From: Flavobacteriaceae bacterium
Lineage (GTDB): Bacteria > Bacteroidota > Bacteroidia > Flavobacteriales > Flavobacteriaceae
Direction of reading: 5' to 3'
DNA length: 54,221 bases
Assembly (NCBI GenBank): GCA_024644745.1
Contig: JAHEHF010000011.1
Location: 1-54,221, forward strand
A model generated the notes under the pieces. The model worked only from the letters and a program-made list of their open reading frames with translations, was not told the DNA's origin and ran no database searches. A program made the position numbers and the translations under genes. Below are positions 1 through 54,221 of the stretch, piece by piece (position 1 is the first letter of the stretch; every line of letters starts with the position of its first letter).

Positions 1-2020
1 CCAGAAGGATCACTGAATAAGGCTTTCTTCTTACCGCTTCCGTAAGCTGCCCGCCCTCTTCATAACCAACATATCCGGGAGGAGCACCAATCAGCCTGCT
101 GACGGCATGGCGTTCCTGATATTCGCTCATGTCTATCCTTGTCATCGCACTTTCATCGTCAAATAGATAGTCGGCAAGTGCTTTCGCCAGTTCCGTTTTA
201 CCAACACCTGTGGTACCTAGAAACAGAAAGGATCCCAAGGGTTTTTTGACGTCCTGAAGCCCTGCTCTTGATCGTCTTACAGCATCGGAAACCGCTTCAA
301 TCGCCTCATTTTGTCCGACAACTCTCTTGTGAAGTTCTTCCTCGAGGTGGAGCAGTTTTTCCCGATCACTTTGTAACATTTTCTGGACCGGAATACCTGT
401 CCATTTGGCAACGACTTCCGCGATGTCCTCACTAGTAACTTCTTCTTTGATCAGCGAGTTTTCCTGATTGGCTTCCAATTCGGTCTGGTATTTGGCAAGT
501 TTTTCTTCTTCCGCTTTTATCTTACCATATCTGATCTCTGCCACCAGTCCGTAATTTCCTTCCCGCTCGGCACGTTCTGCTTCCAGCTTGAATTTCTCAA
601 TGTTTTCCTTTGTGGTCTGAACCTTGTCAACAATTTCCTTTTCACTGGTCCATTTTGCGTTGACTTCATTTCTCTTTTCCTTATAATTGGCGAGTTCCTC
701 TTGCAGGGATTTGACTTTCTTCGTATCCTTTTCTCTTTTTATGGCTTCGATCTCGATTTCCAGTTGCATGACCTTTCTATCCAGTACGTCCAGCTCTTCC
801 GGTTTTGAGTTGATCTCCATTCTGAGTTTGGAGGCCGCCTCATCCATGAGGTCGATCGCCTTATCGGGAAGAAAGCGATCACTAATGTATCTTTGAGACA
901 ATTCAACGGCCGCAATGATGGCGCTGTCTTTGATCTCCACCTTATGATGGGTCTCATATTTATCTTTGATACCCCTTAGAATTGAAATCGCACTTTCGGT
1001 ATCAGGTTCGTCAACGAGCACCTTCTGAAATCTTCTCTCCAATGCCTTGTCTTTTTCAAAATGCTTCTGATATTCATCAAGGGTAGTGGCACCTATGGCA
1101 CGCAATTCACCTCTGGCGAGTGCGGGTTTTAAAATGTTCGCCGCATCCATGGCTCCCTGTCCTCCTCCGGCACCTACCAGGGTGTGTATTTCATCAATGA
1201 ACAATACAATCTCCCCTTCAGCCGAAATAACTTCTTTGACGACAGATTTTAGTCGTTCTTCAAATTCTCCCTTGTATTTGGCACCTGCGATCAGGGCCCC
1301 CATGTCAAGGGAGTAAATGACCTTGTTCTGCAAATTTTCAGGGACGTCCCCTTTGACGATTCTGTGGGCCAGACCTTCTGCTATAGCCGTTTTACCTGTT
1401 CCCGGTTCTCCGATCAGAATAGGGTTGTTCTTGGTGCGCCTTGAAAGAATCTGAAGGATTCTTCTAATCTCTTCATCACGCCCGATTACCGGGTCCAGTT
1501 TGCCGTCATTGGCCAGTTGATTCAGATTTTTAGCATATTTATTTAATGAATTGTAGGTTTCCTCCGCACTTTGAGAAGTGACACGGTCACCTTTCCTCAA
1601 TTCCTGAATGGTTTGATCGAGATCTTTCTCGTTGATACCGTTATCTTTCAACAACTGTGCGGTGTCTCCCTTTGAATTCAGTATGGCCAAAAGCAAATGT
1701 TCCAATGAAATATATTCATCTTTCATTTTCTTTGCGATATTACTCGCATCTATGAGCATTTTATTGGCAGTTTTGGAAAGCATTAGCTCTCCGCCTTCAA
1801 CTTTTGGGAAACTTTGTATGATATTATCAAGGGTTTTATTGAAAAGTTCAACATTGACTCCTAGTTTTTTTAAAATGTACGGCGTAACGTTTTCATCTAC
1901 TTCCAGTATTCCCTTTAAGATATGGGCATTTTCTATTTGCTGCTGCGAAAAGCCCTGTGCTATTTGCTGGGCCCTCTGCACAGCTTCCTGTGACTTTATG
2001 GTAAAATTATTAAAATTCAT
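1..2020 (-). CDS. clpB: ATP-dependent chaperone ClpB (partial, C-terminus beyond left edge)
   Basis: Hexameric AAA+ disaggregase that works with DnaK to rescue aggregated proteins in the cytosol. The visible 673 codons (family length about 860) begin with [18 protein letters not shown] and contain the Clp N-domain repeats, the first AAA module with Walker [10 protein letters not shown] near residue 205, the long charged coiled-coil middle domain near residues 400-530 that separates ClpB from ClpA/ClpC, and the start of the second AAA module with GTTGVGKTE near residue 600. The frame runs off the window with no stop, in the Sensor/pore region after RKPYSVILL. The ATG at 2018-2020 has an AG-rich ribosome-binding stretch immediately upstream. 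Identification is very secure. Confidence 0.97.
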
Positions 2021-2165
2021 CTCTTTTCATTTTAAATGTACCATGCTATCGGCAAATTGTGTTCCAAGCAGTTGAATCGGTCCAAGAAGTGTCATAATGA
2101 CTGTTTTTGAGCGTTTTAAGTGACCTTTTGACTGAAAAATTAGTTTTCAAGGATCAATTTTATGA

Positions 2166-2195
2166 CAAATGTATCACAGCTTCACCTCCCCTCAA
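2166..2195 (-). promoter_or_regulatory. Bacteroidetes-type promoter of clpB
   Basis: Read on the minus strand, TTG (2195-2193) is followed after exactly 19 bases by TACATTTG (2173-2166). This matches the Bacteroidetes housekeeping consensus TTG-N19-TAnnTTTG. It lies about 145 bases before the clpB start codon, which implies a long leader. No obvious heat-shock CIRCE element is visible. Confidence 0.6.
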
Positions 2196-2236
2196 AAAAA
2201 TCCATAAGTGAGAAACCTGCCGGATAAGCCAACAAA

Positions 2237-2264
2237 AAAAGCCTCCTGTTGAAAAGAGGCTTTT
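2237..2264 (-). terminator. Rho-independent terminator after the TlpA-like gene
   Basis: AAAAGCCTC (2237-2245) pairs perfectly with GAGGCTTTT (2256-2264) around a 10-base loop. On the minus strand the stem is followed by a run of seven T residues. It lies just past the stop codon of the minus-strand thioredoxin gene and before the clpB promoter. Confidence 0.8.
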
Positions 2265-2286
2265 AGTTTATGAAGTTTGTGCTTTT

Positions 2287-3297
2287 TTATAATTCGAGGC
2301 CGTTCAACATCTCTTTCAAAGCAGGATTCGAAGGATTGGGAGCATTCGCATCTATTACGATTCCATTTTTATCCAAAAGGATGAATCTTGGAATCATTCT
2401 GATGTTATAGGCACTTATAAAATCTGAATTCCATTCATTGTCTGCCAGTAGCTGTATACCTGATAGATTTTCATTCTCTATCATTTGCAGCCACCTCTCT
2501 TTGTGCTCCATTTTGTCTATGGACAAACTTACGATGGCCAGATCTTTTTCTTTGTACTCGTGTTCCATTTCTTTAAGGAATGGAAATTCCCTTTTGCAGG
2601 GGGCACACCAGGTAGCCCAAATATCAATAAAAACATATTTTCCCCTGAAGTCCTCCAGGGAAACCATCTTTCCTTCTGTGTCAGTATAATTAAAATTGGG
2701 CGAAGGCTCCCCTTTCTTCAGGGTCACAAATGCAGCGTGCTCCTTTTCATAATTGGTTTCAAAAAAAGCGATCAATTCATTATTGGCCTTGGTCTCCATA
2801 TCAATAACTTCCGGATCAATACCTTCAGTATCATTCAAAAGTCCTTCTACTTTTGATTTGATTTCTGCAACCCTCTCTTTGAATTCTTCTTGTTCCAACT
2901 TAAAGATTTGTGTATAATTATTTAAATTTTCATCTCTGATCAATTGTAACTTGCTTCCGAGATAATTATTGGTTGCGGAACCTTCTCCTTTAAATTCAAT
3001 GGATTCCGGAAAATTTTCGGCATCAAAGTTGAGTTCAAGATCATATCCGTTCTTCAGGTACAAAAAAGATTGTTGCTTTCCGTCATTAAAACCATGAAAA
3101 CCATCCACTACCTTCAAAGTATCTTTGAAGGTCCCATCCTGGTTCACCTTGATCTCTTTTTTGAATTTTTTTCCTAAAATGGTAAGCGTATCGATATCCG
3201 TATTGCTAATTTTCCCTTGCAGGTAGACATAATCACCGGATTTCTCACTACATGCCATCAGTGTCATTACCGCTAAAATTGAAAGTATTTTTTTCAT
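2287..3297 (-). CDS. TlpA-like thioredoxin-fold lipoprotein (DUF4369 plus AhpC/TSA/redoxin domain)
   Basis: Probable envelope thiol-disulfide oxidoreductase. The N-terminus MKKILSILAVMTLMAC is a lipoprotein signal peptide with the lipobox Cys at residue 16. The first ~190 residues have the look of the DUF4369 domain that precedes thioredoxin domains in Bacteroidetes. The C-terminal ~140 residues are a TlpA/ResA-type fold with the redox motif WCAPC near residue 232 and the typical GKYVFIDIWATW strand before it. The family reduces disulfides in periplasmic proteins, for example cytochrome c apoproteins, but the substrate here is unknown. The gene is monocistronic, bounded by a promoter-like TAGATTTG upstream and a terminator downstream. 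Confidence 0.85.
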   Translation of the reverse strand: MKKILSILAVMTLMACSEKSGDYVYLQGKISNTDIDTLTILGKKFKKEIKVNQDGTFKDTLKVVDGFHGFNDGKQQSFLYLKNGYDLELNFDAENFPESIEFKGEGSATNNYLGSKLQLIRDENLNNYTQIFKLEQEEFKERVAEIKSKVEGLLNDTEGIDPEVIDMETKANNELIAFFETNYEKEHAAFVTLKKGEPSPNFNYTDTEGKMVSLEDFRGKYVFIDIWATWCAPCKREFPFLKEMEHEYKEKDLAIVSLSIDKMEHKERWLQMIENENLSGIQLLADNEWNSDFISAYNIRMIPRFILLDKNGIVIDANAPNPSNPALKEMLNGLEL

Positions 3298-3324
3298 TTA
3301 AAATTATTTTTTTTAAAAACCGTA

Positions 3325-3332
3325 CAAATCTA
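3325..3332 (-). promoter_or_regulatory. Candidate -7 element for the TlpA-like gene
   Basis: The minus strand reads TAGATTTG here, a perfect match to the Bacteroidetes -7 consensus TAnnTTTG, 28 bases before the ATG. I found no convincing -33 TTG at the usual spacing. Confidence 0.4.
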
Positions 3333-3581
3333 AGGGTTTCAATCTGAAATATCTTGTAACTTTTGTTAAACTAAGTCTAAAAATTCATTATGAGACGATT
3401 TTATTAGGTCTCCTTTTGAACGGCTATTTTTTCAGGATAAGGAATGAAGAAAAAAGGTGTTTACAGGGTTTTTATGGATCTTTTTATCAATGGTGTTACT
3501 CATTTGATCGGTTTCATATTCTCAATTTGAACAGATTGCCAAATAAACTTTATTTTGGTTTAGAATTTGATTTGAGTTTCT

Positions 3582-3589
3582 TACTTTTG
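3582..3589 (+). promoter_or_regulatory. Candidate -7 element for the transketolase gene
   Basis: TACTTTTG matches TAnnTTTG and lies 22 bases before the ATG. A TTG sits 24 bases upstream (3555-3557), slightly further than the usual 19-23. Confidence 0.5.
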
Positions 3590-3611
3590 CGAACTTAAAA
3601 CCCAATCAAAG

Positions 3612-4457
3612 ATGCCTACAGTAAGTGAATTAAAGGAATTTTCGACCCAGATCAGAAGAGATATTTTAAGGATGGTGAATGCAGTGAATTCCGGACATCC
3701 CGGAGGCTCACTGGGATGTACAGAATTCATGACAGTGATGTATCAGGAGATTCTCGATTATTCGTCAAATTTTGATATGGACGGTAAGGGCGAAGATCTT
3801 TTCTTTTTATCAAATGGGCATATTTCCCCGGTTTTTTACAGTGTTTTGGCAAGGAGTGGATTTTTTCCTGTTGCGGAACTGGCCACTTTCAGAAAAATCA
3901 ATACCCGACTTCAGGGGCACCCGACAACCCATGAAGGATTACCCGGTGTCAGGATGTCAGCCGGATCTTTAGGGCAGGGTCTTTCAGTAGCCATAGGAGC
4001 GGCCAGTGCAAAAAAACTGAATGGAGATGATCACCTGGTTTACACCTTGCACGGAGACGGAGAATTGCAGGAAGGTCAGATCTGGGAGGCAGCTATGTAT
4101 GCGGCCGGTAAAAAAGTTGATAACCTGATCTCGACCATCGACTATAACTTGAAACAAATTGACGGGGCAACTGATGATGTCATGCCTTTGGGTAATTTAC
4201 GGGACAAATTTGAGGCCTTTGGGTGGAAGGTTTTGGAAGTTAAAAACGGGAATGATATTGAAAGTGTGCTGAATGGCCTGAAACTCGCCAAGACAGAAAC
4301 CGGCAAAGGCAAACCGGTTTGCATACTCATGCATACTGAAATGGGCAACGGTGTTGATTTCATGATGGGTACTCATGCGTGGCACGGGAAGGCACCGAAT
4401 GATGAGCAGCTTGAAATTGCCTTGGCGCAGAACCCTGAAACTTTAGGAGATTACTGA
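3612..4457 (+). CDS. Transketolase, N-terminal (TPP-binding) subunit
   Basis: N-terminal half of a split transketolase, the pentose-phosphate enzyme that moves two-carbon units between sugar phosphates using thiamine diphosphate. Its 281 residues match the normal length of the N subunit. Visible hallmarks are GHPGGSLGCTEF near residue 29, the GQGLS loop, and the TPP/Mg motif GDGELQEGQ followed by DYNLKQIDG about 25 residues later. The C-terminal subunit, carrying the pyrimidine-binding and C-terminal domains, is usually encoded directly downstream, but here the next gene is a convergent channel-family gene 3 bases away. The partner must be elsewhere in the genome. Confidence 0.9.
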   Translation: MPTVSELKEFSTQIRRDILRMVNAVNSGHPGGSLGCTEFMTVMYQEILDYSSNFDMDGKGEDLFFLSNGHISPVFYSVLARSGFFPVAELATFRKINTRLQGHPTTHEGLPGVRMSAGSLGQGLSVAIGAASAKKLNGDDHLVYTLHGDGELQEGQIWEAAMYAAGKKVDNLISTIDYNLKQIDGATDDVMPLGNLRDKFEAFGWKVLEVKNGNDIESVLNGLKLAKTETGKGKPVCILMHTEMGNGVDFMMGTHAWHGKAPNDEQLEIALAQNPETLGDY

Positions 4458-4459
4458 TC

Positions 4460-5068
4460 CTAGTGATTGTAAAAAGTAGGTAACTTTAATTTGAATTTTA
4501 CGGCAACCAGTCTGATGATGATGACCATTATTGTTGTGATGATATGGTTGATGTTCTGATCCACATCGTACTTTTCCAGTATGAGGTAGGTAACGGCGCC
4601 CAGCATACAGGTGGTGGCATATATTTCTTTTTGAAAGATCAGCGGGATCTCATTGCTCAATGTGTCTCTGATCACCCCTCCAAAAGTTGCAGTGATCATT
4701 CCCAGTGAAATACAGATGATGGGATGAAACCCATTTTGTAAACCTATTTCTGTTCCTACGATGGTGAAAATACCTAGCCCGATGGTGTCAAAGAGAAACA
4801 TGGACTTGCTCAGATAGCCGATTTTTTTGCGAAAAACAATGGCAAAAAGCACGGCGATGAAAATGGTATAAATATAGTTGATGTTTGACATCCAGGTAAT
4901 GCTGTCGGCATTGATCAGGATGTCTCTTAGGGTGCCTCCTCCTACAGCGGTGACGAAAGCAATGATGAGTACGCCAAAGGTGTCCATCCTTTTTTTTATG
5001 GCAAACAAGGCTCCCGAAATGGCAAAGCTCGCTGTTCCTAAAAGGTCTAGAAAGTCGAATATACTCAT
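4460..5068 (-). CDS. UPF0126 / TRIC-type cation channel family membrane protein
   Basis: Membrane protein of 202 residues with about seven hydrophobic segments in two repeated halves. Each half contains a glycine-rich motif: AVGGGTLRD near residue 41 and ATFGGVIRD near residue 130. This internal repeat is the signature of the UPF0126 (YicG-like) family, prokaryotic relatives of trimeric intracellular cation channels. The physiological ion and role in bacteria are not settled. The stop lies 3 bases from the transketolase stop (convergent), and the start lies 17 bases downstream of the mltF stop, so it is probably co-transcribed after mltF. Confidence 0.85.
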   Translation of the reverse strand: MSIFDFLDLLGTASFAISGALFAIKKRMDTFGVLIIAFVTAVGGGTLRDILINADSITWMSNINYIYTIFIAVLFAIVFRKKIGYLSKSMFLFDTIGLGIFTIVGTEIGLQNGFHPIICISLGMITATFGGVIRDTLSNEIPLIFQKEIYATTCMLGAVTYLILEKYDVDQNINHIITTIMVIIIRLVAVKFKLKLPTFYNH

Positions 5069-5085
5069 GATAGCGTTTAAAGAAA

Positions 5086-6570
5086 TTATAGTTTGGTGAA
5101 GCTCTTGTATTTTTTGTATCTGTCAAAAATGCTGATTACATATTCATAAGGTTCATAACCTCTTGCGTATCCGAATTTGACAACTTCATCATTGTAATAT
5201 TCAGGTTTTGAAAGATTGAGCACAAAAAAATCGACCCCTTCATCCCAGCGAAGAGAATCCTTTCCATACTTATGAGCCAGTCTTTGGGCATCTTTAATAT
5301 GGCCTAAGCCACAATTGTATGATGCCATTGTAAATTTGATGCGCTGAATTGAATCAGGGATATTTTCCCAACTGTCGTACATTTTCTTCAGGTATGTGCT
5401 GCCTGCTCTGATGTTCTGTTCCGGATCATTGATTTTTGTAACCCCCATTTCACTTGCTGTAGAGGGCATGAGTTGCATCAGTCCCGAAGCACCGGCCCAT
5501 GATTCATTTCCGGGATCAAACATGGATTCCTGATAGATCAGAGACTTCATCAGGATCCAGTCCCATCCAAGACCTGCGGCATACTTTTTTACCACCGCAT
5601 CGTATTTGCTGAATTTCCCTGTCGTTCCCGTGTAATACTCACTGTCGAGCCTTCTGTTGAATTGGTTCTTATTTTTGAAATATTTGTTGTAGATCATATT
5701 GTAATCAGGCTTTCCCTTTATGGAAACGAGCCCCTTATTGATGAGATCAAGAAGGTCGGGAGAAGTCTTTCTTACCGCCCATGCAATTCTTTGCGACAAA
5801 CTGACCGGGGTTTCGACATCGATATTGGAAAAATAACTGCTGTGAATGGAAGCTTTGTGATTGTCAATGATCGAATATTTGATCTCTCCTTCAGAGACCA
5901 TTTGAATAATTTGTTCATCCGACATTTCCCCGGGGAGGACGTCAATATAAATACTGTCACCCAATTCATTGGAAAGTTCTTTCAACCTGAGATAATAAGA
6001 GGAATTTTTTCGCACCGCAACGGTGTCACCGATCAGGTCCACAACATCTGTTGCTAATTTTTTTTTAATATTGTCTAAGGTCATTTTCCGCCAGTTATCA
6101 GGTTTTCGCTGAATAAGTGACTGGTGGGTGATCAGGTAAGGCTCCGTGAAACTTACGTTTTCTTTTCTGTCGGTTGTTATGGTATAACCGAGTGCTATAA
6201 TATCGCCTTCACCGCGGTTGAGCATCGGAATTACAGAGTCAACATTTTTTGCAAGAACAATTTCAAGTGAAGTACCGAGATGGTCGGCCAGTCTCTTGAA
6301 TATTTCATACTCAAACCCCATGACTTTTCCTTTGTATAAAAAATACCCTGTGGGAGAATAGGTTGTGATCACTCTGAGCACACCTGCATCAATAATGTCT
6401 TCAAGATCATAATCAACAGGCTTGATCTCATTTTTCTGATCCCTGCCAAATGGTTTCTTCTTCCCGGTACAGGAAAAGGCGCTCATCAACAGGCAAAGTA
6501 TAAGGCAACTCAGTGCTATTTTCTTGATCTTAGCGGCTATTTTATTTGTAAGGCTTATTTTGTGGATCAC
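5086..6570 (-). CDS. mltF: Membrane-bound lytic murein transglycosylase F-like lipoprotein
   Basis: Peptidoglycan-cleaving lipoprotein with two domains: an extracellular solute-binding family 3 domain (roughly residues 60-310) and a C-terminal SLT lysozyme-like domain. The SLT domain shows the catalytic Glu in YQESMFDP followed by GASGLMQLMPSTA and the MASYNCGLGH motif. The pairing of domains and their order are those of MltF. Start choice is uncertain: the open frame extends to a TTG at 6627, but that gives an implausibly long N-region before the lipobox Cys (LLMSAFSC). The GTG at 6570, with an A-rich AAAAAAGA stretch a few bases upstream, gives a normal lipoprotein signal of about 33 residues and is preferred. 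It acts in the periplasm or at the outer membrane. Confidence 0.85.
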   Translation of the reverse strand: MIHKISLTNKIAAKIKKIALSCLILCLLMSAFSCTGKKKPFGRDQKNEIKPVDYDLEDIIDAGVLRVITTYSPTGYFLYKGKVMGFEYEIFKRLADHLGTSLEIVLAKNVDSVIPMLNRGEGDIIALGYTITTDRKENVSFTEPYLITHQSLIQRKPDNWRKMTLDNIKKKLATDVVDLIGDTVAVRKNSSYYLRLKELSNELGDSIYIDVLPGEMSDEQIIQMVSEGEIKYSIIDNHKASIHSSYFSNIDVETPVSLSQRIAWAVRKTSPDLLDLINKGLVSIKGKPDYNMIYNKYFKNKNQFNRRLDSEYYTGTTGKFSKYDAVVKKYAAGLGWDWILMKSLIYQESMFDPGNESWAGASGLMQLMPSTASEMGVTKINDPEQNIRAGSTYLKKMYDSWENIPDSIQRIKFTMASYNCGLGHIKDAQRLAHKYGKDSLRWDEGVDFFVLNLSKPEYYNDEVVKFGYARGYEPYEYVISIFDRYKKYKSFTKL

Positions 6571-6662
6571 AAGATCATCTTTTTTGACTAAAAAATTCCT
6601 GTTTTTAAAAGCCTCATCCACGCGCAATTCAATGAAATCTTATGGAATCAGGCCCATGAATT

Positions 6663-6670
6663 CAAATATA
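6663..6670 (-). promoter_or_regulatory. Candidate -7 element for mltF
   Basis: The minus strand reads TATATTTG, matching TAnnTTTG, about 35 bases before the TTG and about 92 bases before the preferred GTG start. No -33 element at standard spacing is clear. Confidence 0.35.
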
Positions 6671-6744
6671 GGAAAATAAATGACAATTCAATTCAGGCCC
6701 CATAAAGCAGGTGAGGTAAGTAATTCGGTAAGTTTATGATAAGC

Positions 6745-7743
6745 CTAAAGATCTATAAACCGTTTTTTTCTGAGGATAAAGTGCTGCCAGACAATGCTGA
6801 AACAATAAAAATAATTCGTTTGCTTAAAAGATAAGGCCCTTCTTTTTGACATCATTTTTGGAAGGTATCTGTAAAAACTCAAATGTGCCTTGATGATGGC
6901 CCAGGTGTGTACCGGTCTTAATTCAAAAGCAAATTTGAGGCCTGCAACGGCGTCCAGTAACAGACGCAAAAAAATCACGATGAAAACGAATCTTTTGGGA
7001 ACATTCTTTGCTATGGTAAAAAGACTGTTTCGGAAATTCAAAAAGGTTTTCTGTGGATTGGATTCCTGCAAAGTGGCACCTCCGACGTGGTATACTTCAG
7101 AAGTTCCAACATATTTGATCGTGAAACCCTCGTTTTGAACACGCCAGCAAAGGTCAATCTCCTCCTGATGTGCAAAATATTGTTCATCAAAACCGCCGAG
7201 CATGTGATACACATCTGCCTTGATAAAAAAACAAGCTCCTGATGCCCAGAAAATATCAGCGACATCATTAAATTGTTGCAGATCTTTTTCCAGATTCATG
7301 AAAATCCTGCCCCTGCAAAACGGGTAACCCATAAAATCGACATAACCCCCGGCCGCACCTGCATATTCAAATTTTGATTTATCCTTATAATCCAATAGTT
7401 TCGGCTGGATGACAGCAGTATTTTTATCATCCTGAAAAACCTTGATGACAGGTTTGAGCCAATTTTCGGTCACTTCAATGTCTGAATTTACCAGGGCATA
7501 AACATCGGCGTTTATTTTTTTCAAGGCATCGTTGTATCCTTTTGCATAACCTCCGTTGATCTCATTTTGAATGATTTTTATACTTGGGAAGTTTTCTTTA
7601 AGATAGTCGATGGAATCGTCTGTGGAGTTGTTGTCAGCTACATAAATTTCTGCATCATGCTGACTGTAGGCAACCACAGAAGGGAGAAATTTTTCAAGAA
7701 GCTTCCTTCCGTTCCAGTTTAAAATTACGATCGCTATTCTCAA
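6745..7743 (-). CDS. Family 2 glycosyltransferase
   Basis: GT-A fold glycosyltransferase of 332 residues, likely transferring a sugar from a nucleotide donor to a surface glycan. It begins MRIAIVILNWNG, with the typical first beta strand. ADNNSTDDS lies near residue 37 and the metal/nucleotide-binding triad is ALVNSDIEV near residue 88. The acceptor-side motif GGFDEQYFAHQEEIDLCWR follows near residue 183. The C-terminus has a hydrophobic segment (RFVFIVIFLRLLLDAVAG) that may associate with the membrane. Substrate cannot be deduced. The upstream neighbour on the same strand is the HsdR_N-type protein about 75 bases away. Confidence 0.88.
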   Translation of the reverse strand: MRIAIVILNWNGRKLLEKFLPSVVAYSQHDAEIYVADNNSTDDSIDYLKENFPSIKIIQNEINGGYAKGYNDALKKINADVYALVNSDIEVTENWLKPVIKVFQDDKNTAVIQPKLLDYKDKSKFEYAGAAGGYVDFMGYPFCRGRIFMNLEKDLQQFNDVADIFWASGACFFIKADVYHMLGGFDEQYFAHQEEIDLCWRVQNEGFTIKYVGTSEVYHVGGATLQESNPQKTFLNFRNSLFTIAKNVPKRFVFIVIFLRLLLDAVAGLKFAFELRPVHTWAIIKAHLSFYRYLPKMMSKRRALSFKQTNYFYCFSIVWQHFILRKKRFIDL

Positions 7744-7818
7744 GTCTGGTAAGATTATTTATTTCAGGATTGCAAACATAGGATTTTTCGGGTTTCAAAA
7801 CTATAAATCCCATTGTTT

Positions 7819-8262
7819 TTAGGAATAATTTGGGATTTCTTTTAAAAAGGTATATTGCTGCTGCTGATGATCCATCTGACAATAAAAATGTTCCATCCCA
7901 TTCGTAACGATCAGATACCTGGCATTGAGTTGCATGTTGTAGCGTGCAATCTGGTCAAAAGTACTCTGATCAATATTGATTTTCGGCGCCTTGCATTCCA
8001 CAATGATATCCGGATTTCCAAATTTGTCGAAAATCAATATATCGGTGCGTTTGATCCTTTTATTTACAATGCATTGTTTTTCCAGTGCAATGATTGACAG
8101 GGGGTATTTTTTTTCCCGGTGAAGGAATTCAACGAAATTCTGACGCACCCATTCTTCATCCGTCAGGACCACATTTTTTTTTCGGATCTTATCAAATATA
8201 TAAAGCTTATTTTCTCTATTTTTGATCCTGAACGAATACTTTGGCAAGTTGAGGTTTGTCAT
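7819..8262 (-). CDS. Stand-alone HsdR N-terminal-domain (PD-(D/E)XK-like) protein
   Basis: Small protein of 147 residues matching the N-terminal nuclease-like domain of type I restriction R subunits. The sequence TDILIFDKFGNPDIIVECKAPK shows the D...ECK arrangement of the PD-(D/E)XK nuclease fold, followed by the Q of QIARYNMQL. No helicase motor, HsdM or HsdS gene is nearby, so it is not part of a functional type I system. It is divergent from holA with 30 bases between the starts. Its cellular role is unknown; repair or DNA processing is only a guess. Confidence 0.75.
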   Translation of the reverse strand: MTNLNLPKYSFRIKNRENKLYIFDKIRKKNVVLTDEEWVRQNFVEFLHREKKYPLSIIALEKQCIVNKRIKRTDILIFDKFGNPDIIVECKAPKINIDQSTFDQIARYNMQLNARYLIVTNGMEHFYCQMDHQQQQYTFLKEIPNYS

Positions 8263-8292
8263 GCTGTAAAAGTAAGGAACTTCTCATAATTT

Positions 8293-9297
8293 ATGAATAG
8301 AATCAAACAGATCGTTGAAGAAATCAACTCCAAAAATATCAAGCCCATATATTTTTTAATGGGCGAAGAAGCCTATTATATTGATAAGATTTCAGACTAT
8401 ATCGAGAACAATATTTTATCAGAAGAGGAAAGAGGTTTCAATCAAATGGTGCTTTACGGAAGAGACGTGACCATTGAGGATATTGTTGCCAATGCCAAGC
8501 GCTTTCCAATGATGGCAGAGAAACAGGTCATTATTGTAAAAGAGGCCCAGCACTTATCACGGACCATTGATAATTTGTCAAAATATGCAGAAAATCCGCA
8601 ACCTTCAACAGTTCTGGTTATTTGTTACAAATATAAGACCCTTGACAAAAGAAAGAAACTTTCAAAGCTGGTTGCCAGCAACGGATGCCTTTTTGAAAGC
8701 AAAAGGCTGTATGAGGATCAGGTAAGTGAATGGATAAGCACGATGTTACGGACCAAGGATTTCAGGATAGAACCCAAAGCGGCACATATGCTGGTCGAGT
8801 TTTTGGGCACCGACCTTTCTAAAATTGACAATGAACTTGACAAATTAACCCTGATTCTTCAAAAGGGAGCTATGATAAGCCCAACTGATATTGAGAATAA
8901 CATAGGGATCAGTAAAGATTTTAACAATTTTGAATTGAGAAAAGCGATTGGGGAAAAACAATTTGTCAAGGCAAATCAGATCGCGACTTATTTTTCTCAA
9001 AATCCAAAGAGCAATCCGCTGGTGATGACGATATCCCTGTTGAACAGTTTTTTTACACAGTTGCTTTTGTATCACGGGTTGAAAGACAAGGGAAAGATCA
9101 ATGTGAGTAAGGTGCTGAGGATCAATCCATATTTTGTCAATGAATATCAAAGTGCTGCCAGAAATTATCCTATGAGAAAAGTTGCTGAGGTCATAAGCAG
9201 GTTGCGGGAAGCCGATCTGAAAAGCAAAGGAGTAGGGGCAAGTAACCTGAAACACGGCGACATCCTTAAAGAGCTATTGTTTAAGATCATGCATTGA
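8293..9297 (+). CDS. holA: DNA polymerase III subunit delta
   Basis: Subunit of the clamp loader that opens the beta sliding clamp during replication. The 334 residues have the family's AAA+-like fold without a functional P-loop. They begin with PIYFLMGEEAYYIDKISDYIE, the usual delta N-terminus, and carry a KRFPMMAEKQVIIVKEAQ strand. The C-terminal collar domain ends with LKHGDILKELLFKIM. It is a single gene, divergent from the HsdR_N-like gene and convergent with yggS 42 bases downstream. Confidence 0.9.
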   Translation: MNRIKQIVEEINSKNIKPIYFLMGEEAYYIDKISDYIENNILSEEERGFNQMVLYGRDVTIEDIVANAKRFPMMAEKQVIIVKEAQHLSRTIDNLSKYAENPQPSTVLVICYKYKTLDKRKKLSKLVASNGCLFESKRLYEDQVSEWISTMLRTKDFRIEPKAAHMLVEFLGTDLSKIDNELDKLTLILQKGAMISPTDIENNIGISKDFNNFELRKAIGEKQFVKANQIATYFSQNPKSNPLVMTISLLNSFFTQLLLYHGLKDKGKINVSKVLRINPYFVNEYQSAARNYPMRKVAEVISRLREADLKSKGVGASNLKHGDILKELLFKIMH

Positions 9298-9339
9298 CAG
9301 GGCTGAAGCCTTTATTCTCATTTCCGGATTACAGATGTT

Positions 9340-10002
9340 TTAGGCGATATAGTTTCTTTCTCCGAATATGGCACTGCCCACCCGCACCATGTTGCTCCCG
9401 TTCTCAATGGCAATTTTATAATCACCGCTCATTCCCATTGAAAGAACAGACAATCTGAGGTCTTCACCTTTTAATTCATCATACAAGGATTTCAGGGAAG
9501 CAAATTCTCGGGATACATTTAGCATATCATTGCTAAAGCTCGCCATACCCATTAAACCCACCACCTGGACGTTTTTCAGATTATCAAGTATTTCCGAATG
9601 AAAGATGTCACGTATATTTTCAAAATCCATCCCAAATTTGGTTTCCTCAGTGGCTATTTTTGCCTGTAGCAGGCACCTGATGACCCTGTTGTGCTTTTTC
9701 CCCTGTTTGTCTATTTCCTGAAGGGTCTTGACACTGTCAACTCCATGAATCAGGGCCACAAAATGGGCCATGTATTTAATTTTGTTTCGCTGCACATGAC
9801 CGATCATGTGCCATTGGATGTCTTTTGGAAGCGCCTCATACTTGTTGACCATCTCTTGGACCTTATTTTCGCCAAAAAAACGCTGGCCCGCTTCGTAGGC
9901 TTCCTGAATATCGGCTACGGGCTTGGTTTTTGATACGGCGATCAGTGAAACGTTTTTCGGAATATTTTCGAGAAATGAATGGAGCTTTTCCTTGACAAAC
10001 AT
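9340..10002 (-). CDS. YggS-family pyridoxal phosphate homeostasis protein
   Basis: Cytosolic PLP-binding protein of the YggS/PROSC family, which buffers free pyridoxal phosphate and affects amino-acid metabolism. It is 220 residues, the normal length. The PLP-binding Lys is in the motif AVSKTKP (residue 25). The conserved FGENKVQE, WHMIGHVQRNK, GMDF and LSMGMSGDY...GS..VRVGSAIFG segments all follow in order. It lies 17 bases after the DUF1015 gene and is probably co-transcribed with it. Confidence 0.93.
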   Translation of the reverse strand: MFVKEKLHSFLENIPKNVSLIAVSKTKPVADIQEAYEAGQRFFGENKVQEMVNKYEALPKDIQWHMIGHVQRNKIKYMAHFVALIHGVDSVKTLQEIDKQGKKHNRVIRCLLQAKIATEETKFGMDFENIRDIFHSEILDNLKNVQVVGLMGMASFSNDMLNVSREFASLKSLYDELKGEDLRLSVLSMGMSGDYKIAIENGSNMVRVGSAIFGERNYIA

Positions 10003-10019
10003 GGTATGCTTTTTAAAAG

Positions 10020-11255
10020 TTATTTTAATTGATAAATGGTGAGTCCACTGCGCAGTTTGGGCTCAACATAGGTGCTTTTCGGAGGCATGGTCAAATTGTT
10101 GTCGGCTACCGATTTTAATTGATCCACTGAAACGGGATAGGATCCGAAACCAATTTTAAATTTCCCCGAGTCTACAAGGTTTTTTAATTGCATTTCATTC
10201 CCAATTTCCGGAACATATGAAATGTTCTTGTCCCGCGATGGGTCATGGATGCCTAAAATGGGTTCGAGTATGTATTTGAACATGATCTGTGAATCCAGAT
10301 CTTCAAGCACACTGGCGGTTGCATATTTTGATTTGCGAAGGTATAATTTGTAAAAATCACCATCCAGGTACATTGAAAAATGATGCTTTTTGGAAGGTTT
10401 ATAAAAGCGATCACCCATATTCTCGATTCTAAAAAACTCATCTAGGGCCATTAAAAATTCATTTTTTGTCAAACCATTGAGATCTTTGACAAAGCGATAG
10501 AAAGAGGTGATTTTTAAAGTTGATTGTGGTATGAAATAAGCCATAAAGTATTTGCTGAGTAAATGGGCCCGGCTTGATTTCTGAGAAGCCAGCTTTTTAT
10601 GCAAATAATTTGATGAGGCCGTTCTGTGATGTCCGTCAGCAATGTATAAAGTGGGAATTTTTTCAAAGGCACTTTTTATGCGTTCCACTTCTTCCTGATC
10701 ATTGATGATCCACAGCAGGTGGGTTCTCTCCTTGTTTGTCGTAAATTCGTATTCCGCCCTAATCTTTCTGTATTTTGTAATCAGTGAACTTAGGAATTCA
10801 TCATCTGGATAAGTAATGAGAACGGGTTCGGCATTAAAGCCGGTAACTTCAAGATAATTCCCAAATAATTCTTCACGTCTGCTCAGGGTTTTTTCATGCT
10901 TTTTGATCACATTATCCTCGTAGTCCTTTATCGAAGCAAGACCGATGATACCCCAGAAGGTAGTCCCTTGATAGGATTTTTGATGAAGGTAGTAGGAGGG
11001 CCGTTCATCTTTTCTGAAGATGCCGTTTTCCTTAAATTCACAATATCGGTTATGCACCATTTTAAATCTTTGTGAACCCCTGACGGTTTTCTGAAATTTG
11101 AATCCCGGTTTGAGGATGTGTAAAAAGGAATAGGGATTCATTCTTAAAATGTCATTCAACTCCTTTTTTGCGTATATATCATAGGACCTGGTGGTTACCA
11201 GTGCGACTTTATCTCGCGTTGGACGGATCGCTTTAAAGGGTTTTACTGAGGCCAT
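10020..11255 (-). CDS. DUF1015 family protein
   Basis: 411-residue protein of the DUF1015 family, starting with VKPFKAIRPTRDKVA, the usual opening of this family. It contains the conserved YIADGHHRTASS motif in the middle and ends with MPPKSTYVEPKLRSGL. The family is often found beside serine-biosynthesis genes in Bacteroidetes and Firmicutes; its biochemical function is not established. Here it is downstream of serC-serA on the same strand but separated from them by a strong terminator, so it probably has its own transcript with yggS. Confidence 0.88.
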   Translation of the reverse strand: MASVKPFKAIRPTRDKVALVTTRSYDIYAKKELNDILRMNPYSFLHILKPGFKFQKTVRGSQRFKMVHNRYCEFKENGIFRKDERPSYYLHQKSYQGTTFWGIIGLASIKDYEDNVIKKHEKTLSRREELFGNYLEVTGFNAEPVLITYPDDEFLSSLITKYRKIRAEYEFTTNKERTHLLWIINDQEEVERIKSAFEKIPTLYIADGHHRTASSNYLHKKLASQKSSRAHLLSKYFMAYFIPQSTLKITSFYRFVKDLNGLTKNEFLMALDEFFRIENMGDRFYKPSKKHHFSMYLDGDFYKLYLRKSKYATASVLEDLDSQIMFKYILEPILGIHDPSRDKNISYVPEIGNEMQLKNLVDSGKFKIGFGSYPVSVDQLKSVADNNLTMPPKSTYVEPKLRSGLTIYQLK

Positions 11256-11314
11256 AGCAACAATGTTAGCGTTTTGAATGCTACGGGTTCAAGATTCCCA
11301 CAGCGCAAAACAAA

Positions 11315-11350
11315 AATAGAGATTTATTACCGAAATAATAAATCTCTATT
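11315..11350 (-). terminator. Rho-independent terminator of serC-serA
   Basis: A perfect 15-base inverted repeat (11315-11329 with 11336-11350) encloses a 6-base loop. On the minus strand it is followed by TTTTTGTTTTG. It lies 20 bases past the serA stop and separates serC-serA from the DUF1015 gene. Confidence 0.85.
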
Positions 11351-11370
11351 AAGAATAAAAAAGAATTAAA

Positions 11371-12321
11371 TCAAGCCATGATCTCTATGATCTGAGAGGC
11401 CAGTTCTTCACCGATTCTGTCCTGAGCTTCTTGTGTGGCTGCACCAATATGAGGAGTGAGGGAAATATTCCTGTTCATCAATAAATTGATGGCCGGGCTC
11501 GGTTCATTTTCGAACACATCAAGAGCAGCGTTTGATATTTTACCCTCTTCAATCGCTTTGATGAGGGCTTTTTCGTCTATGACACCTCCCCGGGCAGCAT
11601 TTACGATACCGGCACCTGTTTTCATCATATCGAATTCTTTTGTGCCTATCACATAGGTTTCTTGAGCAGGTACATGAAGTGATATAAAATCAGCCTGTTC
11701 CAATACGGCTTCCTTAGATATGGTTTCTATATTAAAATCTACCTTTTGTCCATCAAAGAATTCAAGGCTTATGGTCGCATTTTCAATGAATGGATCAAAA
11801 GCCACAACCTTCATTCCGACACCAAGGGCAATTTTTGCCGTTGCTTGACCAATTCTTCCAAATCCGAGAATGCCCAAGGTTTTTCCTTTTAATTCGACAC
11901 CTTTGGCATAAGCTTTCTTCAATTCCTTGAATTTAGAATCTCCCTCCAGCGGCATGTTCTGATTTGAATCATGTAAAAACCGTACCATTCCAAACAAATG
12001 GGCAAAAACAAGTTCTGCCACTGAGTGAGAAGATGCAGCCGGGGTATTGATTACTTTGATGCCCTTGCTTCTGGCATATTCGACGTCAATATTGTCCATG
12101 CCAACACCTCCGCGTCCAATTATTTTAATTGATTTGCAGGCATCTATAAGGTCTTTTCTTACTTTGGTAGCACTCCTCACCAAAAGAACGTCCACTTCAT
12201 TCTCGTTGATGAAATCGACTAGTTGCTCTTGCGCCACCGTTTTTAAAATTACTTCAAATCCAGCTTTGTTCAGAGCCATTATGCCTGTTGTTGCCAAACC
12301 GTCATTCGCTAATACTTTCAT
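11371..12321 (-). CDS. serA: D-2-hydroxyacid dehydrogenase, probable D-3-phosphoglycerate dehydrogenase
   Basis: NAD-dependent oxidoreductase that probably makes 3-phosphohydroxypyruvate, the first step of serine synthesis. The 316 residues contain a GILGFGRIGQATAK nucleotide-binding loop and the catalytic Arg (NAARGGVID), Glu (DVFENEP) and His (LTPHIGAATQEA). The regulatory ACT or ASB domains of longer SerA enzymes are absent, as in the short Bacteroidetes form, so feedback by serine through an ACT domain is not expected. It sits 34 bases after serC on the same strand, which supports the assignment to serine synthesis. Confidence 0.88.
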   Translation of the reverse strand: MKVLANDGLATTGIMALNKAGFEVILKTVAQEQLVDFINENEVDVLLVRSATKVRKDLIDACKSIKIIGRGGVGMDNIDVEYARSKGIKVINTPAASSHSVAELVFAHLFGMVRFLHDSNQNMPLEGDSKFKELKKAYAKGVELKGKTLGILGFGRIGQATAKIALGVGMKVVAFDPFIENATISLEFFDGQKVDFNIETISKEAVLEQADFISLHVPAQETYVIGTKEFDMMKTGAGIVNAARGGVIDEKALIKAIEEGKISNAALDVFENEPSPAINLLMNRNISLTPHIGAATQEAQDRIGEELASQIIEIMA

Positions 12322-12355
12322 TATATGTTATTTATATTTATTGTAATTCTATTTT

Positions 12356-13417
12356 TTAAACTGCTCTCATTGCATCTACCAGTACCTGTACACTTTCAAG
12401 TGGCATGGCATTATAGATACTTGCCCGATAGCCTCCTACAGAGCGATGTCCGTTGATTCCGCTAATACCGGCAGCTTTCCATAGTTGGTCAAACCTATCT
12501 TTTTTCGTCTCATCGGTTAAAACAAAGGTAACATTCATGTTCGACCGGTCTTCCTTTTTTGCTACCCCTCTAAAAAGTGGATTATTGTCAATCTCACTGT
12601 AAAGCAGATTTGCTTTTTCTACATTTCTCTTTTCAATAATTTCAATACCTCCCATATTTTTCAACCATTCCAGGGTGAGCATCGATACATAAACGGGGAA
12701 AACAGGAGGTGTATTAAACATGCTGTCCTTGTCAATATGGATCTGATAATCCAGCATAGATGGTATTTTACGTCCGGTTTTACCAAGAATGGCGTCTTTG
12801 ACCACTACAAGTGTCGTGCCGGCCGGCCCCATATTTTTCTGAGCACCTGCATAAATCAAATCGAATTGGCTGAAATCCAGCTTTCTGGAAAATATATCAG
12901 AGCTCATGTCACAAACGAGCAGCTGGTCTTTCGTTTGAGGAAATTCCTTCATTTGGGTACCAAAAATAGTGTTGTTACTGGTGCAATGCACATAAGCAAC
13001 ATCATCAGGAACCTTGTAACCCTTAGGGATATAATTGAAATTTGAATCCTTGGAAGAGGCTATTTCAACTACCTCCCCGAATAGTTTTGCTTCCTTGATG
13101 GCCTTTGAGCTCCAGGTCCCTGTATTCAGGTAAGAAGATTTTCCTCCTTCGGGCAACAGATTGTACGGCACCATGAGAAACTCCAGACTGGCTCCTCCCT
13201 GAAGGAATAAGGCTGAATAGCCTTTGTCTTTCAGATCCAATAATTCAAGTACCAGATCTCTGGCTTTATCCATGACCGCGACAAAATCAGGGCTTCTATG
13301 GGAGATCTCAACCAATGAGAGATCAAGTCCGTTAAAGTTGATCACTGCTTCAGATGCTTTTTGCAAAACTTCCTTGGGAAGGATGCAGGGACCTGCACTA
13401 AAATTATGTTTTTTCAT
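12356..13417 (-). CDS. serC: Phosphoserine aminotransferase
   Basis: PLP enzyme that converts 3-phosphohydroxypyruvate and glutamate to phosphoserine; it also serves pyridoxine synthesis in some bacteria. The 353-residue protein starts with KKHNFSAGPCILP, typical of SerC. It carries SLVEISHRSPDF, FLQGGASLEF for phosphate binding, and the PLP Lys in YAGAQKNMGPAG. It ends with the GHRSVGGYRASIYNAMP motif that binds substrate phosphate. It is the first gene of the serC-serA unit. Confidence 0.95.
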   Translation of the reverse strand: MKKHNFSAGPCILPKEVLQKASEAVINFNGLDLSLVEISHRSPDFVAVMDKARDLVLELLDLKDKGYSALFLQGGASLEFLMVPYNLLPEGGKSSYLNTGTWSSKAIKEAKLFGEVVEIASSKDSNFNYIPKGYKVPDDVAYVHCTSNNTIFGTQMKEFPQTKDQLLVCDMSSDIFSRKLDFSQFDLIYAGAQKNMGPAGTTLVVVKDAILGKTGRKIPSMLDYQIHIDKDSMFNTPPVFPVYVSMLTLEWLKNMGGIEIIEKRNVEKANLLYSEIDNNPLFRGVAKKEDRSNMNVTFVLTDETKKDRFDQLWKAAGISGINGHRSVGGYRASIYNAMPLESVQVLVDAMRAV

Positions 13418-13618
13418 TGAAAGGTAATTTATATGATACGCTTATATTTATCTTGCAAAATTGATAAAATTCTTTGTAAATCCGGGTATAAAATTCTTAA
13501 AAATTAGAACCCTTTATTGCGTAAAATATAAATATTGATTTGAGAAATCTGCTCCTGATCAGTATGGTTGCTAAATGATACTGAAATCAAAATATACGGA
13601 CCTTCTGTTCAATGGGCC

Positions 13619-15166
13619 CTATTTGGGCTCAAATGTGGTGCAGGGAATGATCATCTCTTCCAAAGAAACGCCTCCGTGCTGGTAGGTATTTTTGTAATAT
13701 TTGACGTAATGGTTATAGTTGTTAGGATAGGCAAAGAAATAATCTTCCTTGGCAAAAATGAAGGAACTGCTGATGTTCAGTGCAGGAAGAAAGATCTCCT
13801 TGGGATCTTTGACTTCGAACACTTCTTTTTCATTGTAACTCAGGCTCTTTCCCGTTTTATATCTCAAATTGGAACTAATGTTCTTATCACCAACAACTTT
13901 TGACGGTTTTGAGGTATTAATGGTTCCGTGGTCTGTGGTGATGATCAGTTTGAGCCCCATCTTCTGAGCATTTTGAATGATCTCGAGTAGGGGGGAATTC
14001 TTAAACCAGCTCACAGTCAATGATCTGTAGGCTTTGTCGTCGCTGGCCAATTCTTTGATCATTTCCATTTCTGTTCTTGAATGTGAAAGCATGTCTACAA
14101 AATTGTAAACAATTACTGTGAGGTCATTGCTCTTGATTTTTGCCAGATTCGATGCAAGGTCCCGACCCTGGCTCAAAGAAGTGATCTTGAAATATTCATG
14201 TGTAAGATTCAGATTCAGTCGTTTTATCTGTTCTGTCAAAAATTCATTTTCAAACAGGTTTTTACCCCCTTCATCGGTGTCGTTTTTCCAATATTGAGGG
14301 TATTTTTTTTCCATGTCAAGTGGCATCAATCCAGAAAAAATTGCATTACGTGCATACTGGGTTGCGGTGGGCAGAATGCTGAAAAAGGTCTTTTCCTGCA
14401 CAGATTTGTAATATTCATTGATGACAGGTTCCAATACCCTCATCTGGTCATATCTAAGGTTATCAATCACCACCAATAAAGTGCCCGGGTCTTTCTGTAT
14501 CTGCGGCACAATGATATCTTTGAACAGGGTGTGTGACAGGACGGGGGCATCAGATCCGTGAAACCAGTCTCTGTAGTTGTTCTTGATAAATTTAAAGAAC
14601 TGTGAATTTGCCTCTTCCTTTTGACTTTCCAGGATGCCGGTCATTCCTATATCAGATATTGATTCCAGTTGAATTTCCCAGTGAACCAGCTTTTTGTAAA
14701 GCTCTATCCAGTCTTTATAGGTATTCACCATGGCCAGGTCAAGTGAAATTTTTCTGAATTCCTGCTGGTAATTGGAAGTGGTTTTTTCCGAAACAAGTCG
14801 TGATAGATCAAGGTTCTTTTTTAAGCTCAGCAAGATTTGGTTCGGATTGACAGGTTTGATCAAATAATCTGCAATTTTAGATCCGATAGCCTCTTCCATG
14901 ATATACTCTTCCTCACTTTTGGTAATCATGATGACAGGGAGGTTGGGCAATTTTTCCTTGATCTGCGACAATGTCTCAAGACCGGACAGCCCTGGCATAT
15001 TCTCATCAAGAAAAACGATGTCGAATTGTTCTTCACTAATACTTTCTACTGCGTCGGCTCCATTGGTACAGGGTACCACCTCATAATTCTTTTTTTCCAA
15101 AAATAGCATATGTGGTTTAAGAAGTTGGATCTCATCGTCAACCCAAAGTATTTTTCCTGAACTCAT
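13619..15166 (-). CDS. porX: PorX-type response regulator with PglZ/alkaline-phosphatase-like domain
   Basis: Two-domain regulator linked in Bacteroidetes to the type IX secretion system, where PorX works with the PorY kinase and a sigma factor. Residues 1-120 are a CheY-like receiver with acidic residues D10-D11, phospho-acceptor D54 in FLDENMPG, and LIKP with the conserved Lys. The remaining ~390 residues form a PglZ/alkaline phosphatase superfamily domain with VVIDNLRYDQM and the metal-binding TTDHGTINT motif. No DNA-binding domain is present. Length (515) fits known PorX proteins. It is divergent from the HD-domain gene and no T9SS structural gene is in the window. Confidence 0.9.
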   Translation of the reverse strand: MSSGKILWVDDEIQLLKPHMLFLEKKNYEVVPCTNGADAVESISEEQFDIVFLDENMPGLSGLETLSQIKEKLPNLPVIMITKSEEEYIMEEAIGSKIADYLIKPVNPNQILLSLKKNLDLSRLVSEKTTSNYQQEFRKISLDLAMVNTYKDWIELYKKLVHWEIQLESISDIGMTGILESQKEEANSQFFKFIKNNYRDWFHGSDAPVLSHTLFKDIIVPQIQKDPGTLLVVIDNLRYDQMRVLEPVINEYYKSVQEKTFFSILPTATQYARNAIFSGLMPLDMEKKYPQYWKNDTDEGGKNLFENEFLTEQIKRLNLNLTHEYFKITSLSQGRDLASNLAKIKSNDLTVIVYNFVDMLSHSRTEMEMIKELASDDKAYRSLTVSWFKNSPLLEIIQNAQKMGLKLIITTDHGTINTSKPSKVVGDKNISSNLRYKTGKSLSYNEKEVFEVKDPKEIFLPALNISSSFIFAKEDYFFAYPNNYNHYVKYYKNTYQHGGVSLEEMIIPCTTFEPK

Positions 15167-15204
15167 TCTAAATCTATTATCTGTGATTAATTAAATTAAA
15201 CCTT

Positions 15205-15212
15205 TATTTTTG
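15205..15212 (+). promoter_or_regulatory. Candidate -7 element for the HD-domain gene and lpx run
   Basis: TATTTTTG matches TAnnTTTG and lies 67 bases before the TTG start of the HD-domain gene in the porX divergent spacer. Confidence 0.35.
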
Positions 15213-15278
15213 TTTATCATAGCAGCTTGCAAGGAACGCAATTAATTTTGAAAATTACAAAAAAACAACGTTAATATT

Positions 15279-16499
15279 TTGAAAAAATTAAAAATTTTTA
15301 ATGACCCGATTTACGGTTTTATTACGGTTAGAAATCCGTTGATTTACAAAATTATTGAACACCCTTATTTTCAAAGATTAAGAAGAATTTCACAGATGGG
15401 ATTGTCATATTTGGTCTATCCGGGAGCCCATCACACCCGATTCCATCATGTATTGGGTTGCACTTTTCTCATGAAGCAGGCCATAGAGACTTTAAGGCTC
15501 AAAGACATCGACATAAGCGCTGAGGAAGAAGAAGCGCTGACCATTGCGATTTTATTGCACGATATAGGTCACGGGCCCTTTTCCCATGCCCTGGAGCATA
15601 CCTTGATATCAGGGCTTGGGCATGAAGACATCTCCTTACAGTTTATGGAAATTCTCAATGAGGAATTTGAAGGGGCACTATCATTGGCGATTGAGATTTT
15701 CAAAGGTGAATATCACAGAAAGTTTATGGTTCAGCTAATTTCAGGGCAGTTAGACATGGACAGGCTGGATTATTTAAAAAGGGACAGTTTTTACAGCGGC
15801 GTTGCAGAGGGCAATATCAATGTTGAAAGGCTTATTACAATGCTGAATGTCAAGGATGACAAATTGGTGGTAGAGTACAAGGGGATCTATTCAGTTGAAA
15901 AATTCATCATGGCGAGGAGGTTTATGTATTGGCAGGTTTATCTGCACAAAACAGGTATTGTTGCCGAAAATGTGCTTGTCAAGATTTTGAAAAGAGCCAA
16001 AACCCTGATCAAAGAAGGTGTGGATGTGCCTTGTGGGGATACGCTTATGGCTTTTTTAAAAGATGGCCCGGATCAAAAAACCTTTGACCGGCAGGCCCTG
16101 GAGACTTTTGCCATGCTCGACGATTTCGATGTTATGTCTGCAGTAAAATCCTGGCTCATGCACGAAGATTTTATCCTTTCTTATTTATGCAATTCCATAG
16201 TGAATCGTAAATTGCCTAAAATTGAAATGAGAAATGAGATATTTGAAAAGGATTATATTGCTAAGATCAGGCAGAAAGTAAAATCAAAAATGCAGGTGGC
16301 AGAGGCTGATCTGGAATATCTGGTTTATGAAGGAGAGGTGCAAAACAAGGCTTATAATATTGATAAAGAAGGTATTAGCATCATGTATAAGAACAAGGAA
16401 CTCAATGATATCATGTATGCCTCAGACAGTACCAGCATCGAAGCCTTGTCTAAGACGGTGAGCAAGTATTTTGTGTGCTATCCAAAGAAGTTATTATAA
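15279..16499 (+). CDS. HD-domain phosphohydrolase (dNTPase/SAMHD1-like)
   Basis: Metal-dependent phosphohydrolase of 406 residues. It opens with IFNDPIYGFI and FQRLRRISQMG, as in the YdhJ/SAMHD1-like branch. The HD residues are visible as HTRFHHVLG (first His), LLHDIGHGPFSHALEH (HD pair plus helper histidines) and DMDRLDYLKRD (last Asp). Relatives hydrolyse deoxynucleoside triphosphates; the substrate here is not shown. The start is TTG: no upstream in-frame ATG exists and the family's N-terminus aligns at this codon. It precedes lpxD by 66 bases. Confidence 0.85.
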   Translation: MKKLKIFNDPIYGFITVRNPLIYKIIEHPYFQRLRRISQMGLSYLVYPGAHHTRFHHVLGCTFLMKQAIETLRLKDIDISAEEEEALTIAILLHDIGHGPFSHALEHTLISGLGHEDISLQFMEILNEEFEGALSLAIEIFKGEYHRKFMVQLISGQLDMDRLDYLKRDSFYSGVAEGNINVERLITMLNVKDDKLVVEYKGIYSVEKFIMARRFMYWQVYLHKTGIVAENVLVKILKRAKTLIKEGVDVPCGDTLMAFLKDGPDQKTFDRQALETFAMLDDFDVMSAVKSWLMHEDFILSYLCNSIVNRKLPKIEMRNEIFEKDYIAKIRQKVKSKMQVAEADLEYLVYEGEVQNKAYNIDKEGISIMYKNKELNDIMYASDSTSIEALSKTVSKYFVCYPKKLL

Positions 16500-16523
16500 T
16501 TCATACGGATTGCTAATTTTTAG

Positions 16524-16531
16524 TATTTTTG
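16524..16531 (+). promoter_or_regulatory. Candidate -7 element for lpxD
   Basis: TATTTTTG, a match to TAnnTTTG, lies 34 bases before the TTG start of lpxD. A TTG at the standard -33 spacing is not evident. Confidence 0.4.
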
Positions 16532-16565
16532 CAATCATCAATAACAATGGATTAAAAAGAAACGA

Positions 16566-17600
16566 TTGAAATTTACAGCCAAACAAATCTCAGAGATCTT
16601 ACAGGGAGAAATTCATGGAAATCCTGATGAAGAAGTATCGAAGCTTTCGAAAATTGAGGAAGGGGAGAAAGGATCATTAACATTTTTATCCAACCCAAAG
16701 TACAATTCATGGTTGTATTCTACTGAAGCATCCGTAGTTATTGTCAGCGATAATTTTGTTCTAGAAAAAGAGGTAAGCTCTACTTTGATCAAGGTAGAGG
16801 ACCCGTACATGGCCTTCACAAAACTATTGGAGTATTACAATAAAATTCAATTGCATAAATCAGGTATAGAATCGCCGAATTATGTGCATGACAGCGTTGT
16901 ATACGGTGAGGAGATCTATTTGGGTGCCTTCAGCTATTTGAGCAAAAATGTAAAAATAGGGAAGAATGTTAAAATATATCCCAATGTGTTTATTGGCGAA
17001 AACGTCAAAATTGGTGACGATACAATCATTTTTTCAGGGGCCAAAATTTATTCAGAGACACATATAGGTAACAGCTGTACCTTGCATTCAGGCAGCATCA
17101 TTGGAAGTGACGGCTTTGGCTTTGCACCAGACAAGAACGGGGGTTACAGTAAAATCCCTCAAACCGGTAACGTGATTATTGAAGACAATGTTGACATTGG
17201 TTCCGGAACAACCATTGACAGGGCTACCCTGGGATCCACTATCATCAGATATGGTGTGAAACTTGACAACCAGGTTCATGTGGCACATAATGTAGAAATA
17301 GGTCAAAATACGGTAATTGCGGCTCAAACAGGAATTGCTGGCTCAACCAAGATCGGCAATGATTGTAAAATTGGAGGTCAGGTGGGTATCGTTGGCCATA
17401 TCACCATAGGGAACAATGTCAGGATTCAGGCACAGTCTGGTATTGGTAAATCCATTGGAGACAATGAGATTGTACAGGGAAGTCCGGCTATGCCCTATAA
17501 TGATTTTAATAAGTCCTACGTGCATTTTAGGAACCTGCCGAAATTGTGCTCGAGACTGGATGAATTAGAAAGACAAAAAGAGATTAAAAATTTGAAATAA
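16566..17600 (+). CDS. lpxD: UDP-3-O-(3-hydroxyacyl)glucosamine N-acyltransferase
   Basis: Third step of lipid A synthesis: N-acylation of UDP-3-O-acyl-glucosamine from acyl-ACP. The 344 residues contain an N-terminal uridine-binding domain (residues 1-100, with GSLTFLSNPKY) and then a left-handed beta helix of hexapeptide repeats. The catalytic His is in DNQVHVAHNVEIG near residue 240. The start is TTG, supported by the family N-terminus KFTAKQISEIL and the AAGAAA ribosome-binding stretch. Its TAA overlaps the lpxC/fabZ ATG by one base, so the two are translationally coupled. Confidence 0.95.
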   Translation: MKFTAKQISEILQGEIHGNPDEEVSKLSKIEEGEKGSLTFLSNPKYNSWLYSTEASVVIVSDNFVLEKEVSSTLIKVEDPYMAFTKLLEYYNKIQLHKSGIESPNYVHDSVVYGEEIYLGAFSYLSKNVKIGKNVKIYPNVFIGENVKIGDDTIIFSGAKIYSETHIGNSCTLHSGSIIGSDGFGFAPDKNGGYSKIPQTGNVIIEDNVDIGSGTTIDRATLGSTIIRYGVKLDNQVHVAHNVEIGQNTVIAAQTGIAGSTKIGNDCKIGGQVGIVGHITIGNNVRIQAQSGIGKSIGDNEIVQGSPAMPYNDFNKSYVHFRNLPKLCSRLDELERQKEIKNLK

Positions 17601-18997
17601 TGACTGTTAATCAAAAAACAATAAGCAAAGAGGTTTCTCTACAAGGTATTGGTTTGCATACCGGTAACAAGGTTTCTTTGAAATTTAAACCAGCTCCTGT
17701 GAATACAGGATTTACTTTTGTAAGAACCGATTTGGAAGGCCAGCCTGCGATTGAGGCTTTGGCGTGCTATGTTACAGATACGCAGCGAGGTACCAATATA
17801 GAAAAGAACGGGGTGGTCATCAACACTTCGGAACATGTGTTGGCTGCTATTATTGGGATGGATATCGACAATATCATTATTGAAATTGACGCTCCCGAAC
17901 CTCCAATTATGGACGGATCATCAAAGTATTTTATTGAAGTTCTCGAGGAAGCAGGTATCGAAGAACAAGATGCCGAGCGAGAGGTTTACGAGGTCAAGGA
18001 CATTATTTCTTATAAAGACGAAGATACCGGCAGTGAGATCATGATCATGCCATCTGACAAGTATGAAATTACAACCATGGTTGATTTTGGTACAAAAATA
18101 TTAGGTACCCAAAATGCAACGCTGGAGCGGATGAGCGATTTTAAAAAGGAAATAGCCGATGCGCGAACCTTCAGCTTTCTTCATGAAATTGAAATGCTGC
18201 TTGACAACAACCTGATCAAGGGAGGCGACCTGAACAATGCGATTGTTTACGTTGACAAACCTCTTTCTGACGAAACCATGAAAAAGCTGAGCAAAGCTTT
18301 TAAAAAGGATTCTATAACCGTTAAACCCAATGGCATTCTTGACAATTTGAATCTCCACTGGGCAAATGAAGCGGCACGGCATAAATTACTGGATGTCATT
18401 GGTGATCTTGCCCTGATTGGGACAAAGATCAAGGGCAAGGTGATAGCCACAAAGCCCGGGCATAAAATCAACACGCATTTTGCTAGAAAAATGATGAAAC
18501 TGATCAAAATTGAGAAGCGTAACAAGGTGCCTCAATATGATCTGAATCAACCTCCCTTGATGGATATTCATCAAATCATGAAACTTTTGCCGCACAGACC
18601 TCCATTTTTGCTGATCGACAGGATCATTGAACTTTCTGATCATCATGTTGTGGGTATGAAAAATGTAACCATGAACGAGTCTTTCTTTATCGGTCATTTC
18701 CCGGGAGCGCCTGTAATGCCAGGTGTGCTACAAGTAGAGGCCATGGCCCAGTGTGGTGGAATTTTAGTGCTTAGCACGGTTCCGGACCCTGAAAACTACC
18801 TGACCTATTTTATGAAGATGAATAATGTCAAGTTCAAGCAAAAAGTACTGCCCGGAGATACACTGATCTTCAAGGCAGAATTGATGGCACCGATCAGAAG
18901 AGGAATCTGTCATATGCAGTCTTATGGATATGCCAACAATAAATTGGTCGTTGAAGCAGAGCTGATGGCACAGATTGTAAGAAATCCAGAGAAATAA
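17600..18997 (+). CDS. lpxC/fabZ: Bifunctional UDP-3-O-acyl-GlcNAc deacetylase / 3-hydroxyacyl-ACP dehydratase
   Basis: Fusion of LpxC, the zinc deacetylase that commits substrate to lipid A, with FabZ, the dehydratase of fatty-acid elongation. LpxC occupies about residues 1-305 with zinc and catalytic motifs TSEHVLAAI, ARHKLLDVIGD and KPGHKINTH. FabZ occupies about residues 318-465 with PHRPPFLLIDR and the catalytic GHFPGAPVMPG (His near residue 365) plus QVEAMAQ (Glu). This fusion is typical of Bacteroidetes and balances the shared 3-hydroxyacyl-ACP pool between lipid A and phospholipid. The operon continues into lpxA 22 bases later. Confidence 0.97.
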   Translation: MTVNQKTISKEVSLQGIGLHTGNKVSLKFKPAPVNTGFTFVRTDLEGQPAIEALACYVTDTQRGTNIEKNGVVINTSEHVLAAIIGMDIDNIIIEIDAPEPPIMDGSSKYFIEVLEEAGIEEQDAEREVYEVKDIISYKDEDTGSEIMIMPSDKYEITTMVDFGTKILGTQNATLERMSDFKKEIADARTFSFLHEIEMLLDNNLIKGGDLNNAIVYVDKPLSDETMKKLSKAFKKDSITVKPNGILDNLNLHWANEAARHKLLDVIGDLALIGTKIKGKVIATKPGHKINTHFARKMMKLIKIEKRNKVPQYDLNQPPLMDIHQIMKLLPHRPPFLLIDRIIELSDHHVVGMKNVTMNESFFIGHFPGAPVMPGVLQVEAMAQCGGILVLSTVPDPENYLTYFMKMNNVKFKQKVLPGDTLIFKAELMAPIRRGICHMQSYGYANNKLVVEAELMAQIVRNPEK

Positions 18998-19019
18998 TAA
19001 ATACCCTAATAATAATTTT

Positions 19020-19805
19020 ATGAACCAACCATTAGCATATATACATCCCGGCGCGAAGATTGCCACAAATGTTGTGATAGAGCCTTTTACAACCATTCAT
19101 AATAATGTGACCATTGGCTCGGGAACCTGGATTGGTTCCAATGTCACAATTATGGAGGGGGCAAGAATAGGCAAGAATTGCCGAATATTTCCGGGAGCCG
19201 TAATATCAGCAATTCCACAGGATCTTAAATATGAAGGAGAAGATTCATTGGTTGTGATAGGAGATAATGTAACCATACGCGAATGTGCAACGATCAACCG
19301 TGGCACCAAAGCTTATGGCAAAACTGAAATTGGAGATGACTGTTTGATCATGGCCACGGCTCACGTTGCTCATGATTGTGTGATCGCAAACAATGTGATC
19401 GTTGTCAATGGTGTCACCCTTGCAGGTCATGTTCAAATCGGAGAGTATGCGATTATTGGAGGATTGGCAGGAATCCATCAGTTTATTCATATTGGTAAGC
19501 ATTCCATGATTTCGGGAGGATCTCTTGTTAGAAAGGATGTACCTCCTTTTGTGAAGGCTGCCAAGGAACCTTTGTCATACGTCGGAATCAACTCAATAGG
19601 ATTGAGACGTCGCGGATTCAGTTCCGAAAAGATCAATGAAATTCAGCAGATTTACAGGATCTTGTTCCAGCAGAACAATAATACAACACAGGCTGCCAGA
19701 ATATTAGAGGCAGAATTGAACGCAAGTCCGGAAAGAGACGAAGTACTAACTTTTATTAATAATTCCCAAAGGGGAATCATGAAAGGGTACACCAGTAATT
19801 ATTAA
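19020..19805 (+). CDS. lpxA: Acyl-ACP--UDP-N-acetylglucosamine O-acyltransferase
   Basis: First enzyme of lipid A synthesis, adding the 3-hydroxyacyl chain to UDP-GlcNAc. The 261 residues begin with YIHPGAKIATNVVIEPF, run through hexapeptide repeats, and show the catalytic His in ATAHVAHDCVIANN near residue 118. The C-terminal helical domain starts at SIGLRRRGFS. Length is normal. It is followed by efp after 12 bases, so it is in the same operon. Confidence 0.97.
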   Translation: MNQPLAYIHPGAKIATNVVIEPFTTIHNNVTIGSGTWIGSNVTIMEGARIGKNCRIFPGAVISAIPQDLKYEGEDSLVVIGDNVTIRECATINRGTKAYGKTEIGDDCLIMATAHVAHDCVIANNVIVVNGVTLAGHVQIGEYAIIGGLAGIHQFIHIGKHSMISGGSLVRKDVPPFVKAAKEPLSYVGINSIGLRRRGFSSEKINEIQQIYRILFQQNNNTTQAARILEAELNASPERDEVLTFINNSQRGIMKGYTSNY

Positions 19806-19817
19806 CAAAACTAAAAA

Positions 19818-20384
19818 ATGGCAAGTACATCAGATATTAGGAAAGGGTTATGTATCGTATACAATAACGATACTTATAAAATAATAGAATTTCTTCACGT
19901 AAAACCGGGTAAAGGACCTGCTTTTGTAAGGACAAAATTAAAAAGTCTGACTACGGGAAAGGTATTGGACAATACATTTTCTGCCGGTCACAAAATAGAG
20001 GAAGTACGTGTGGAAACGCGAAAGTACCAGTATCTTTACCCTGAAGGTGAAACCTATCACTTCATGAATACCGATGATTACAATCAAATCACGCTGCAAA
20101 AAGAAGCCCTGGATGCACCAGATCTTTTAAAAGAAGGGGAGGTGGTTACGATCATCATCAGAACTTTGGATGAGATGCCGCTGTCTGTTGAAATGCCGTC
20201 GCATGTATTTTTGGAAGTTGCACAGACCGAACCAGGTGTCAAAGGGAATACCGCAACAAATGCCACCAAACCTGCTATCATGGAAACTGGAGCCAAGGTG
20301 AATGTTCCATTGTTCATTAATGAGGGAGACAAAATAAAGATTGACACCGAAAAGAGCTCTTATGTTGAAAGAGTGAAAGAATAG
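19818..20384 (+). CDS. efp: Elongation factor P
   Basis: Ribosome-binding factor that relieves stalling at polyproline stretches. The 188 residues show the three-domain EF-P pattern. Domain I has the tip loop KPGKGPAFVR with the Lys that is modified in some lineages (near residue 33). Domain III contains VKGNTATNATKPAIMETGAKVNVPLF. No modification enzyme (EpmA, EarP) is in the window. It is embedded in the lpx operon between lpxA and the second lpxD. Confidence 0.97.
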   Translation: MASTSDIRKGLCIVYNNDTYKIIEFLHVKPGKGPAFVRTKLKSLTTGKVLDNTFSAGHKIEEVRVETRKYQYLYPEGETYHFMNTDDYNQITLQKEALDAPDLLKEGEVVTIIIRTLDEMPLSVEMPSHVFLEVAQTEPGVKGNTATNATKPAIMETGAKVNVPLFINEGDKIKIDTEKSSYVERVKE

Positions 20385-20389
20385 TCCCG

Positions 20390-21322
20390 ATGAACTTTTC
20401 ACGAACTTATACTTTAAAAGAAATATCACAAATAATTGATTCAGAGTTTGTTGGTGATAAAAATTTTCCTGTAAAAGGAATGAATGAAATTCATGTGGTA
20501 AGGGCAGGTGACATTGTATTTGTTGACCATCCCAAGTATTACGACAAAGCCCTGCAGTCTGAAGCCACGGTCATTCTGATCAATAAAAAGGTGAGCTGTC
20601 CGGAGGGAAAGGCTTTACTGATCTCAGAAGATCCCTTCAGAGATTTTAACCGCTTGTCACAACATTTTAAGCCATTTGCACGAGCAGATCGAAGCATTGC
20701 AAAAACAGCAAAAATTGGTAAGAATACAGTAATCCAGCCCAATGTTTTTATAGGAAATCACGTAAGCATCGGAGAGAATTGCCTGATACATTCAAATGTC
20801 AGTATTTATGATCATTGTGTCATTGGGGATCATGTCGTTATCCATGCAGGAACGGTTTTAGGATCGGATGGCTTCTATTTTCAAAAGCGGGCCGAAGGGT
20901 TTGTCAAATTGAAATCCGTAGGCCGCGTGGTGATCGAAGATGATGTTGAAATTGGGGCAGCATGTACCATAGATAAAGGAGTTACCGGTGACACTACCAT
21001 AGGATGCGGTACCAAAATTGACAACCAGGTTCAGATCGCACACGACACAGTGATCGGCAAAAATTGCCTCATTGCTTCGCAGGTAGGAATTGCCGGTTGT
21101 ACTGTTATTGAGGATGACGTGACTTTATGGGGTCAGGTAGGCATAAAAAGTGACGTGACGATCGGAAAAGGGGCAGTGGTTTATGCCCAATCTGGGATCA
21201 ATGGTGATCTTGCCCCCGGAAAAACTTATTTTGGTTCTCCTGCTGCTGAGGCCCGTGATAAATTCAGAGAATTGGCCTTATTGAGATCACTTCCCAAATT
21301 ACTTGAAAAAATCAAAAAATAA
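20390..21322 (+). CDS. LpxD-like N-acyltransferase (second paralogue)
   Basis: 310-residue paralogue of LpxD, starting TYTLKEISQIIDSEFVGD. It keeps the N-terminal uridine-domain motif AGDIVFVDHPKYYDKAL and the hexapeptide beta helix with GSDGFYF, and the His position in DNQVQIAHDTVIG. It lacks some of the C-terminal extension of LpxD1. It begins 5 bases after efp. Whether it acylates lipid A precursors with a different chain or another nucleotide sugar is not known. Confidence 0.88.
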   Translation: MNFSRTYTLKEISQIIDSEFVGDKNFPVKGMNEIHVVRAGDIVFVDHPKYYDKALQSEATVILINKKVSCPEGKALLISEDPFRDFNRLSQHFKPFARADRSIAKTAKIGKNTVIQPNVFIGNHVSIGENCLIHSNVSIYDHCVIGDHVVIHAGTVLGSDGFYFQKRAEGFVKLKSVGRVVIEDDVEIGAACTIDKGVTGDTTIGCGTKIDNQVQIAHDTVIGKNCLIASQVGIAGCTVIEDDVTLWGQVGIKSDVTIGKGAVVYAQSGINGDLAPGKTYFGSPAAEARDKFRELALLRSLPKLLEKIKK

Positions 21323-21346
21323 AATGGTTTAATCATTGTATTCTTC

Positions 21347-21354
21347 TACTTTTG
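21347..21354 (+). promoter_or_regulatory. Candidate -7 element for sucD
   Basis: TACTTTTG matches TAnnTTTG in the 87-base spacer before sucD, 55 bases before the ATG. It would allow sucD expression independent of the lpx genes. Confidence 0.4.
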
Positions 21355-21409
21355 TAGGATGCAATTGAGGCTTTATAAATCATAAAATTAATATTTAAAA
21401 GATATACCA

Positions 21410-22282
21410 ATGAGTGTTTTAGTTGATAAAAATTCAAGAATCATTGTTCAGGGGTTCACCGGTAGCGAAGGAACATTTCACGCCGGTCAAATGATCGAGT
21501 ATGGAACAAATGTGGTTGGTGGTGTGACTCCCGGAAAAGGAGGTCAGTTACATTTAGACAAACCTGTTTTTAATACGGTTGCAGATGCCGTAAAGGAGGC
21601 TGATGCCAATACATCCATCATTTTTGTGCCTCCAGCTTTTGCTGCAGATGCCATCATGGAGGCAGCTGAGGCGGGTATCAAGGTGATCATCTGTATTACC
21701 GAAGGAATACCGACTTCTGATATGGTCAAGGTGAAGTCTTATATTGATCAGAGAGATTGCACGCTTGTCGGTCCAAACTGTCCAGGGGTCATCACGCCTG
21801 AAGAAGCAAAAGTTGGTATCATGCCAGGTTTTGTTTTCAAAAAGGGCAATGTGGGCATTGTTTCCAAATCGGGTACCCTGACTTATGAAGCAGCTGACCA
21901 GGTGGTGAAAAGAGGTCTAGGGATCACAACGGCCATAGGGATTGGAGGAGATCCTATCATCGGAACAACGACCAAAGAAGCGGTTCAGCTTTTGATGAAT
22001 GACGATGACACAGAGGCCATTGTAATGATCGGTGAGATCGGAGGACAACTTGAAGCAGATGCTGCCCGATGGGTCAAGGCTGATGGCAACAGAAAGCCGG
22101 TGATTGGTTTTATTGCAGGACAAACAGCACCTGCAGGAAGAACAATGGGTCACGCTGGGGCCATTGTAGGCGGGAAAGATGATACAGCTCAGGCGAAGAT
22201 GGCCATTCTTGCCGAAAATGGCATTCATGTTGTGGAATCACCTGCAGAAATAGGTCAAAAAGTTTTAGAGGTGTTAAGTTAA
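21410..22282 (+). CDS. sucD: Succinate--CoA ligase, alpha subunit
   Basis: TCA-cycle enzyme subunit that binds CoA and carries the phosphohistidine. The 290 residues contain the CoA-binding Rossmann start [26 protein letters not shown], and the active-site His (near residue 248) in [13 protein letters not shown]. The beta subunit gene sucC is not adjacent, which is common in Bacteroidetes. It ends just before a terminator shared with the convergent S9 peptidase gene. Confidence 0.96.
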
Positions 22283-22300
22283 TTCAAACCTGATATATAA

Positions 22301-22330
22301 AAAAACCTGTCAATTATTGACAGGTTTTTT
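22301..22330. terminator. Bidirectional terminator between sucD and the S9 peptidase gene
   Basis: AAAAACCTGTCA pairs with TGACAGGTTTTT around a 5-base loop, flanked by A and T runs on both sides, so it can end transcripts from both convergent genes. Confidence 0.85.
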
Positions 22331-22346
22331 TGTTTTTGGGTCATGA

Positions 22347-24275
22347 TCAAGTTTTAATCTCCTTTTGTTTTTCCTTCATATTTTCATCAAGGAACTCTGT
22401 CATGGCATTATAAAAGTCGAACCGGTTCTCTTCATTGTAAAACCCGTGTCCTTCATCTTCCTTAAGCATATACTGCACCGTGACACCATTTTTCTTCAAA
22501 GCCTCTACCATTTGATCTGATTCGGCCTGTACGACTCTCGGATCATTGGCGCCCTGGGCAATAAACAAGGCCGCCTTGATTTTATCTACATGATAAACCG
22601 GACTGTTGGCCTTCATCATGACACTGTCTATGGTATTGGGGTCTCCCACCATTTCGTATATCATTTCTCTATATGGTTCCCAATAGGGAGGAATAGCATT
22701 CATCCAGGTGAAGATATTAGATACGCCTACATAGTCAACAGCTGCGGCGTAAAGCTCAGGAGTATTGGTAATGCCTGCGAGGGTTGCATAACCACCGTAG
22801 CTTCCTCCATAAATGGCAATTCTTTCGGGGTCGGCAATTCCCTGATCGATCAACCATTTGGTGCCGTCCGTGATGTCATTTTGCATTTCCTGGCCCCATT
22901 TTTTGAATGAAGATTCCCAGAATTCCTTTCCATAACCGGTGGAACCCCTGAAGTTCATTTGTAAAACGGCATAGCCTCTGTTGGCCAAGAGTTGAACCTC
23001 CGGGTTAAAACCCCAGTTATCCCTGGCCCATGGACCCCCGTGGGGATTGATCACAACAGGAAGGTTTTTGGCTTCTTTTCCTTTTGGCAGGGTCAGGTAG
23101 CCATGTATGGTCAGACCGTCCCTTGAGGTATACTTTATTGGTTTCATATCTGCCAGATGTTCCTCATTCAACCAGGGGCTAAGATCTGCCAGATGTTTTA
23201 CTTCCTTAGTTTTGTGGTCATAGGTATAGTAGGTACCCCTGGTTTTATCATTTCCGGCATAAATGAGAAAAACATCTTCTTCTTTATTGGAAGATGCGAT
23301 ATAATATTCATTGTTTTTTCCAATTTTATCAGTAAATGTATTATAGAGTTCTTCATATTCAGGGTCCAGAAATTTGCGTTGCATTTTGGTCGTGGTATAG
23401 GTGATGGCCGTAGGAACTTTCCTTTTGTTTGAATAAGAAATTCCTCCTGCATCCACCTCGTCATGAACAAAAATAACTTCCACCTCTTTATTTTCCATAA
23501 GGTCATATTTTACCACTGCGGCTTTATCTCTGCCTAAACTCGAAACGGCATAAATAACATGACCGTTATCAAAATCAAAAAACTGTGGATTAAGGGTCTC
23601 TCTGAAATTTGTTGTAATGACCTCTTTAAATGCATCATTTTCGGTTGGTCTGTAAAGGATGGTTTGGTCTACGCCATTGGTGACCATGGCCATTCTGATA
23701 CTTCCGTCATGGTCTGTAACCCATCCGGTAATATTGCCAGGATTTTCATATAGCATTTTCATTTTTCCTGTTTCAATGTCGATCAGGTAGGGATCAAAAA
23801 TCTGGGGAATTCTTTTGTTCAATCCGATGATCATTTCTGTTGGCTTGTTCTCGAGATCATCAATGATTTGAGCGCGAACTCCTTCAAAGGGGGTGAGGTC
23901 CTTTTCATTTTCACCATTTTTATCTACTGCGAACAAATGAAAATTCTCGTTGCCGCCTTTGTCTTTTAAATAGACCAGGCGATCGTTACTGGCCCAGAAA
24001 TAACCATTGATGCCCCTGTCTTCTGAGTGTGTTACTCTGACCACTGAATCAGAATCGATTTTCTGAACGTGAATGTTCATCCTGTTTTTGTAAGGAGCCC
24101 TGTAGGCAATATAGGTGCCGTCAGGGGAGATTCTAAAGGACGATTTTTCAGAATTCTTAAAGAGATCTTCTACTGAAATCTGCGGAGGAGGCTCAGACAA
24201 GACGACAGCTTCCTTTTTTGAATTGCTGCATGCGACACCCAGCAGCAGCATGAGAAGTAAAATAATTTGTTTCAT
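22347..24275 (-). CDS. S9 family (prolyl oligopeptidase/acylaminoacyl peptidase-like) lipoprotein peptidase
   Basis: Probable envelope serine peptidase acting on oligopeptides. The signal MKQIILLLMLLLGVAC ends in a lipobox Cys at residue 16. Residues ~30-370 form a beta-propeller-like region. The C-terminal alpha/beta hydrolase has the nucleophile in YGGSYGGYATLAG (Ser near residue 492), the oxyanion-side NPHGGPWARD, the Asp in AQGANDPRV and the His in EDEGHGFYNEENR. Length 642 fits the family. It is divergent from the M16 peptidase gene, 170 bases apart. Confidence 0.92.
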   Translation of the reverse strand: MKQIILLLMLLLGVACSNSKKEAVVLSEPPPQISVEDLFKNSEKSSFRISPDGTYIAYRAPYKNRMNIHVQKIDSDSVVRVTHSEDRGINGYFWASNDRLVYLKDKGGNENFHLFAVDKNGENEKDLTPFEGVRAQIIDDLENKPTEMIIGLNKRIPQIFDPYLIDIETGKMKMLYENPGNITGWVTDHDGSIRMAMVTNGVDQTILYRPTENDAFKEVITTNFRETLNPQFFDFDNGHVIYAVSSLGRDKAAVVKYDLMENKEVEVIFVHDEVDAGGISYSNKRKVPTAITYTTTKMQRKFLDPEYEELYNTFTDKIGKNNEYYIASSNKEEDVFLIYAGNDKTRGTYYTYDHKTKEVKHLADLSPWLNEEHLADMKPIKYTSRDGLTIHGYLTLPKGKEAKNLPVVINPHGGPWARDNWGFNPEVQLLANRGYAVLQMNFRGSTGYGKEFWESSFKKWGQEMQNDITDGTKWLIDQGIADPERIAIYGGSYGGYATLAGITNTPELYAAAVDYVGVSNIFTWMNAIPPYWEPYREMIYEMVGDPNTIDSVMMKANSPVYHVDKIKAALFIAQGANDPRVVQAESDQMVEALKKNGVTVQYMLKEDEGHGFYNEENRFDFYNAMTEFLDENMKEKQKEIKT

Positions 24276-24445
24276 TTTGTTTGGATTGAGGTTAATATTT
24301 AAAGTAAAAATTTGCGACCTTTAAGATACAATAATTAAATTTATTCATGTTAAACTTATCTTAATTATAGGCCTTGATTTTACGATAACGGAGTTCTTTA
24401 ATACATTTAAGTTTTCGATTCTTGATCCACTAAAAAAATATAGTT

Positions 24446-27409
24446 ATGAAAAAATATCAATTGTTATTGTTTATCATATCACTGTTCTTTCTGAGCAACT
24501 GTAAAGATGATGCTCAATCAAATATTTATGAAACGGATAATCATAAGGATGTTAACGGTTTCACTTACGAGACGGTAAGCAATGACCCCACAGGATTAAG
24601 GCTTTATACCTTAGACAACGGTTTAAAGGTTTATCTGAGCCAAAATCAGGATGAACCCAAGATCCAAACCTATATTGCGGTAAGGGCCGGTTCCAATTAT
24701 GATCCGAAAGACCGCACCGGGCTCGCACATTATCTTGAGCACATGTTGTTCAAGGGAACCGATAAAATAGGAACTTCAGACTGGGCACTGGAATCGATGT
24801 ATATCGACAGCATAGCTCAATTTTATGAAAAGCAAAAAGAAGCAACAGATCCGGCAAAAAAGAATTTGATTTATCGTGAAATCGACAGATTGTCGTTTGA
24901 GGCATCGAATTATGCCATTGCCAATGAAATTGATAAAATGATGAGCTCCATAGGCGCTCAGGGTACCAACGCGCATACCTGGTATGAAGAAACGGTTTAT
25001 CACAACAAAATACCGGCAAACGAATTGAATAAATTTCTTTTACTGGAAAAAGAACGCTTCAGCAAATTGGTGCTAAGATTGTTCCATACCGAACTGGAAG
25101 CTGTATATGAAGAATTCAACCGCAGTCAGGATAATGACGGAAGAAAAACTTATTTTGCCATGATGGATGCCTTATTTCCCACACATCCTTATGGTCAGCA
25201 AACCACCATTGGTACTTCCGAACACCTGAAGAATCCTTCCATGCTATCGATTCATGAGTATTTTGAAACTTATTACGTTCCGAATAATATGGCGCTTGTT
25301 CTGGTTGGGGACCTGGAATTTGACAAAACCATCAAAATGGTCGACGCTACCCTCGGGCAGTTCAAGAGGAAAGAACTGATTCATCCGGAATTACCGAAAG
25401 AAAAACCCATGTCGCAAATTGTGAAAAAGGAGGTTTTTGGGCCAAGTGCGGAGAACATTTCCATCGCTTACAGGTGCGAAGGAAAAGGTTCGGAAGAAGA
25501 AAAGTTTATCACATTAATTGATATGATCCTGTCTAATTCCAGTGCAGGTCTTTTTGACCTGAATTTGAATCAGAAACAGCTGTTACAGAATGCTTCCTCG
25601 TCTCCTTCCTTCAATATTGATTACGGTGTACTGAGGTTCACTGGATATCCAAAATCAGGCCAGTCATTGGATGAGGTCAAAAATCTGATGCTTGAACAGG
25701 TAGAACTGATAAAGAACGGTGATTTTGATGACTGGATGCTTGAAGCCATTGTCAATGATCTCAAACTGACCAAAACAAAGCAATATGAAAGTGCCACCTC
25801 AGTTGCGGGATTTTATTACGGATCGTTTATTCAAAGACAAGACTGGAAAGATCGCTTGGCTTTTTTGAAGGAACTCAAAAAAATCAGTAAAGAAGAACTT
25901 GTGGCTTTTGCCAATGAATTTTTTAAAGAAAATTACGCTGTCGTTTATAAGCGTCAGGGAAAGGATGAGAACATTGTAAAGGTCGATAATCCAAAAATAA
26001 CCCCGATCAGGATCGATAATGAGTCCAGATCTCAATTTCTGGTAGATTTTAACCAAATGGATTCTGAATCTTTAACGCCTGTTTTTATCGATTATCAACG
26101 GTTGATACTGAAGAAAAAATTGAAAAGCGGGATCGAAATGTCTTATATCAAAAATACGAATAATGATCTTTTTGGGATGAACGTCATATTTGATATGGGA
26201 AAAGACAATGACAAGAAATTACCCCTTGCCGTTGGTTACCTGGAATATTTAGGGACAGAAAAATACACCGCTGAAGACCTCCGGAAGGAATTTTATAAAC
26301 TTGGGATCGACTACGCTGTCAATACCGGTTATGACCGTTCTTATATATCCATCTCCGGTTTGCAGGAAAATTTAGACAGAGGGCTCGAACTTTTAGAGCA
26401 CTTACTGGCCAATGCCGCAGTGGATCAGGAAGCCTATGACAATTACGTTTCGAGGATTTTAAAGTCCAGAGAAAATTCACGAGGGAGCAAAGACAATATC
26501 CTTTGGGGAGGATTGGCTAATTATGCGCTTTATGGAGAAAATTCACGTTTGCGTAATATTTTTGATGCTGATGAACTCAGATCCATGGACCCTGATGAAT
26601 TGGTAAAAATCATTAAGGATCTGAATAGTTTTAAGCACAGGATATTCTATTATGGGAAGAATGAAGAAGAAGCTGCCAAGGCACTGGATATGCACCATAT
26701 CATTGATAAAAACTTAAAGGATTATCCGCTTGCACAGGTGTTTGAAGAACAGGAAACCGGCGGTAAGGTGTATTATACGAATTTTGACATGGTTCAGGCT
26801 GAATTGATTTTCCTTGGGAAAGGGGAGCTTTTTGATCCTGATAAAATGGCGGTTTCAAGCGTATTTAATGCTTATTTTGGCGGCGATATGTCTTCCATCA
26901 TTTTTCAGGAATTAAGAGAATCCAAATCTTTGGCCTATGCTGCATTTGCCACATATCAACAGGCGAGCAAAACCGATAAGAGCGATATGGCTTATGCCTA
27001 TATCGGGACGCAGGCCAATAAGTTGACGGAAGCGGTTGAGTCAATGGACCAACTTTTAAAGGAAATGCCTGAAGTGGAACAAAAATTTCAACAGGCGAAA
27101 GTAGCAGCACTCAAGCAAATTGAGGCACAGCGAATCACAAAGTCAAATATATTCTGGAACTATGAGCGGCTCAAGAAAAGAGGAATTGATTATGACATCA
27201 GGGCCGAAATATATGATGAAATAAAACAGTTGACCATGCAGGACCTGGTCGATTTTTTTAATGAAAATATCAAAAGCCAGGAATATTCCTTGAGCGTCAT
27301 TGGTAATAAGGATATGATTGACTTCAATTCTCTGAAGGAATTTGGTCAGGTGCAGGAACTGGATATTGATTATTTGTTCAATTATAAAGATATACCTGTG
27401 ATGCAATAA
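24446..27409 (+). CDS. M16 family zinc metallopeptidase lipoprotein (two-module)
   Basis: Insulinase/pitrilysin-type peptidase of 987 residues with four M16 lobes expected. The signal ends in LSNC (Cys about residue 19), giving a lipoprotein. The inverted zinc motif HYLEH is at residues 95-99, and the third ligand region is EAVYEEFNRSQDNDG. The C-terminal module has no HxxEH, as usual for the inactive partner lobe. It probably degrades peptides in the periplasm or at the outer membrane. Neighbours on either side are another peptidase and fabG; no operon link is evident. Confidence 0.93.
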   Translation: MKKYQLLLFIISLFFLSNCKDDAQSNIYETDNHKDVNGFTYETVSNDPTGLRLYTLDNGLKVYLSQNQDEPKIQTYIAVRAGSNYDPKDRTGLAHYLEHMLFKGTDKIGTSDWALESMYIDSIAQFYEKQKEATDPAKKNLIYREIDRLSFEASNYAIANEIDKMMSSIGAQGTNAHTWYEETVYHNKIPANELNKFLLLEKERFSKLVLRLFHTELEAVYEEFNRSQDNDGRKTYFAMMDALFPTHPYGQQTTIGTSEHLKNPSMLSIHEYFETYYVPNNMALVLVGDLEFDKTIKMVDATLGQFKRKELIHPELPKEKPMSQIVKKEVFGPSAENISIAYRCEGKGSEEEKFITLIDMILSNSSAGLFDLNLNQKQLLQNASSSPSFNIDYGVLRFTGYPKSGQSLDEVKNLMLEQVELIKNGDFDDWMLEAIVNDLKLTKTKQYESATSVAGFYYGSFIQRQDWKDRLAFLKELKKISKEELVAFANEFFKENYAVVYKRQGKDENIVKVDNPKITPIRIDNESRSQFLVDFNQMDSESLTPVFIDYQRLILKKKLKSGIEMSYIKNTNNDLFGMNVIFDMGKDNDKKLPLAVGYLEYLGTEKYTAEDLRKEFYKLGIDYAVNTGYDRSYISISGLQENLDRGLELLEHLLANAAVDQEAYDNYVSRILKSRENSRGSKDNILWGGLANYALYGENSRLRNIFDADELRSMDPDELVKIIKDLNSFKHRIFYYGKNEEEAAKALDMHHIIDKNLKDYPLAQVFEEQETGGKVYYTNFDMVQAELIFLGKGELFDPDKMAVSSVFNAYFGGDMSSIIFQELRESKSLAYAAFATYQQASKTDKSDMAYAYIGTQANKLTEAVESMDQLLKEMPEVEQKFQQAKVAALKQIEAQRITKSNIFWNYERLKKRGIDYDIRAEIYDEIKQLTMQDLVDFFNENIKSQEYSLSVIGNKDMIDFNSLKEFGQVQELDIDYLFNYKDIPVMQ

Positions 27410-27493
27410 TAAATTTGCCTTGTTAAAAATTGGGGAGGCCCTTGATCCTGTTCCATCTTTTTATGATAATGGCATTCGACATTCAATTTTTAG

Positions 27494-27501
27494 TATCTTT
27501 G
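27494..27501 (+). promoter_or_regulatory. Candidate -7 element for fabG
   Basis: TATCTTTG matches TAnnTTTG and lies 25 bases before the fabG ATG. Confidence 0.45.
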
Positions 27502-27526
27502 AATTTTTCAAATCAAAAGCAAGAAC

Positions 27527-28273
27527 ATGAAATTATTAGAAAATAAAACGGCTCTGATAACAGGAGCATCAAGAGGGATCGGAAAGGGAATTGCAATAGC
27601 CTTTGCCAAGCAGGGAGCCAATGTGGCCTTTACTTTCAATGCCTCCGTGGAAGCCGCAAAGGAACTTGAGAAGGAACTTGAGTCTTATGGGATAAAGGCA
27701 AGAGGATATCAATCAAATGCAGCGAAATTTGATGCGGCTCAGGAGCTGGTTCAGGAAGTATTGAAAGATTTTGGATCCTTGGAAATATTGATCAACAATG
27801 CGGGTATTACCAGAGATAATTTATTGATGAGAATTTCAGAAGAGGATTTTGATAAGGTTATCGAAGTAAATCTTAAATCTGTATTTAACCTTACGAAAGC
27901 CGTAATAAGACCCATGATGAAACAAAGGCAGGGGTCAATTATTAATATGAGCTCGGTGGTAGGTGTTAAAGGAAATGCAGGCCAAACCAATTATGCCGCA
28001 TCGAAGGCAGGAATTTTAGGATTTACCAAATCTGTTGCTCTTGAACTTGGTTCTAGAAACATCCGATGTAATGCCATAGCGCCAGGGTTCATAGAAACGG
28101 AAATGACTGCAAAACTGGATCAAAATACCGTAGATGAATGGCGAAAGGCCATCCCTCTGAAGAGAGGAGGATCTCCGGAAGATGTTGCGAATGCCTGTAT
28201 TTTCCTGGCTTCTGATTTATCTTCCTATGTGACAGGTCAAACCTTAAATGTTGATGGAGGAATGCTGACCTGA
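27527..28273 (+). CDS. fabG: 3-oxoacyl-ACP reductase
   Basis: NADPH-dependent SDR that reduces 3-oxoacyl-ACP during fatty-acid elongation. The 248 residues have TGASRGIGKGIA for the cofactor, NNAG, the catalytic Ser in NMSSVVG, the YAASK Tyr-Lys pair, and the C-terminal VTGQTLNVDGGM typical of FabG. Length and motifs are canonical. It is a single-gene unit with its own promoter-like element and terminator. Confidence 0.93.
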   Translation: MKLLENKTALITGASRGIGKGIAIAFAKQGANVAFTFNASVEAAKELEKELESYGIKARGYQSNAAKFDAAQELVQEVLKDFGSLEILINNAGITRDNLLMRISEEDFDKVIEVNLKSVFNLTKAVIRPMMKQRQGSIINMSSVVGVKGNAGQTNYAASKAGILGFTKSVALELGSRNIRCNAIAPGFIETEMTAKLDQNTVDEWRKAIPLKRGGSPEDVANACIFLASDLSSYVTGQTLNVDGGMLT

Positions 28274-28300
28274 TCACCCAATCCCGAAGCATGTATAATC

Positions 28301-28335
28301 AAGCAAGCCTGTATTTTTTATGGGTTTGCTTTTTT
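28301..28335 (+). terminator. Rho-independent terminator after fabG
   Basis: AAGCAAGCC (28301-28309) pairs with GGTTTGCTT (28323-28331) with one G-T pair, followed by TTTT. Confidence 0.65.
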
Positions 28336-28386
28336 AGTATAATACCCGTACCAAATGGTAATGATTGAGTATTTTTGACAGTAACT

Positions 28387-30399
28387 ATGGAGGCACTACA
28401 GCTGTTTTTTATTTTTTTGGCAATTGCGGTTTCGGGTGCGATCGTGTATTACCAGTACATGCATGGCCGGAAACTGAGCAATATAATGAAATTTCCTGCT
28501 TTTTTAAGATTTGTGACCCTGCTCAGTGTTTTCATGCTCTTGATAAATCCGGGGTTTAGGCAAAAGGAATTTAAGATCGTCAAACCTGAATTACTGCTTG
28601 CGATTGATAATTCAAGCTCCATAATCTATGGTGGCTCAGAAGATTCAGTGAGGAAAATCCTTGCCGAAATTCTTTCCGATAAAGAATTGGAAAACAAATT
28701 TGATATTCGCAGATTCAATTTTGGGAATAGTCTGTCCTTTGATACACTGTTGCATTTTAAGGAGGACCAAACAAATATCCACAAGGCCATTGAATTGCTC
28801 AATGAGGCAGGAAGTCAGCATACGGCCCCAATTGTTCTGCTTACAGATGGAAACCAGACCTATGGCAGGTCGTATCGGTATGTGAATTCAAAACAGCCCG
28901 TATTTCCTGTAATCCTGGGTGATACTGTTTTTAGTCCCGACCTTGAGGTGAGTCTGGTAAATGTCAACGCTTATGCGACCATGGGAAATAATTTTCCGGT
29001 TGAAATATTTTTGAATTATAGCGGGGCCGGCGCTCTTGAAACCAGGCTGCATATTGAAAGGGACAAGGAGACGATTCACTCTGAAACGATTGTATTTTCT
29101 GAAAAGACCAACAGCCATCGTTTAGAAATATTTCTGCCTGCAGACAGTGAAGGAATGCAGTTGTACAGGGTATATCTGGAGCCATTTGACCAAGAAAAAA
29201 ACGAGGTCAATAATACCTATAGCTTTGGAGTTGAGATGATTAATGAGCAGACAGAAGTAGCCTTAATTTATGGTGTTCTGCATCCTGATCTGGGAATGAT
29301 CAAAAGAAGTATTGAATCAAACAAGCAGAGAAAAGTGGTTTTGTTGTCTTTAGAAGCATTGAAATCAACCAAAAAAGACTTTCCTATATATATTCTTTAC
29401 CAGCCGGAATATGATTTTAAGGACATATTTGAAAAGTTAAACGCCGAAAACAGCAGCTATTTTCTTATCACGGGATCCCATACCGACTGGCGTTTTTTGA
29501 ACAACATACAGCAAGCCTTTTCAAGGGAGCTGTCTGAGGTTACAGAGTCGTATTTCCCTGTTTTTCGTGGAGATTTTAAAACATTTTACAATGAGGATAT
29601 TGGGTTTGAAGGCTTTTCACCCTTAAAAGATTATTTTGGGTCTCTTTCATTCAAGGTGCCCCAGGAGACATTGCTTTCCCAACGTATCGATGGTATTTCA
29701 ACAGAGGAACCCTTACTCTGTATTTATAATGAGGGAAATAGCCGAAGGGTTGTGCTCTTTGGCGAGGATATTTGGAAGTGGCGTCTCTACAGCCGAAATC
29801 AGGATGGATCTTTTGATAAATTCGATCATTTTTTTAATGGCCTGATCCAGTACCTCCAGCTCAGTGACAAGCAAAAGGAAATGGAGCTTATCTATCAAGC
29901 CGTGAATTATGCAAACCAACCGGTAAGGGTACAGGTTAAAAATTATGATAGCAACCTGAACCCTGAATTAAATTCGGATCTGGTATTGCAGTTTAAGGAC
30001 TCAGCTGGAACCATCCCTTTTTTTGTCAGGAACAATGTCTATGAAATTCAATTACAGGATCTTAAGCCAGGGAATTACACCTTCACTGTAACCGATCAAA
30101 CTTCTAACGAGAAACAGGCAGGCTCCTTTGCGGTCATTCCTTTTACTATGGAACAAGAAAAAACAAGTGCTCATGTGAAAGGCCTGAATGAGTTGGCCCT
30201 TAATTCAAAGGGAAGTATCTTTTATCCTGACCAGTTTGGTCAATTGAAGCAGGCACTCATGGAAAACCCAAAATTCAGGTCGGTGGAAAAAGAAAGCATT
30301 AAAATGATTTCTTTAATTGATTGGAAGTGGCTTTTAGGCCTAATTGTGCTATCTTTGAGTCTTGAATGGCTGATCAGAAAATACAAAGGAATGATCTGA
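28387..30399 (+). CDS. VWA-like membrane protein of unknown function
   Basis: Inner-membrane protein of about 670 residues. Two hydrophobic segments lie at the N-terminus (roughly residues 3-22 and 37-56) and one at the C-terminus (WLLGLIVLSLSLEWL), a layout resembling BatA/BatB-like proteins. The segment after the second helix, LLLAIDNSSSI, is a MIDAS-like DxSxS motif, followed by a Rossmann-like VLLTDGNQTYG, so a von Willebrand A domain is likely near residues 70-190. A long periplasmic region follows. The frame could begin at a TTG at 28375, but the ATG at 28387 fits better. It precedes the prohibitin-like gene by 43 bases and is probably co-transcribed with it. Confidence 0.75.
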   Translation: MEALQLFFIFLAIAVSGAIVYYQYMHGRKLSNIMKFPAFLRFVTLLSVFMLLINPGFRQKEFKIVKPELLLAIDNSSSIIYGGSEDSVRKILAEILSDKELENKFDIRRFNFGNSLSFDTLLHFKEDQTNIHKAIELLNEAGSQHTAPIVLLTDGNQTYGRSYRYVNSKQPVFPVILGDTVFSPDLEVSLVNVNAYATMGNNFPVEIFLNYSGAGALETRLHIERDKETIHSETIVFSEKTNSHRLEIFLPADSEGMQLYRVYLEPFDQEKNEVNNTYSFGVEMINEQTEVALIYGVLHPDLGMIKRSIESNKQRKVVLLSLEALKSTKKDFPIYILYQPEYDFKDIFEKLNAENSSYFLITGSHTDWRFLNNIQQAFSRELSEVTESYFPVFRGDFKTFYNEDIGFEGFSPLKDYFGSLSFKVPQETLLSQRIDGISTEEPLLCIYNEGNSRRVVLFGEDIWKWRLYSRNQDGSFDKFDHFFNGLIQYLQLSDKQKEMELIYQAVNYANQPVRVQVKNYDSNLNPELNSDLVLQFKDSAGTIPFFVRNNVYEIQLQDLKPGNYTFTVTDQTSNEKQAGSFAVIPFTMEQEKTSAHVKGLNELALNSKGSIFYPDQFGQLKQALMENPKFRSVEKESIKMISLIDWKWLLGLIVLSLSLEWLIRKYKGMI

Positions 30400-30442
30400 C
30401 CGTTCTCAGATTGAAATAGTATAAATTATAAAATAAATTAAA

Positions 30443-31273
30443 ATGGCACAACAACCACAATTACAATTCCCTAAGGGAATATTGCCCATAGTTTTTATCG
30501 GGATCATCGCATTGATTTTCATTTCAAAATCGACCATTACCATCGAAGCCGGGGAGGCAGGTGTTTTATGGAAGCGATTTGGGGGAGGAGTAGTAACCGA
30601 CGAGCCGCCTTTAGGTGAAGGATTTCATCTGGTGGCCCCTTGGAATACGGTGATCGTATATGAAACCAGGCAACAGGAATTAACAGAGAAAATGAAGGTG
30701 CTTTCGTCCAATGGTTTGGACATTCAACTTGAAGCCACCGCTTGGTATCAGCCAACGACAGAGGAATTAGGTTACCTGCACCAAACCAAGGGAACGAATT
30801 ATTTGGACAGGGTGCTAAAGCCTGCCATGCGTTCAGCAACGAGAAGTGTCGTCGGAAGGTATACCCCCGAACAGATCTATTCGTCCAAAAGGGATGCGAT
30901 TCAGGAAGAAATATTTGATGAGACCAAGAAAATTGTTGAAGACCAATATATCCAACTCAATGATGTCTTGGTAAGAGATGTGACCCTTCCTACTGCCATC
31001 AAGGATGCGATTGAAAGAAAGCTCGGCCAGGAACAGGAATCTCTGGAATATGAATTCAGACTCGAAAAGGCCAAAAAAGAAGCTGAAAAACAAAGAATTG
31101 AGGCACAGGGTAAAGCAGACGCCAATAGAATATTAAGCGCCTCCCTGACCGATAAAATCTTAAAAGACAAAGGAATTGAGGCCACGCTTCAACTTGCTCA
31201 ATCTCCGAACTCAAAGGTTGTCGTTGTTGGAAGTGGGGGAGATGGTCTTCCATTGATCCTGGGTAACAATTAA
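30443..31273 (+). CDS. Prohibitin-like SPFH/Band 7 protein
   Basis: Membrane-anchored SPFH protein of 276 residues. One N-terminal transmembrane helix (GILPIVFIGIIALIFIS) is followed by the Band 7 domain and a C-terminal coiled coil rich in Lys, Glu and Ala (residues ~185-235). Segments such as YETRQQELTEKMKVLSSNGLDI and RSVVGRYTPEQIYSS are characteristic of prohibitins. Relatives form large rings that organise membranes and modulate proteases such as FtsH; the role here is inferred only. It ends just before a shared terminator. Confidence 0.9.
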   Translation: MAQQPQLQFPKGILPIVFIGIIALIFISKSTITIEAGEAGVLWKRFGGGVVTDEPPLGEGFHLVAPWNTVIVYETRQQELTEKMKVLSSNGLDIQLEATAWYQPTTEELGYLHQTKGTNYLDRVLKPAMRSATRSVVGRYTPEQIYSSKRDAIQEEIFDETKKIVEDQYIQLNDVLVRDVTLPTAIKDAIERKLGQEQESLEYEFRLEKAKKEAEKQRIEAQGKADANRILSASLTDKILKDKGIEATLQLAQSPNSKVVVVGSGGDGLPLILGNN

Positions 31274-31295
31274 TTCCTTATAGGACTATAAATAG

Positions 31296-31321
31296 AAAAG
31301 GCCGGTTTTTCCGGCCTTTTT
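31296..31321. terminator. Bidirectional terminator between convergent genes
   Basis: AAAAGGCCGG pairs with CCGGCCTTTT around a 5-base loop, followed by TT on the plus strand and preceded by A residues on the other side. Its 3' end overlaps the stop codon of the minus-strand neighbour. Confidence 0.88.
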
Positions 31322-32184
31322 TATTCGGATCCCTTGATTCGGATCATATCCTTTTTTACCTGTCCCTTTTGAAGCGCCCTGTAGTTCTCGTAACATTCAA
31401 GGACTGCTTCTATGATCTGGAGGTCACTCGCTTTATTGATAAACCTGTTGGAATAATTGCATTCTGACAAGAGATCATTTAATTCCTTGCGGCTCATGTC
31501 GAGGTAATCCATCATGATCTCACGACTGTATTTTTGTTCCATCATGTTTCTCATTCGATCGCCTTCTTTCAATTTCCTGAGCCTATCCATTTCCTTTGGT
31601 TTTTTTCCAAATTTGTTATACCAGAAATCAACCGGATTAAAAATCGCACCGAGACCGGAATTATAGTTTCTTTTATAGGAATTTCCCATCTCATAAGCCT
31701 GAGGAAGTCCGTTGATGTGGATCCGGCTGTAAGCGTCTGCAGGTACATTTTTTGAATCGACTACCAGCACGCCAATAAGTTTATGAGATTTTACTGTTAC
31801 CTCCTGCATATTCACAACTTTTTCATGAATGGCAATTTCAAGCTCATTACCTTTAAGAAGGTCATTTGTTATCTTTAATTTAATCGATTGAAATCCGATA
31901 TAAGATATGAAAATAGTATCATTGACGGTGGCCGGAATTTCAAATTGTCCGTTGTTGTTGGTAATCGTTCCGTCAACGGTGTTCAAATTTACAACATGGG
32001 CACTCTGCAAAGGCTTTTTATCCTCTATACTGATGATCCTTCCCCTGAGGTAATGCATTTTCTGATCTAAATTCTTTAAGATCGAATCCTTTTGTACCGA
32101 ATCCTTAATTACTTCAGTAACCTCTTGAGCGTTCACAAAGGCTGCGAGGCAAATCAATAAAAAAGAAAGCACAATTTTTTGCAT
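31321..32184 (-). CDS. Secreted carboxypeptidase-regulatory-like-domain protein
   Basis: 287-residue exported protein. The N-terminus MQKIVLSFLLICLAAFVNAQ is a Sec signal with a likely cut after NA. Residues ~45-130 contain LRGRIISIEDKKPLQSAHVVN and a GQFEIPATVNDTIFISYIGFQ stretch, the CarboxypepD_reg-like beta sandwich also found at the N-terminus of TonB-dependent receptors. There is no barrel afterwards. The C-terminal ~150 residues are charged and unrecognised. Function is unknown; a periplasmic or outer-membrane accessory role is plausible. Confidence 0.8.
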   Translation of the reverse strand: MQKIVLSFLLICLAAFVNAQEVTEVIKDSVQKDSILKNLDQKMHYLRGRIISIEDKKPLQSAHVVNLNTVDGTITNNNGQFEIPATVNDTIFISYIGFQSIKLKITNDLLKGNELEIAIHEKVVNMQEVTVKSHKLIGVLVVDSKNVPADAYSRIHINGLPQAYEMGNSYKRNYNSGLGAIFNPVDFWYNKFGKKPKEMDRLRKLKEGDRMRNMMEQKYSREIMMDYLDMSRKELNDLLSECNYSNRFINKASDLQIIEAVLECYENYRALQKGQVKKDMIRIKGSE

Positions 32185-32357
32185 GGGGCAATGATACTAA
32201 TTATTAAGGTATTTTTTTAATAAAATAATGTGAAAATTACCCGGACGCATCCTGATCTGCCTTACCAAATTTACCAATGCATTCGAAACAATGAGATAAA
32301 TTTTCCAAAGCTTGGCACCATTACTTTTCTTTATTTATTTGTCTTGGTAATGGAATA

Positions 32358-33041
32358 TCATAATTTAAAACTGACAATACCACAATCCATTTGGATGACC
32401 TGTCCTGAAACGGTCCTTGCTTTTTCACTCATCAAAAAATGGGCCATAGCAGCGACATCTGATGGTTCAAGGTAAGTTTTGAGAGGATGACGCTCTTTCA
32501 TTTTTTCCTTTATTGCATCATTTCTCAATATTTTTTCAGCAAGGTCTGTATTTGTGATGGTTGGCGCTATCGCATTCACTCTGACATGAGGAGCGAGCTC
32601 GGCACCCAGTGTTTTAACAAGGGCCTCAACCCCGGCCTTGGCCACTGCTGTGCTGGCATGAAAGGGCATGCCAAGTTTAACGGCAACAGTACTGAACATT
32701 AATATGGCAGGATTTTCACCTGCCTTTAAACTTTTTAAATAATGCTGAATCACATTGACAGCACCCAAAACGTTCAACTCAAAGTCTTCTTTAAAGTCCT
32801 CGAGGCTCAACCTGCCAAGGGGCTTCAAATTTATATTTCCCGGACAGTAAATGATACCGTCAATACTTCCGAGATCGGGCAGGGGGTCCTTTAAAACATC
32901 TATAGCGTGATGCTCAAGATTGGGATGGGTATATCCAATGTCAGTTCTGCTGAAATTGATGATTTTGTGGGTTTCTATCATTTCGGCAAGGGTCGCACGA
33001 CCAATACCCTTGCTACCTCCGACAATCAGGATTGTTCTCAT
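32358..33041 (-). CDS. Atypical SDR-family oxidoreductase lacking the catalytic Tyr
   Basis: Short-chain dehydrogenase-like protein of 227 residues. The cofactor loop VGGSKGIGRA at residues 7-16 and the C-terminal VSGQVIQMDCG are present, as is Ser117 in FSTVAVKLG. The Tyr that normally lies four residues before the catalytic Lys is missing: the region reads FHASTAVAKAG, with Lys135 retained and Thr131 at the Tyr position. It may use a different mechanism or only bind cofactor. Its gene is 46 bases after folE, last in the TetR-to-SDR run. Confidence 0.82.
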   Translation of the reverse strand: MRTILIVGGSKGIGRATLAEMIETHKIINFSRTDIGYTHPNLEHHAIDVLKDPLPDLGSIDGIIYCPGNINLKPLGRLSLEDFKEDFELNVLGAVNVIQHYLKSLKAGENPAILMFSTVAVKLGMPFHASTAVAKAGVEALVKTLGAELAPHVRVNAIAPTITNTDLAEKILRNDAIKEKMKERHPLKTYLEPSDVAAMAHFLMSEKARTVSGQVIQMDCGIVSFKL

Positions 33042-33087
33042 TTTAGTCTTTTTTAATATGATCGCCCTGAGACGCTTATCAAATGCA

Positions 33088-33816
33088 TCAGTCCTTAATG
33101 TAATTCTGTAATTCTGCTATTTTCTCAGCAGATTCAAATGCACCCCCGTAAAAAGAAGTGATGGTTGAAGAAGTCTCATCCTTGATGCCCCTGGATGAAA
33201 CACAGAGATGCTTGGCATCAATAATCACCGCAATATCCTCAGTCTCTAAGGCCTGCTTCAATTCGTCTGCGATTTGATTGGTCAAGCGTTCCTGAACCTG
33301 TGGCCTTTTGGCAAAATACTGCACAATTCTATTGAGCTTCGACAATCCTATTACTTTTCCCGATGAAATATAAGCGACATGAGCTTTTCCGATAATGGGC
33401 ACAAAATGGTGCTCGCAATTAGAATAGAATGTGATATTCTTTTCTACAAGCATCTGCTTGTATTGATATTTATTATCAAATAGCGCTACTTTGGGCTTGT
33501 TTTTTGGATTTAGTCCTGAAAAGATCTCTTCAACATACATTTTAGCAACCCTGAGGGGTGTCCCCCTCAGGGAATCATCATTTAGGTCAAGCCCGAGTGC
33601 TTCCATGATGGCTCTGAAATGAAAGGCAATGACTTCTTTTTTTTCTGAATCACTTAAGTCAAAGGCTCCTTCCACCATTGGAGTTTCAAGCCCGGTCAGC
33701 AAATGACTGTCACCAATTTCATCAATAGTAAATCCATTTAAATTGAAATCATTTTCTACGGAATATTTTATTTCTCTGTTTTTCATTGTTGTCTTGTCAA
33801 GTGCTTCCCTCAACAC
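33088..33816 (-). CDS. folE: GTP cyclohydrolase I
   Basis: Zinc enzyme producing 7,8-dihydroneopterin triphosphate, precursor of tetrahydrofolate and related pterins. The 242 residues include the zinc ligands in NCEHHFVPI and KHLCVSSRG, and the active-site stretch VIGLSKLNRIVQYFAKRPQVQERLT. The N-terminal ~50 residues are an extension beyond the minimal enzyme. In this gene context, pterins could serve as folate or as cryptochrome/photolyase antenna cofactors, but no photolyase gene is present. Confidence 0.95.
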   Translation of the reverse strand: MLREALDKTTMKNREIKYSVENDFNLNGFTIDEIGDSHLLTGLETPMVEGAFDLSDSEKKEVIAFHFRAIMEALGLDLNDDSLRGTPLRVAKMYVEEIFSGLNPKNKPKVALFDNKYQYKQMLVEKNITFYSNCEHHFVPIIGKAHVAYISSGKVIGLSKLNRIVQYFAKRPQVQERLTNQIADELKQALETEDIAVIIDAKHLCVSSRGIKDETSSTITSFYGGAFESAEKIAELQNYIKD

Positions 33817-33856
33817 GAAGGGCTATCATTTCATTTCTAATTCAAATTCTAATCTA

Positions 33857-34780
33857 TCAATTCTTGGTTATAAACTCATAGAACTGTCTGGTTCCTGAAC
33901 TTCTGATATACCCATAATTCAAGAACATTTGGTCATGTCCGTCATCATTGAGTTTGGCATAGTTGGTACAGGGCATTGCAGGTAAGTCGTTTGCTTCACA
34001 AGTACCGATTTCGTCTGCACCCCATATGAGTTGAACGGCTCCATTGTATTCCTTTGGAATCGTAATCGGGAATGTCCCGTCAGCATCAGCTACATTGGAT
34101 ACATAGAAATAGTAATAGTTAGAGTCATCTACAAAAGGCCCTACATCAGTAGCCAGATAAGTGGCATAGTCAGGCACATTGGCAACAGACTCTATGATTC
34201 TTTGCAATCCGTTAAAAGGTCCCTGGTCTCCGGCTGTTGGATGAACATAAGAGCTTTCGTTTACGGTATAAGTTCCTGCCAATCTTGTTGATACGGCAAG
34301 TTTTGAGATCACACCATTGGAGTGGGTCTTACCTTCACTGGTAACTGCTACATATCGCAGGGTCCAAAAGTCTGCAATGGCCAAATCTGAATCGCTTTCA
34401 GGCAATGGCTGACCGTTGATGGTCAATCCCTGGGCCAATTCATCATAAGTGGTCGAAAAAGAAAAGGCTCCGGTTTCTGTACTTGTCACTGGCACATTCT
34501 TCAATAAAATTTCATTCGAAGTAACACCACTTGCTGTGGTAAAACTTTTCAGGATGTCCACACTGGTGGTTTTGATGGCACCCTGGTATATCAGCATGTT
34601 AAAGGTATAATCCTGGTCACTACCAATGACATAATTCACCAGTTTACTGTCATTTCTGATCAACCCGCCTTCACTGTAACCAGCGGAGTTGTCGACTACA
34701 TTCAAATCATCATCATTACAAGCATAAAAAAGTACTGATGATAAAAAAACAAAACTCAAAACTTTTACTAGGTCTTTCAT
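33857..34780 (-). CDS. Lipoprotein of unknown function, probably surface-exposed
   Basis: 307-residue lipoprotein with signal MKDLVKVLSFVFLSSVLFYAC. The lipidated Cys is followed by NDDD, which resembles the acidic lipoprotein export signal that sends Bacteroidetes lipoproteins to the cell surface. The mature part is acidic, rich in Thr/Ser and Asp, and ends with an FLNYGYIRSSGTRQFYEF stretch typical of beta-sandwich surface lipoproteins. I recognise no enzymatic domain. It interrupts the flavin reductase-folE order and has its own upstream palindrome, so it may be separately controlled. Confidence 0.75.
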   Translation of the reverse strand: MKDLVKVLSFVFLSSVLFYACNDDDLNVVDNSAGYSEGGLIRNDSKLVNYVIGSDQDYTFNMLIYQGAIKTTSVDILKSFTTASGVTSNEILLKNVPVTSTETGAFSFSTTYDELAQGLTINGQPLPESDSDLAIADFWTLRYVAVTSEGKTHSNGVISKLAVSTRLAGTYTVNESSYVHPTAGDQGPFNGLQRIIESVANVPDYATYLATDVGPFVDDSNYYYFYVSNVADADGTFPITIPKEYNGAVQLIWGADEIGTCEANDLPAMPCTNYAKLNDDGHDQMFLNYGYIRSSGTRQFYEFITKN

Positions 34781-34823
34781 AATATCATATTTAAATTGTT
34801 TTCGTACTCATTTCTTATTATTG

Positions 34824-34848
34824 ACTGAGACTCAGTGAGACCCAGTGA
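34824..34848. promoter_or_regulatory. Palindrome and tandem repeat upstream of the lipoprotein gene
   Basis: ACTGAG-A-CTCAGT (34824-34836) is a perfect 13-base palindrome. It overlaps a 10-base near-perfect tandem repeat, TGAGACTCAG then TGAGACCCAG (34826-34845). It lies 44-68 bases before the lipoprotein start codon, a position suitable for an operator. Confidence 0.35.
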
Positions 34849-34913
34849 CTTTATTCATAGATAATTTTTCACACCTGACCCGTTTCAGAGCCCTTCATTT
34901 TTATATAATGCAT

Positions 34914-35573
34914 TTAAATCAGGTCCATGTTTTCAAAGTTTTTATAGCGCTTGTGAATTTTTTTTGGTCTTTGGTATGGCATTCTTTTAGGTAAATCAGG
35001 AACAACATAGCCATCCAGCCCATTTATGGCAGCTACATTTCCCTTGCTCAAGTCGACAAAACCGTCAGGTCTGAGCAGATCATCTTTGATAAAAATGTCC
35101 ATCACTTCACCGATCAGCATAATGGTACCATTGGCCCTGATCTTGTATTCCTCAAGATATCGCATGCCAATCTGAACGGGTGCTCCTTTAACGAAAGGTG
35201 CATCATAGTGCTCCTTGTATTCTTCTCTCAGCTTCGTCATATCGAATTCTGAAATTTTTTTGTCGTATTTGGCGGAGGTATGATGTGCATCCTCTATAAT
35301 TTCTGAATGGATATGATTAATTGTGTATGAGCCGGTTTCTCTTATATTGGAATAAGTGTTTCTGGGAACGCTTGTCGGGCGCATCAAGAAACCAAGAATG
35401 GCCGGACTCGAACCAAAATGAGTCACAGAACTAAATACCGCAACATTGCTGATCCCATCCATACTTTTCGATCCGATCAAGTTTGCTGATTTGAAACCAG
35501 AGCATGAATTGATCAGATTGATTTTGTACAGGTGTTCCAACTGTGCGATCTCATTTTGACTAAAATGCTTCAT
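34914..35573 (-). CDS. Flavin reductase family protein
   Basis: FMN-binding split-barrel protein of 219 residues. The GSKSMDGISNVAVFSSVTHFGSSPAILGFLMRP region is the usual flavin-binding N-terminal half of flavin reductase-like proteins, and YTINHIH follows. Such proteins reduce free FMN with NAD(P)H or bind flavin in flavoenzymes. The gene starts the base after the ABC1 kinase stop, so the two are translationally linked. Confidence 0.88.
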   Translation of the reverse strand: MKHFSQNEIAQLEHLYKINLINSCSGFKSANLIGSKSMDGISNVAVFSSVTHFGSSPAILGFLMRPTSVPRNTYSNIRETGSYTINHIHSEIIEDAHHTSAKYDKKISEFDMTKLREEYKEHYDAPFVKGAPVQIGMRYLEEYKIRANGTIMLIGEVMDIFIKDDLLRPDGFVDLSKGNVAAINGLDGYVVPDLPKRMPYQRPKKIHKRYKNFENMDLI

Positions 35574-36884
35574 TCAGAGATTTTTGAAATTATTGATACT
35601 GACTTCTTTGGCCTTCAGGTCGAACATTAAATTATAAAGTCCGAAAAAAGTTCTGTTCATGTATATAAAATGCTTGGAACCTCTGTTCCCGTTCATTTTT
35701 CTAAGTTGAGTATTTTTGCTGTATTTTTCGCCCAAGGCACTTATTCGGTTGAAAAAATCTGCATCAGAAAAATCAAAAGTTTCGGCTTGAAAAGGTTCTG
35801 TAAATACAGAGAGTAATTCATGGAACATGGCTGAGAAAAATTGAATTTCCTCAGGAGAGTCATCTGAACGCAATATCTCCAATTCAAACATTTTTGTTGC
35901 GAATAGGTCAGGATCATTTAAATTCTCTTTGATGGCCAGTTCAAAATACGGGACATAAAAACTATCCGGTATTTGTTTGATGCACCCAAAATCAAGGACA
36001 ATCAGCTCGGCCTCATCTGAAACCAGAAAATTGCCCGGATGGGGGTCGGCATGAACTCTTCGAAGATGATGGATCTGATACATGTAAAAATCCCAAAGCG
36101 CCTGTCCCAACTGATTCCGGTCTTCCTGCGATGTTTCCTTTGCCACATATTCGGAAAGGTGCAATCCTTTCATCCAGTCCATGGTAATGATTCGGTCTGA
36201 AGACAAACTCTTGTAATAATGAGGGAAAACCAAATTGGGTATGTGCCTACAATCCTCAGACATGGCCATGCTTTGTTCAATTTCCAATTCATAACTGGTC
36301 TCTTCCATCAATTTGTTTTCAATCTCCTTGAAATACTGGTCAGAATTCTTGCCTTTGATATTAAACATCTTCATGGCAATAGGTTTTACCAAGGCCAGAT
36401 CGGAGGCAATACTCCCAGCAACTCCGGGATATTGAATTTTGACGGCAAGGTCTTTTCCTTCTTTGGTGGCTAAATGGACCTGACCTATGCTGGCGGCATT
36501 GATCGAATTAGAATTAAATGAATCAAATACCTGATCAGGATGGCTACCAAAATATTTTTTAAAGGTTCTGATCACAAGGGGAGGTGACAGCGGGGGAACC
36601 GAAAACTGCGACAGAGAGAATTTTTCAACATATGCCTGGGGCATGATGCTTTTTTCCATGCTGAGCATCTGAGCTACCTTCAGGGCACTTCCTTTAAGCC
36701 GTTTCAAACTGTCATAAATGTCTTCGGCGTTATTTTCATTGAGCTTCGCACGAGCAGTGGTCTCATCCTGTGTTAATTTATCACTGTAATATTTGATATA
36801 ATTCACACCTAGTTTTGCACCTGTTGTGACCAGTTTGGAGGCACGCTGTACTTTGGAAATCGGTATTTTATCTATACTGTTCAT
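35574..36884 (-). CDS. ABC1/AarF/UbiB-family atypical kinase
   Basis: Protein kinase-like protein of 436 residues (ABC1/ADCK family). Visible motifs are KVAQMLSME, the family KxGQ motif with Ala for Gly; the loop NAASIGQVHLATKEG; the ATP Lys in LAVKIQYPG; the catalytic HADPHPGNFLV; and the metal-binding LDFGCIKQI. Relatives support ubiquinone synthesis or lipid homeostasis, with ATPase activity in several cases. Bacteroidetes use menaquinone, so the role here is uncertain. It is second in the TetR-led operon, overlapping the TetR stop by one base. Confidence 0.88.
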   Translation of the reverse strand: MNSIDKIPISKVQRASKLVTTGAKLGVNYIKYYSDKLTQDETTARAKLNENNAEDIYDSLKRLKGSALKVAQMLSMEKSIMPQAYVEKFSLSQFSVPPLSPPLVIRTFKKYFGSHPDQVFDSFNSNSINAASIGQVHLATKEGKDLAVKIQYPGVAGSIASDLALVKPIAMKMFNIKGKNSDQYFKEIENKLMEETSYELEIEQSMAMSEDCRHIPNLVFPHYYKSLSSDRIITMDWMKGLHLSEYVAKETSQEDRNQLGQALWDFYMYQIHHLRRVHADPHPGNFLVSDEAELIVLDFGCIKQIPDSFYVPYFELAIKENLNDPDLFATKMFELEILRSDDSPEEIQFFSAMFHELLSVFTEPFQAETFDFSDADFFNRISALGEKYSKNTQLRKMNGNRGSKHFIYMNRTFFGLYNLMFDLKAKEVSINNFKNL

Positions 36885-37540
36885 TAATTCATGCTAATTT
36901 TTTCTTTAAAAATAAATTTGCCCAGATCGATCACGCTCTTCAGAGGTTTTACGTCTAATAGATCAAACCCTGTATTGATGGTCTTTTCGATAAAAACATC
37001 TGTTTTTTCAAAAGAAGCAGAGGCATCTTCCATCCAAAACCGCATCGTGATGAGCAATTGCATCCATGAAGTTTGTTCAATGGACTTTTCCTTAAATTTT
37101 TCCAAACGATTCTGCTTGAGATCAAGAGTCTCAATCTCTAGACTCTTGACGTACTGTTGAAATTCCTTTTTCAAGGCAGTCAAGGCTGCTATGGTATACC
37201 AATGCTGGGTATGATGTTTCAGGAGCAACATTACAAAGCTTCTGTTCGCTGAAAGGAACTCAAAAAAAGTGAAATAAAAACTGAGTAATTTATTCCGGGC
37301 ATCAAAAGATGCGTATTCCTCACTTTTTTCCAAAAGAGCAAGGGTTTGATCAAAAAATGATTTGAAGATGTACTGCTCCACGGACATGAAATTTCCGAAA
37401 AACTTGTAAAAATCCTTTTCGTTAAAATTATTAAGCTGTGCGAAATGATATACAGATTTCGGAGCTTCATTGTTCATTAAAAAATAGTCCATGTACATTT
37501 CCGTAATGGTCTTTGCGCTGATGGTTTTCTTTCGTGCCAT
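36884..37540 (-). CDS. TetR-like transcriptional regulator
   Basis: 218-residue regulator. The N-terminal ~60 residues (AKTITEMYMDYFLMNN, VYHFAQLNNFNEKDFYKFFGN) form a TetR-type helix-turn-helix. The remaining helical part resembles the TetR C-terminal ligand domain used by regulators that sit upstream of ABC1 kinases in flavobacteria. It is the first gene of a co-oriented set and lies next to overlapping inverted repeats, consistent with autoregulation. The ligand is unknown. Confidence 0.8.
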   Translation of the reverse strand: MARKKTISAKTITEMYMDYFLMNNEAPKSVYHFAQLNNFNEKDFYKFFGNFMSVEQYIFKSFFDQTLALLEKSEEYASFDARNKLLSFYFTFFEFLSANRSFVMLLLKHHTQHWYTIAALTALKKEFQQYVKSLEIETLDLKQNRLEKFKEKSIEQTSWMQLLITMRFWMEDASASFEKTDVFIEKTINTGFDLLDVKPLKSVIDLGKFIFKEKISMN

Positions 37541-37841
37541 AATTAAACTTTTTACAAATATAATATTTGTTTAACAATTATTTGTAAAAGTTAAACAAAA
37601 AATTATGTTAAATTATTCAGCCACCAGGTAATCGAAGATTATAAATTAGGTTCAACAAATAATTTAGGGAAGCAAATTGGTAAATTTATGGAAGCAGAAG
37701 CAGCCTAAAATGAATCGAAAAGGACCTGAAACCTATGATGATCTTCAAATTAAAAATAAGCAGGCCGATTGATGTCTGATAAGGTCAATATTAATAATTA
37801 AGCTTATCGATATGATCATTTTCTTTTGACAAAACTTTTGA
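37541..37841. other. Intergenic region with TetR operator and a small unexplained open frame
   Basis: About 300 bases between the TetR gene and the small membrane protein gene. Besides the inverted repeats it holds, on the plus strand, a 37-codon stop-delimited frame without a start codon (37595-37708) and then a 20-codon ATG frame (37710-37772). Their composition looks protein-like but matches nothing I recognise; they could be gene remnants. Confidence 0.4.
37545..37596. promoter_or_regulatory. Overlapping inverted repeats, candidate TetR operator
   Basis: Immediately upstream of the TetR start codon lie a perfect palindrome, ACAAATA-TAA-TATTTGT (37554-37570), and an inverted repeat GTTTAAC (37569-37575) with GTTAAAC (37590-37596). 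An outer near-match pairs AAACTTTTTACAAAT (37545-37559) with ATTTGTAAAAGTT (37579-37592). Confidence 0.5.
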
Positions 37842-38300
37842 TCAGGATGGACCCAAGCCGAATACATATGTTAATTTAGCCTTAAGATATTTAAAAAAAT
37901 ACTCAAAATTGCCATTAAACCATATGGCCAGGACGAATACAAGATACAGAGTCCATAAAGGAACCACATCGACATCAAGGTAAGTCGATACCAGCAGTAA
38001 TGAAAGGGCAAGCAATGTCATGAGTCCTGCAAACACTGTTTTTTTTCCTTTGTTGTTCATCAGGATCAAAATAAGGATGACAGCACCGAGTAAGGGTCTT
38101 AAATGTTTGAAGTAAGGGGCTAACTGGCTGCCTTCCACATCAAAAAACAATAAAGCCGCGCCGGCATATGCTCCAATACACAAGGGGCATTTTGGCAGTA
38201 AAATTATCAATAATGTGGTCATAAACGAGCTGATACTATTCACTTTTTCAGCAGGTTTATTATTGATTTGTTTAGATTTGCAGCATGCGGTTTTTGACAT
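37842..38300 (-). CDS. Small membrane protein with Cys motifs (MerC-like)
   Basis: 152-residue membrane protein with about four hydrophobic helices. It starts MSKTACCKSKQ, giving a vicinal Cys pair, and the first helix contains LLPKCPLCIGAYAGAALL, a CxxC inside the membrane. These features recall MerC/MerT-like metal-handling proteins, though sequence similarity is only a visual impression. It is divergent from xdhC at the edge of the CO dehydrogenase island. A role in moving copper or another soft metal is possible but unproven. Confidence 0.6.
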   Translation of the reverse strand: MSKTACCKSKQINNKPAEKVNSISSFMTTLLIILLPKCPLCIGAYAGAALLFFDVEGSQLAPYFKHLRPLLGAVILILILMNNKGKKTVFAGLMTLLALSLLLVSTYLDVDVVPLWTLYLVFVLAIWFNGNFEYFFKYLKAKLTYVFGLGPS

Positions 38301-38405
38301 AAACTTTTATATTTTTGAGTGCGCTTTTTGATTTTTTAAAAAAGCATTGCTGTCAATAAGATCCTTTCAAGATAGGAAATTTTAATTATATTGATTATCA
38401 ATATT

Positions 38406-38413
38406 TATCTTTG
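38406..38413 (+). promoter_or_regulatory. Candidate -7 element for the upstream xdhC-like gene
   Basis: TATCTTTG matches TAnnTTTG, 53 bases before the ATG at 38467. The coding start is preceded by AGAAAGGA, a purine-rich ribosome-binding stretch. Confidence 0.45.
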
Positions 38414-38466
38414 GTGGGAGTGAAAATGTGTCAAAAAGCTGTTTTCAAGTATAATTAGAAAGGAAT

Positions 38467-39573
38467 ATGAAAGAAATAAAAAATATTTTGGAATTGGTTC
38501 AGGCCAGGGAATCGTCTCATGAAAAATTTGCTATTGCTCAGGTTGTTAACGTTGAAGGATCATCCTACAGAAGGGAAGGAGCCAGAATGATTGTTTTCGA
38601 ATCCGGAATTTTTGAAGGAGGCATCAGTGGAGGATGCCTGGAGGGAGATACCTTGAAACGATCCCAGTTGGCCATATTGAAACAAGAACCATCTCTTGTC
38701 ACTTATGACACTTCTAAAGAACATGAAATCGGTGTCAGTCTGGGTTGTAATGGAGTGATTGATGTTCTTATGATCCCTGTCACCCCCAAGTCGGATACTT
38801 TGAGAATTTTGAAAAAATGTGCTTCGGAAAGAAGATCGCATGTTATAGTTACAATTACTTCAGTAAAAGATCCTCAGGAATCCTTGAAGCTGGGAAGCAG
38901 TTTTTACTTCAATACAAAAAGCAAAGTTTTAGAACAAATGCCTGAGTCAAAATTCAAAAGATTTGTCATGGACTCCATCGGTTTGGTCATAAATAACGGT
39001 CGCTCAGAAAAATTTCATTATGAATCTTCAGAATTGGAAGCCGGTGTCTATATTGAATTAATTCCTGCCCCATTTCACCTGGCTATCTACGGTGATAATT
39101 ATGATGTCTACCCCATGCTTGAGTTTGCCAAAGTACTGGATTGGGAAATCAGCTTGGTTGGCAATATGCAAAAACTCACCAAAGGAAAGATTCAGTCGGT
39201 TCAAAATATTTATCACAAGGGTTTTGAAGAAAAGCCACAAATTGACGACCGGACAGCAATTATCCTGATGGCCCATGATTTTAAAACTGATAGTGCCAAT
39301 CTGAAAGAAGCCCTTAAAAGCCCGTCACCTTATATAGCATCTCTGGGTCCAAAAAAGCGCTTTGATAAAATGATGAAGACTTTTGAGGAACAAGGAATGG
39401 TTTTGTCAGAAGAAGATAAAGAAAGGATATATGCGCCAAGCGGGCTTGAAATTGGAGCCAATACTCCTGAAGAAATAGCCATGAGCATATTTTCAGAAAT
39501 ATTAAGTGTATTTTCAGGTAAAAAAGGTGGAATGCTGAAATATAAAAGTGGCCCGATCCATGACAGAAATTAG
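38467..39573 (+). CDS. XdhC/CoxI-family molybdenum cofactor maturation protein
   Basis: 368-residue XdhC-family protein. The N-terminal XdhC/CoxI domain shows VNVEGSSYRREGARM and EGGISGGCLEGD. The C-terminal half is the XdhC Rossmann domain, ending with GLEIGANTPEEIAMSIFSEIL. XdhC proteins bind molybdenum cofactor, protect its terminal sulfur and hand it to the apo-enzyme; they cooperate with a cysteine desulfurase. Here the cysteine desulfurase gene is convergent, with 3 bases between the stops, and the CO dehydrogenase genes follow. A second XdhC-domain protein (coxF) ends the cox operon. Confidence 0.9.
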   Translation: MKEIKNILELVQARESSHEKFAIAQVVNVEGSSYRREGARMIVFESGIFEGGISGGCLEGDTLKRSQLAILKQEPSLVTYDTSKEHEIGVSLGCNGVIDVLMIPVTPKSDTLRILKKCASERRSHVIVTITSVKDPQESLKLGSSFYFNTKSKVLEQMPESKFKRFVMDSIGLVINNGRSEKFHYESSELEAGVYIELIPAPFHLAIYGDNYDVYPMLEFAKVLDWEISLVGNMQKLTKGKIQSVQNIYHKGFEEKPQIDDRTAIILMAHDFKTDSANLKEALKSPSPYIASLGPKKRFDKMMKTFEEQGMVLSEEDKERIYAPSGLEIGANTPEEIAMSIFSEILSVFSGKKGGMLKYKSGPIHDRN

Positions 39574-39576
39574 TTT

Positions 39577-40761
39577 TTAAATTGAATTTCTGCGTTCCCA
39601 AAGAATATTATTTTCACGCAATGCATTGACCTGTTTGCCCACAATTTCAATGGCTTGTACAACATCTTTTTCGGTAGTCTCTTTTCCAAGGCTAAATCGA
39701 AGAGATGAAAATGCCAGTGCAGGATCCAAACCCATGGCAGTAAGAACATGTGAAGGATTTTTAGAGGCCGTATTGCAAGCAGATCCATTTGAAACTGCAA
39801 TATCCTTGCTCAAAGCGCGTAACAGATCCGCGCCATTGACATAAGGAATTGAAATATTGCAAGTGTTGGGCAGCCTCGGGGCCGAATTTCCATTGGAACT
39901 GGCCATTTCGATATTGAGCAAACCTTCTTCTAACATGTCCCTGAGACGGGTCAACCTGATTTTTTCTTTTTCCAGGTTGATGCAACACAATTCAATGGCT
40001 TTAGCCAATCCTGTGATACCAGTTGAGTTTATTGTGCCACCTCGCCATCCTTTTTGCTGGCCACCACCTTGTATGCAACTTTGCAATACTCCTGAGCCAT
40101 TTTTATAATTGCAGTATACCATGCCCATGCCTTTAGGACCATAAATTTTATGGGCTGAAAAGCATGCAAAATCTACCGAGTCAAATAGAATTTTCAGGTC
40201 AATTTTGCCAAGTGCCTGGGTGGCATCGGAAAAAAGAAAAATGTTTTGATCCTTAATGATATTGGCAATTTCCTTTATAGGTTGGATTACTCCTGTTTCA
40301 TTATTGGCATACATGATTGAAATAAGAATGGTTTCCGGTCTGATCGCTGATTCTAATTGGTTCAGATCTATCAAACCATTGGCATCGACATCCAGATAGG
40401 TAACTGAAACGCCTTCGTATCTTTCCATGAATGCACAGGTATCCAAGACTGCTTTATGCTCTGATTTACAAGTGATAATATGATTTCCAGCGGGTTTATA
40501 CTTCTTGCAAAAACTTTTTAAAATCATATTGATACCTTCGGTTGAGCCAGAGGTATAAATGATGTCATCGGCAGAAATTTGAAGCCTGTCTGCAATGGAT
40601 TGGGTTGAAATATCTACGGCTTCTTTGGCAATCCAGCCATATGCATGATGGATGCTGGAAGGATTGCCAAAGTTTTCAGTAAAAAAAGGAAGCATCGCAT
40701 CCAAAACTATTTTGTCACAGGGGGTAGTTGCATTATAATCAAAATAAAGTTTTTTTTTCAT
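39577..40761 (-). CDS. Cysteine desulfurase (NifS/IscS-like)
   Basis: PLP enzyme that takes sulfur from cysteine as a protein persulfide. The 394 residues have FDYNATTPCD at the N-terminus, YTSGSTEGINM, the cofactor Lys in FSAHKIYGPKGMG and the persulfide Cys in SNGSACNT. The active loop and HVLTAMG follow the NifS/IscS group. In this position, beside xdhC and cox genes, the likely job is sulfuration of the molybdenum cofactor of CO dehydrogenase rather than general Fe-S assembly; no iscU, sufU or hesB gene is near. Confidence 0.92.
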   Translation of the reverse strand: MKKKLYFDYNATTPCDKIVLDAMLPFFTENFGNPSSIHHAYGWIAKEAVDISTQSIADRLQISADDIIYTSGSTEGINMILKSFCKKYKPAGNHIITCKSEHKAVLDTCAFMERYEGVSVTYLDVDANGLIDLNQLESAIRPETILISIMYANNETGVIQPIKEIANIIKDQNIFLFSDATQALGKIDLKILFDSVDFACFSAHKIYGPKGMGMVYCNYKNGSGVLQSCIQGGGQQKGWRGGTINSTGITGLAKAIELCCINLEKEKIRLTRLRDMLEEGLLNIEMASSNGNSAPRLPNTCNISIPYVNGADLLRALSKDIAVSNGSACNTASKNPSHVLTAMGLDPALAFSSLRFSLGKETTEKDVVQAIEIVGKQVNALRENNILWERRNSI

Positions 40762-41313
40762 TACAATAACTCAAAGGTTTTGGCAGGTTAAAATAAAATA
40801 ATTTAGCAATAACTTTACTTCATTAATATAGGAATTTAAATACCAATTGATATGTTGTGTCGATAATATTTTTTGCCGTATTGAAGAAAAGGCATTCTTA
40901 TATATTTCTGTGGTCCCTTATCAATGTTCATTTTTGAAACATTTTAGGACAATAAAAGTTGAACACTTTTTTGAATCCCTAAATTTCCCATCACTTTTAT
41001 AAATGATGGCATTGTTTTCATTTCGAGTAAAATCAATTAGCATTTTCTTAAATTTTTTGAGTCTGTTTGATTTAGATTCTTAAAATTAACAATTGCCTGT
41101 TTTTCAATTATATACGAAATTACATAGATCAATTGATCAAAAAAATTAAATTGTTTTCGATTGAATTTGAACCGCTAAATCCAAAAATATCACATTTAAA
41201 ATATATAGATCAAATTTTGCGAATATGGAAAAAATCAATTGGTAAAAATAAAATATTCGAAAATTATCATTAAATTTAATGACAAGATCTATAAAAAAAA
41301 ATCAACACAAAAC
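40762..41313. other. AT-rich regulatory region upstream of coxM
   Basis: 552 bases with no supportable gene. It separates the divergent cysteine desulfurase and coxM genes and presumably carries their promoters. It holds a perfect 12-base palindrome GATCAATTGATC (41127-41138) and a small hairpin CCATCA/TGATGG (40988-41009). AAATTTTG (41212-41219) is one base off the -7 consensus. I see no known regulator gene in the island to bind here. Confidence 0.5.
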
Positions 41314-42180
41314 ATGATTCCTTCAAAATTTACCTACCATAAGGCAACATCATTACAAGATGCAATTGCTTTATCACAAGAACTTGGGGAAGAAGCAAAA
41401 TACATGTCTGGAGGACATAGTTTGCTACCCATGATGAAACTGAGATTTGCTTCTCCTGAACATATAATTGATATCAGCAAGATAGAGGGCCTTTCCTACA
41501 TCAAAGAAGATGGAGATTATTTAAAAATTGGGGCCCTGACGACCCAGTCTGAAATGGAATACGATGATTTGATCCGGGAAAAATATCCTATTTTGTCGGA
41601 TGCCATCAAATTAACCGCTGATCCTTCTGTTAGAAATGTAGGAACCATTGGAGGCAATATTGCCCATGGAGATGCAGCGAATGACCAACCGGCTCTTATG
41701 CTTGCCATGCGTGCAAAGATTATCGCACAAGGTGCCGACGGACAGAAATCAATTTCCATAGATGACTTTTTTCATGGATTTTACATGACAGCTTTGGAGC
41801 CTTCTGATGTCCTTGTAGAGATTCAGATTCCAAAAGCAAAAAAGGGAAGCGGCGGTGCCTACCATAAGGTTGAAAGAAAAGTAGGGGATTATGCCACTGC
41901 TGGAGTCGCAGTTCATGTAGAAATGGATGATGGTATCTGTAAGGAAATTGGTATCGGGCTCACCAATGTTAGTGCCGTTCCCATGCGCCTGGAAAGAGGT
42001 GAGGAGTTATTGAGAGGAAAAAAAATAACGGAGGAACTTATTGCCCAGGCAGGTGCCATGGCAAGTGAAGATTGTGAGCCTACTTCAGATTTGAGAGGTT
42101 CAGAGGCTTACAAGAGATCCATAGTAAATACGATTACGCAACGAATGATCCGTTTGGCAATAGAACGTTCAGAACATTAA
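41314..42180 (+). CDS. coxM: Aerobic CO dehydrogenase, medium (FAD) subunit
   Basis: FAD subunit that passes electrons from the Fe-S subunit to the quinone pool. The 288 residues begin with [18 protein letters not shown], and the FAD-binding motifs are [13 protein letters not shown] near residue 32 and [15 protein letters not shown] near residue 110. The open frame continues upstream to a TTG at 41239, but the ATG at 41314 matches the N-terminus of the family and is used here. It is the first gene in the M-S-L order that marks form I CO dehydrogenases; coxS follows 13 bases later. Confidence 0.93.
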
Positions 42181-42193
42181 AAACAAGAAAAAA

Positions 42194-42679
42194 ATGAAAC
42201 ACAAAATAACACTTAAGATAAATGGAGAAAGCGTTACTGCTGAAGTAGATTCTCGTTTGCTTCTTGTACATTTTATAAGGGAGAATTTAGACTTAACCGG
42301 AACCCACATTGGGTGCGATACATCAAATTGTGGTGCTTGCACCATTCTTTTAGATGGTAAATCAGTGAAATCATGCACCTATCTGGCTGTCAGAGCTGAT
42401 GGGGCAGAAATCACTACGATAGAAGGTATTGCGGCAGAGGGAACCAACCATCCTATGCAACAGGCCTTTCATGATCAACACGGTTTGCATTGCGGATTTT
42501 GCACTCCGGGAATGGTGATACGCTCAATCGATTTGCTGAAGCACAATCCCAATCCTACGGATGAGGAAATTCGCTGGGGAATTTCAGGAAATTTGTGCCG
42601 ATGCACCGGTTATAATAATATCGTTAAGGCGGTGCAACAGGCAGCCAAGGAAATGCAGAAAGAATCACAATCGGTCTAA
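42194..42679 (+). CDS. coxS: Aerobic CO dehydrogenase, small (2Fe-2S) subunit
   Basis: Electron-transfer subunit with two [2Fe-2S] clusters. The N-terminal plant-type cluster is bound by C41, C46, C49 and C61 ([10 protein letters not shown]...SC). The C-terminal helical cluster is bound by C100, C103, C135 and C137 (HCGFC...NLCRCTGY). The 161-residue length matches CoxS. It sits between coxM and coxL with short gaps (13 and 20 bases). Confidence 0.96.
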
Positions 42680-42699
42680 CCTCTAAAAATCACAATATT

Positions 42700-45060
42700 A
42701 TGTTTAAATGTAAAACATCACCAGAGGTAGGCGGAATGGGTCACTCTGTAAAAAGGAAAGAAGATGCAAGGTTCTTGCATGGAAAAGGAAATTATGTCGA
42801 TGACGTTAAGTTGCCGGGTCAACTTACCATGGTGATGGTAAGAAGCCCTTATGCTTATGCCAAAATAAAAGGAATCAACAAGGAGAAGGCTCTGGCTATT
42901 CCAGGAGTTTTAGCTGTGATAACCGGCTATGATCTGGCCGAATTCAATTTACATTGGATGCCAACTTTGCTGTCTGATACGCAAATGGTGTTGCCAACCG
43001 ACACGGTTATGCATCAATCACAGGAAGTTTGTGCTGTGATTGCAACAGACAGGTATATTGCCGTAGATGGCGCTGAAGCTGTTGAAGTGGACTACGAGCC
43101 AATGCAGGCCATAGTGGATCCTTTCAAGGCTTTAGACAAGGACGCGCCCCTCTTAAGACCTGACAAAGAAGGACAAAAGGACAATCAAATATACCATTGG
43201 GAACGCGGTAATCGTGAAAAGACCGACGAGGTGATTGCAAAGGCAGATGTTGTTGTCAAAGAACGAATCTACTTACCCAGAATTCATGTGGCTTCTATTG
43301 AAACATGTGGCTGTGTGGCCTCTTATGACAAGGATACTCAAAAGTTATTGGTTTATTTGACAACCCAGGCCCCTCATGCGATCAGAACTGTTGTTGCCCT
43401 GGTAGCGGGTCATGTTGGTCTTTCAGAGGAAAAAATCAGGATCATATCGCCTGATATTGGTGGTGGCTTTGGAGGAAAGGTTCCGGTTTATCCTGCCTAT
43501 GTAGTGGCCATTGCGGCAACTTTCTTAATCGGAAAACCAGTAAAGTGGATTGAAGATCGTTCTGAAAACCTGGTGAATGGATTTGCACGGGATTATCATA
43601 TGGATTGTGAATTAGCGGCCACCAAAGAAGGAAAAATTCAAGCTTTTAAGGTTTCGACCCTGGCCGATCACGGTTATACTGATTCTTCAGCCAACCCTTC
43701 AAAATACCCAACGGGTATGTTTTCTATTTGTACGGGCTCATATGATTATGAACATGCTTTTGCAGAATTAGACGCCGTATATACCAACAAAGCGCCTGGT
43801 GGAGTGGCATACCGATGTTCTTTCAGGGTTACTGAAGCCGTTCATGCTATAGAAAGAATGGTTGATAAATTGGCTGCAGAAATTAAAAAAGATCCGGCTC
43901 AGCTGCGTTTTGAAAATTTCATTAAGAAAGAGCAATTTCCTTACAGCTCTCCGTTAGGATGGAGTTATGATAGTGGAGATTACAAAGCCACACTTGAAAA
44001 AGCCATGGAGATGATAGGCTATGATGATTATAAAAAAGAGCAGGCTGAGAAGCGAGCTCAAGGAAAGTTGATGGGGATAGGCCTTTGTACTTTTACTGAA
44101 GTAGTTGGTGCCGGTCCATCGAAAGACTTCGATATCTTGGGAATAGCCATGTTTGATAGTGCTGAAATTCGGGTGCACCCGACGGGTAAAGCATTGGCAC
44201 GATTCGGAACCAAGTCTCAAGGACAGGGTCATGAAACAACTTATGCTCAGATATTGGCAGAAGAATTAGGAATTCCTTATACCGATATTGAAATTGATGA
44301 AGGAGATACAGATACAGCACCTTATGGTCTGGGTACATATGCGAGCAGGAGCACACCAACCGCAGGAGCTGCCGCCGCAATAGCTGCAAGAAAATTGCGT
44401 GACAAAGGAAAGAAAATTGCAGCGCATTTGTTAGAGGTAAGTGAAGAAGATATAGAATGGGAAGTTGGTAAATACAGTGTAAAAGGCGCTCCAGAAAAGT
44501 CAAAGACAATTCAGGACGTAGCTTTTGCCGCTTATACGAATATTCCACCGGGAATGGAACCTGGTTTTGAAGCCACGCACTATTATGATCCTCCAAATTT
44601 AACATTTCCCAATGGCGCATATATATGTGTTGTCGAGGTTGAAAAGGAAACCGGAGCGATTGATGTAAAAAGATTTGTTGCGATTGATGACTGTGGCAAT
44701 ATTATTAATCCCATGATAGTCGAGGGTCAGGTACATGGTGGACTGACACAGGGAATTGCTCCTGCAATGTATGAAGGTATCGAATACGATGACGAAGGAA
44801 ATGTGCTTAACGGAACATTCATGGATTATCTGGTGCCCACTGCGGTAGAATCACCTCATTGGGAAACGGGCCATACCATAACGCCTTCACCGCATCATCC
44901 TCTGGGAGCCAAAGGAGTGGCAGAATCACCAACAGTAGGTGCACCACCAGCCATTGCAAATGCAATTATTGATGCACTGGCGCCTTTGGGGATCAAACAT
45001 TTGGACATTCCCATTACCCCGGCAAAGGTATGGGAGGCCATTCAGGCGCATTCAAAATAA
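42700..45060 (+). CDS. coxL: Form I aerobic CO dehydrogenase, large (Mo-Cu) subunit
   Basis: Catalytic subunit that oxidises CO at a [CuSMoO2] centre with molybdopterin cytosine dinucleotide. In 786 residues it shows the molybdopterin loop DIGGGFGGKVPVYP, the form I active-site signature AYRCSFR at residues 370-376 with C373 as the copper ligand, and the base-acting Glu (E742) in GAKGVAESPTVG. Form II enzymes and xanthine dehydrogenases lack the AYxCSFR motif, so genuine CO dehydrogenase activity is the best reading. The gene follows coxM-coxS in form I order and precedes coxG-coxD-coxE-coxF. Confidence 0.96.
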   Translation: MFKCKTSPEVGGMGHSVKRKEDARFLHGKGNYVDDVKLPGQLTMVMVRSPYAYAKIKGINKEKALAIPGVLAVITGYDLAEFNLHWMPTLLSDTQMVLPTDTVMHQSQEVCAVIATDRYIAVDGAEAVEVDYEPMQAIVDPFKALDKDAPLLRPDKEGQKDNQIYHWERGNREKTDEVIAKADVVVKERIYLPRIHVASIETCGCVASYDKDTQKLLVYLTTQAPHAIRTVVALVAGHVGLSEEKIRIISPDIGGGFGGKVPVYPAYVVAIAATFLIGKPVKWIEDRSENLVNGFARDYHMDCELAATKEGKIQAFKVSTLADHGYTDSSANPSKYPTGMFSICTGSYDYEHAFAELDAVYTNKAPGGVAYRCSFRVTEAVHAIERMVDKLAAEIKKDPAQLRFENFIKKEQFPYSSPLGWSYDSGDYKATLEKAMEMIGYDDYKKEQAEKRAQGKLMGIGLCTFTEVVGAGPSKDFDILGIAMFDSAEIRVHPTGKALARFGTKSQGQGHETTYAQILAEELGIPYTDIEIDEGDTDTAPYGLGTYASRSTPTAGAAAAIAARKLRDKGKKIAAHLLEVSEEDIEWEVGKYSVKGAPEKSKTIQDVAFAAYTNIPPGMEPGFEATHYYDPPNLTFPNGAYICVVEVEKETGAIDVKRFVAIDDCGNIINPMIVEGQVHGGLTQGIAPAMYEGIEYDDEGNVLNGTFMDYLVPTAVESPHWETGHTITPSPHHPLGAKGVAESPTVGAPPAIANAIIDALAPLGIKHLDIPITPAKVWEAIQAHSK

Positions 45061-45165
45061 AAGCGAGCAAGACCGGGCTTAGTTTGCGATTGTAAATGCG
45101 AAAACAGAATAATATGTCAATATCCTTTTGGAAATTAAAATCGGGTATTGTAAAAAAACAATAAA

Positions 45166-45636
45166 ATGAAAACAAGTTTAAATAAGTCCTTTGAAGTGCC
45201 ACAGGGCACAGAATTGGTATGGGAGCACCTCATTGATCCTGAAAAAATAATGGATTGTGTACCTGGTGTTTCTATTGATGAAAAAGTAGGCGATAATCAC
45301 TACAAGGGAAAAGTTGGAATGAAATTCGGACCGATGGGCGTCCAGTACGATGCTGATATTTTTTACAATGAAATTGATCCGGAGAACCGAAAGATCATCA
45401 TCTCCGGAAATGGAGTTGATTCAAAAGGTAAAGGAAACGCCGAGATGAAAATGGCCATAGATGTTAGCGAGCTTGATGGGGGAGGTGTAAAAATGGATGC
45501 TGCCATGGATGTGACCATCAATGGTAAAATTGCCCAATTTGGCTCACGCCTAATCGATACGGTTTCGAATCAGTTGTTTAAACAATTCGTTTCGAATTTT
45601 TCAAAGAAGTTGGCAGCTGCTGAGGCTGCAGCTTAA
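45166..45636 (+). CDS. coxG: CoxG-like SRPBCC protein
   Basis: 156-residue SRPBCC-fold protein starting SLNKSFEVPQGTELVWEHLIDPEKIMDCVPG, the characteristic opening of CO dehydrogenase subunit G. It has been linked to membrane association of the enzyme and to electron delivery to quinone. Larger CoxG proteins carry a C-terminal linker and membrane anchor; this one stops after the SRPBCC helix at LAAAEAAA. It lies 105 bases after coxL and just before a terminator-like hairpin. Confidence 0.9.
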   Translation: MKTSLNKSFEVPQGTELVWEHLIDPEKIMDCVPGVSIDEKVGDNHYKGKVGMKFGPMGVQYDADIFYNEIDPENRKIIISGNGVDSKGKGNAEMKMAIDVSELDGGGVKMDAAMDVTINGKIAQFGSRLIDTVSNQLFKQFVSNFSKKLAAAEAAA

Positions 45637-45658
45637 ACAAGTTTATTAAATATAATCA

Positions 45659-45688
45659 AAAAGCTATGCCCATTCGCGCATAGCTTTT
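45659..45688 (+). terminator. Terminator-like hairpin between coxG and coxD
   Basis: AAAAGCTATGC pairs with GCATAGCTTTT around the 8-base loop CCATTCGC. The stem ends 6 bases before the TTG start of coxD, so it could act as an attenuator after coxMSLG and also mask the coxD ribosome-binding region. Confidence 0.65.
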
Positions 45689-45693
45689 ATAAA

Positions 45694-46575
45694 TTGAAGC
45701 TGTTGAATAAAGACATTGATGACCTTATAAAAGATTTTTATGAGCATGATTATATCCTGAACGAAGAACTTGCCACATCAATATTTCTGCTTAAGAATTT
45801 GGAAAAGCCTTTACTTTTGGAAGGTAATCCGGGAGTCGGGAAAACCATGCTGGCTCAGGCTTTGGCAAAACACATGGCTACCAGGCTCATTCGTTTGCAG
45901 TGCTATGAAGGCCTGGACGTGAATACGACCATTTACGAATGGAATTATCAAAAACAACTGCTTCATATCAAACTCTTCGAGCAGGAAAAGGATAAGAAAA
46001 AACTGGGGAATCAAATATTTGGAATGGACTATATTTTAAAACGTCCCTTATTGCAATCTATAAGTTCAGAGCGTCCGGTGGTACTGTTGATTGATGAAAT
46101 CGACCGTGCCGATGAAGAATTTGAGGCCTATTTGTTGGAATTGCTTTCAGATTTTCAGATAAGCATACCCGAATTAGGCACCATCAAAGCTGTATCGAAA
46201 CCTTGGGTCATTTTAACATCCAATCGGAGCAGAGAATTGAGTGATGCCCTGAGAAGAAGGTGTTTATATCACTGGGTGGACTTTCCATCAAAATCCAAAG
46301 AAATTGACATTATCGCCAAAAAGATGCCAAACATAGATCAGGAACTGGCATCTCAGGTGGTTAACTTTATTCATAACCTGCGTAAATCTAGTCTTCATAA
46401 ACCACCGGGCATTGCAGAATCTCTTGACTGGGCAAAAACTTTGTTGCTCATGAATGTCAAGAACATCACTGATGAAATTGTGCACAATACTATTGGCAGT
46501 GTGCTGAAACACAAAGAGGATGTAGAATTTGTGCGCAACAAAAGTGTTCAGGAATTTCTGTACCCTATTGATTAG
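45694..46575 (+). CDS. coxD: CoxD, AAA+ ATPase for CO dehydrogenase maturation
   Basis: MoxR-type AAA+ ATPase of 293 residues. Walker A is EGNPGVGKTML near residue 43, Walker B is VVLLIDEIDRADEEFEAY, and the sensor/arginine region is ILTSNRSRELSDALRRRC. In Oligotropha, CoxD is needed to assemble the Cu-S-Mo centre, notably its sulfuration. The start is a TTG; the N-terminal segment before Walker A (FYEHDYILNEELATSIFLLKN) is conserved in the family, so the start must be at or near here. Together with the VWA protein coxE it forms the usual MoxR-VWA pair. Confidence 0.9.
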   Translation: MKLLNKDIDDLIKDFYEHDYILNEELATSIFLLKNLEKPLLLEGNPGVGKTMLAQALAKHMATRLIRLQCYEGLDVNTTIYEWNYQKQLLHIKLFEQEKDKKKLGNQIFGMDYILKRPLLQSISSERPVVLLIDEIDRADEEFEAYLLELLSDFQISIPELGTIKAVSKPWVILTSNRSRELSDALRRRCLYHWVDFPSKSKEIDIIAKKMPNIDQELASQVVNFIHNLRKSSLHKPPGIAESLDWAKTLLLMNVKNITDEIVHNTIGSVLKHKEDVEFVRNKSVQEFLYPID

Positions 46576-46695
46576 TTCAAACAGAATTAATAAGGAACAA
46601 GAAATCAAATATTTAAATGTTCATATTCGGTCTTGTTATTTGTCAAATAGGTTCTGGTAAGAATTTTGATATCGTAAAAAGGAATTTAATTCATA

Positions 46696-47829
46696 ATGAA
46701 AGAAGTATCCAAAACATTTAAAGAAAGGCTGATCGACTTTACTGCGTATTGTCGGGAGCGTCAATTTGTTTTGGGCCCGCAAGAAACAAAGGATTCATTT
46801 GCTATTGCGTCAATGGGTTATGCAATGGACCGCAAGCTGTTCCAGTACAGTTTAAAAGCCATTTACTGCAAGCGCAAGGAGCATTTTGATCGTTTTGATG
46901 AGATGTTCGACCGTTTTTGGAGTCGGTATTATGAAGAGAAATTAGAGAAACGAAAAAAGAAGCTTCAGCAACTTAAAAAGGAGCCGGATACCGCCACGGT
47001 TATCTTTTTGGGGGCAAAATTCAATGTTCCCAAAAAAGAAAACAAAATAGACGCCAAACAGACCAAAGGCGCCAATGAATCCATAAGGCTTAGGATGACT
47101 GATTTTTCGAAGGTTGATATTGCTGATAAAGAACGATTGGAAGAATTGGCAGAGGAGCTTTTTCATCAAATGAGCATGCGCTTCAAGCGCAGACTTGAAA
47201 ATTCGAACAAGGGAAATATAGACATAAGGCGGACCATGCGGCATGGATTGGATAAAGGAGGCTGGTTATTGGATCTGGCGCATCGTAAAAAGCGCAAAGA
47301 AAAGCGTAAAGTTGTGTTTATATTGGATGTAAGCGGTTCAATGGACACCTATAGTTATTACCTTTTGCGCTACGTTATGGTCTTAAAAAAATATTTTAAA
47401 AGCCTGGAATTTTTTACCTTTAGTACGCAATTAACTCATGTGACGCCTTTGCTAAGGCAAAACAATGAACAGGAAATTTTGAAACAGATTGGAAAAAATG
47501 TGCATTCCTGGTCGAGCGGAACGAAGATAGGAGCGTCTTTAACAGATTTTCTTACGGTCTATGGCAACAAATTTTTGAGCCAGAAGCATATTGTGGTCAT
47601 ATTAAGTGACGGACTGGAAACCGGAAGTGTTACCGTTCTGAAAGAGGCTGTCCGGACGATTAAAAGGAAATGCAAGACCCTTATCTGGTTGAACCCCTTG
47701 AAAGGAATGGAAGGTTACCGCCCCATTCAAAAAGGTATTGTCAATGTTATGCCGCATTTGGACGCGTTTGAGTCGGCACACAATCTGGATAGTCTTATGA
47801 AACTGGAAAAATTATTGATCGATGTTTAG
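46696..47829 (+). CDS. coxE: CoxE, VWA-domain CO dehydrogenase maturation protein
   Basis: 377-residue VWA protein of the CoxE group. The first ~190 residues are highly basic and helical. The VWA domain begins at KVVFILDVSGSMDTYS, with a MIDAS DxSxS motif starting near residue 211, and ILSDGLETGS follows. It partners CoxD and, in known systems, helps introduce copper to the active site. The gene follows coxD after 120 bases and its last 8 bases overlap coxF. Confidence 0.9.
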   Translation: MKEVSKTFKERLIDFTAYCRERQFVLGPQETKDSFAIASMGYAMDRKLFQYSLKAIYCKRKEHFDRFDEMFDRFWSRYYEEKLEKRKKKLQQLKKEPDTATVIFLGAKFNVPKKENKIDAKQTKGANESIRLRMTDFSKVDIADKERLEELAEELFHQMSMRFKRRLENSNKGNIDIRRTMRHGLDKGGWLLDLAHRKKRKEKRKVVFILDVSGSMDTYSYYLLRYVMVLKKYFKSLEFFTFSTQLTHVTPLLRQNNEQEILKQIGKNVHSWSSGTKIGASLTDFLTVYGNKFLSQKHIVVILSDGLETGSVTVLKEAVRTIKRKCKTLIWLNPLKGMEGYRPIQKGIVNVMPHLDAFESAHNLDSLMKLEKLLIDV

Positions 47830-48841
47830 TGAATTGACCATAAAATTACGGGAATATCTTGATAAAGGTGAGAATTTGGCAGTAGCCCAGGTGATTGATC
47901 GAGCCGCACCAAGTTCAAGCAAGGTGACTGATAAAGCCATTATTTTGGAAACGGGTGAACTTATCGGCTGGATTGGCGGAGGCTGTGTAAGAGGAATTGT
48001 CATAAAGGAAGCTCTCGAGGTTATCAAAACCAAAAGATATAGAAAAGTTCGAATTTCTCCTGAAGGAGGATTGAGCAGCAGCAATAATATTAAAAATTAC
48101 ATTATGTCTTGTCAAAGTGGAGGAACAGTAGAAGTAATCATCGAACCTGTGTTTCCGTTACCTGAATTGATAGTGGTTGGAAAATCAAACATTGCCAGAA
48201 AATTGGCAGCCCTTGGTGCTACAGCCGATTTTAAAGTAACTGCCATGGCCCGGGATGCCGACCAGCATATGTTTCCTTTGGCATCGGTTGTGAGAGAAAA
48301 TGTAAGTTTTGAAGAGATAAAGAATTTCAACAATGCATATATTGTTGTTGCAACCCAGGGTGAAGATGATGAGGAAAATGTTGAAAAAGCGCTTTCTACA
48401 ACAGCTAAATATGTGGGTTATGTTAGCAGTTCCAAAAAATCAGATTTAATAAGAAAATATCTGAGATCAAAAAATATTCCAAGTGAGCGAATCAAGGATT
48501 TAAAAAGCCCTGTTGGTTTTGACATCAATGCCAAACTTGCGGGAGAAGTTGCGATCAGTATTTTGGCTGAAATAGTTGAGGATTTTAGAAATAAGGGGAA
48601 AGATGTTAGCGATTGTTGCGGTTCAAAAGCTGAGGCAATGGAAGAGCCGGTTCCTGATCAAAATATAAATGAAAAGTTCACGGAAGAATATTACATCAAC
48701 CCGGTTTGTGGTGTTCCGGTATCTAAAAAGAGTCCGAAGCACATAATAGACTATCAAGGGGAAAAGGTTTATTTTTGCTGTGACGGTTGCAAAGTAAGTT
48801 TCGAAAAAAACCCCTCTCAGTATATTCCTGAAAAACTTTAA
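47822..48841 (+). CDS. coxF: CoxF: XdhC-domain protein fused to a C-terminal YHS domain
   Basis: 339-residue protein with two parts. Residues ~1-260 form an XdhC/CoxI domain (AQVIDRAAPSSSKVTDKAI, GWIGGGCVRG) plus the XdhC Rossmann domain. After a CCGSKAE linker, residues ~288-339 are a YHS metal-binding domain: NPVCGVPV with C296, and YFCCDGCKVSFEKNPSQY with C319, C320 and C323. YHS domains occur in copper ATPases and metal sensors, fitting copper delivery to the CO dehydrogenase active site. It overlaps coxE by 8 bases and closes the operon. Confidence 0.9.
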   Translation: MFSELTIKLREYLDKGENLAVAQVIDRAAPSSSKVTDKAIILETGELIGWIGGGCVRGIVIKEALEVIKTKRYRKVRISPEGGLSSSNNIKNYIMSCQSGGTVEVIIEPVFPLPELIVVGKSNIARKLAALGATADFKVTAMARDADQHMFPLASVVRENVSFEEIKNFNNAYIVVATQGEDDEENVEKALSTTAKYVGYVSSSKKSDLIRKYLRSKNIPSERIKDLKSPVGFDINAKLAGEVAISILAEIVEDFRNKGKDVSDCCGSKAEAMEEPVPDQNINEKFTEEYYINPVCGVPVSKKSPKHIIDYQGEKVYFCCDGCKVSFEKNPSQYIPEKL

Positions 48842-48902
48842 CTTCGTTTAAAACTGGATTGATGCTGGAAATTGATGTACAGAGGATCTCCTGTCTAAGG
48901 CC

Positions 48903-50339
48903 TTAGTTTACTATTCCAAGCACATTGTACAGGGTCGCCCTTGCTTTCAGGGTTTTCATATTCAACGAGTTTGCCTTTAAAGCTGTTTCCAATAATTTTT
49001 GTTCTCTGCTGTTGATAATGAACAATGAACTTTCTCCCAACTGGAACTTACGTTCTTCTGCGCGTACAAGTTCCTCATAATCTGATACAATTTTCTTTAC
49101 GAGCTGATTTTGTTCCTCTAAAGAAATAACCTCCGCCTGGGTGGCATCAATTTTGTTCTGTAGCATCAGGGAGGCAGAAATTCTTTCGTAGTTGGCATCC
49201 TGTAACTTTAGTTTTGAAAGCTTCAGATCGCCTCTCTCTTTACGAAGAAAGATTGGAAAGCTGAAATTTACCCCAACTTTGTAGTTGTTTGTGTTGAAAT
49301 TGTTGAAGTCATCTGCTTCCTGTGTCAATAAGTTGTACTGCAGGTCGATTTTAGGCAATAAATTGTTTCTTTTGAGTGCCCTATCTACCTCAAGCCCCTC
49401 CACTTTGGCAGAAATACTTCTTAATTTCGGGTGTTCGTTTAAGACATCAGGGTCTGCAGTAATGCCTTCCAAATAAAGCGATGAGGAAAGAATTTCTGAT
49501 TCGGGAAATTCGGGAACGACCTGATCTTGTATCAAAAGCGGCACCTCATTCAGCCATAAATAATTGCTTACTTTAAGGGAGGCCTTTGTACTTTTCAAGC
49601 GTGCCGCTTCCAGGTTCAGGTTCCTGTTCTGCACAATTATCTTTGCTTCAACTGAATCTATGGCAGCGGCTTCGCCTTCTTCCACATTTCGTTTGACACC
49701 CTCAAAACGGGTTTGTGCATTGGTCAAAAAATTCTTGTATATAGATTGCATCGTATGGGCTTCCAACCACTCAAAATAAGCCTTGCTCGCTTCGTAAATT
49801 AATTCATTTACAAGCAGATCTCGTTCAGCCGCAGACTGGTCCAGAAAAAAGCGGGCTTTTTTCAAAACAGCCATCCGGTCATTCATCAAAAGACCTTTGG
49901 CAAGGGAAACAGAAATTCCGGCGCTGAACAATCCGCCTTCGGGAACCGTGAGGCTGGGATCAAGATACTGCCCCGTATTATTTTCAAAGTTGGCTTTGAA
50001 TTCAACGCCATACCAGGTTGGAATTTTAAATGCGGCATTCAATTGATTGTAATATTCAGTAGACATAAATTCTTTTCGTGAGTAATCCACCTCGATTTTT
50101 GGATCAAAACCACCTCTTGAACGAAGTAAATTTGCCTCACCGGCACTGAGTTGCAGATTGGCTTGTTTGATGATCGGATGGTGCTGTTTCACATAGCCCA
50201 GATACTCCTCAAAGCTCAAGATCTGCGGAGACACTTCAGATTCATTCTGGGCTGTATTGATGTTCATTTCCTGTGCATTGCCAACATGATTAAATGCAAA
50301 GAACATCAGTACGGCAAATATTTTATATGGTCGTATCAT
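48903..50339 (-). CDS. TolC-family outer membrane efflux protein
   Basis: Outer-membrane channel of 478 residues. The Sec signal IFAVLMFFAFNHVGNAQ is cut near residue 22. The protein has the alternating long helices and strand pairs of TolC-like proteins, with coiled-coil stretches such as LKSTKASLKV and VISLEEQNQLVKKIVSDYEEL. It starts the base before the HlyD stop and is the last gene of the exporter operon. Substrate is unknown. Confidence 0.88.
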   Translation of the reverse strand: MIRPYKIFAVLMFFAFNHVGNAQEMNINTAQNESEVSPQILSFEEYLGYVKQHHPIIKQANLQLSAGEANLLRSRGGFDPKIEVDYSRKEFMSTEYYNQLNAAFKIPTWYGVEFKANFENNTGQYLDPSLTVPEGGLFSAGISVSLAKGLLMNDRMAVLKKARFFLDQSAAERDLLVNELIYEASKAYFEWLEAHTMQSIYKNFLTNAQTRFEGVKRNVEEGEAAAIDSVEAKIIVQNRNLNLEAARLKSTKASLKVSNYLWLNEVPLLIQDQVVPEFPESEILSSSLYLEGITADPDVLNEHPKLRSISAKVEGLEVDRALKRNNLLPKIDLQYNLLTQEADDFNNFNTNNYKVGVNFSFPIFLRKERGDLKLSKLKLQDANYERISASLMLQNKIDATQAEVISLEEQNQLVKKIVSDYEELVRAEERKFQLGESSLFIINSREQKLLETALKANSLNMKTLKARATLYNVLGIVN

Positions 50340-51686
50340 TTATTTAATCGATTTTTTGTTCAACTCAGGTTGATAATAGTTAGGGGGGAAGCCATTGAGC
50401 TGCCTCCAGAATTCATACCAGATCGGTACATCTTCAAGCAGTGCCATGGTATAAGCACCCGATCCCACCCTTATGCTTTCGGGCCATTCAACGTCATTTT
50501 GATCAGGAGCGATGAGTATCCTGAACTTTCCATTGTCACTGATGAATCTCTCGATCGCCACAACCTCCCCGCCATAGGTCCCGTAAGAAGCATTGGGCCA
50601 ACCACTGAAAAAGATTCCAGGCCATCCGTCAAACTGGATACGAACCTTTTCACCCAAGTGGATCAGGGGCAAATCAATGGGTTCAATATAGGTTTCAACG
50701 GCAAGTTCATAATCAGCAGGCATGATGCCGACAAGTTTTTCTCCCTCTTTGAAGGTTTCTCCAATACCGCCGAGGATCGCTTTATTGATGTAACCATTTT
50801 GAGGCGCCGTAATGTAAGACAGGGCATTTCTCATCTCGTAGTTCGTTGACTGATTTTCAAGTTTACTGACCTCAACCTGCGCTTCCAACTGATTCGATTC
50901 TGCTGTAAAACGATCGCTCTGGGATTTGGCGATCTTGTCTGAATATTCAGCCGAAATTCTGCCAATCTCAAATTGTGCGTTCAAAATTTCATTTTGACTG
51001 ATCAGCAACTGGTTCTCCTGTGCGATCAGTTTTGCCTGAGCCTCCTGAAGTTTTAATCCCTTTACTTCCACGTCAGTCATTGCCTTTAACCCTTCGCTGT
51101 GCAGTGTAACTGTCCTTTCGTACTGGCGGTTAATAATTGAAAGGTTGGTTTTAGCCGCCACAAAATCGATACTGTCACTTTGAACTTTGAACTTTGATTG
51201 TGCCAGCTTGTTTTTTGCCTGAGACAATTTTAGCTCACGCTCCTTTTCAAGGGCTTCAACCTGATTTTTTAGTGCGCTTATTTTTTCCTGATAAGATTGT
51301 ACAGAAAGATTTTTTGCATCACGTTGCTGCCTGGTTCGTTGGATGAGCATGGGATCCTGGTATTCATTTTTTATTTCAGATATAAAAAGAATGGTATCCC
51401 CTTTTTTTACAAAATCACCTTCCCTGACGAACCATTTCTCGATCCTTCCTGGGATGGTCGATTGTATGGTCTGTGGTCGCTGGTCGGGCATTAAGGTTGT
51501 TACATAGCCATTGCCTGTCACATTCTGCGTCCATGGAAGAAACATTATGACCAGCATGGTTATGGCAAAGACGCGTAAAAATCTGTTGAAGATTTTAAAG
51601 TGCCTTTTTTTTAGCGCCCCTTCGAATGACTTATATCCGTCAAGCGCCACTTTTTGATTGAGTTTGTTATGAGATATATTAAGCAT
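50340..51686 (-). CDS. HlyD-family membrane fusion (adaptor) protein
   Basis: 448-residue periplasmic adaptor. One N-terminal transmembrane helix (RVFAITMLVIMFLPW, near residue 38) precedes a biotinyl-lipoyl-like hairpin region (IPGRIEKWFVREGDFVKKGD), a long coiled coil at residues ~120-260, and a beta-barrel part with APQNGYINKAILGGIGETFKEGE. It connects the inner-membrane ABC protein to TolC. Its gene overlaps the ABC gene by 8 bases. Confidence 0.9.
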   Translation of the reverse strand: MLNISHNKLNQKVALDGYKSFEGALKKRHFKIFNRFLRVFAITMLVIMFLPWTQNVTGNGYVTTLMPDQRPQTIQSTIPGRIEKWFVREGDFVKKGDTILFISEIKNEYQDPMLIQRTRQQRDAKNLSVQSYQEKISALKNQVEALEKERELKLSQAKNKLAQSKFKVQSDSIDFVAAKTNLSIINRQYERTVTLHSEGLKAMTDVEVKGLKLQEAQAKLIAQENQLLISQNEILNAQFEIGRISAEYSDKIAKSQSDRFTAESNQLEAQVEVSKLENQSTNYEMRNALSYITAPQNGYINKAILGGIGETFKEGEKLVGIMPADYELAVETYIEPIDLPLIHLGEKVRIQFDGWPGIFFSGWPNASYGTYGGEVVAIERFISDNGKFRILIAPDQNDVEWPESIRVGSGAYTMALLEDVPIWYEFWRQLNGFPPNYYQPELNKKSIK

Positions 51687-53346
51687 TTTCGTTCTTTTTT
51701 AGGATGCCCTGTGGCAGGGTTAATATATGAGCGCATTTATTCTTCCAAATTGGATTTCCTGAGGACACAACGATGGCCCATGGATGAGAGTCATCGGTTA
51801 GATAGGAAACAATTTCCCTGGCCTCATTTGCCTCAAAATGTTCGAGGGGATCTTTAAGAAACAAGAGCCTTGGCTCATGAACAATCGCACGAGCAAGTAC
51901 AATCCGTTTTGAAATCGTATAAGGTATGTGTTGTCCTTGCGCGTACAACATGGTGTTTAGCCCATCGGGTTGTTTCTTTACAAAATTGATCAGGCCGATC
52001 CGCTTAATCACCTCATTTACACGTTCTGGAGTTATCGATGGGTTTCCAAAGGTGATGTTCTCTAAAATGGTACCTTCAAAGGGATATTGCTCGGGCAGTA
52101 CCTGACCAACATGACTTCGGTATATATTTGGTGAAATTCCCTTAATTGAGGTGTCATTGATATAAAGCGCTCCTGAAGTGGGCGACAGGATTCCGGATAG
52201 CAGTTTCAGTAAAGTTGTTTTTCCTGATCCTGATACCCCTTGCAGCAGAATGCGGTCTTTTTGAGCTATCGTCAGGTTGATGTTTTTCAACACTTCCTTG
52301 CCGTCCGGAGTGGTATAGGCTATTTCCTCCAGTTCAGCCTGAATTGGTTCCAGAGACTTAAACGGATCAATTCCTTCCTGATCCTCCAATTCCTTGTCAA
52401 CGACCTGTCCAATTTTTTCCAGGGACGTTAAAATATCATAAAATGTTTCCAGTCCACCAATCAGTTTTTCAACAGAGTTGATCACCAAAAGAATGATGAT
52501 CTCAGCAGCAACAAACTGACCAATATTCATTTGCTGATTCAATACAAGCAAGCCCCCAATGATCAACAATCCTGCAGTGACTAAAATTTTAAAACCAACC
52601 ATCTGTATAAATTGAACTATGAGGACTTTGAAATGGTTTTCTCTGGCGTCTAGATAGTTTTTGGTAAGTGTATCGTTGCGCGTCATGGCCAATGAAGTTT
52701 TACCGGAAAGTTTAAAGCTCAGCAGAGAGCGTGTAATTTCCTGTATCCAGTGGGCCACCTTGTACTTGTTCTTTGACTCGATCAAGCTCGTTTCAAGTCC
52801 TTTTTTTGCTGTGAACTTGAATACAGAATAAATCAATAGAATCAGTAACAATCCGTAAAGGATAAAAAACGGATGGTAGAAAGAGAGGAGCGTAATACCA
52901 AAGACAATCTGTAAAGAAGCCGCGGGAAAATCTATCAACACTTTTGGAAGGCCTTTTTGAACAGTTAATGTGTCAAAAAAACGATTGGCCAATTCCGGTG
53001 GATAATCCGTATCCAACTCACTGATTTTTATTTTTGGAAAGCGATAGACGAATTCAAAAGAAGCACGGGCGAATATTTTTTGCTGGATATTTTCAAGAAT
53101 TCGCAACTGCATCAATTGCAATGCGCCTTGAAACCCAACACCCAGAGTGACCAGTGCGACAAGTACGATCCATGAGGAGGAGATCTGAACGCCTTGAATC
53201 AGGTTGATGATGGCCTGAATACCAAGGGGTAGGGACAAGGCAACAAGACCTGCAAATATGGCATAATAAAATATCTGTTTGATATCTCGTTTATCTAGTT
53301 GCAACAGGTTGACAAAACGTTGCAGGGGTGACATGGTATTTTTCAT
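51679..53346 (-). CDS. ABC exporter (TMD-NBD fusion) with degenerate nucleotide-binding motifs
   Basis: 555-residue ABC protein without a C39 peptidase domain. A six-helix membrane domain (about residues 20-300) precedes a nucleotide-binding domain. Walker A is intact (GVSGSGKTTLLKLL), but the signature reads YTISKRIVLARAI instead of LSGGQ, Walker B reads LLFLKDPLEHF with Lys-Asp where Asp-Glu is expected, and the H-loop His is missing (IVVSSGNP). The domain can probably bind ATP but hydrolysis is doubtful. It heads the ABC-HlyD-TolC operon. Confidence 0.87.
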   Translation of the reverse strand: MKNTMSPLQRFVNLLQLDKRDIKQIFYYAIFAGLVALSLPLGIQAIINLIQGVQISSSWIVLVALVTLGVGFQGALQLMQLRILENIQQKIFARASFEFVYRFPKIKISELDTDYPPELANRFFDTLTVQKGLPKVLIDFPAASLQIVFGITLLSFYHPFFILYGLLLILLIYSVFKFTAKKGLETSLIESKNKYKVAHWIQEITRSLLSFKLSGKTSLAMTRNDTLTKNYLDARENHFKVLIVQFIQMVGFKILVTAGLLIIGGLLVLNQQMNIGQFVAAEIIILLVINSVEKLIGGLETFYDILTSLEKIGQVVDKELEDQEGIDPFKSLEPIQAELEEIAYTTPDGKEVLKNINLTIAQKDRILLQGVSGSGKTTLLKLLSGILSPTSGALYINDTSIKGISPNIYRSHVGQVLPEQYPFEGTILENITFGNPSITPERVNEVIKRIGLINFVKKQPDGLNTMLYAQGQHIPYTISKRIVLARAIVHEPRLLFLKDPLEHFEANEAREIVSYLTDDSHPWAIVVSSGNPIWKNKCAHILTLPQGILKKNENA

Positions 53347-53469
53347 TACATTTTAAATTAAGCTGTTTACTCTCATGCGAATACCGCTACAGAGAATAAA
53401 TGAAGTTAATGATAATTATACATTAATCGCTCAATTAAATCTGAGCGATTTCAAGGAAGTGAAATGGCA

Positions 53470-53901
53470 TTAGGATAATTCGGGAGGAGGGATTGGAATA
53501 TCCTTTTTGAAATCGGATACAAATCTTTTTAATGCAAAATTGCTCAAGAGATTTGAACTCTCTTGATTATCATCATTGGATCTTGATACCTGGAGTTCAA
53601 TCTTTTCATCATGATTCTCCTTTTCATATTTTTCTTTCGAGTCAAAATCAGTTGTACCCTCTGATTGGATCAATTCCACTGAACTTTCGTTCATTGAAAC
53701 CATAGATTCAATGGCAGGGACTGCGAGCAAAGAGAAAAGCACCAGAAAGATGGCCATATATCTGTACATGGCCTTTGAACCATATCTCTTGCCATCTGCA
53801 AAAATAAATTTGATTCTGCCGATCAAAGCATCTACGAAGCCATTGAATTTAAAGGGCTTGTGTTTGTTGCTTTTACTGATATATGTTACTTTTTTCTTCA
53901 T
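53470..53901 (-). CDS. Small single-span membrane protein of unknown function
   Basis: 143 residues. The N-terminal ~45 are basic, one transmembrane segment follows (MAIFLVLFSLLAVPAI, near residues 48-63), and the tail is acidic and hydrophilic, ending in IPIPPPELS. No known domain is recognised. It is on the same strand as the exporter, 123 bases upstream of the ABC gene, so it may be an accessory or regulator. The ATG follows a TATATTTG promoter element. Confidence 0.65.
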   Translation of the reverse strand: MKKKVTYISKSNKHKPFKFNGFVDALIGRIKFIFADGKRYGSKAMYRYMAIFLVLFSLLAVPAIESMVSMNESSVELIQSEGTTDFDSKEKYEKENHDEKIELQVSRSNDDNQESSNLLSNFALKRFVSDFKKDIPIPPPELS

Positions 53902-54221
53902 ATGATCCGTGCAAATATAATAGTTTATATATTATATATGATAGTTTTACTATTATTATTGTAAATTTTAACATTTTATTATGAATAATTTGTCCTTACA
54001 TCATTGGTTGAATGCATTAAATCTTCACTATTAACATTCTTTATTGAATGAGCAGCTCAAGAGGAAGCTTTGGGATTAGCTCCTTGCAGTAGGTGATCCT
54101 GAAAGAGTACCGATGACAGAATAAAATCCCCTTCAATGCTGACGCATAGGGTCTTTTTTGTTTCCATCCTTTAACAAAGGAATATGATTCTAACAGAAAC
54201 TGATTCCGACAAATCAAAATT
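53902..54221. other. AT-rich terminal region without a convincing gene
   Basis: About 320 bases. A minus-strand frame enters from the right edge and stops at 54041-54043 (59 visible codons, no recognisable domain). An open stretch of this length is expected by chance in a few per cent of frames, so it is not called as a gene. Confidence 0.5.
53912..53919 (-). promoter_or_regulatory. Candidate -7 element for the small membrane protein and exporter genes
   Basis: The minus strand reads TATATTTG, matching TAnnTTTG, 10 bases before the start codon; a short or leaderless 5' end would follow if it is used. Confidence 0.35.

Follow-up and report, generated by a model that had tools for sequence, protein, structure and literature searches.

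A predicted form I CO dehydrogenase operon from a flavobacterium and the likely metal-binding tail of its CoxF protein

How does copper reach the Mo-Cu site of aerobic CO dehydrogenases? In the literature that we found, copper entry has been modelled in one organism, using a hardly conserved motif and a phytase idea. Here we describe a locus that bears on this question, in a stretch of 54,221 nucleotides (the window) that makes up an entire contig of a genome of 3.14 Mb (95.8% complete). Passages of Cordero 2019 (PMC6794299) and of PMC13203968 list form I coxL for Bacteroidota, and excerpts of two further papers cover Mo-CODH in Bacteroidota (PMC13240472) and CO dehydrogenases in Bacteroidota MAGs (PMC10305171); the operon is therefore known from this phylum and ordinary in itself. 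Less expected is the tail of its CoxF—the literature searched gave no description of a CoxF-YHS architecture, and no measurement of copper binding, function or CO uptake for a Bacteroidota CoxF.

Seven open reading frames, all on the forward strand, fill positions 41314-48841 in the order coxM-S-L-G-D-E-F, where a preliminary description had placed them (Table 1). Pfam assignments agree with that order, and the other features it had named can be read directly: eight cysteines in the CoxS translation, AYRCSFR at CoxL residues 370-376, and Glu742 within GVAESP. Its gene list stands, but it overlooked the YHS domain of CoxF and two upstream genes, for an XdhC-like protein and a cysteine desulfurase. 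All seven Cox proteins match their expected Pfam domains above cut-off and CoxL also passes its NCBIfam model, so chance is not at issue.

Table 1. Positions of the cox genes, their neighbours and selected sites in the window
Feature	Position	Strand	Evidence or detail
XdhC-family protein without metal domain (CoxI-like companion)	38467-39573	+	Pfam XdhC_CoxI, XdhC_C
NifS/IscS-like cysteine desulfurase, proposed Mo-site sulfur donor	39577-40761	-	Pfam Aminotran_5; NCBIfam IscS/NifS best, below cut-off
coxM, FAD subunit	41314-42180	+	Pfam FAD_binding_5, CO_deh_flav_C; listed ORF opens at upstream TTG, 41239
coxS, 2x[2Fe-2S] subunit	42194-42679	+	Pfam Fer2, Fer2_2; eight Cys
coxL, form I catalytic subunit	42700-45060	+	TIGR02416, PDB matches, tree
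Codons of AYRCSFR (CoxL 370-376)	43807-43827	+	Translation, alignment
Codon of CoxL Glu742	44923-44925	+	Translation, alignment
coxG	45166-45636	+	Pfam COXG
coxD, AAA+ ATPase	45694-46575	+	Pfam AAA; TTG start in ORF call
coxE, VWA protein	46696-47829	+	Pfam VWA_CoxE
coxF, XdhC body, disordered linker and C-terminal YHS	47822-48841	+	Pfam XdhC_CoxI, XdhC_C, YHS
YHS domain of CoxF, residues 292-336	48695-48829	+	Cys296, Cys319, Cys320, Cys323

The DNA had been attributed to Bacteroidetes, and the whole contig bears this out: it encodes an LpxC-FabA-like-domain fusion and a response regulator-PglZ protein, which we take to be Bacteroidota markers, and its CoxL shares 92-95% identity with that of named Flavobacteriaceae. 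The source genome, a draft, is of Flavobacteriaceae type and lies near Eudoraea/Robiginitalea. A binning artefact or a wrong phylum was rejected, since same-genus genomes and named Flavobacteriaceae share the operon and its G+C (0.41) is close to that of the rest of the window (0.40). Form I coxL occurs in 4 of 22 genomes of the same genus, many of which are incomplete, and in 8 of 395 sampled Bacteroidota genomes. As for a recent island, the G+C of the operon does not deviate, and the trait is patchy.

CoxL scores 1207 bits (cut-off 991) against the NCBIfam model TIGR02416, 'aerobic carbon-monoxide dehydrogenase large subunit', and 585 bits against a glyceraldehyde dehydrogenase model; its best PDB matches are 8uem, 1ffu and 1n5w. 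Nine aligned form I CoxL show no variation at A370, Y371, C373-R376 or E742. Cys373 is presumably the copper ligand, judging by known structures, and we take Glu742 to be the catalytic glutamate. A CoxL phylogeny, named beforehand as a check, groups the window CoxL with form I, apart from form II-like sequences; the split has SH-aLRT 100 in a quick tree (no bootstrap) of 111 CoxL-type rows (104 of form I, 7 form II-like, assigned by score). We reject a form II enzyme or other hydroxylase on the TIGR02416 score, the intact active-site motif and this placement. With the motif and glutamate, the coxM-S-L order, FAD and [2Fe-2S] subunits, coxD/E/F and the tree in agreement, the locus is, as judged from its sequence, a complete form I Mo-Cu CO dehydrogenase operon. 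Because CoxL falls in form I and coxD/E/F/G are present, we infer, as the preliminary description did, that the operon very probably confers CO oxidation. A RuBisCO large chain was not found in a search of the genome, as far as it is complete (95.8%), which fits the use of CO as a supplementary energy source.

The neighbouring genes recur in relatives. A homologue of the companion xdhC lies upstream of coxM in seven Flavobacteriaceae loci—all those whose stretch extends there—and the cysteine desulfurase adjoins cox in the window and in eight Flavobacteriaceae loci. The closest paralogue of the desulfurase within the genome is 33% identical, and a role for it in sulfur donation is reasonably likely. 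For coxD, which starts with TTG in the ORF call, the matching Leu-Asn-Lys opens the ORFs of five relatives, and there is no ATG nearby.

CoxF itself, whose gene directly follows coxE in the form I cluster, has an XdhC fold (best PDB folds 2we7, 2we8 and 3on5) and a tail that matches Pfam YHS (PF04945) at 46.3 bits, above the cut-off of 30.3. An AlphaFold2 model has a mean pLDDT of 90.2, with residues 262-276 and 278-281 below 50; CoxF is thus predicted to have a disordered linker followed by a second folded unit. Compared alone with the PDB, the YHS part gives weak matches only, zinc fingers being the best, and the profile of the whole protein matches phenol hydroxylase through its YHS part (E 4e-5). 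Metal-binding YHS domains use Asp or Cys and three further Cys as ligands; in the window C296, C319 and C323 are present and the first ligand position is Asn293. Among 83 CoxF from form I loci this first position is Asp in 49 and Asn in 25, and three Deinococcota copies lack the first YHS cysteine and have a changed Cys319 position. The tail is a likely metal-binding domain. In the XdhC body, Cys97 is invariant in 83/83 CoxF; the CPSHG of the Oligotropha (Afipia) carboxidovorans type occurs in 2 of 90 (Afipia and Bradyrhizobium) and RHGxR in one of 90. By sequence the window CoxF lies outside the O. carboxidovorans subtype, keeping the cysteine alone of MCPSHGTM and RHGxRxP.

How widespread is the tail? 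Of the form I rows, 97 could be assessed, and 84 of these have CoxF-YHS; three of the copies are degenerate, and five are encoded away from the cox locus. The named loci (the top 80 of 581) are skewed to the window's relatives and not independent. In five further rows, all from Bacteroidota genomes, HMA replaces YHS—two unrelated metal-binding domains at the same position in CoxF. The remaining eight rows have neither; six are Alphaproteobacteria, the class to which the model CoxF belongs, and two are not. L060 (labelled Deltaproteobacteria) and Nonomuraea L037 each show only a CoxF without the domain. Within the set of 83 CoxF, Pfam finds YHS in 76 and HMA in five; L083 and the three degenerate YHS copies were missed by the sequence pattern and assigned by hand. 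This set leaves out copies cut by a contig end (L089, L093, L095, L112), eight loci whose stretch holds no CoxF (L022, L041, L057, L066, L070, L074, L088, L098; in five of these genomes CoxF-YHS is encoded at another place), L037 (which lacks a clean start and the domain), the plasmid loci L137-L143 (five alphaproteobacterial, two betaproteobacterial) and second CoxF-like copies; L061, which has CoxF-YHS and no unbroken CoxL, is counted here and absent from the tree. Seven form I loci also encode a second, domain-less CoxF-like protein, and neither YHS nor HMA occurs in any of 30 companion XdhC proteins from form I loci. A chance or local fusion is rejected because YHS is spread across many bacterial and archaeal phyla.

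The tail also tracks form I genomes. The eight Bacteroidota genomes with form I coxL are the same eight that have a strong CoxF match (three YHS, five HMA), and ten other XdhC matches in that sample (E <= 1e-12) include none with YHS or HMA. On plasmids, 68 records have an XdhC match; six cover at least 80% of the CoxF query, and thus include YHS, and all six are among the 19 form I records; 12 records align to the XdhC body only. Form I coxL occurs in 42 of 201 Chloroflexota genomes, with the CSFR core in 42/42; G905 (AFRCSFR) was missed by the motif pattern and counted after reading, and a 43rd match (G803, AYRGAGR) was not counted as form I. All 42 have CoxF-YHS, 38 by alignment and four by sequence reading. 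An XdhC match without form I is found in 109 Chloroflexota genomes; 62 are among the matches listed, of which one (G802, its gene cut at the contig start) reaches YHS, and matches in the other 47 are all weaker than E ~4e-19. Alignment reach may overlook a YHS beyond a long linker, as in the YHS-bearing G523 and G562, which aligned to the XdhC body only, so stretches from genomes without form I were read directly: YHS was seen in one (G802) of 39 stretches from 38 Chloroflexota genomes, and in none of 20 stretches from 18 genomes of an Actinomycetes sample. In the samples tested, CoxF-YHS is nearly restricted to form I genomes; a general XdhC trait is rejected, as other XdhC proteins in Bacteroidota, plasmids, Chloroflexota and companions nearly all lack YHS.

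The best reading of the tail is a copper-delivery module on CoxF; that the YHS or HMA domain binds and delivers copper is rather likely, and a form I operon with a two-part, copper-delivering CoxF is the probable explanation overall. In favour of copper delivery are the copper-free CODH of O. carboxidovorans coxE and coxF mutants, the Cu2+ response of a YHS-bearing cyclase in Mycobacterium phlei, the distribution of the tail, its swap for HMA and the predicted second folded unit. The cell would be an aerobic flavobacterium, without detected RuBisCO, that oxidises CO and passes the electrons to respiration. CoxM would hold FAD and CoxS would bind two [2Fe-2S] clusters, while the molybdopterin site, with copper on Cys373, would lie in CoxL. 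CoxD may sulfurate molybdenum together with the neighbouring cysteine desulfurase and the XdhC-like protein, after which CoxE and CoxF would insert Cu(I): the XdhC body of CoxF would dock on the enzyme, and the YHS domain on its flexible linker would hold copper and hand it over, like a tethered metallochaperone.

The tail might instead be a copper sensor or safety valve that gates CoxF (or holds zinc), with the XdhC body as the copper donor through Cys97. This is rather unlikely, though several observations fit it: the M. phlei YHS domain is interpreted as a sensor rather than a donor in part of PMC4626032, the invariant Cys97 corresponds to the cysteine of the copper site proposed for O. carboxidovorans in a section of PMC4240915, and the tail is dispensable in alphaproteobacterial CoxF. 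The companion XdhC proteins, however, have an invariant Cys94 that aligns with Cys97, so Cys97 looks like a general XdhC residue and not a copper-specific one. The HMA domain is best known from Cu(I) transfer, and the swap of YHS for HMA fits delivery better than sensing. A far less probable reading, one that we hardly credit, is that the enzyme is an aldehyde- or glyceraldehyde-type hydroxylase or the operon a decaying copy; the best NCBIfam scores of CoxM and CoxS are to glyceraldehyde dehydrogenase models (below cut-off) and coxL is patchy among same-genus genomes, but CoxL prefers its CO dehydrogenase model by 1207 to 585 bits, its active-site motif is intact, coxG-D-E-F are present, and every frame is open and conserved in relatives.

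Under copper delivery by the tail, YHS is nonetheless not required in principle, since alphaproteobacterial CoxF works without it: six such proteins read without the domain, and the 12 plasmid records align only to the XdhC body. Also against copper delivery count Asn293 at the first ligand position, the altered Deinococcota copies, a toluene-4-hydroxylase YHS that shows no metal, the second CoxF-like proteins of seven form I loci, and the domain-less CoxF of L060 and L037. YHS was probably present early in form I; the haloarchaeal locus with the first-branching form I CoxL in the tree also has CoxF-YHS. Taken jointly—CoxF as a dedicated Mo-Cu CODH metallochaperone acting through a tethered YHS, early in form I, replaced by HMA on one or two occasions within Bacteroidota and lost from Alphaproteobacteria—this history has a slightly better than even chance of being right. 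If YHS was lost in Alphaproteobacteria, the published copper-insertion model was built on a protein without the module. A copper-type domain on an implicated factor, near-restricted to form I and swapped between unrelated folds, makes the copper-entry question directly testable; the tail could also mark genuine form I systems in sequence data and aid heterologous CODH expression.

The O. carboxidovorans OM5 system (pHCG3, L034) shares with the window the coxMSL order, AYRCSFR, CoxD/E/F/G homologues and a second XdhC-type protein, and the two CoxL are 57% identical. Its 280-residue CoxF lacks YHS, unlike that of the window; CoxG follows CoxF rather than CoxL, and MHYT proteins flank the cluster. 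In 26 kb with an incomplete gene table, no cysteine desulfurase and no match to that of the window was found. According to parts of PMC4240915, coxE and coxF mutants of this organism produce CODH without copper, and a putative copper site (MCPSHGTM) and phytase motif (RHGxRxP) are proposed for its CoxF, the proposed source of copper for the Mo-Cu site. Closer to the window, the cox loci of Robiginitalea aurantiaca M39 (CoxL 95% identical), Eudoraea spp., Flavihumibacter, Niastella vici and Saprospiraceae MAGs share coxMSL and coxD-E-F, with CoxF-YHS wherever locus or genome is assessable. Those of Flavobacteriaceae have the xdhC and nifS neighbours as well; in the two Flavobacteriaceae relatives whose flanks were read (L040, L044), cox lies next to molybdenum cofactor genes, which the window lacks. 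The companion xdhC comes after coxF in L025, L026, L047 and L049-L051, unlike in the window. Rhodobacter capsulatus XdhC-NifS4 offers a parallel for sulfuration: an XdhC protein and a cysteine desulfurase cooperate in Moco sulfuration (PMC2997495, in part), but they mature a copper-free xanthine dehydrogenase, and the pairing in the window is proposed from gene neighbourhood. For the YHS domain itself, excerpts of PMC4626032 describe a toluene-4-hydroxylase YHS that shows no metal, and a Mycobacterium phlei adenylyl cyclase that, like CoxF, joins a catalytic body to a C-terminal YHS with three Cys. The cyclase makes cAMP and has Asp at the first ligand position, where the window has Asn293; it is activated by Cu2+, whereas its isolated catalytic domain is not.

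What appears to be new at this locus is the domain architecture of CoxF, not CO dehydrogenase itself; the enzyme and its operon are already of a known kind. The window spans all of contig C99 from a genome of 3.14 Mb and 95.8% completeness, and its seven cox genes lie on a single strand with all frames open. Each cox product is backed by Pfam, and CoxL alone has a curated-level NCBIfam match, scoring 1207 bits with the model for the large subunit of aerobic CODH, whose cut-off is 991; the solved sequences nearest to CoxL are the CO dehydrogenases 8uem, 1ffu, and 1n5w. The preliminary description had claimed a form I operon with AYRCSFR at CoxL residues 370-376 and with E742; gene order, score, and the invariance of these residues among nine form I CoxL (variable R372 being the exception) bear this out. 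The CoxL phylogeny it had called for, a quick IQ-TREE run on 111 rows with SH-aLRT support only and long-branch warnings from the tool, separates form I from form II-like sequences with support of 100. CO oxidation by the cell, as proposed there, is a reasonable reading of the predicted operon. A RuBisCO large chain was not found in this 95.8% complete genome; further CoxL-related molybdoenzyme genes, 24-35% identical, lie on its contigs C44, C1, and C106.

Coordinates of cox loci and neighbouring features
Feature	Location	Strand	Remark
coxM-S-L-G-D-E-F, seven genes	window 41314-48841	+	all frames open
Small membrane-like protein	window 37842-38300	-	CCK and LLPKCPLC motifs; no Pfam family
TolC-HlyD-ABC type export genes (likely), right flank	window 48903-53346	-	read from translations
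Mo cofactor genes	L044 1-6000, 16286-16900; L040 800-5300		named by reading
CoxF-YHS fused in frame to MobA-like nucleotidyltransferase	L111 3877-5625	+	Nitrososphaerota MAG

The window CoxF (339 aa) joins an XdhC body to a C-terminal YHS domain (Pfam, 46.3 bits; cut-off 30.3). Its AlphaFold2 model has a mean pLDDT of 90.2, with residues 262-276 and 278-281 below 50 and blocks from 291 onward at 83-93; the YHS is thus modelled as a second folded unit behind a flexible linker. According to PMC4240915, coxE and coxF mutants of Oligotropha carboxidovorans yield CODH lacking Cu, and CoxF was proposed as the copper supplier; PMC4626032 describes Cu2+ activation of an adenylyl cyclase bearing a YHS domain. 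The tethered module of CoxF, YHS or HMA, would contribute to copper loading, and this testable mechanism is the value of the finding. The linker ahead of the YHS varies in sequence, yet a CCG motif (CCGS, CCGG) turns up in it repeatedly, at about 264-268 in the window CoxF and in loci L036, L044, L067, L081, and L092—possibly a second metal site. The CoxF of L086, L087, and L186 carry C-terminal YHS domains in tandem, and one Nitrososphaerota CoxF-YHS is part of a larger fusion (see table).

In the samples tested, the module is nearly restricted to genomes with form I CODH. YHS or HMA occurred in 0/30 companion XdhC proteins, the second XdhC-like proteins of the same loci. In Bacteroidota, strong CoxF matches fell in the same 8 genomes as form I (YHS in 3, HMA in 5), and the 10 remaining XdhC matches at E <= 1e-12 had neither domain. 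XdhC matches were found in 68 plasmid records; 6 cover at least 80% of the query, all within the 19 form I records, compared with 0/49 in records lacking form I. The other 13 form I records fall below this cover; they comprise one Nonomuraea and 12 alphaproteobacterial records. Among 201 Chloroflexota genomes, 43 had a CoxL match at the set limit, 42 with the CSFR core (41 AYxCSFR, one AFRCSFR) and G803 with AYRGAGR; all 42 form I genomes encode CoxF-YHS, as established for 38 by alignments spanning the YHS cysteines and for four (G831, G856, G866, G733) by sequence reading. XdhC matches without form I occurred in 109 Chloroflexota, 62 of them among the matches listed, where one (G802, truncated at the contig start) extends to YHS; direct reading of 39 stretches from 38 such genomes again found YHS in G802 only. 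In the phylum of the Actinomycetes MAG L117 (249 genomes), form I occurs in three genomes (G451, G523, G562), all with YHS, and 20 stretches read directly from 18 genomes lacking form I contained none.

We inspected CoxF from form I loci across many phyla. Pfam assigned YHS to 76 of 83 CoxF, HMA to 5, and neither to 2 (those of L060 and of L034, which is the O. carboxidovorans OM5 cluster). By locus, 104 form I CoxL rows (7 not assessable) gave YHS in the locus in 76, YHS elsewhere in the same genome in 5, a degenerate YHS in 3 (all Deinococcota), HMA in 5 (Bacteroidota genomes G062, G067, G108, G116, and G236), and no domain in 8: six Alphaproteobacteria, Nonomuraea L037, and L060. Seven loci have an additional CoxF-like protein lacking the domain. 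Both Betaproteobacteria examined (Paraburkholderia, Caballeronia) have YHS, and the Alphaproteobacteria lacking it form one clade (support 100). Because the haloarchaeal L036, the earliest form I branch and among the long branches flagged by the tool, has YHS, the simplest reading of these sequences is an early origin with later loss in Alphaproteobacteria. The HMA rows sit at two tree positions, and the weak intervening forks (80-91) make one or two YHS-HMA swaps possible.

PMC4240915 also put forward a copper motif and a phytase motif for O. carboxidovorans CoxF; these are nearly private to it (CPSHG in 2/90 CoxF, RHGxR in 1/90). The cysteine of the copper motif is invariant in CoxF (83/83) but aligns with one that is likewise invariant in the companion XdhC proteins, which suggests a residue common to XdhC proteins in general; a part in copper transfer is possible.

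Two other products of the window, a fusion of LpxC with a FabA-like domain and a response regulator-PglZ protein, are consistent with Bacteroidota. A named-genome scan gave 581 confirmed CoxL places; among the best 80, the nearest were Flavobacteriaceae MAGs, Eudoraea spp., and Robiginitalea aurantiaca M39 (92-95%), then Saprospiraceae, Chitinophagaceae, and other Bacteroidota (75-78%). In the 111-row tree, the window CoxL lies in an 11-row Flavobacteriaceae clade (support 100) nested in a 28-row Bacteroidota clade (support 91, not starred) that neighbours SAR324-type rows; four Bacteroidota rows of a single genus (L028-L031) fall outside. Counting the window's genome, form I coxL occurs in 4/22 same-genus genomes and 8/395 of the phylum sample; three same-genus genomes lacking it are 99-100% complete. 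In the Eudoraea sp. Ww469 MAG, form I CoxL occurs twice, on separate contigs (L041, L067); the MAG is possibly a mixed bin. The trait had been called less studied in this phylum; the facts hold, but the interest was overrated because form I coxL of Bacteroidota is already published (PMC6794299, PMC13203968), with CO dehydrogenases of the phylum also in PMC10305171 and PMC13240472. CoxL is also reported at the community level in PMC8443593, a sediment study that includes Eudoraea MAGs, with no assignment to Eudoraea in the text consulted. For the CoxF-YHS/HMA architecture, no description was found in the literature searched, as judged by titles, abstract beginnings, and some text, subscription papers lying mostly outside the search; the architecture is probably visible in domain databases already.

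Six Flavobacteriaceae loci have a homologue of the small membrane-like protein upstream of cox, which in L040 and L044 lies beside a moeA-like gene; the protein is a possible metal-handling partner. The right-flank export genes were not found in 15 relative loci compared (reach of at most 10 kb each). In L044 and L040, two relatives with flanks examined, mobA-, moeB-, moeA-, and moaA-like genes (named from translations) flank cox, and a MocA-like NTP transferase lies 3' of coxF in L044; in contrast, molybdenum cofactor genes are not beside cox in the window. The window's second XdhC-like protein is encoded directly upstream of its cox genes, together with a NifS-like cysteine desulfurase. The desulfurase adjoins cox in the window and eight Flavobacteriaceae loci. 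Five other cox loci have weaker homologues: L072 from Neomarinimicrobiota, and L059, L060, L108, and L113, which are SAR324 or carry the label Deltaproteobacteria. In Rhodobacter, an XdhC-NifS4 pair serves Moco sulfuration (PMC2997495); by analogy, we infer that the window's desulfurase and XdhC-like protein would perform the same task.
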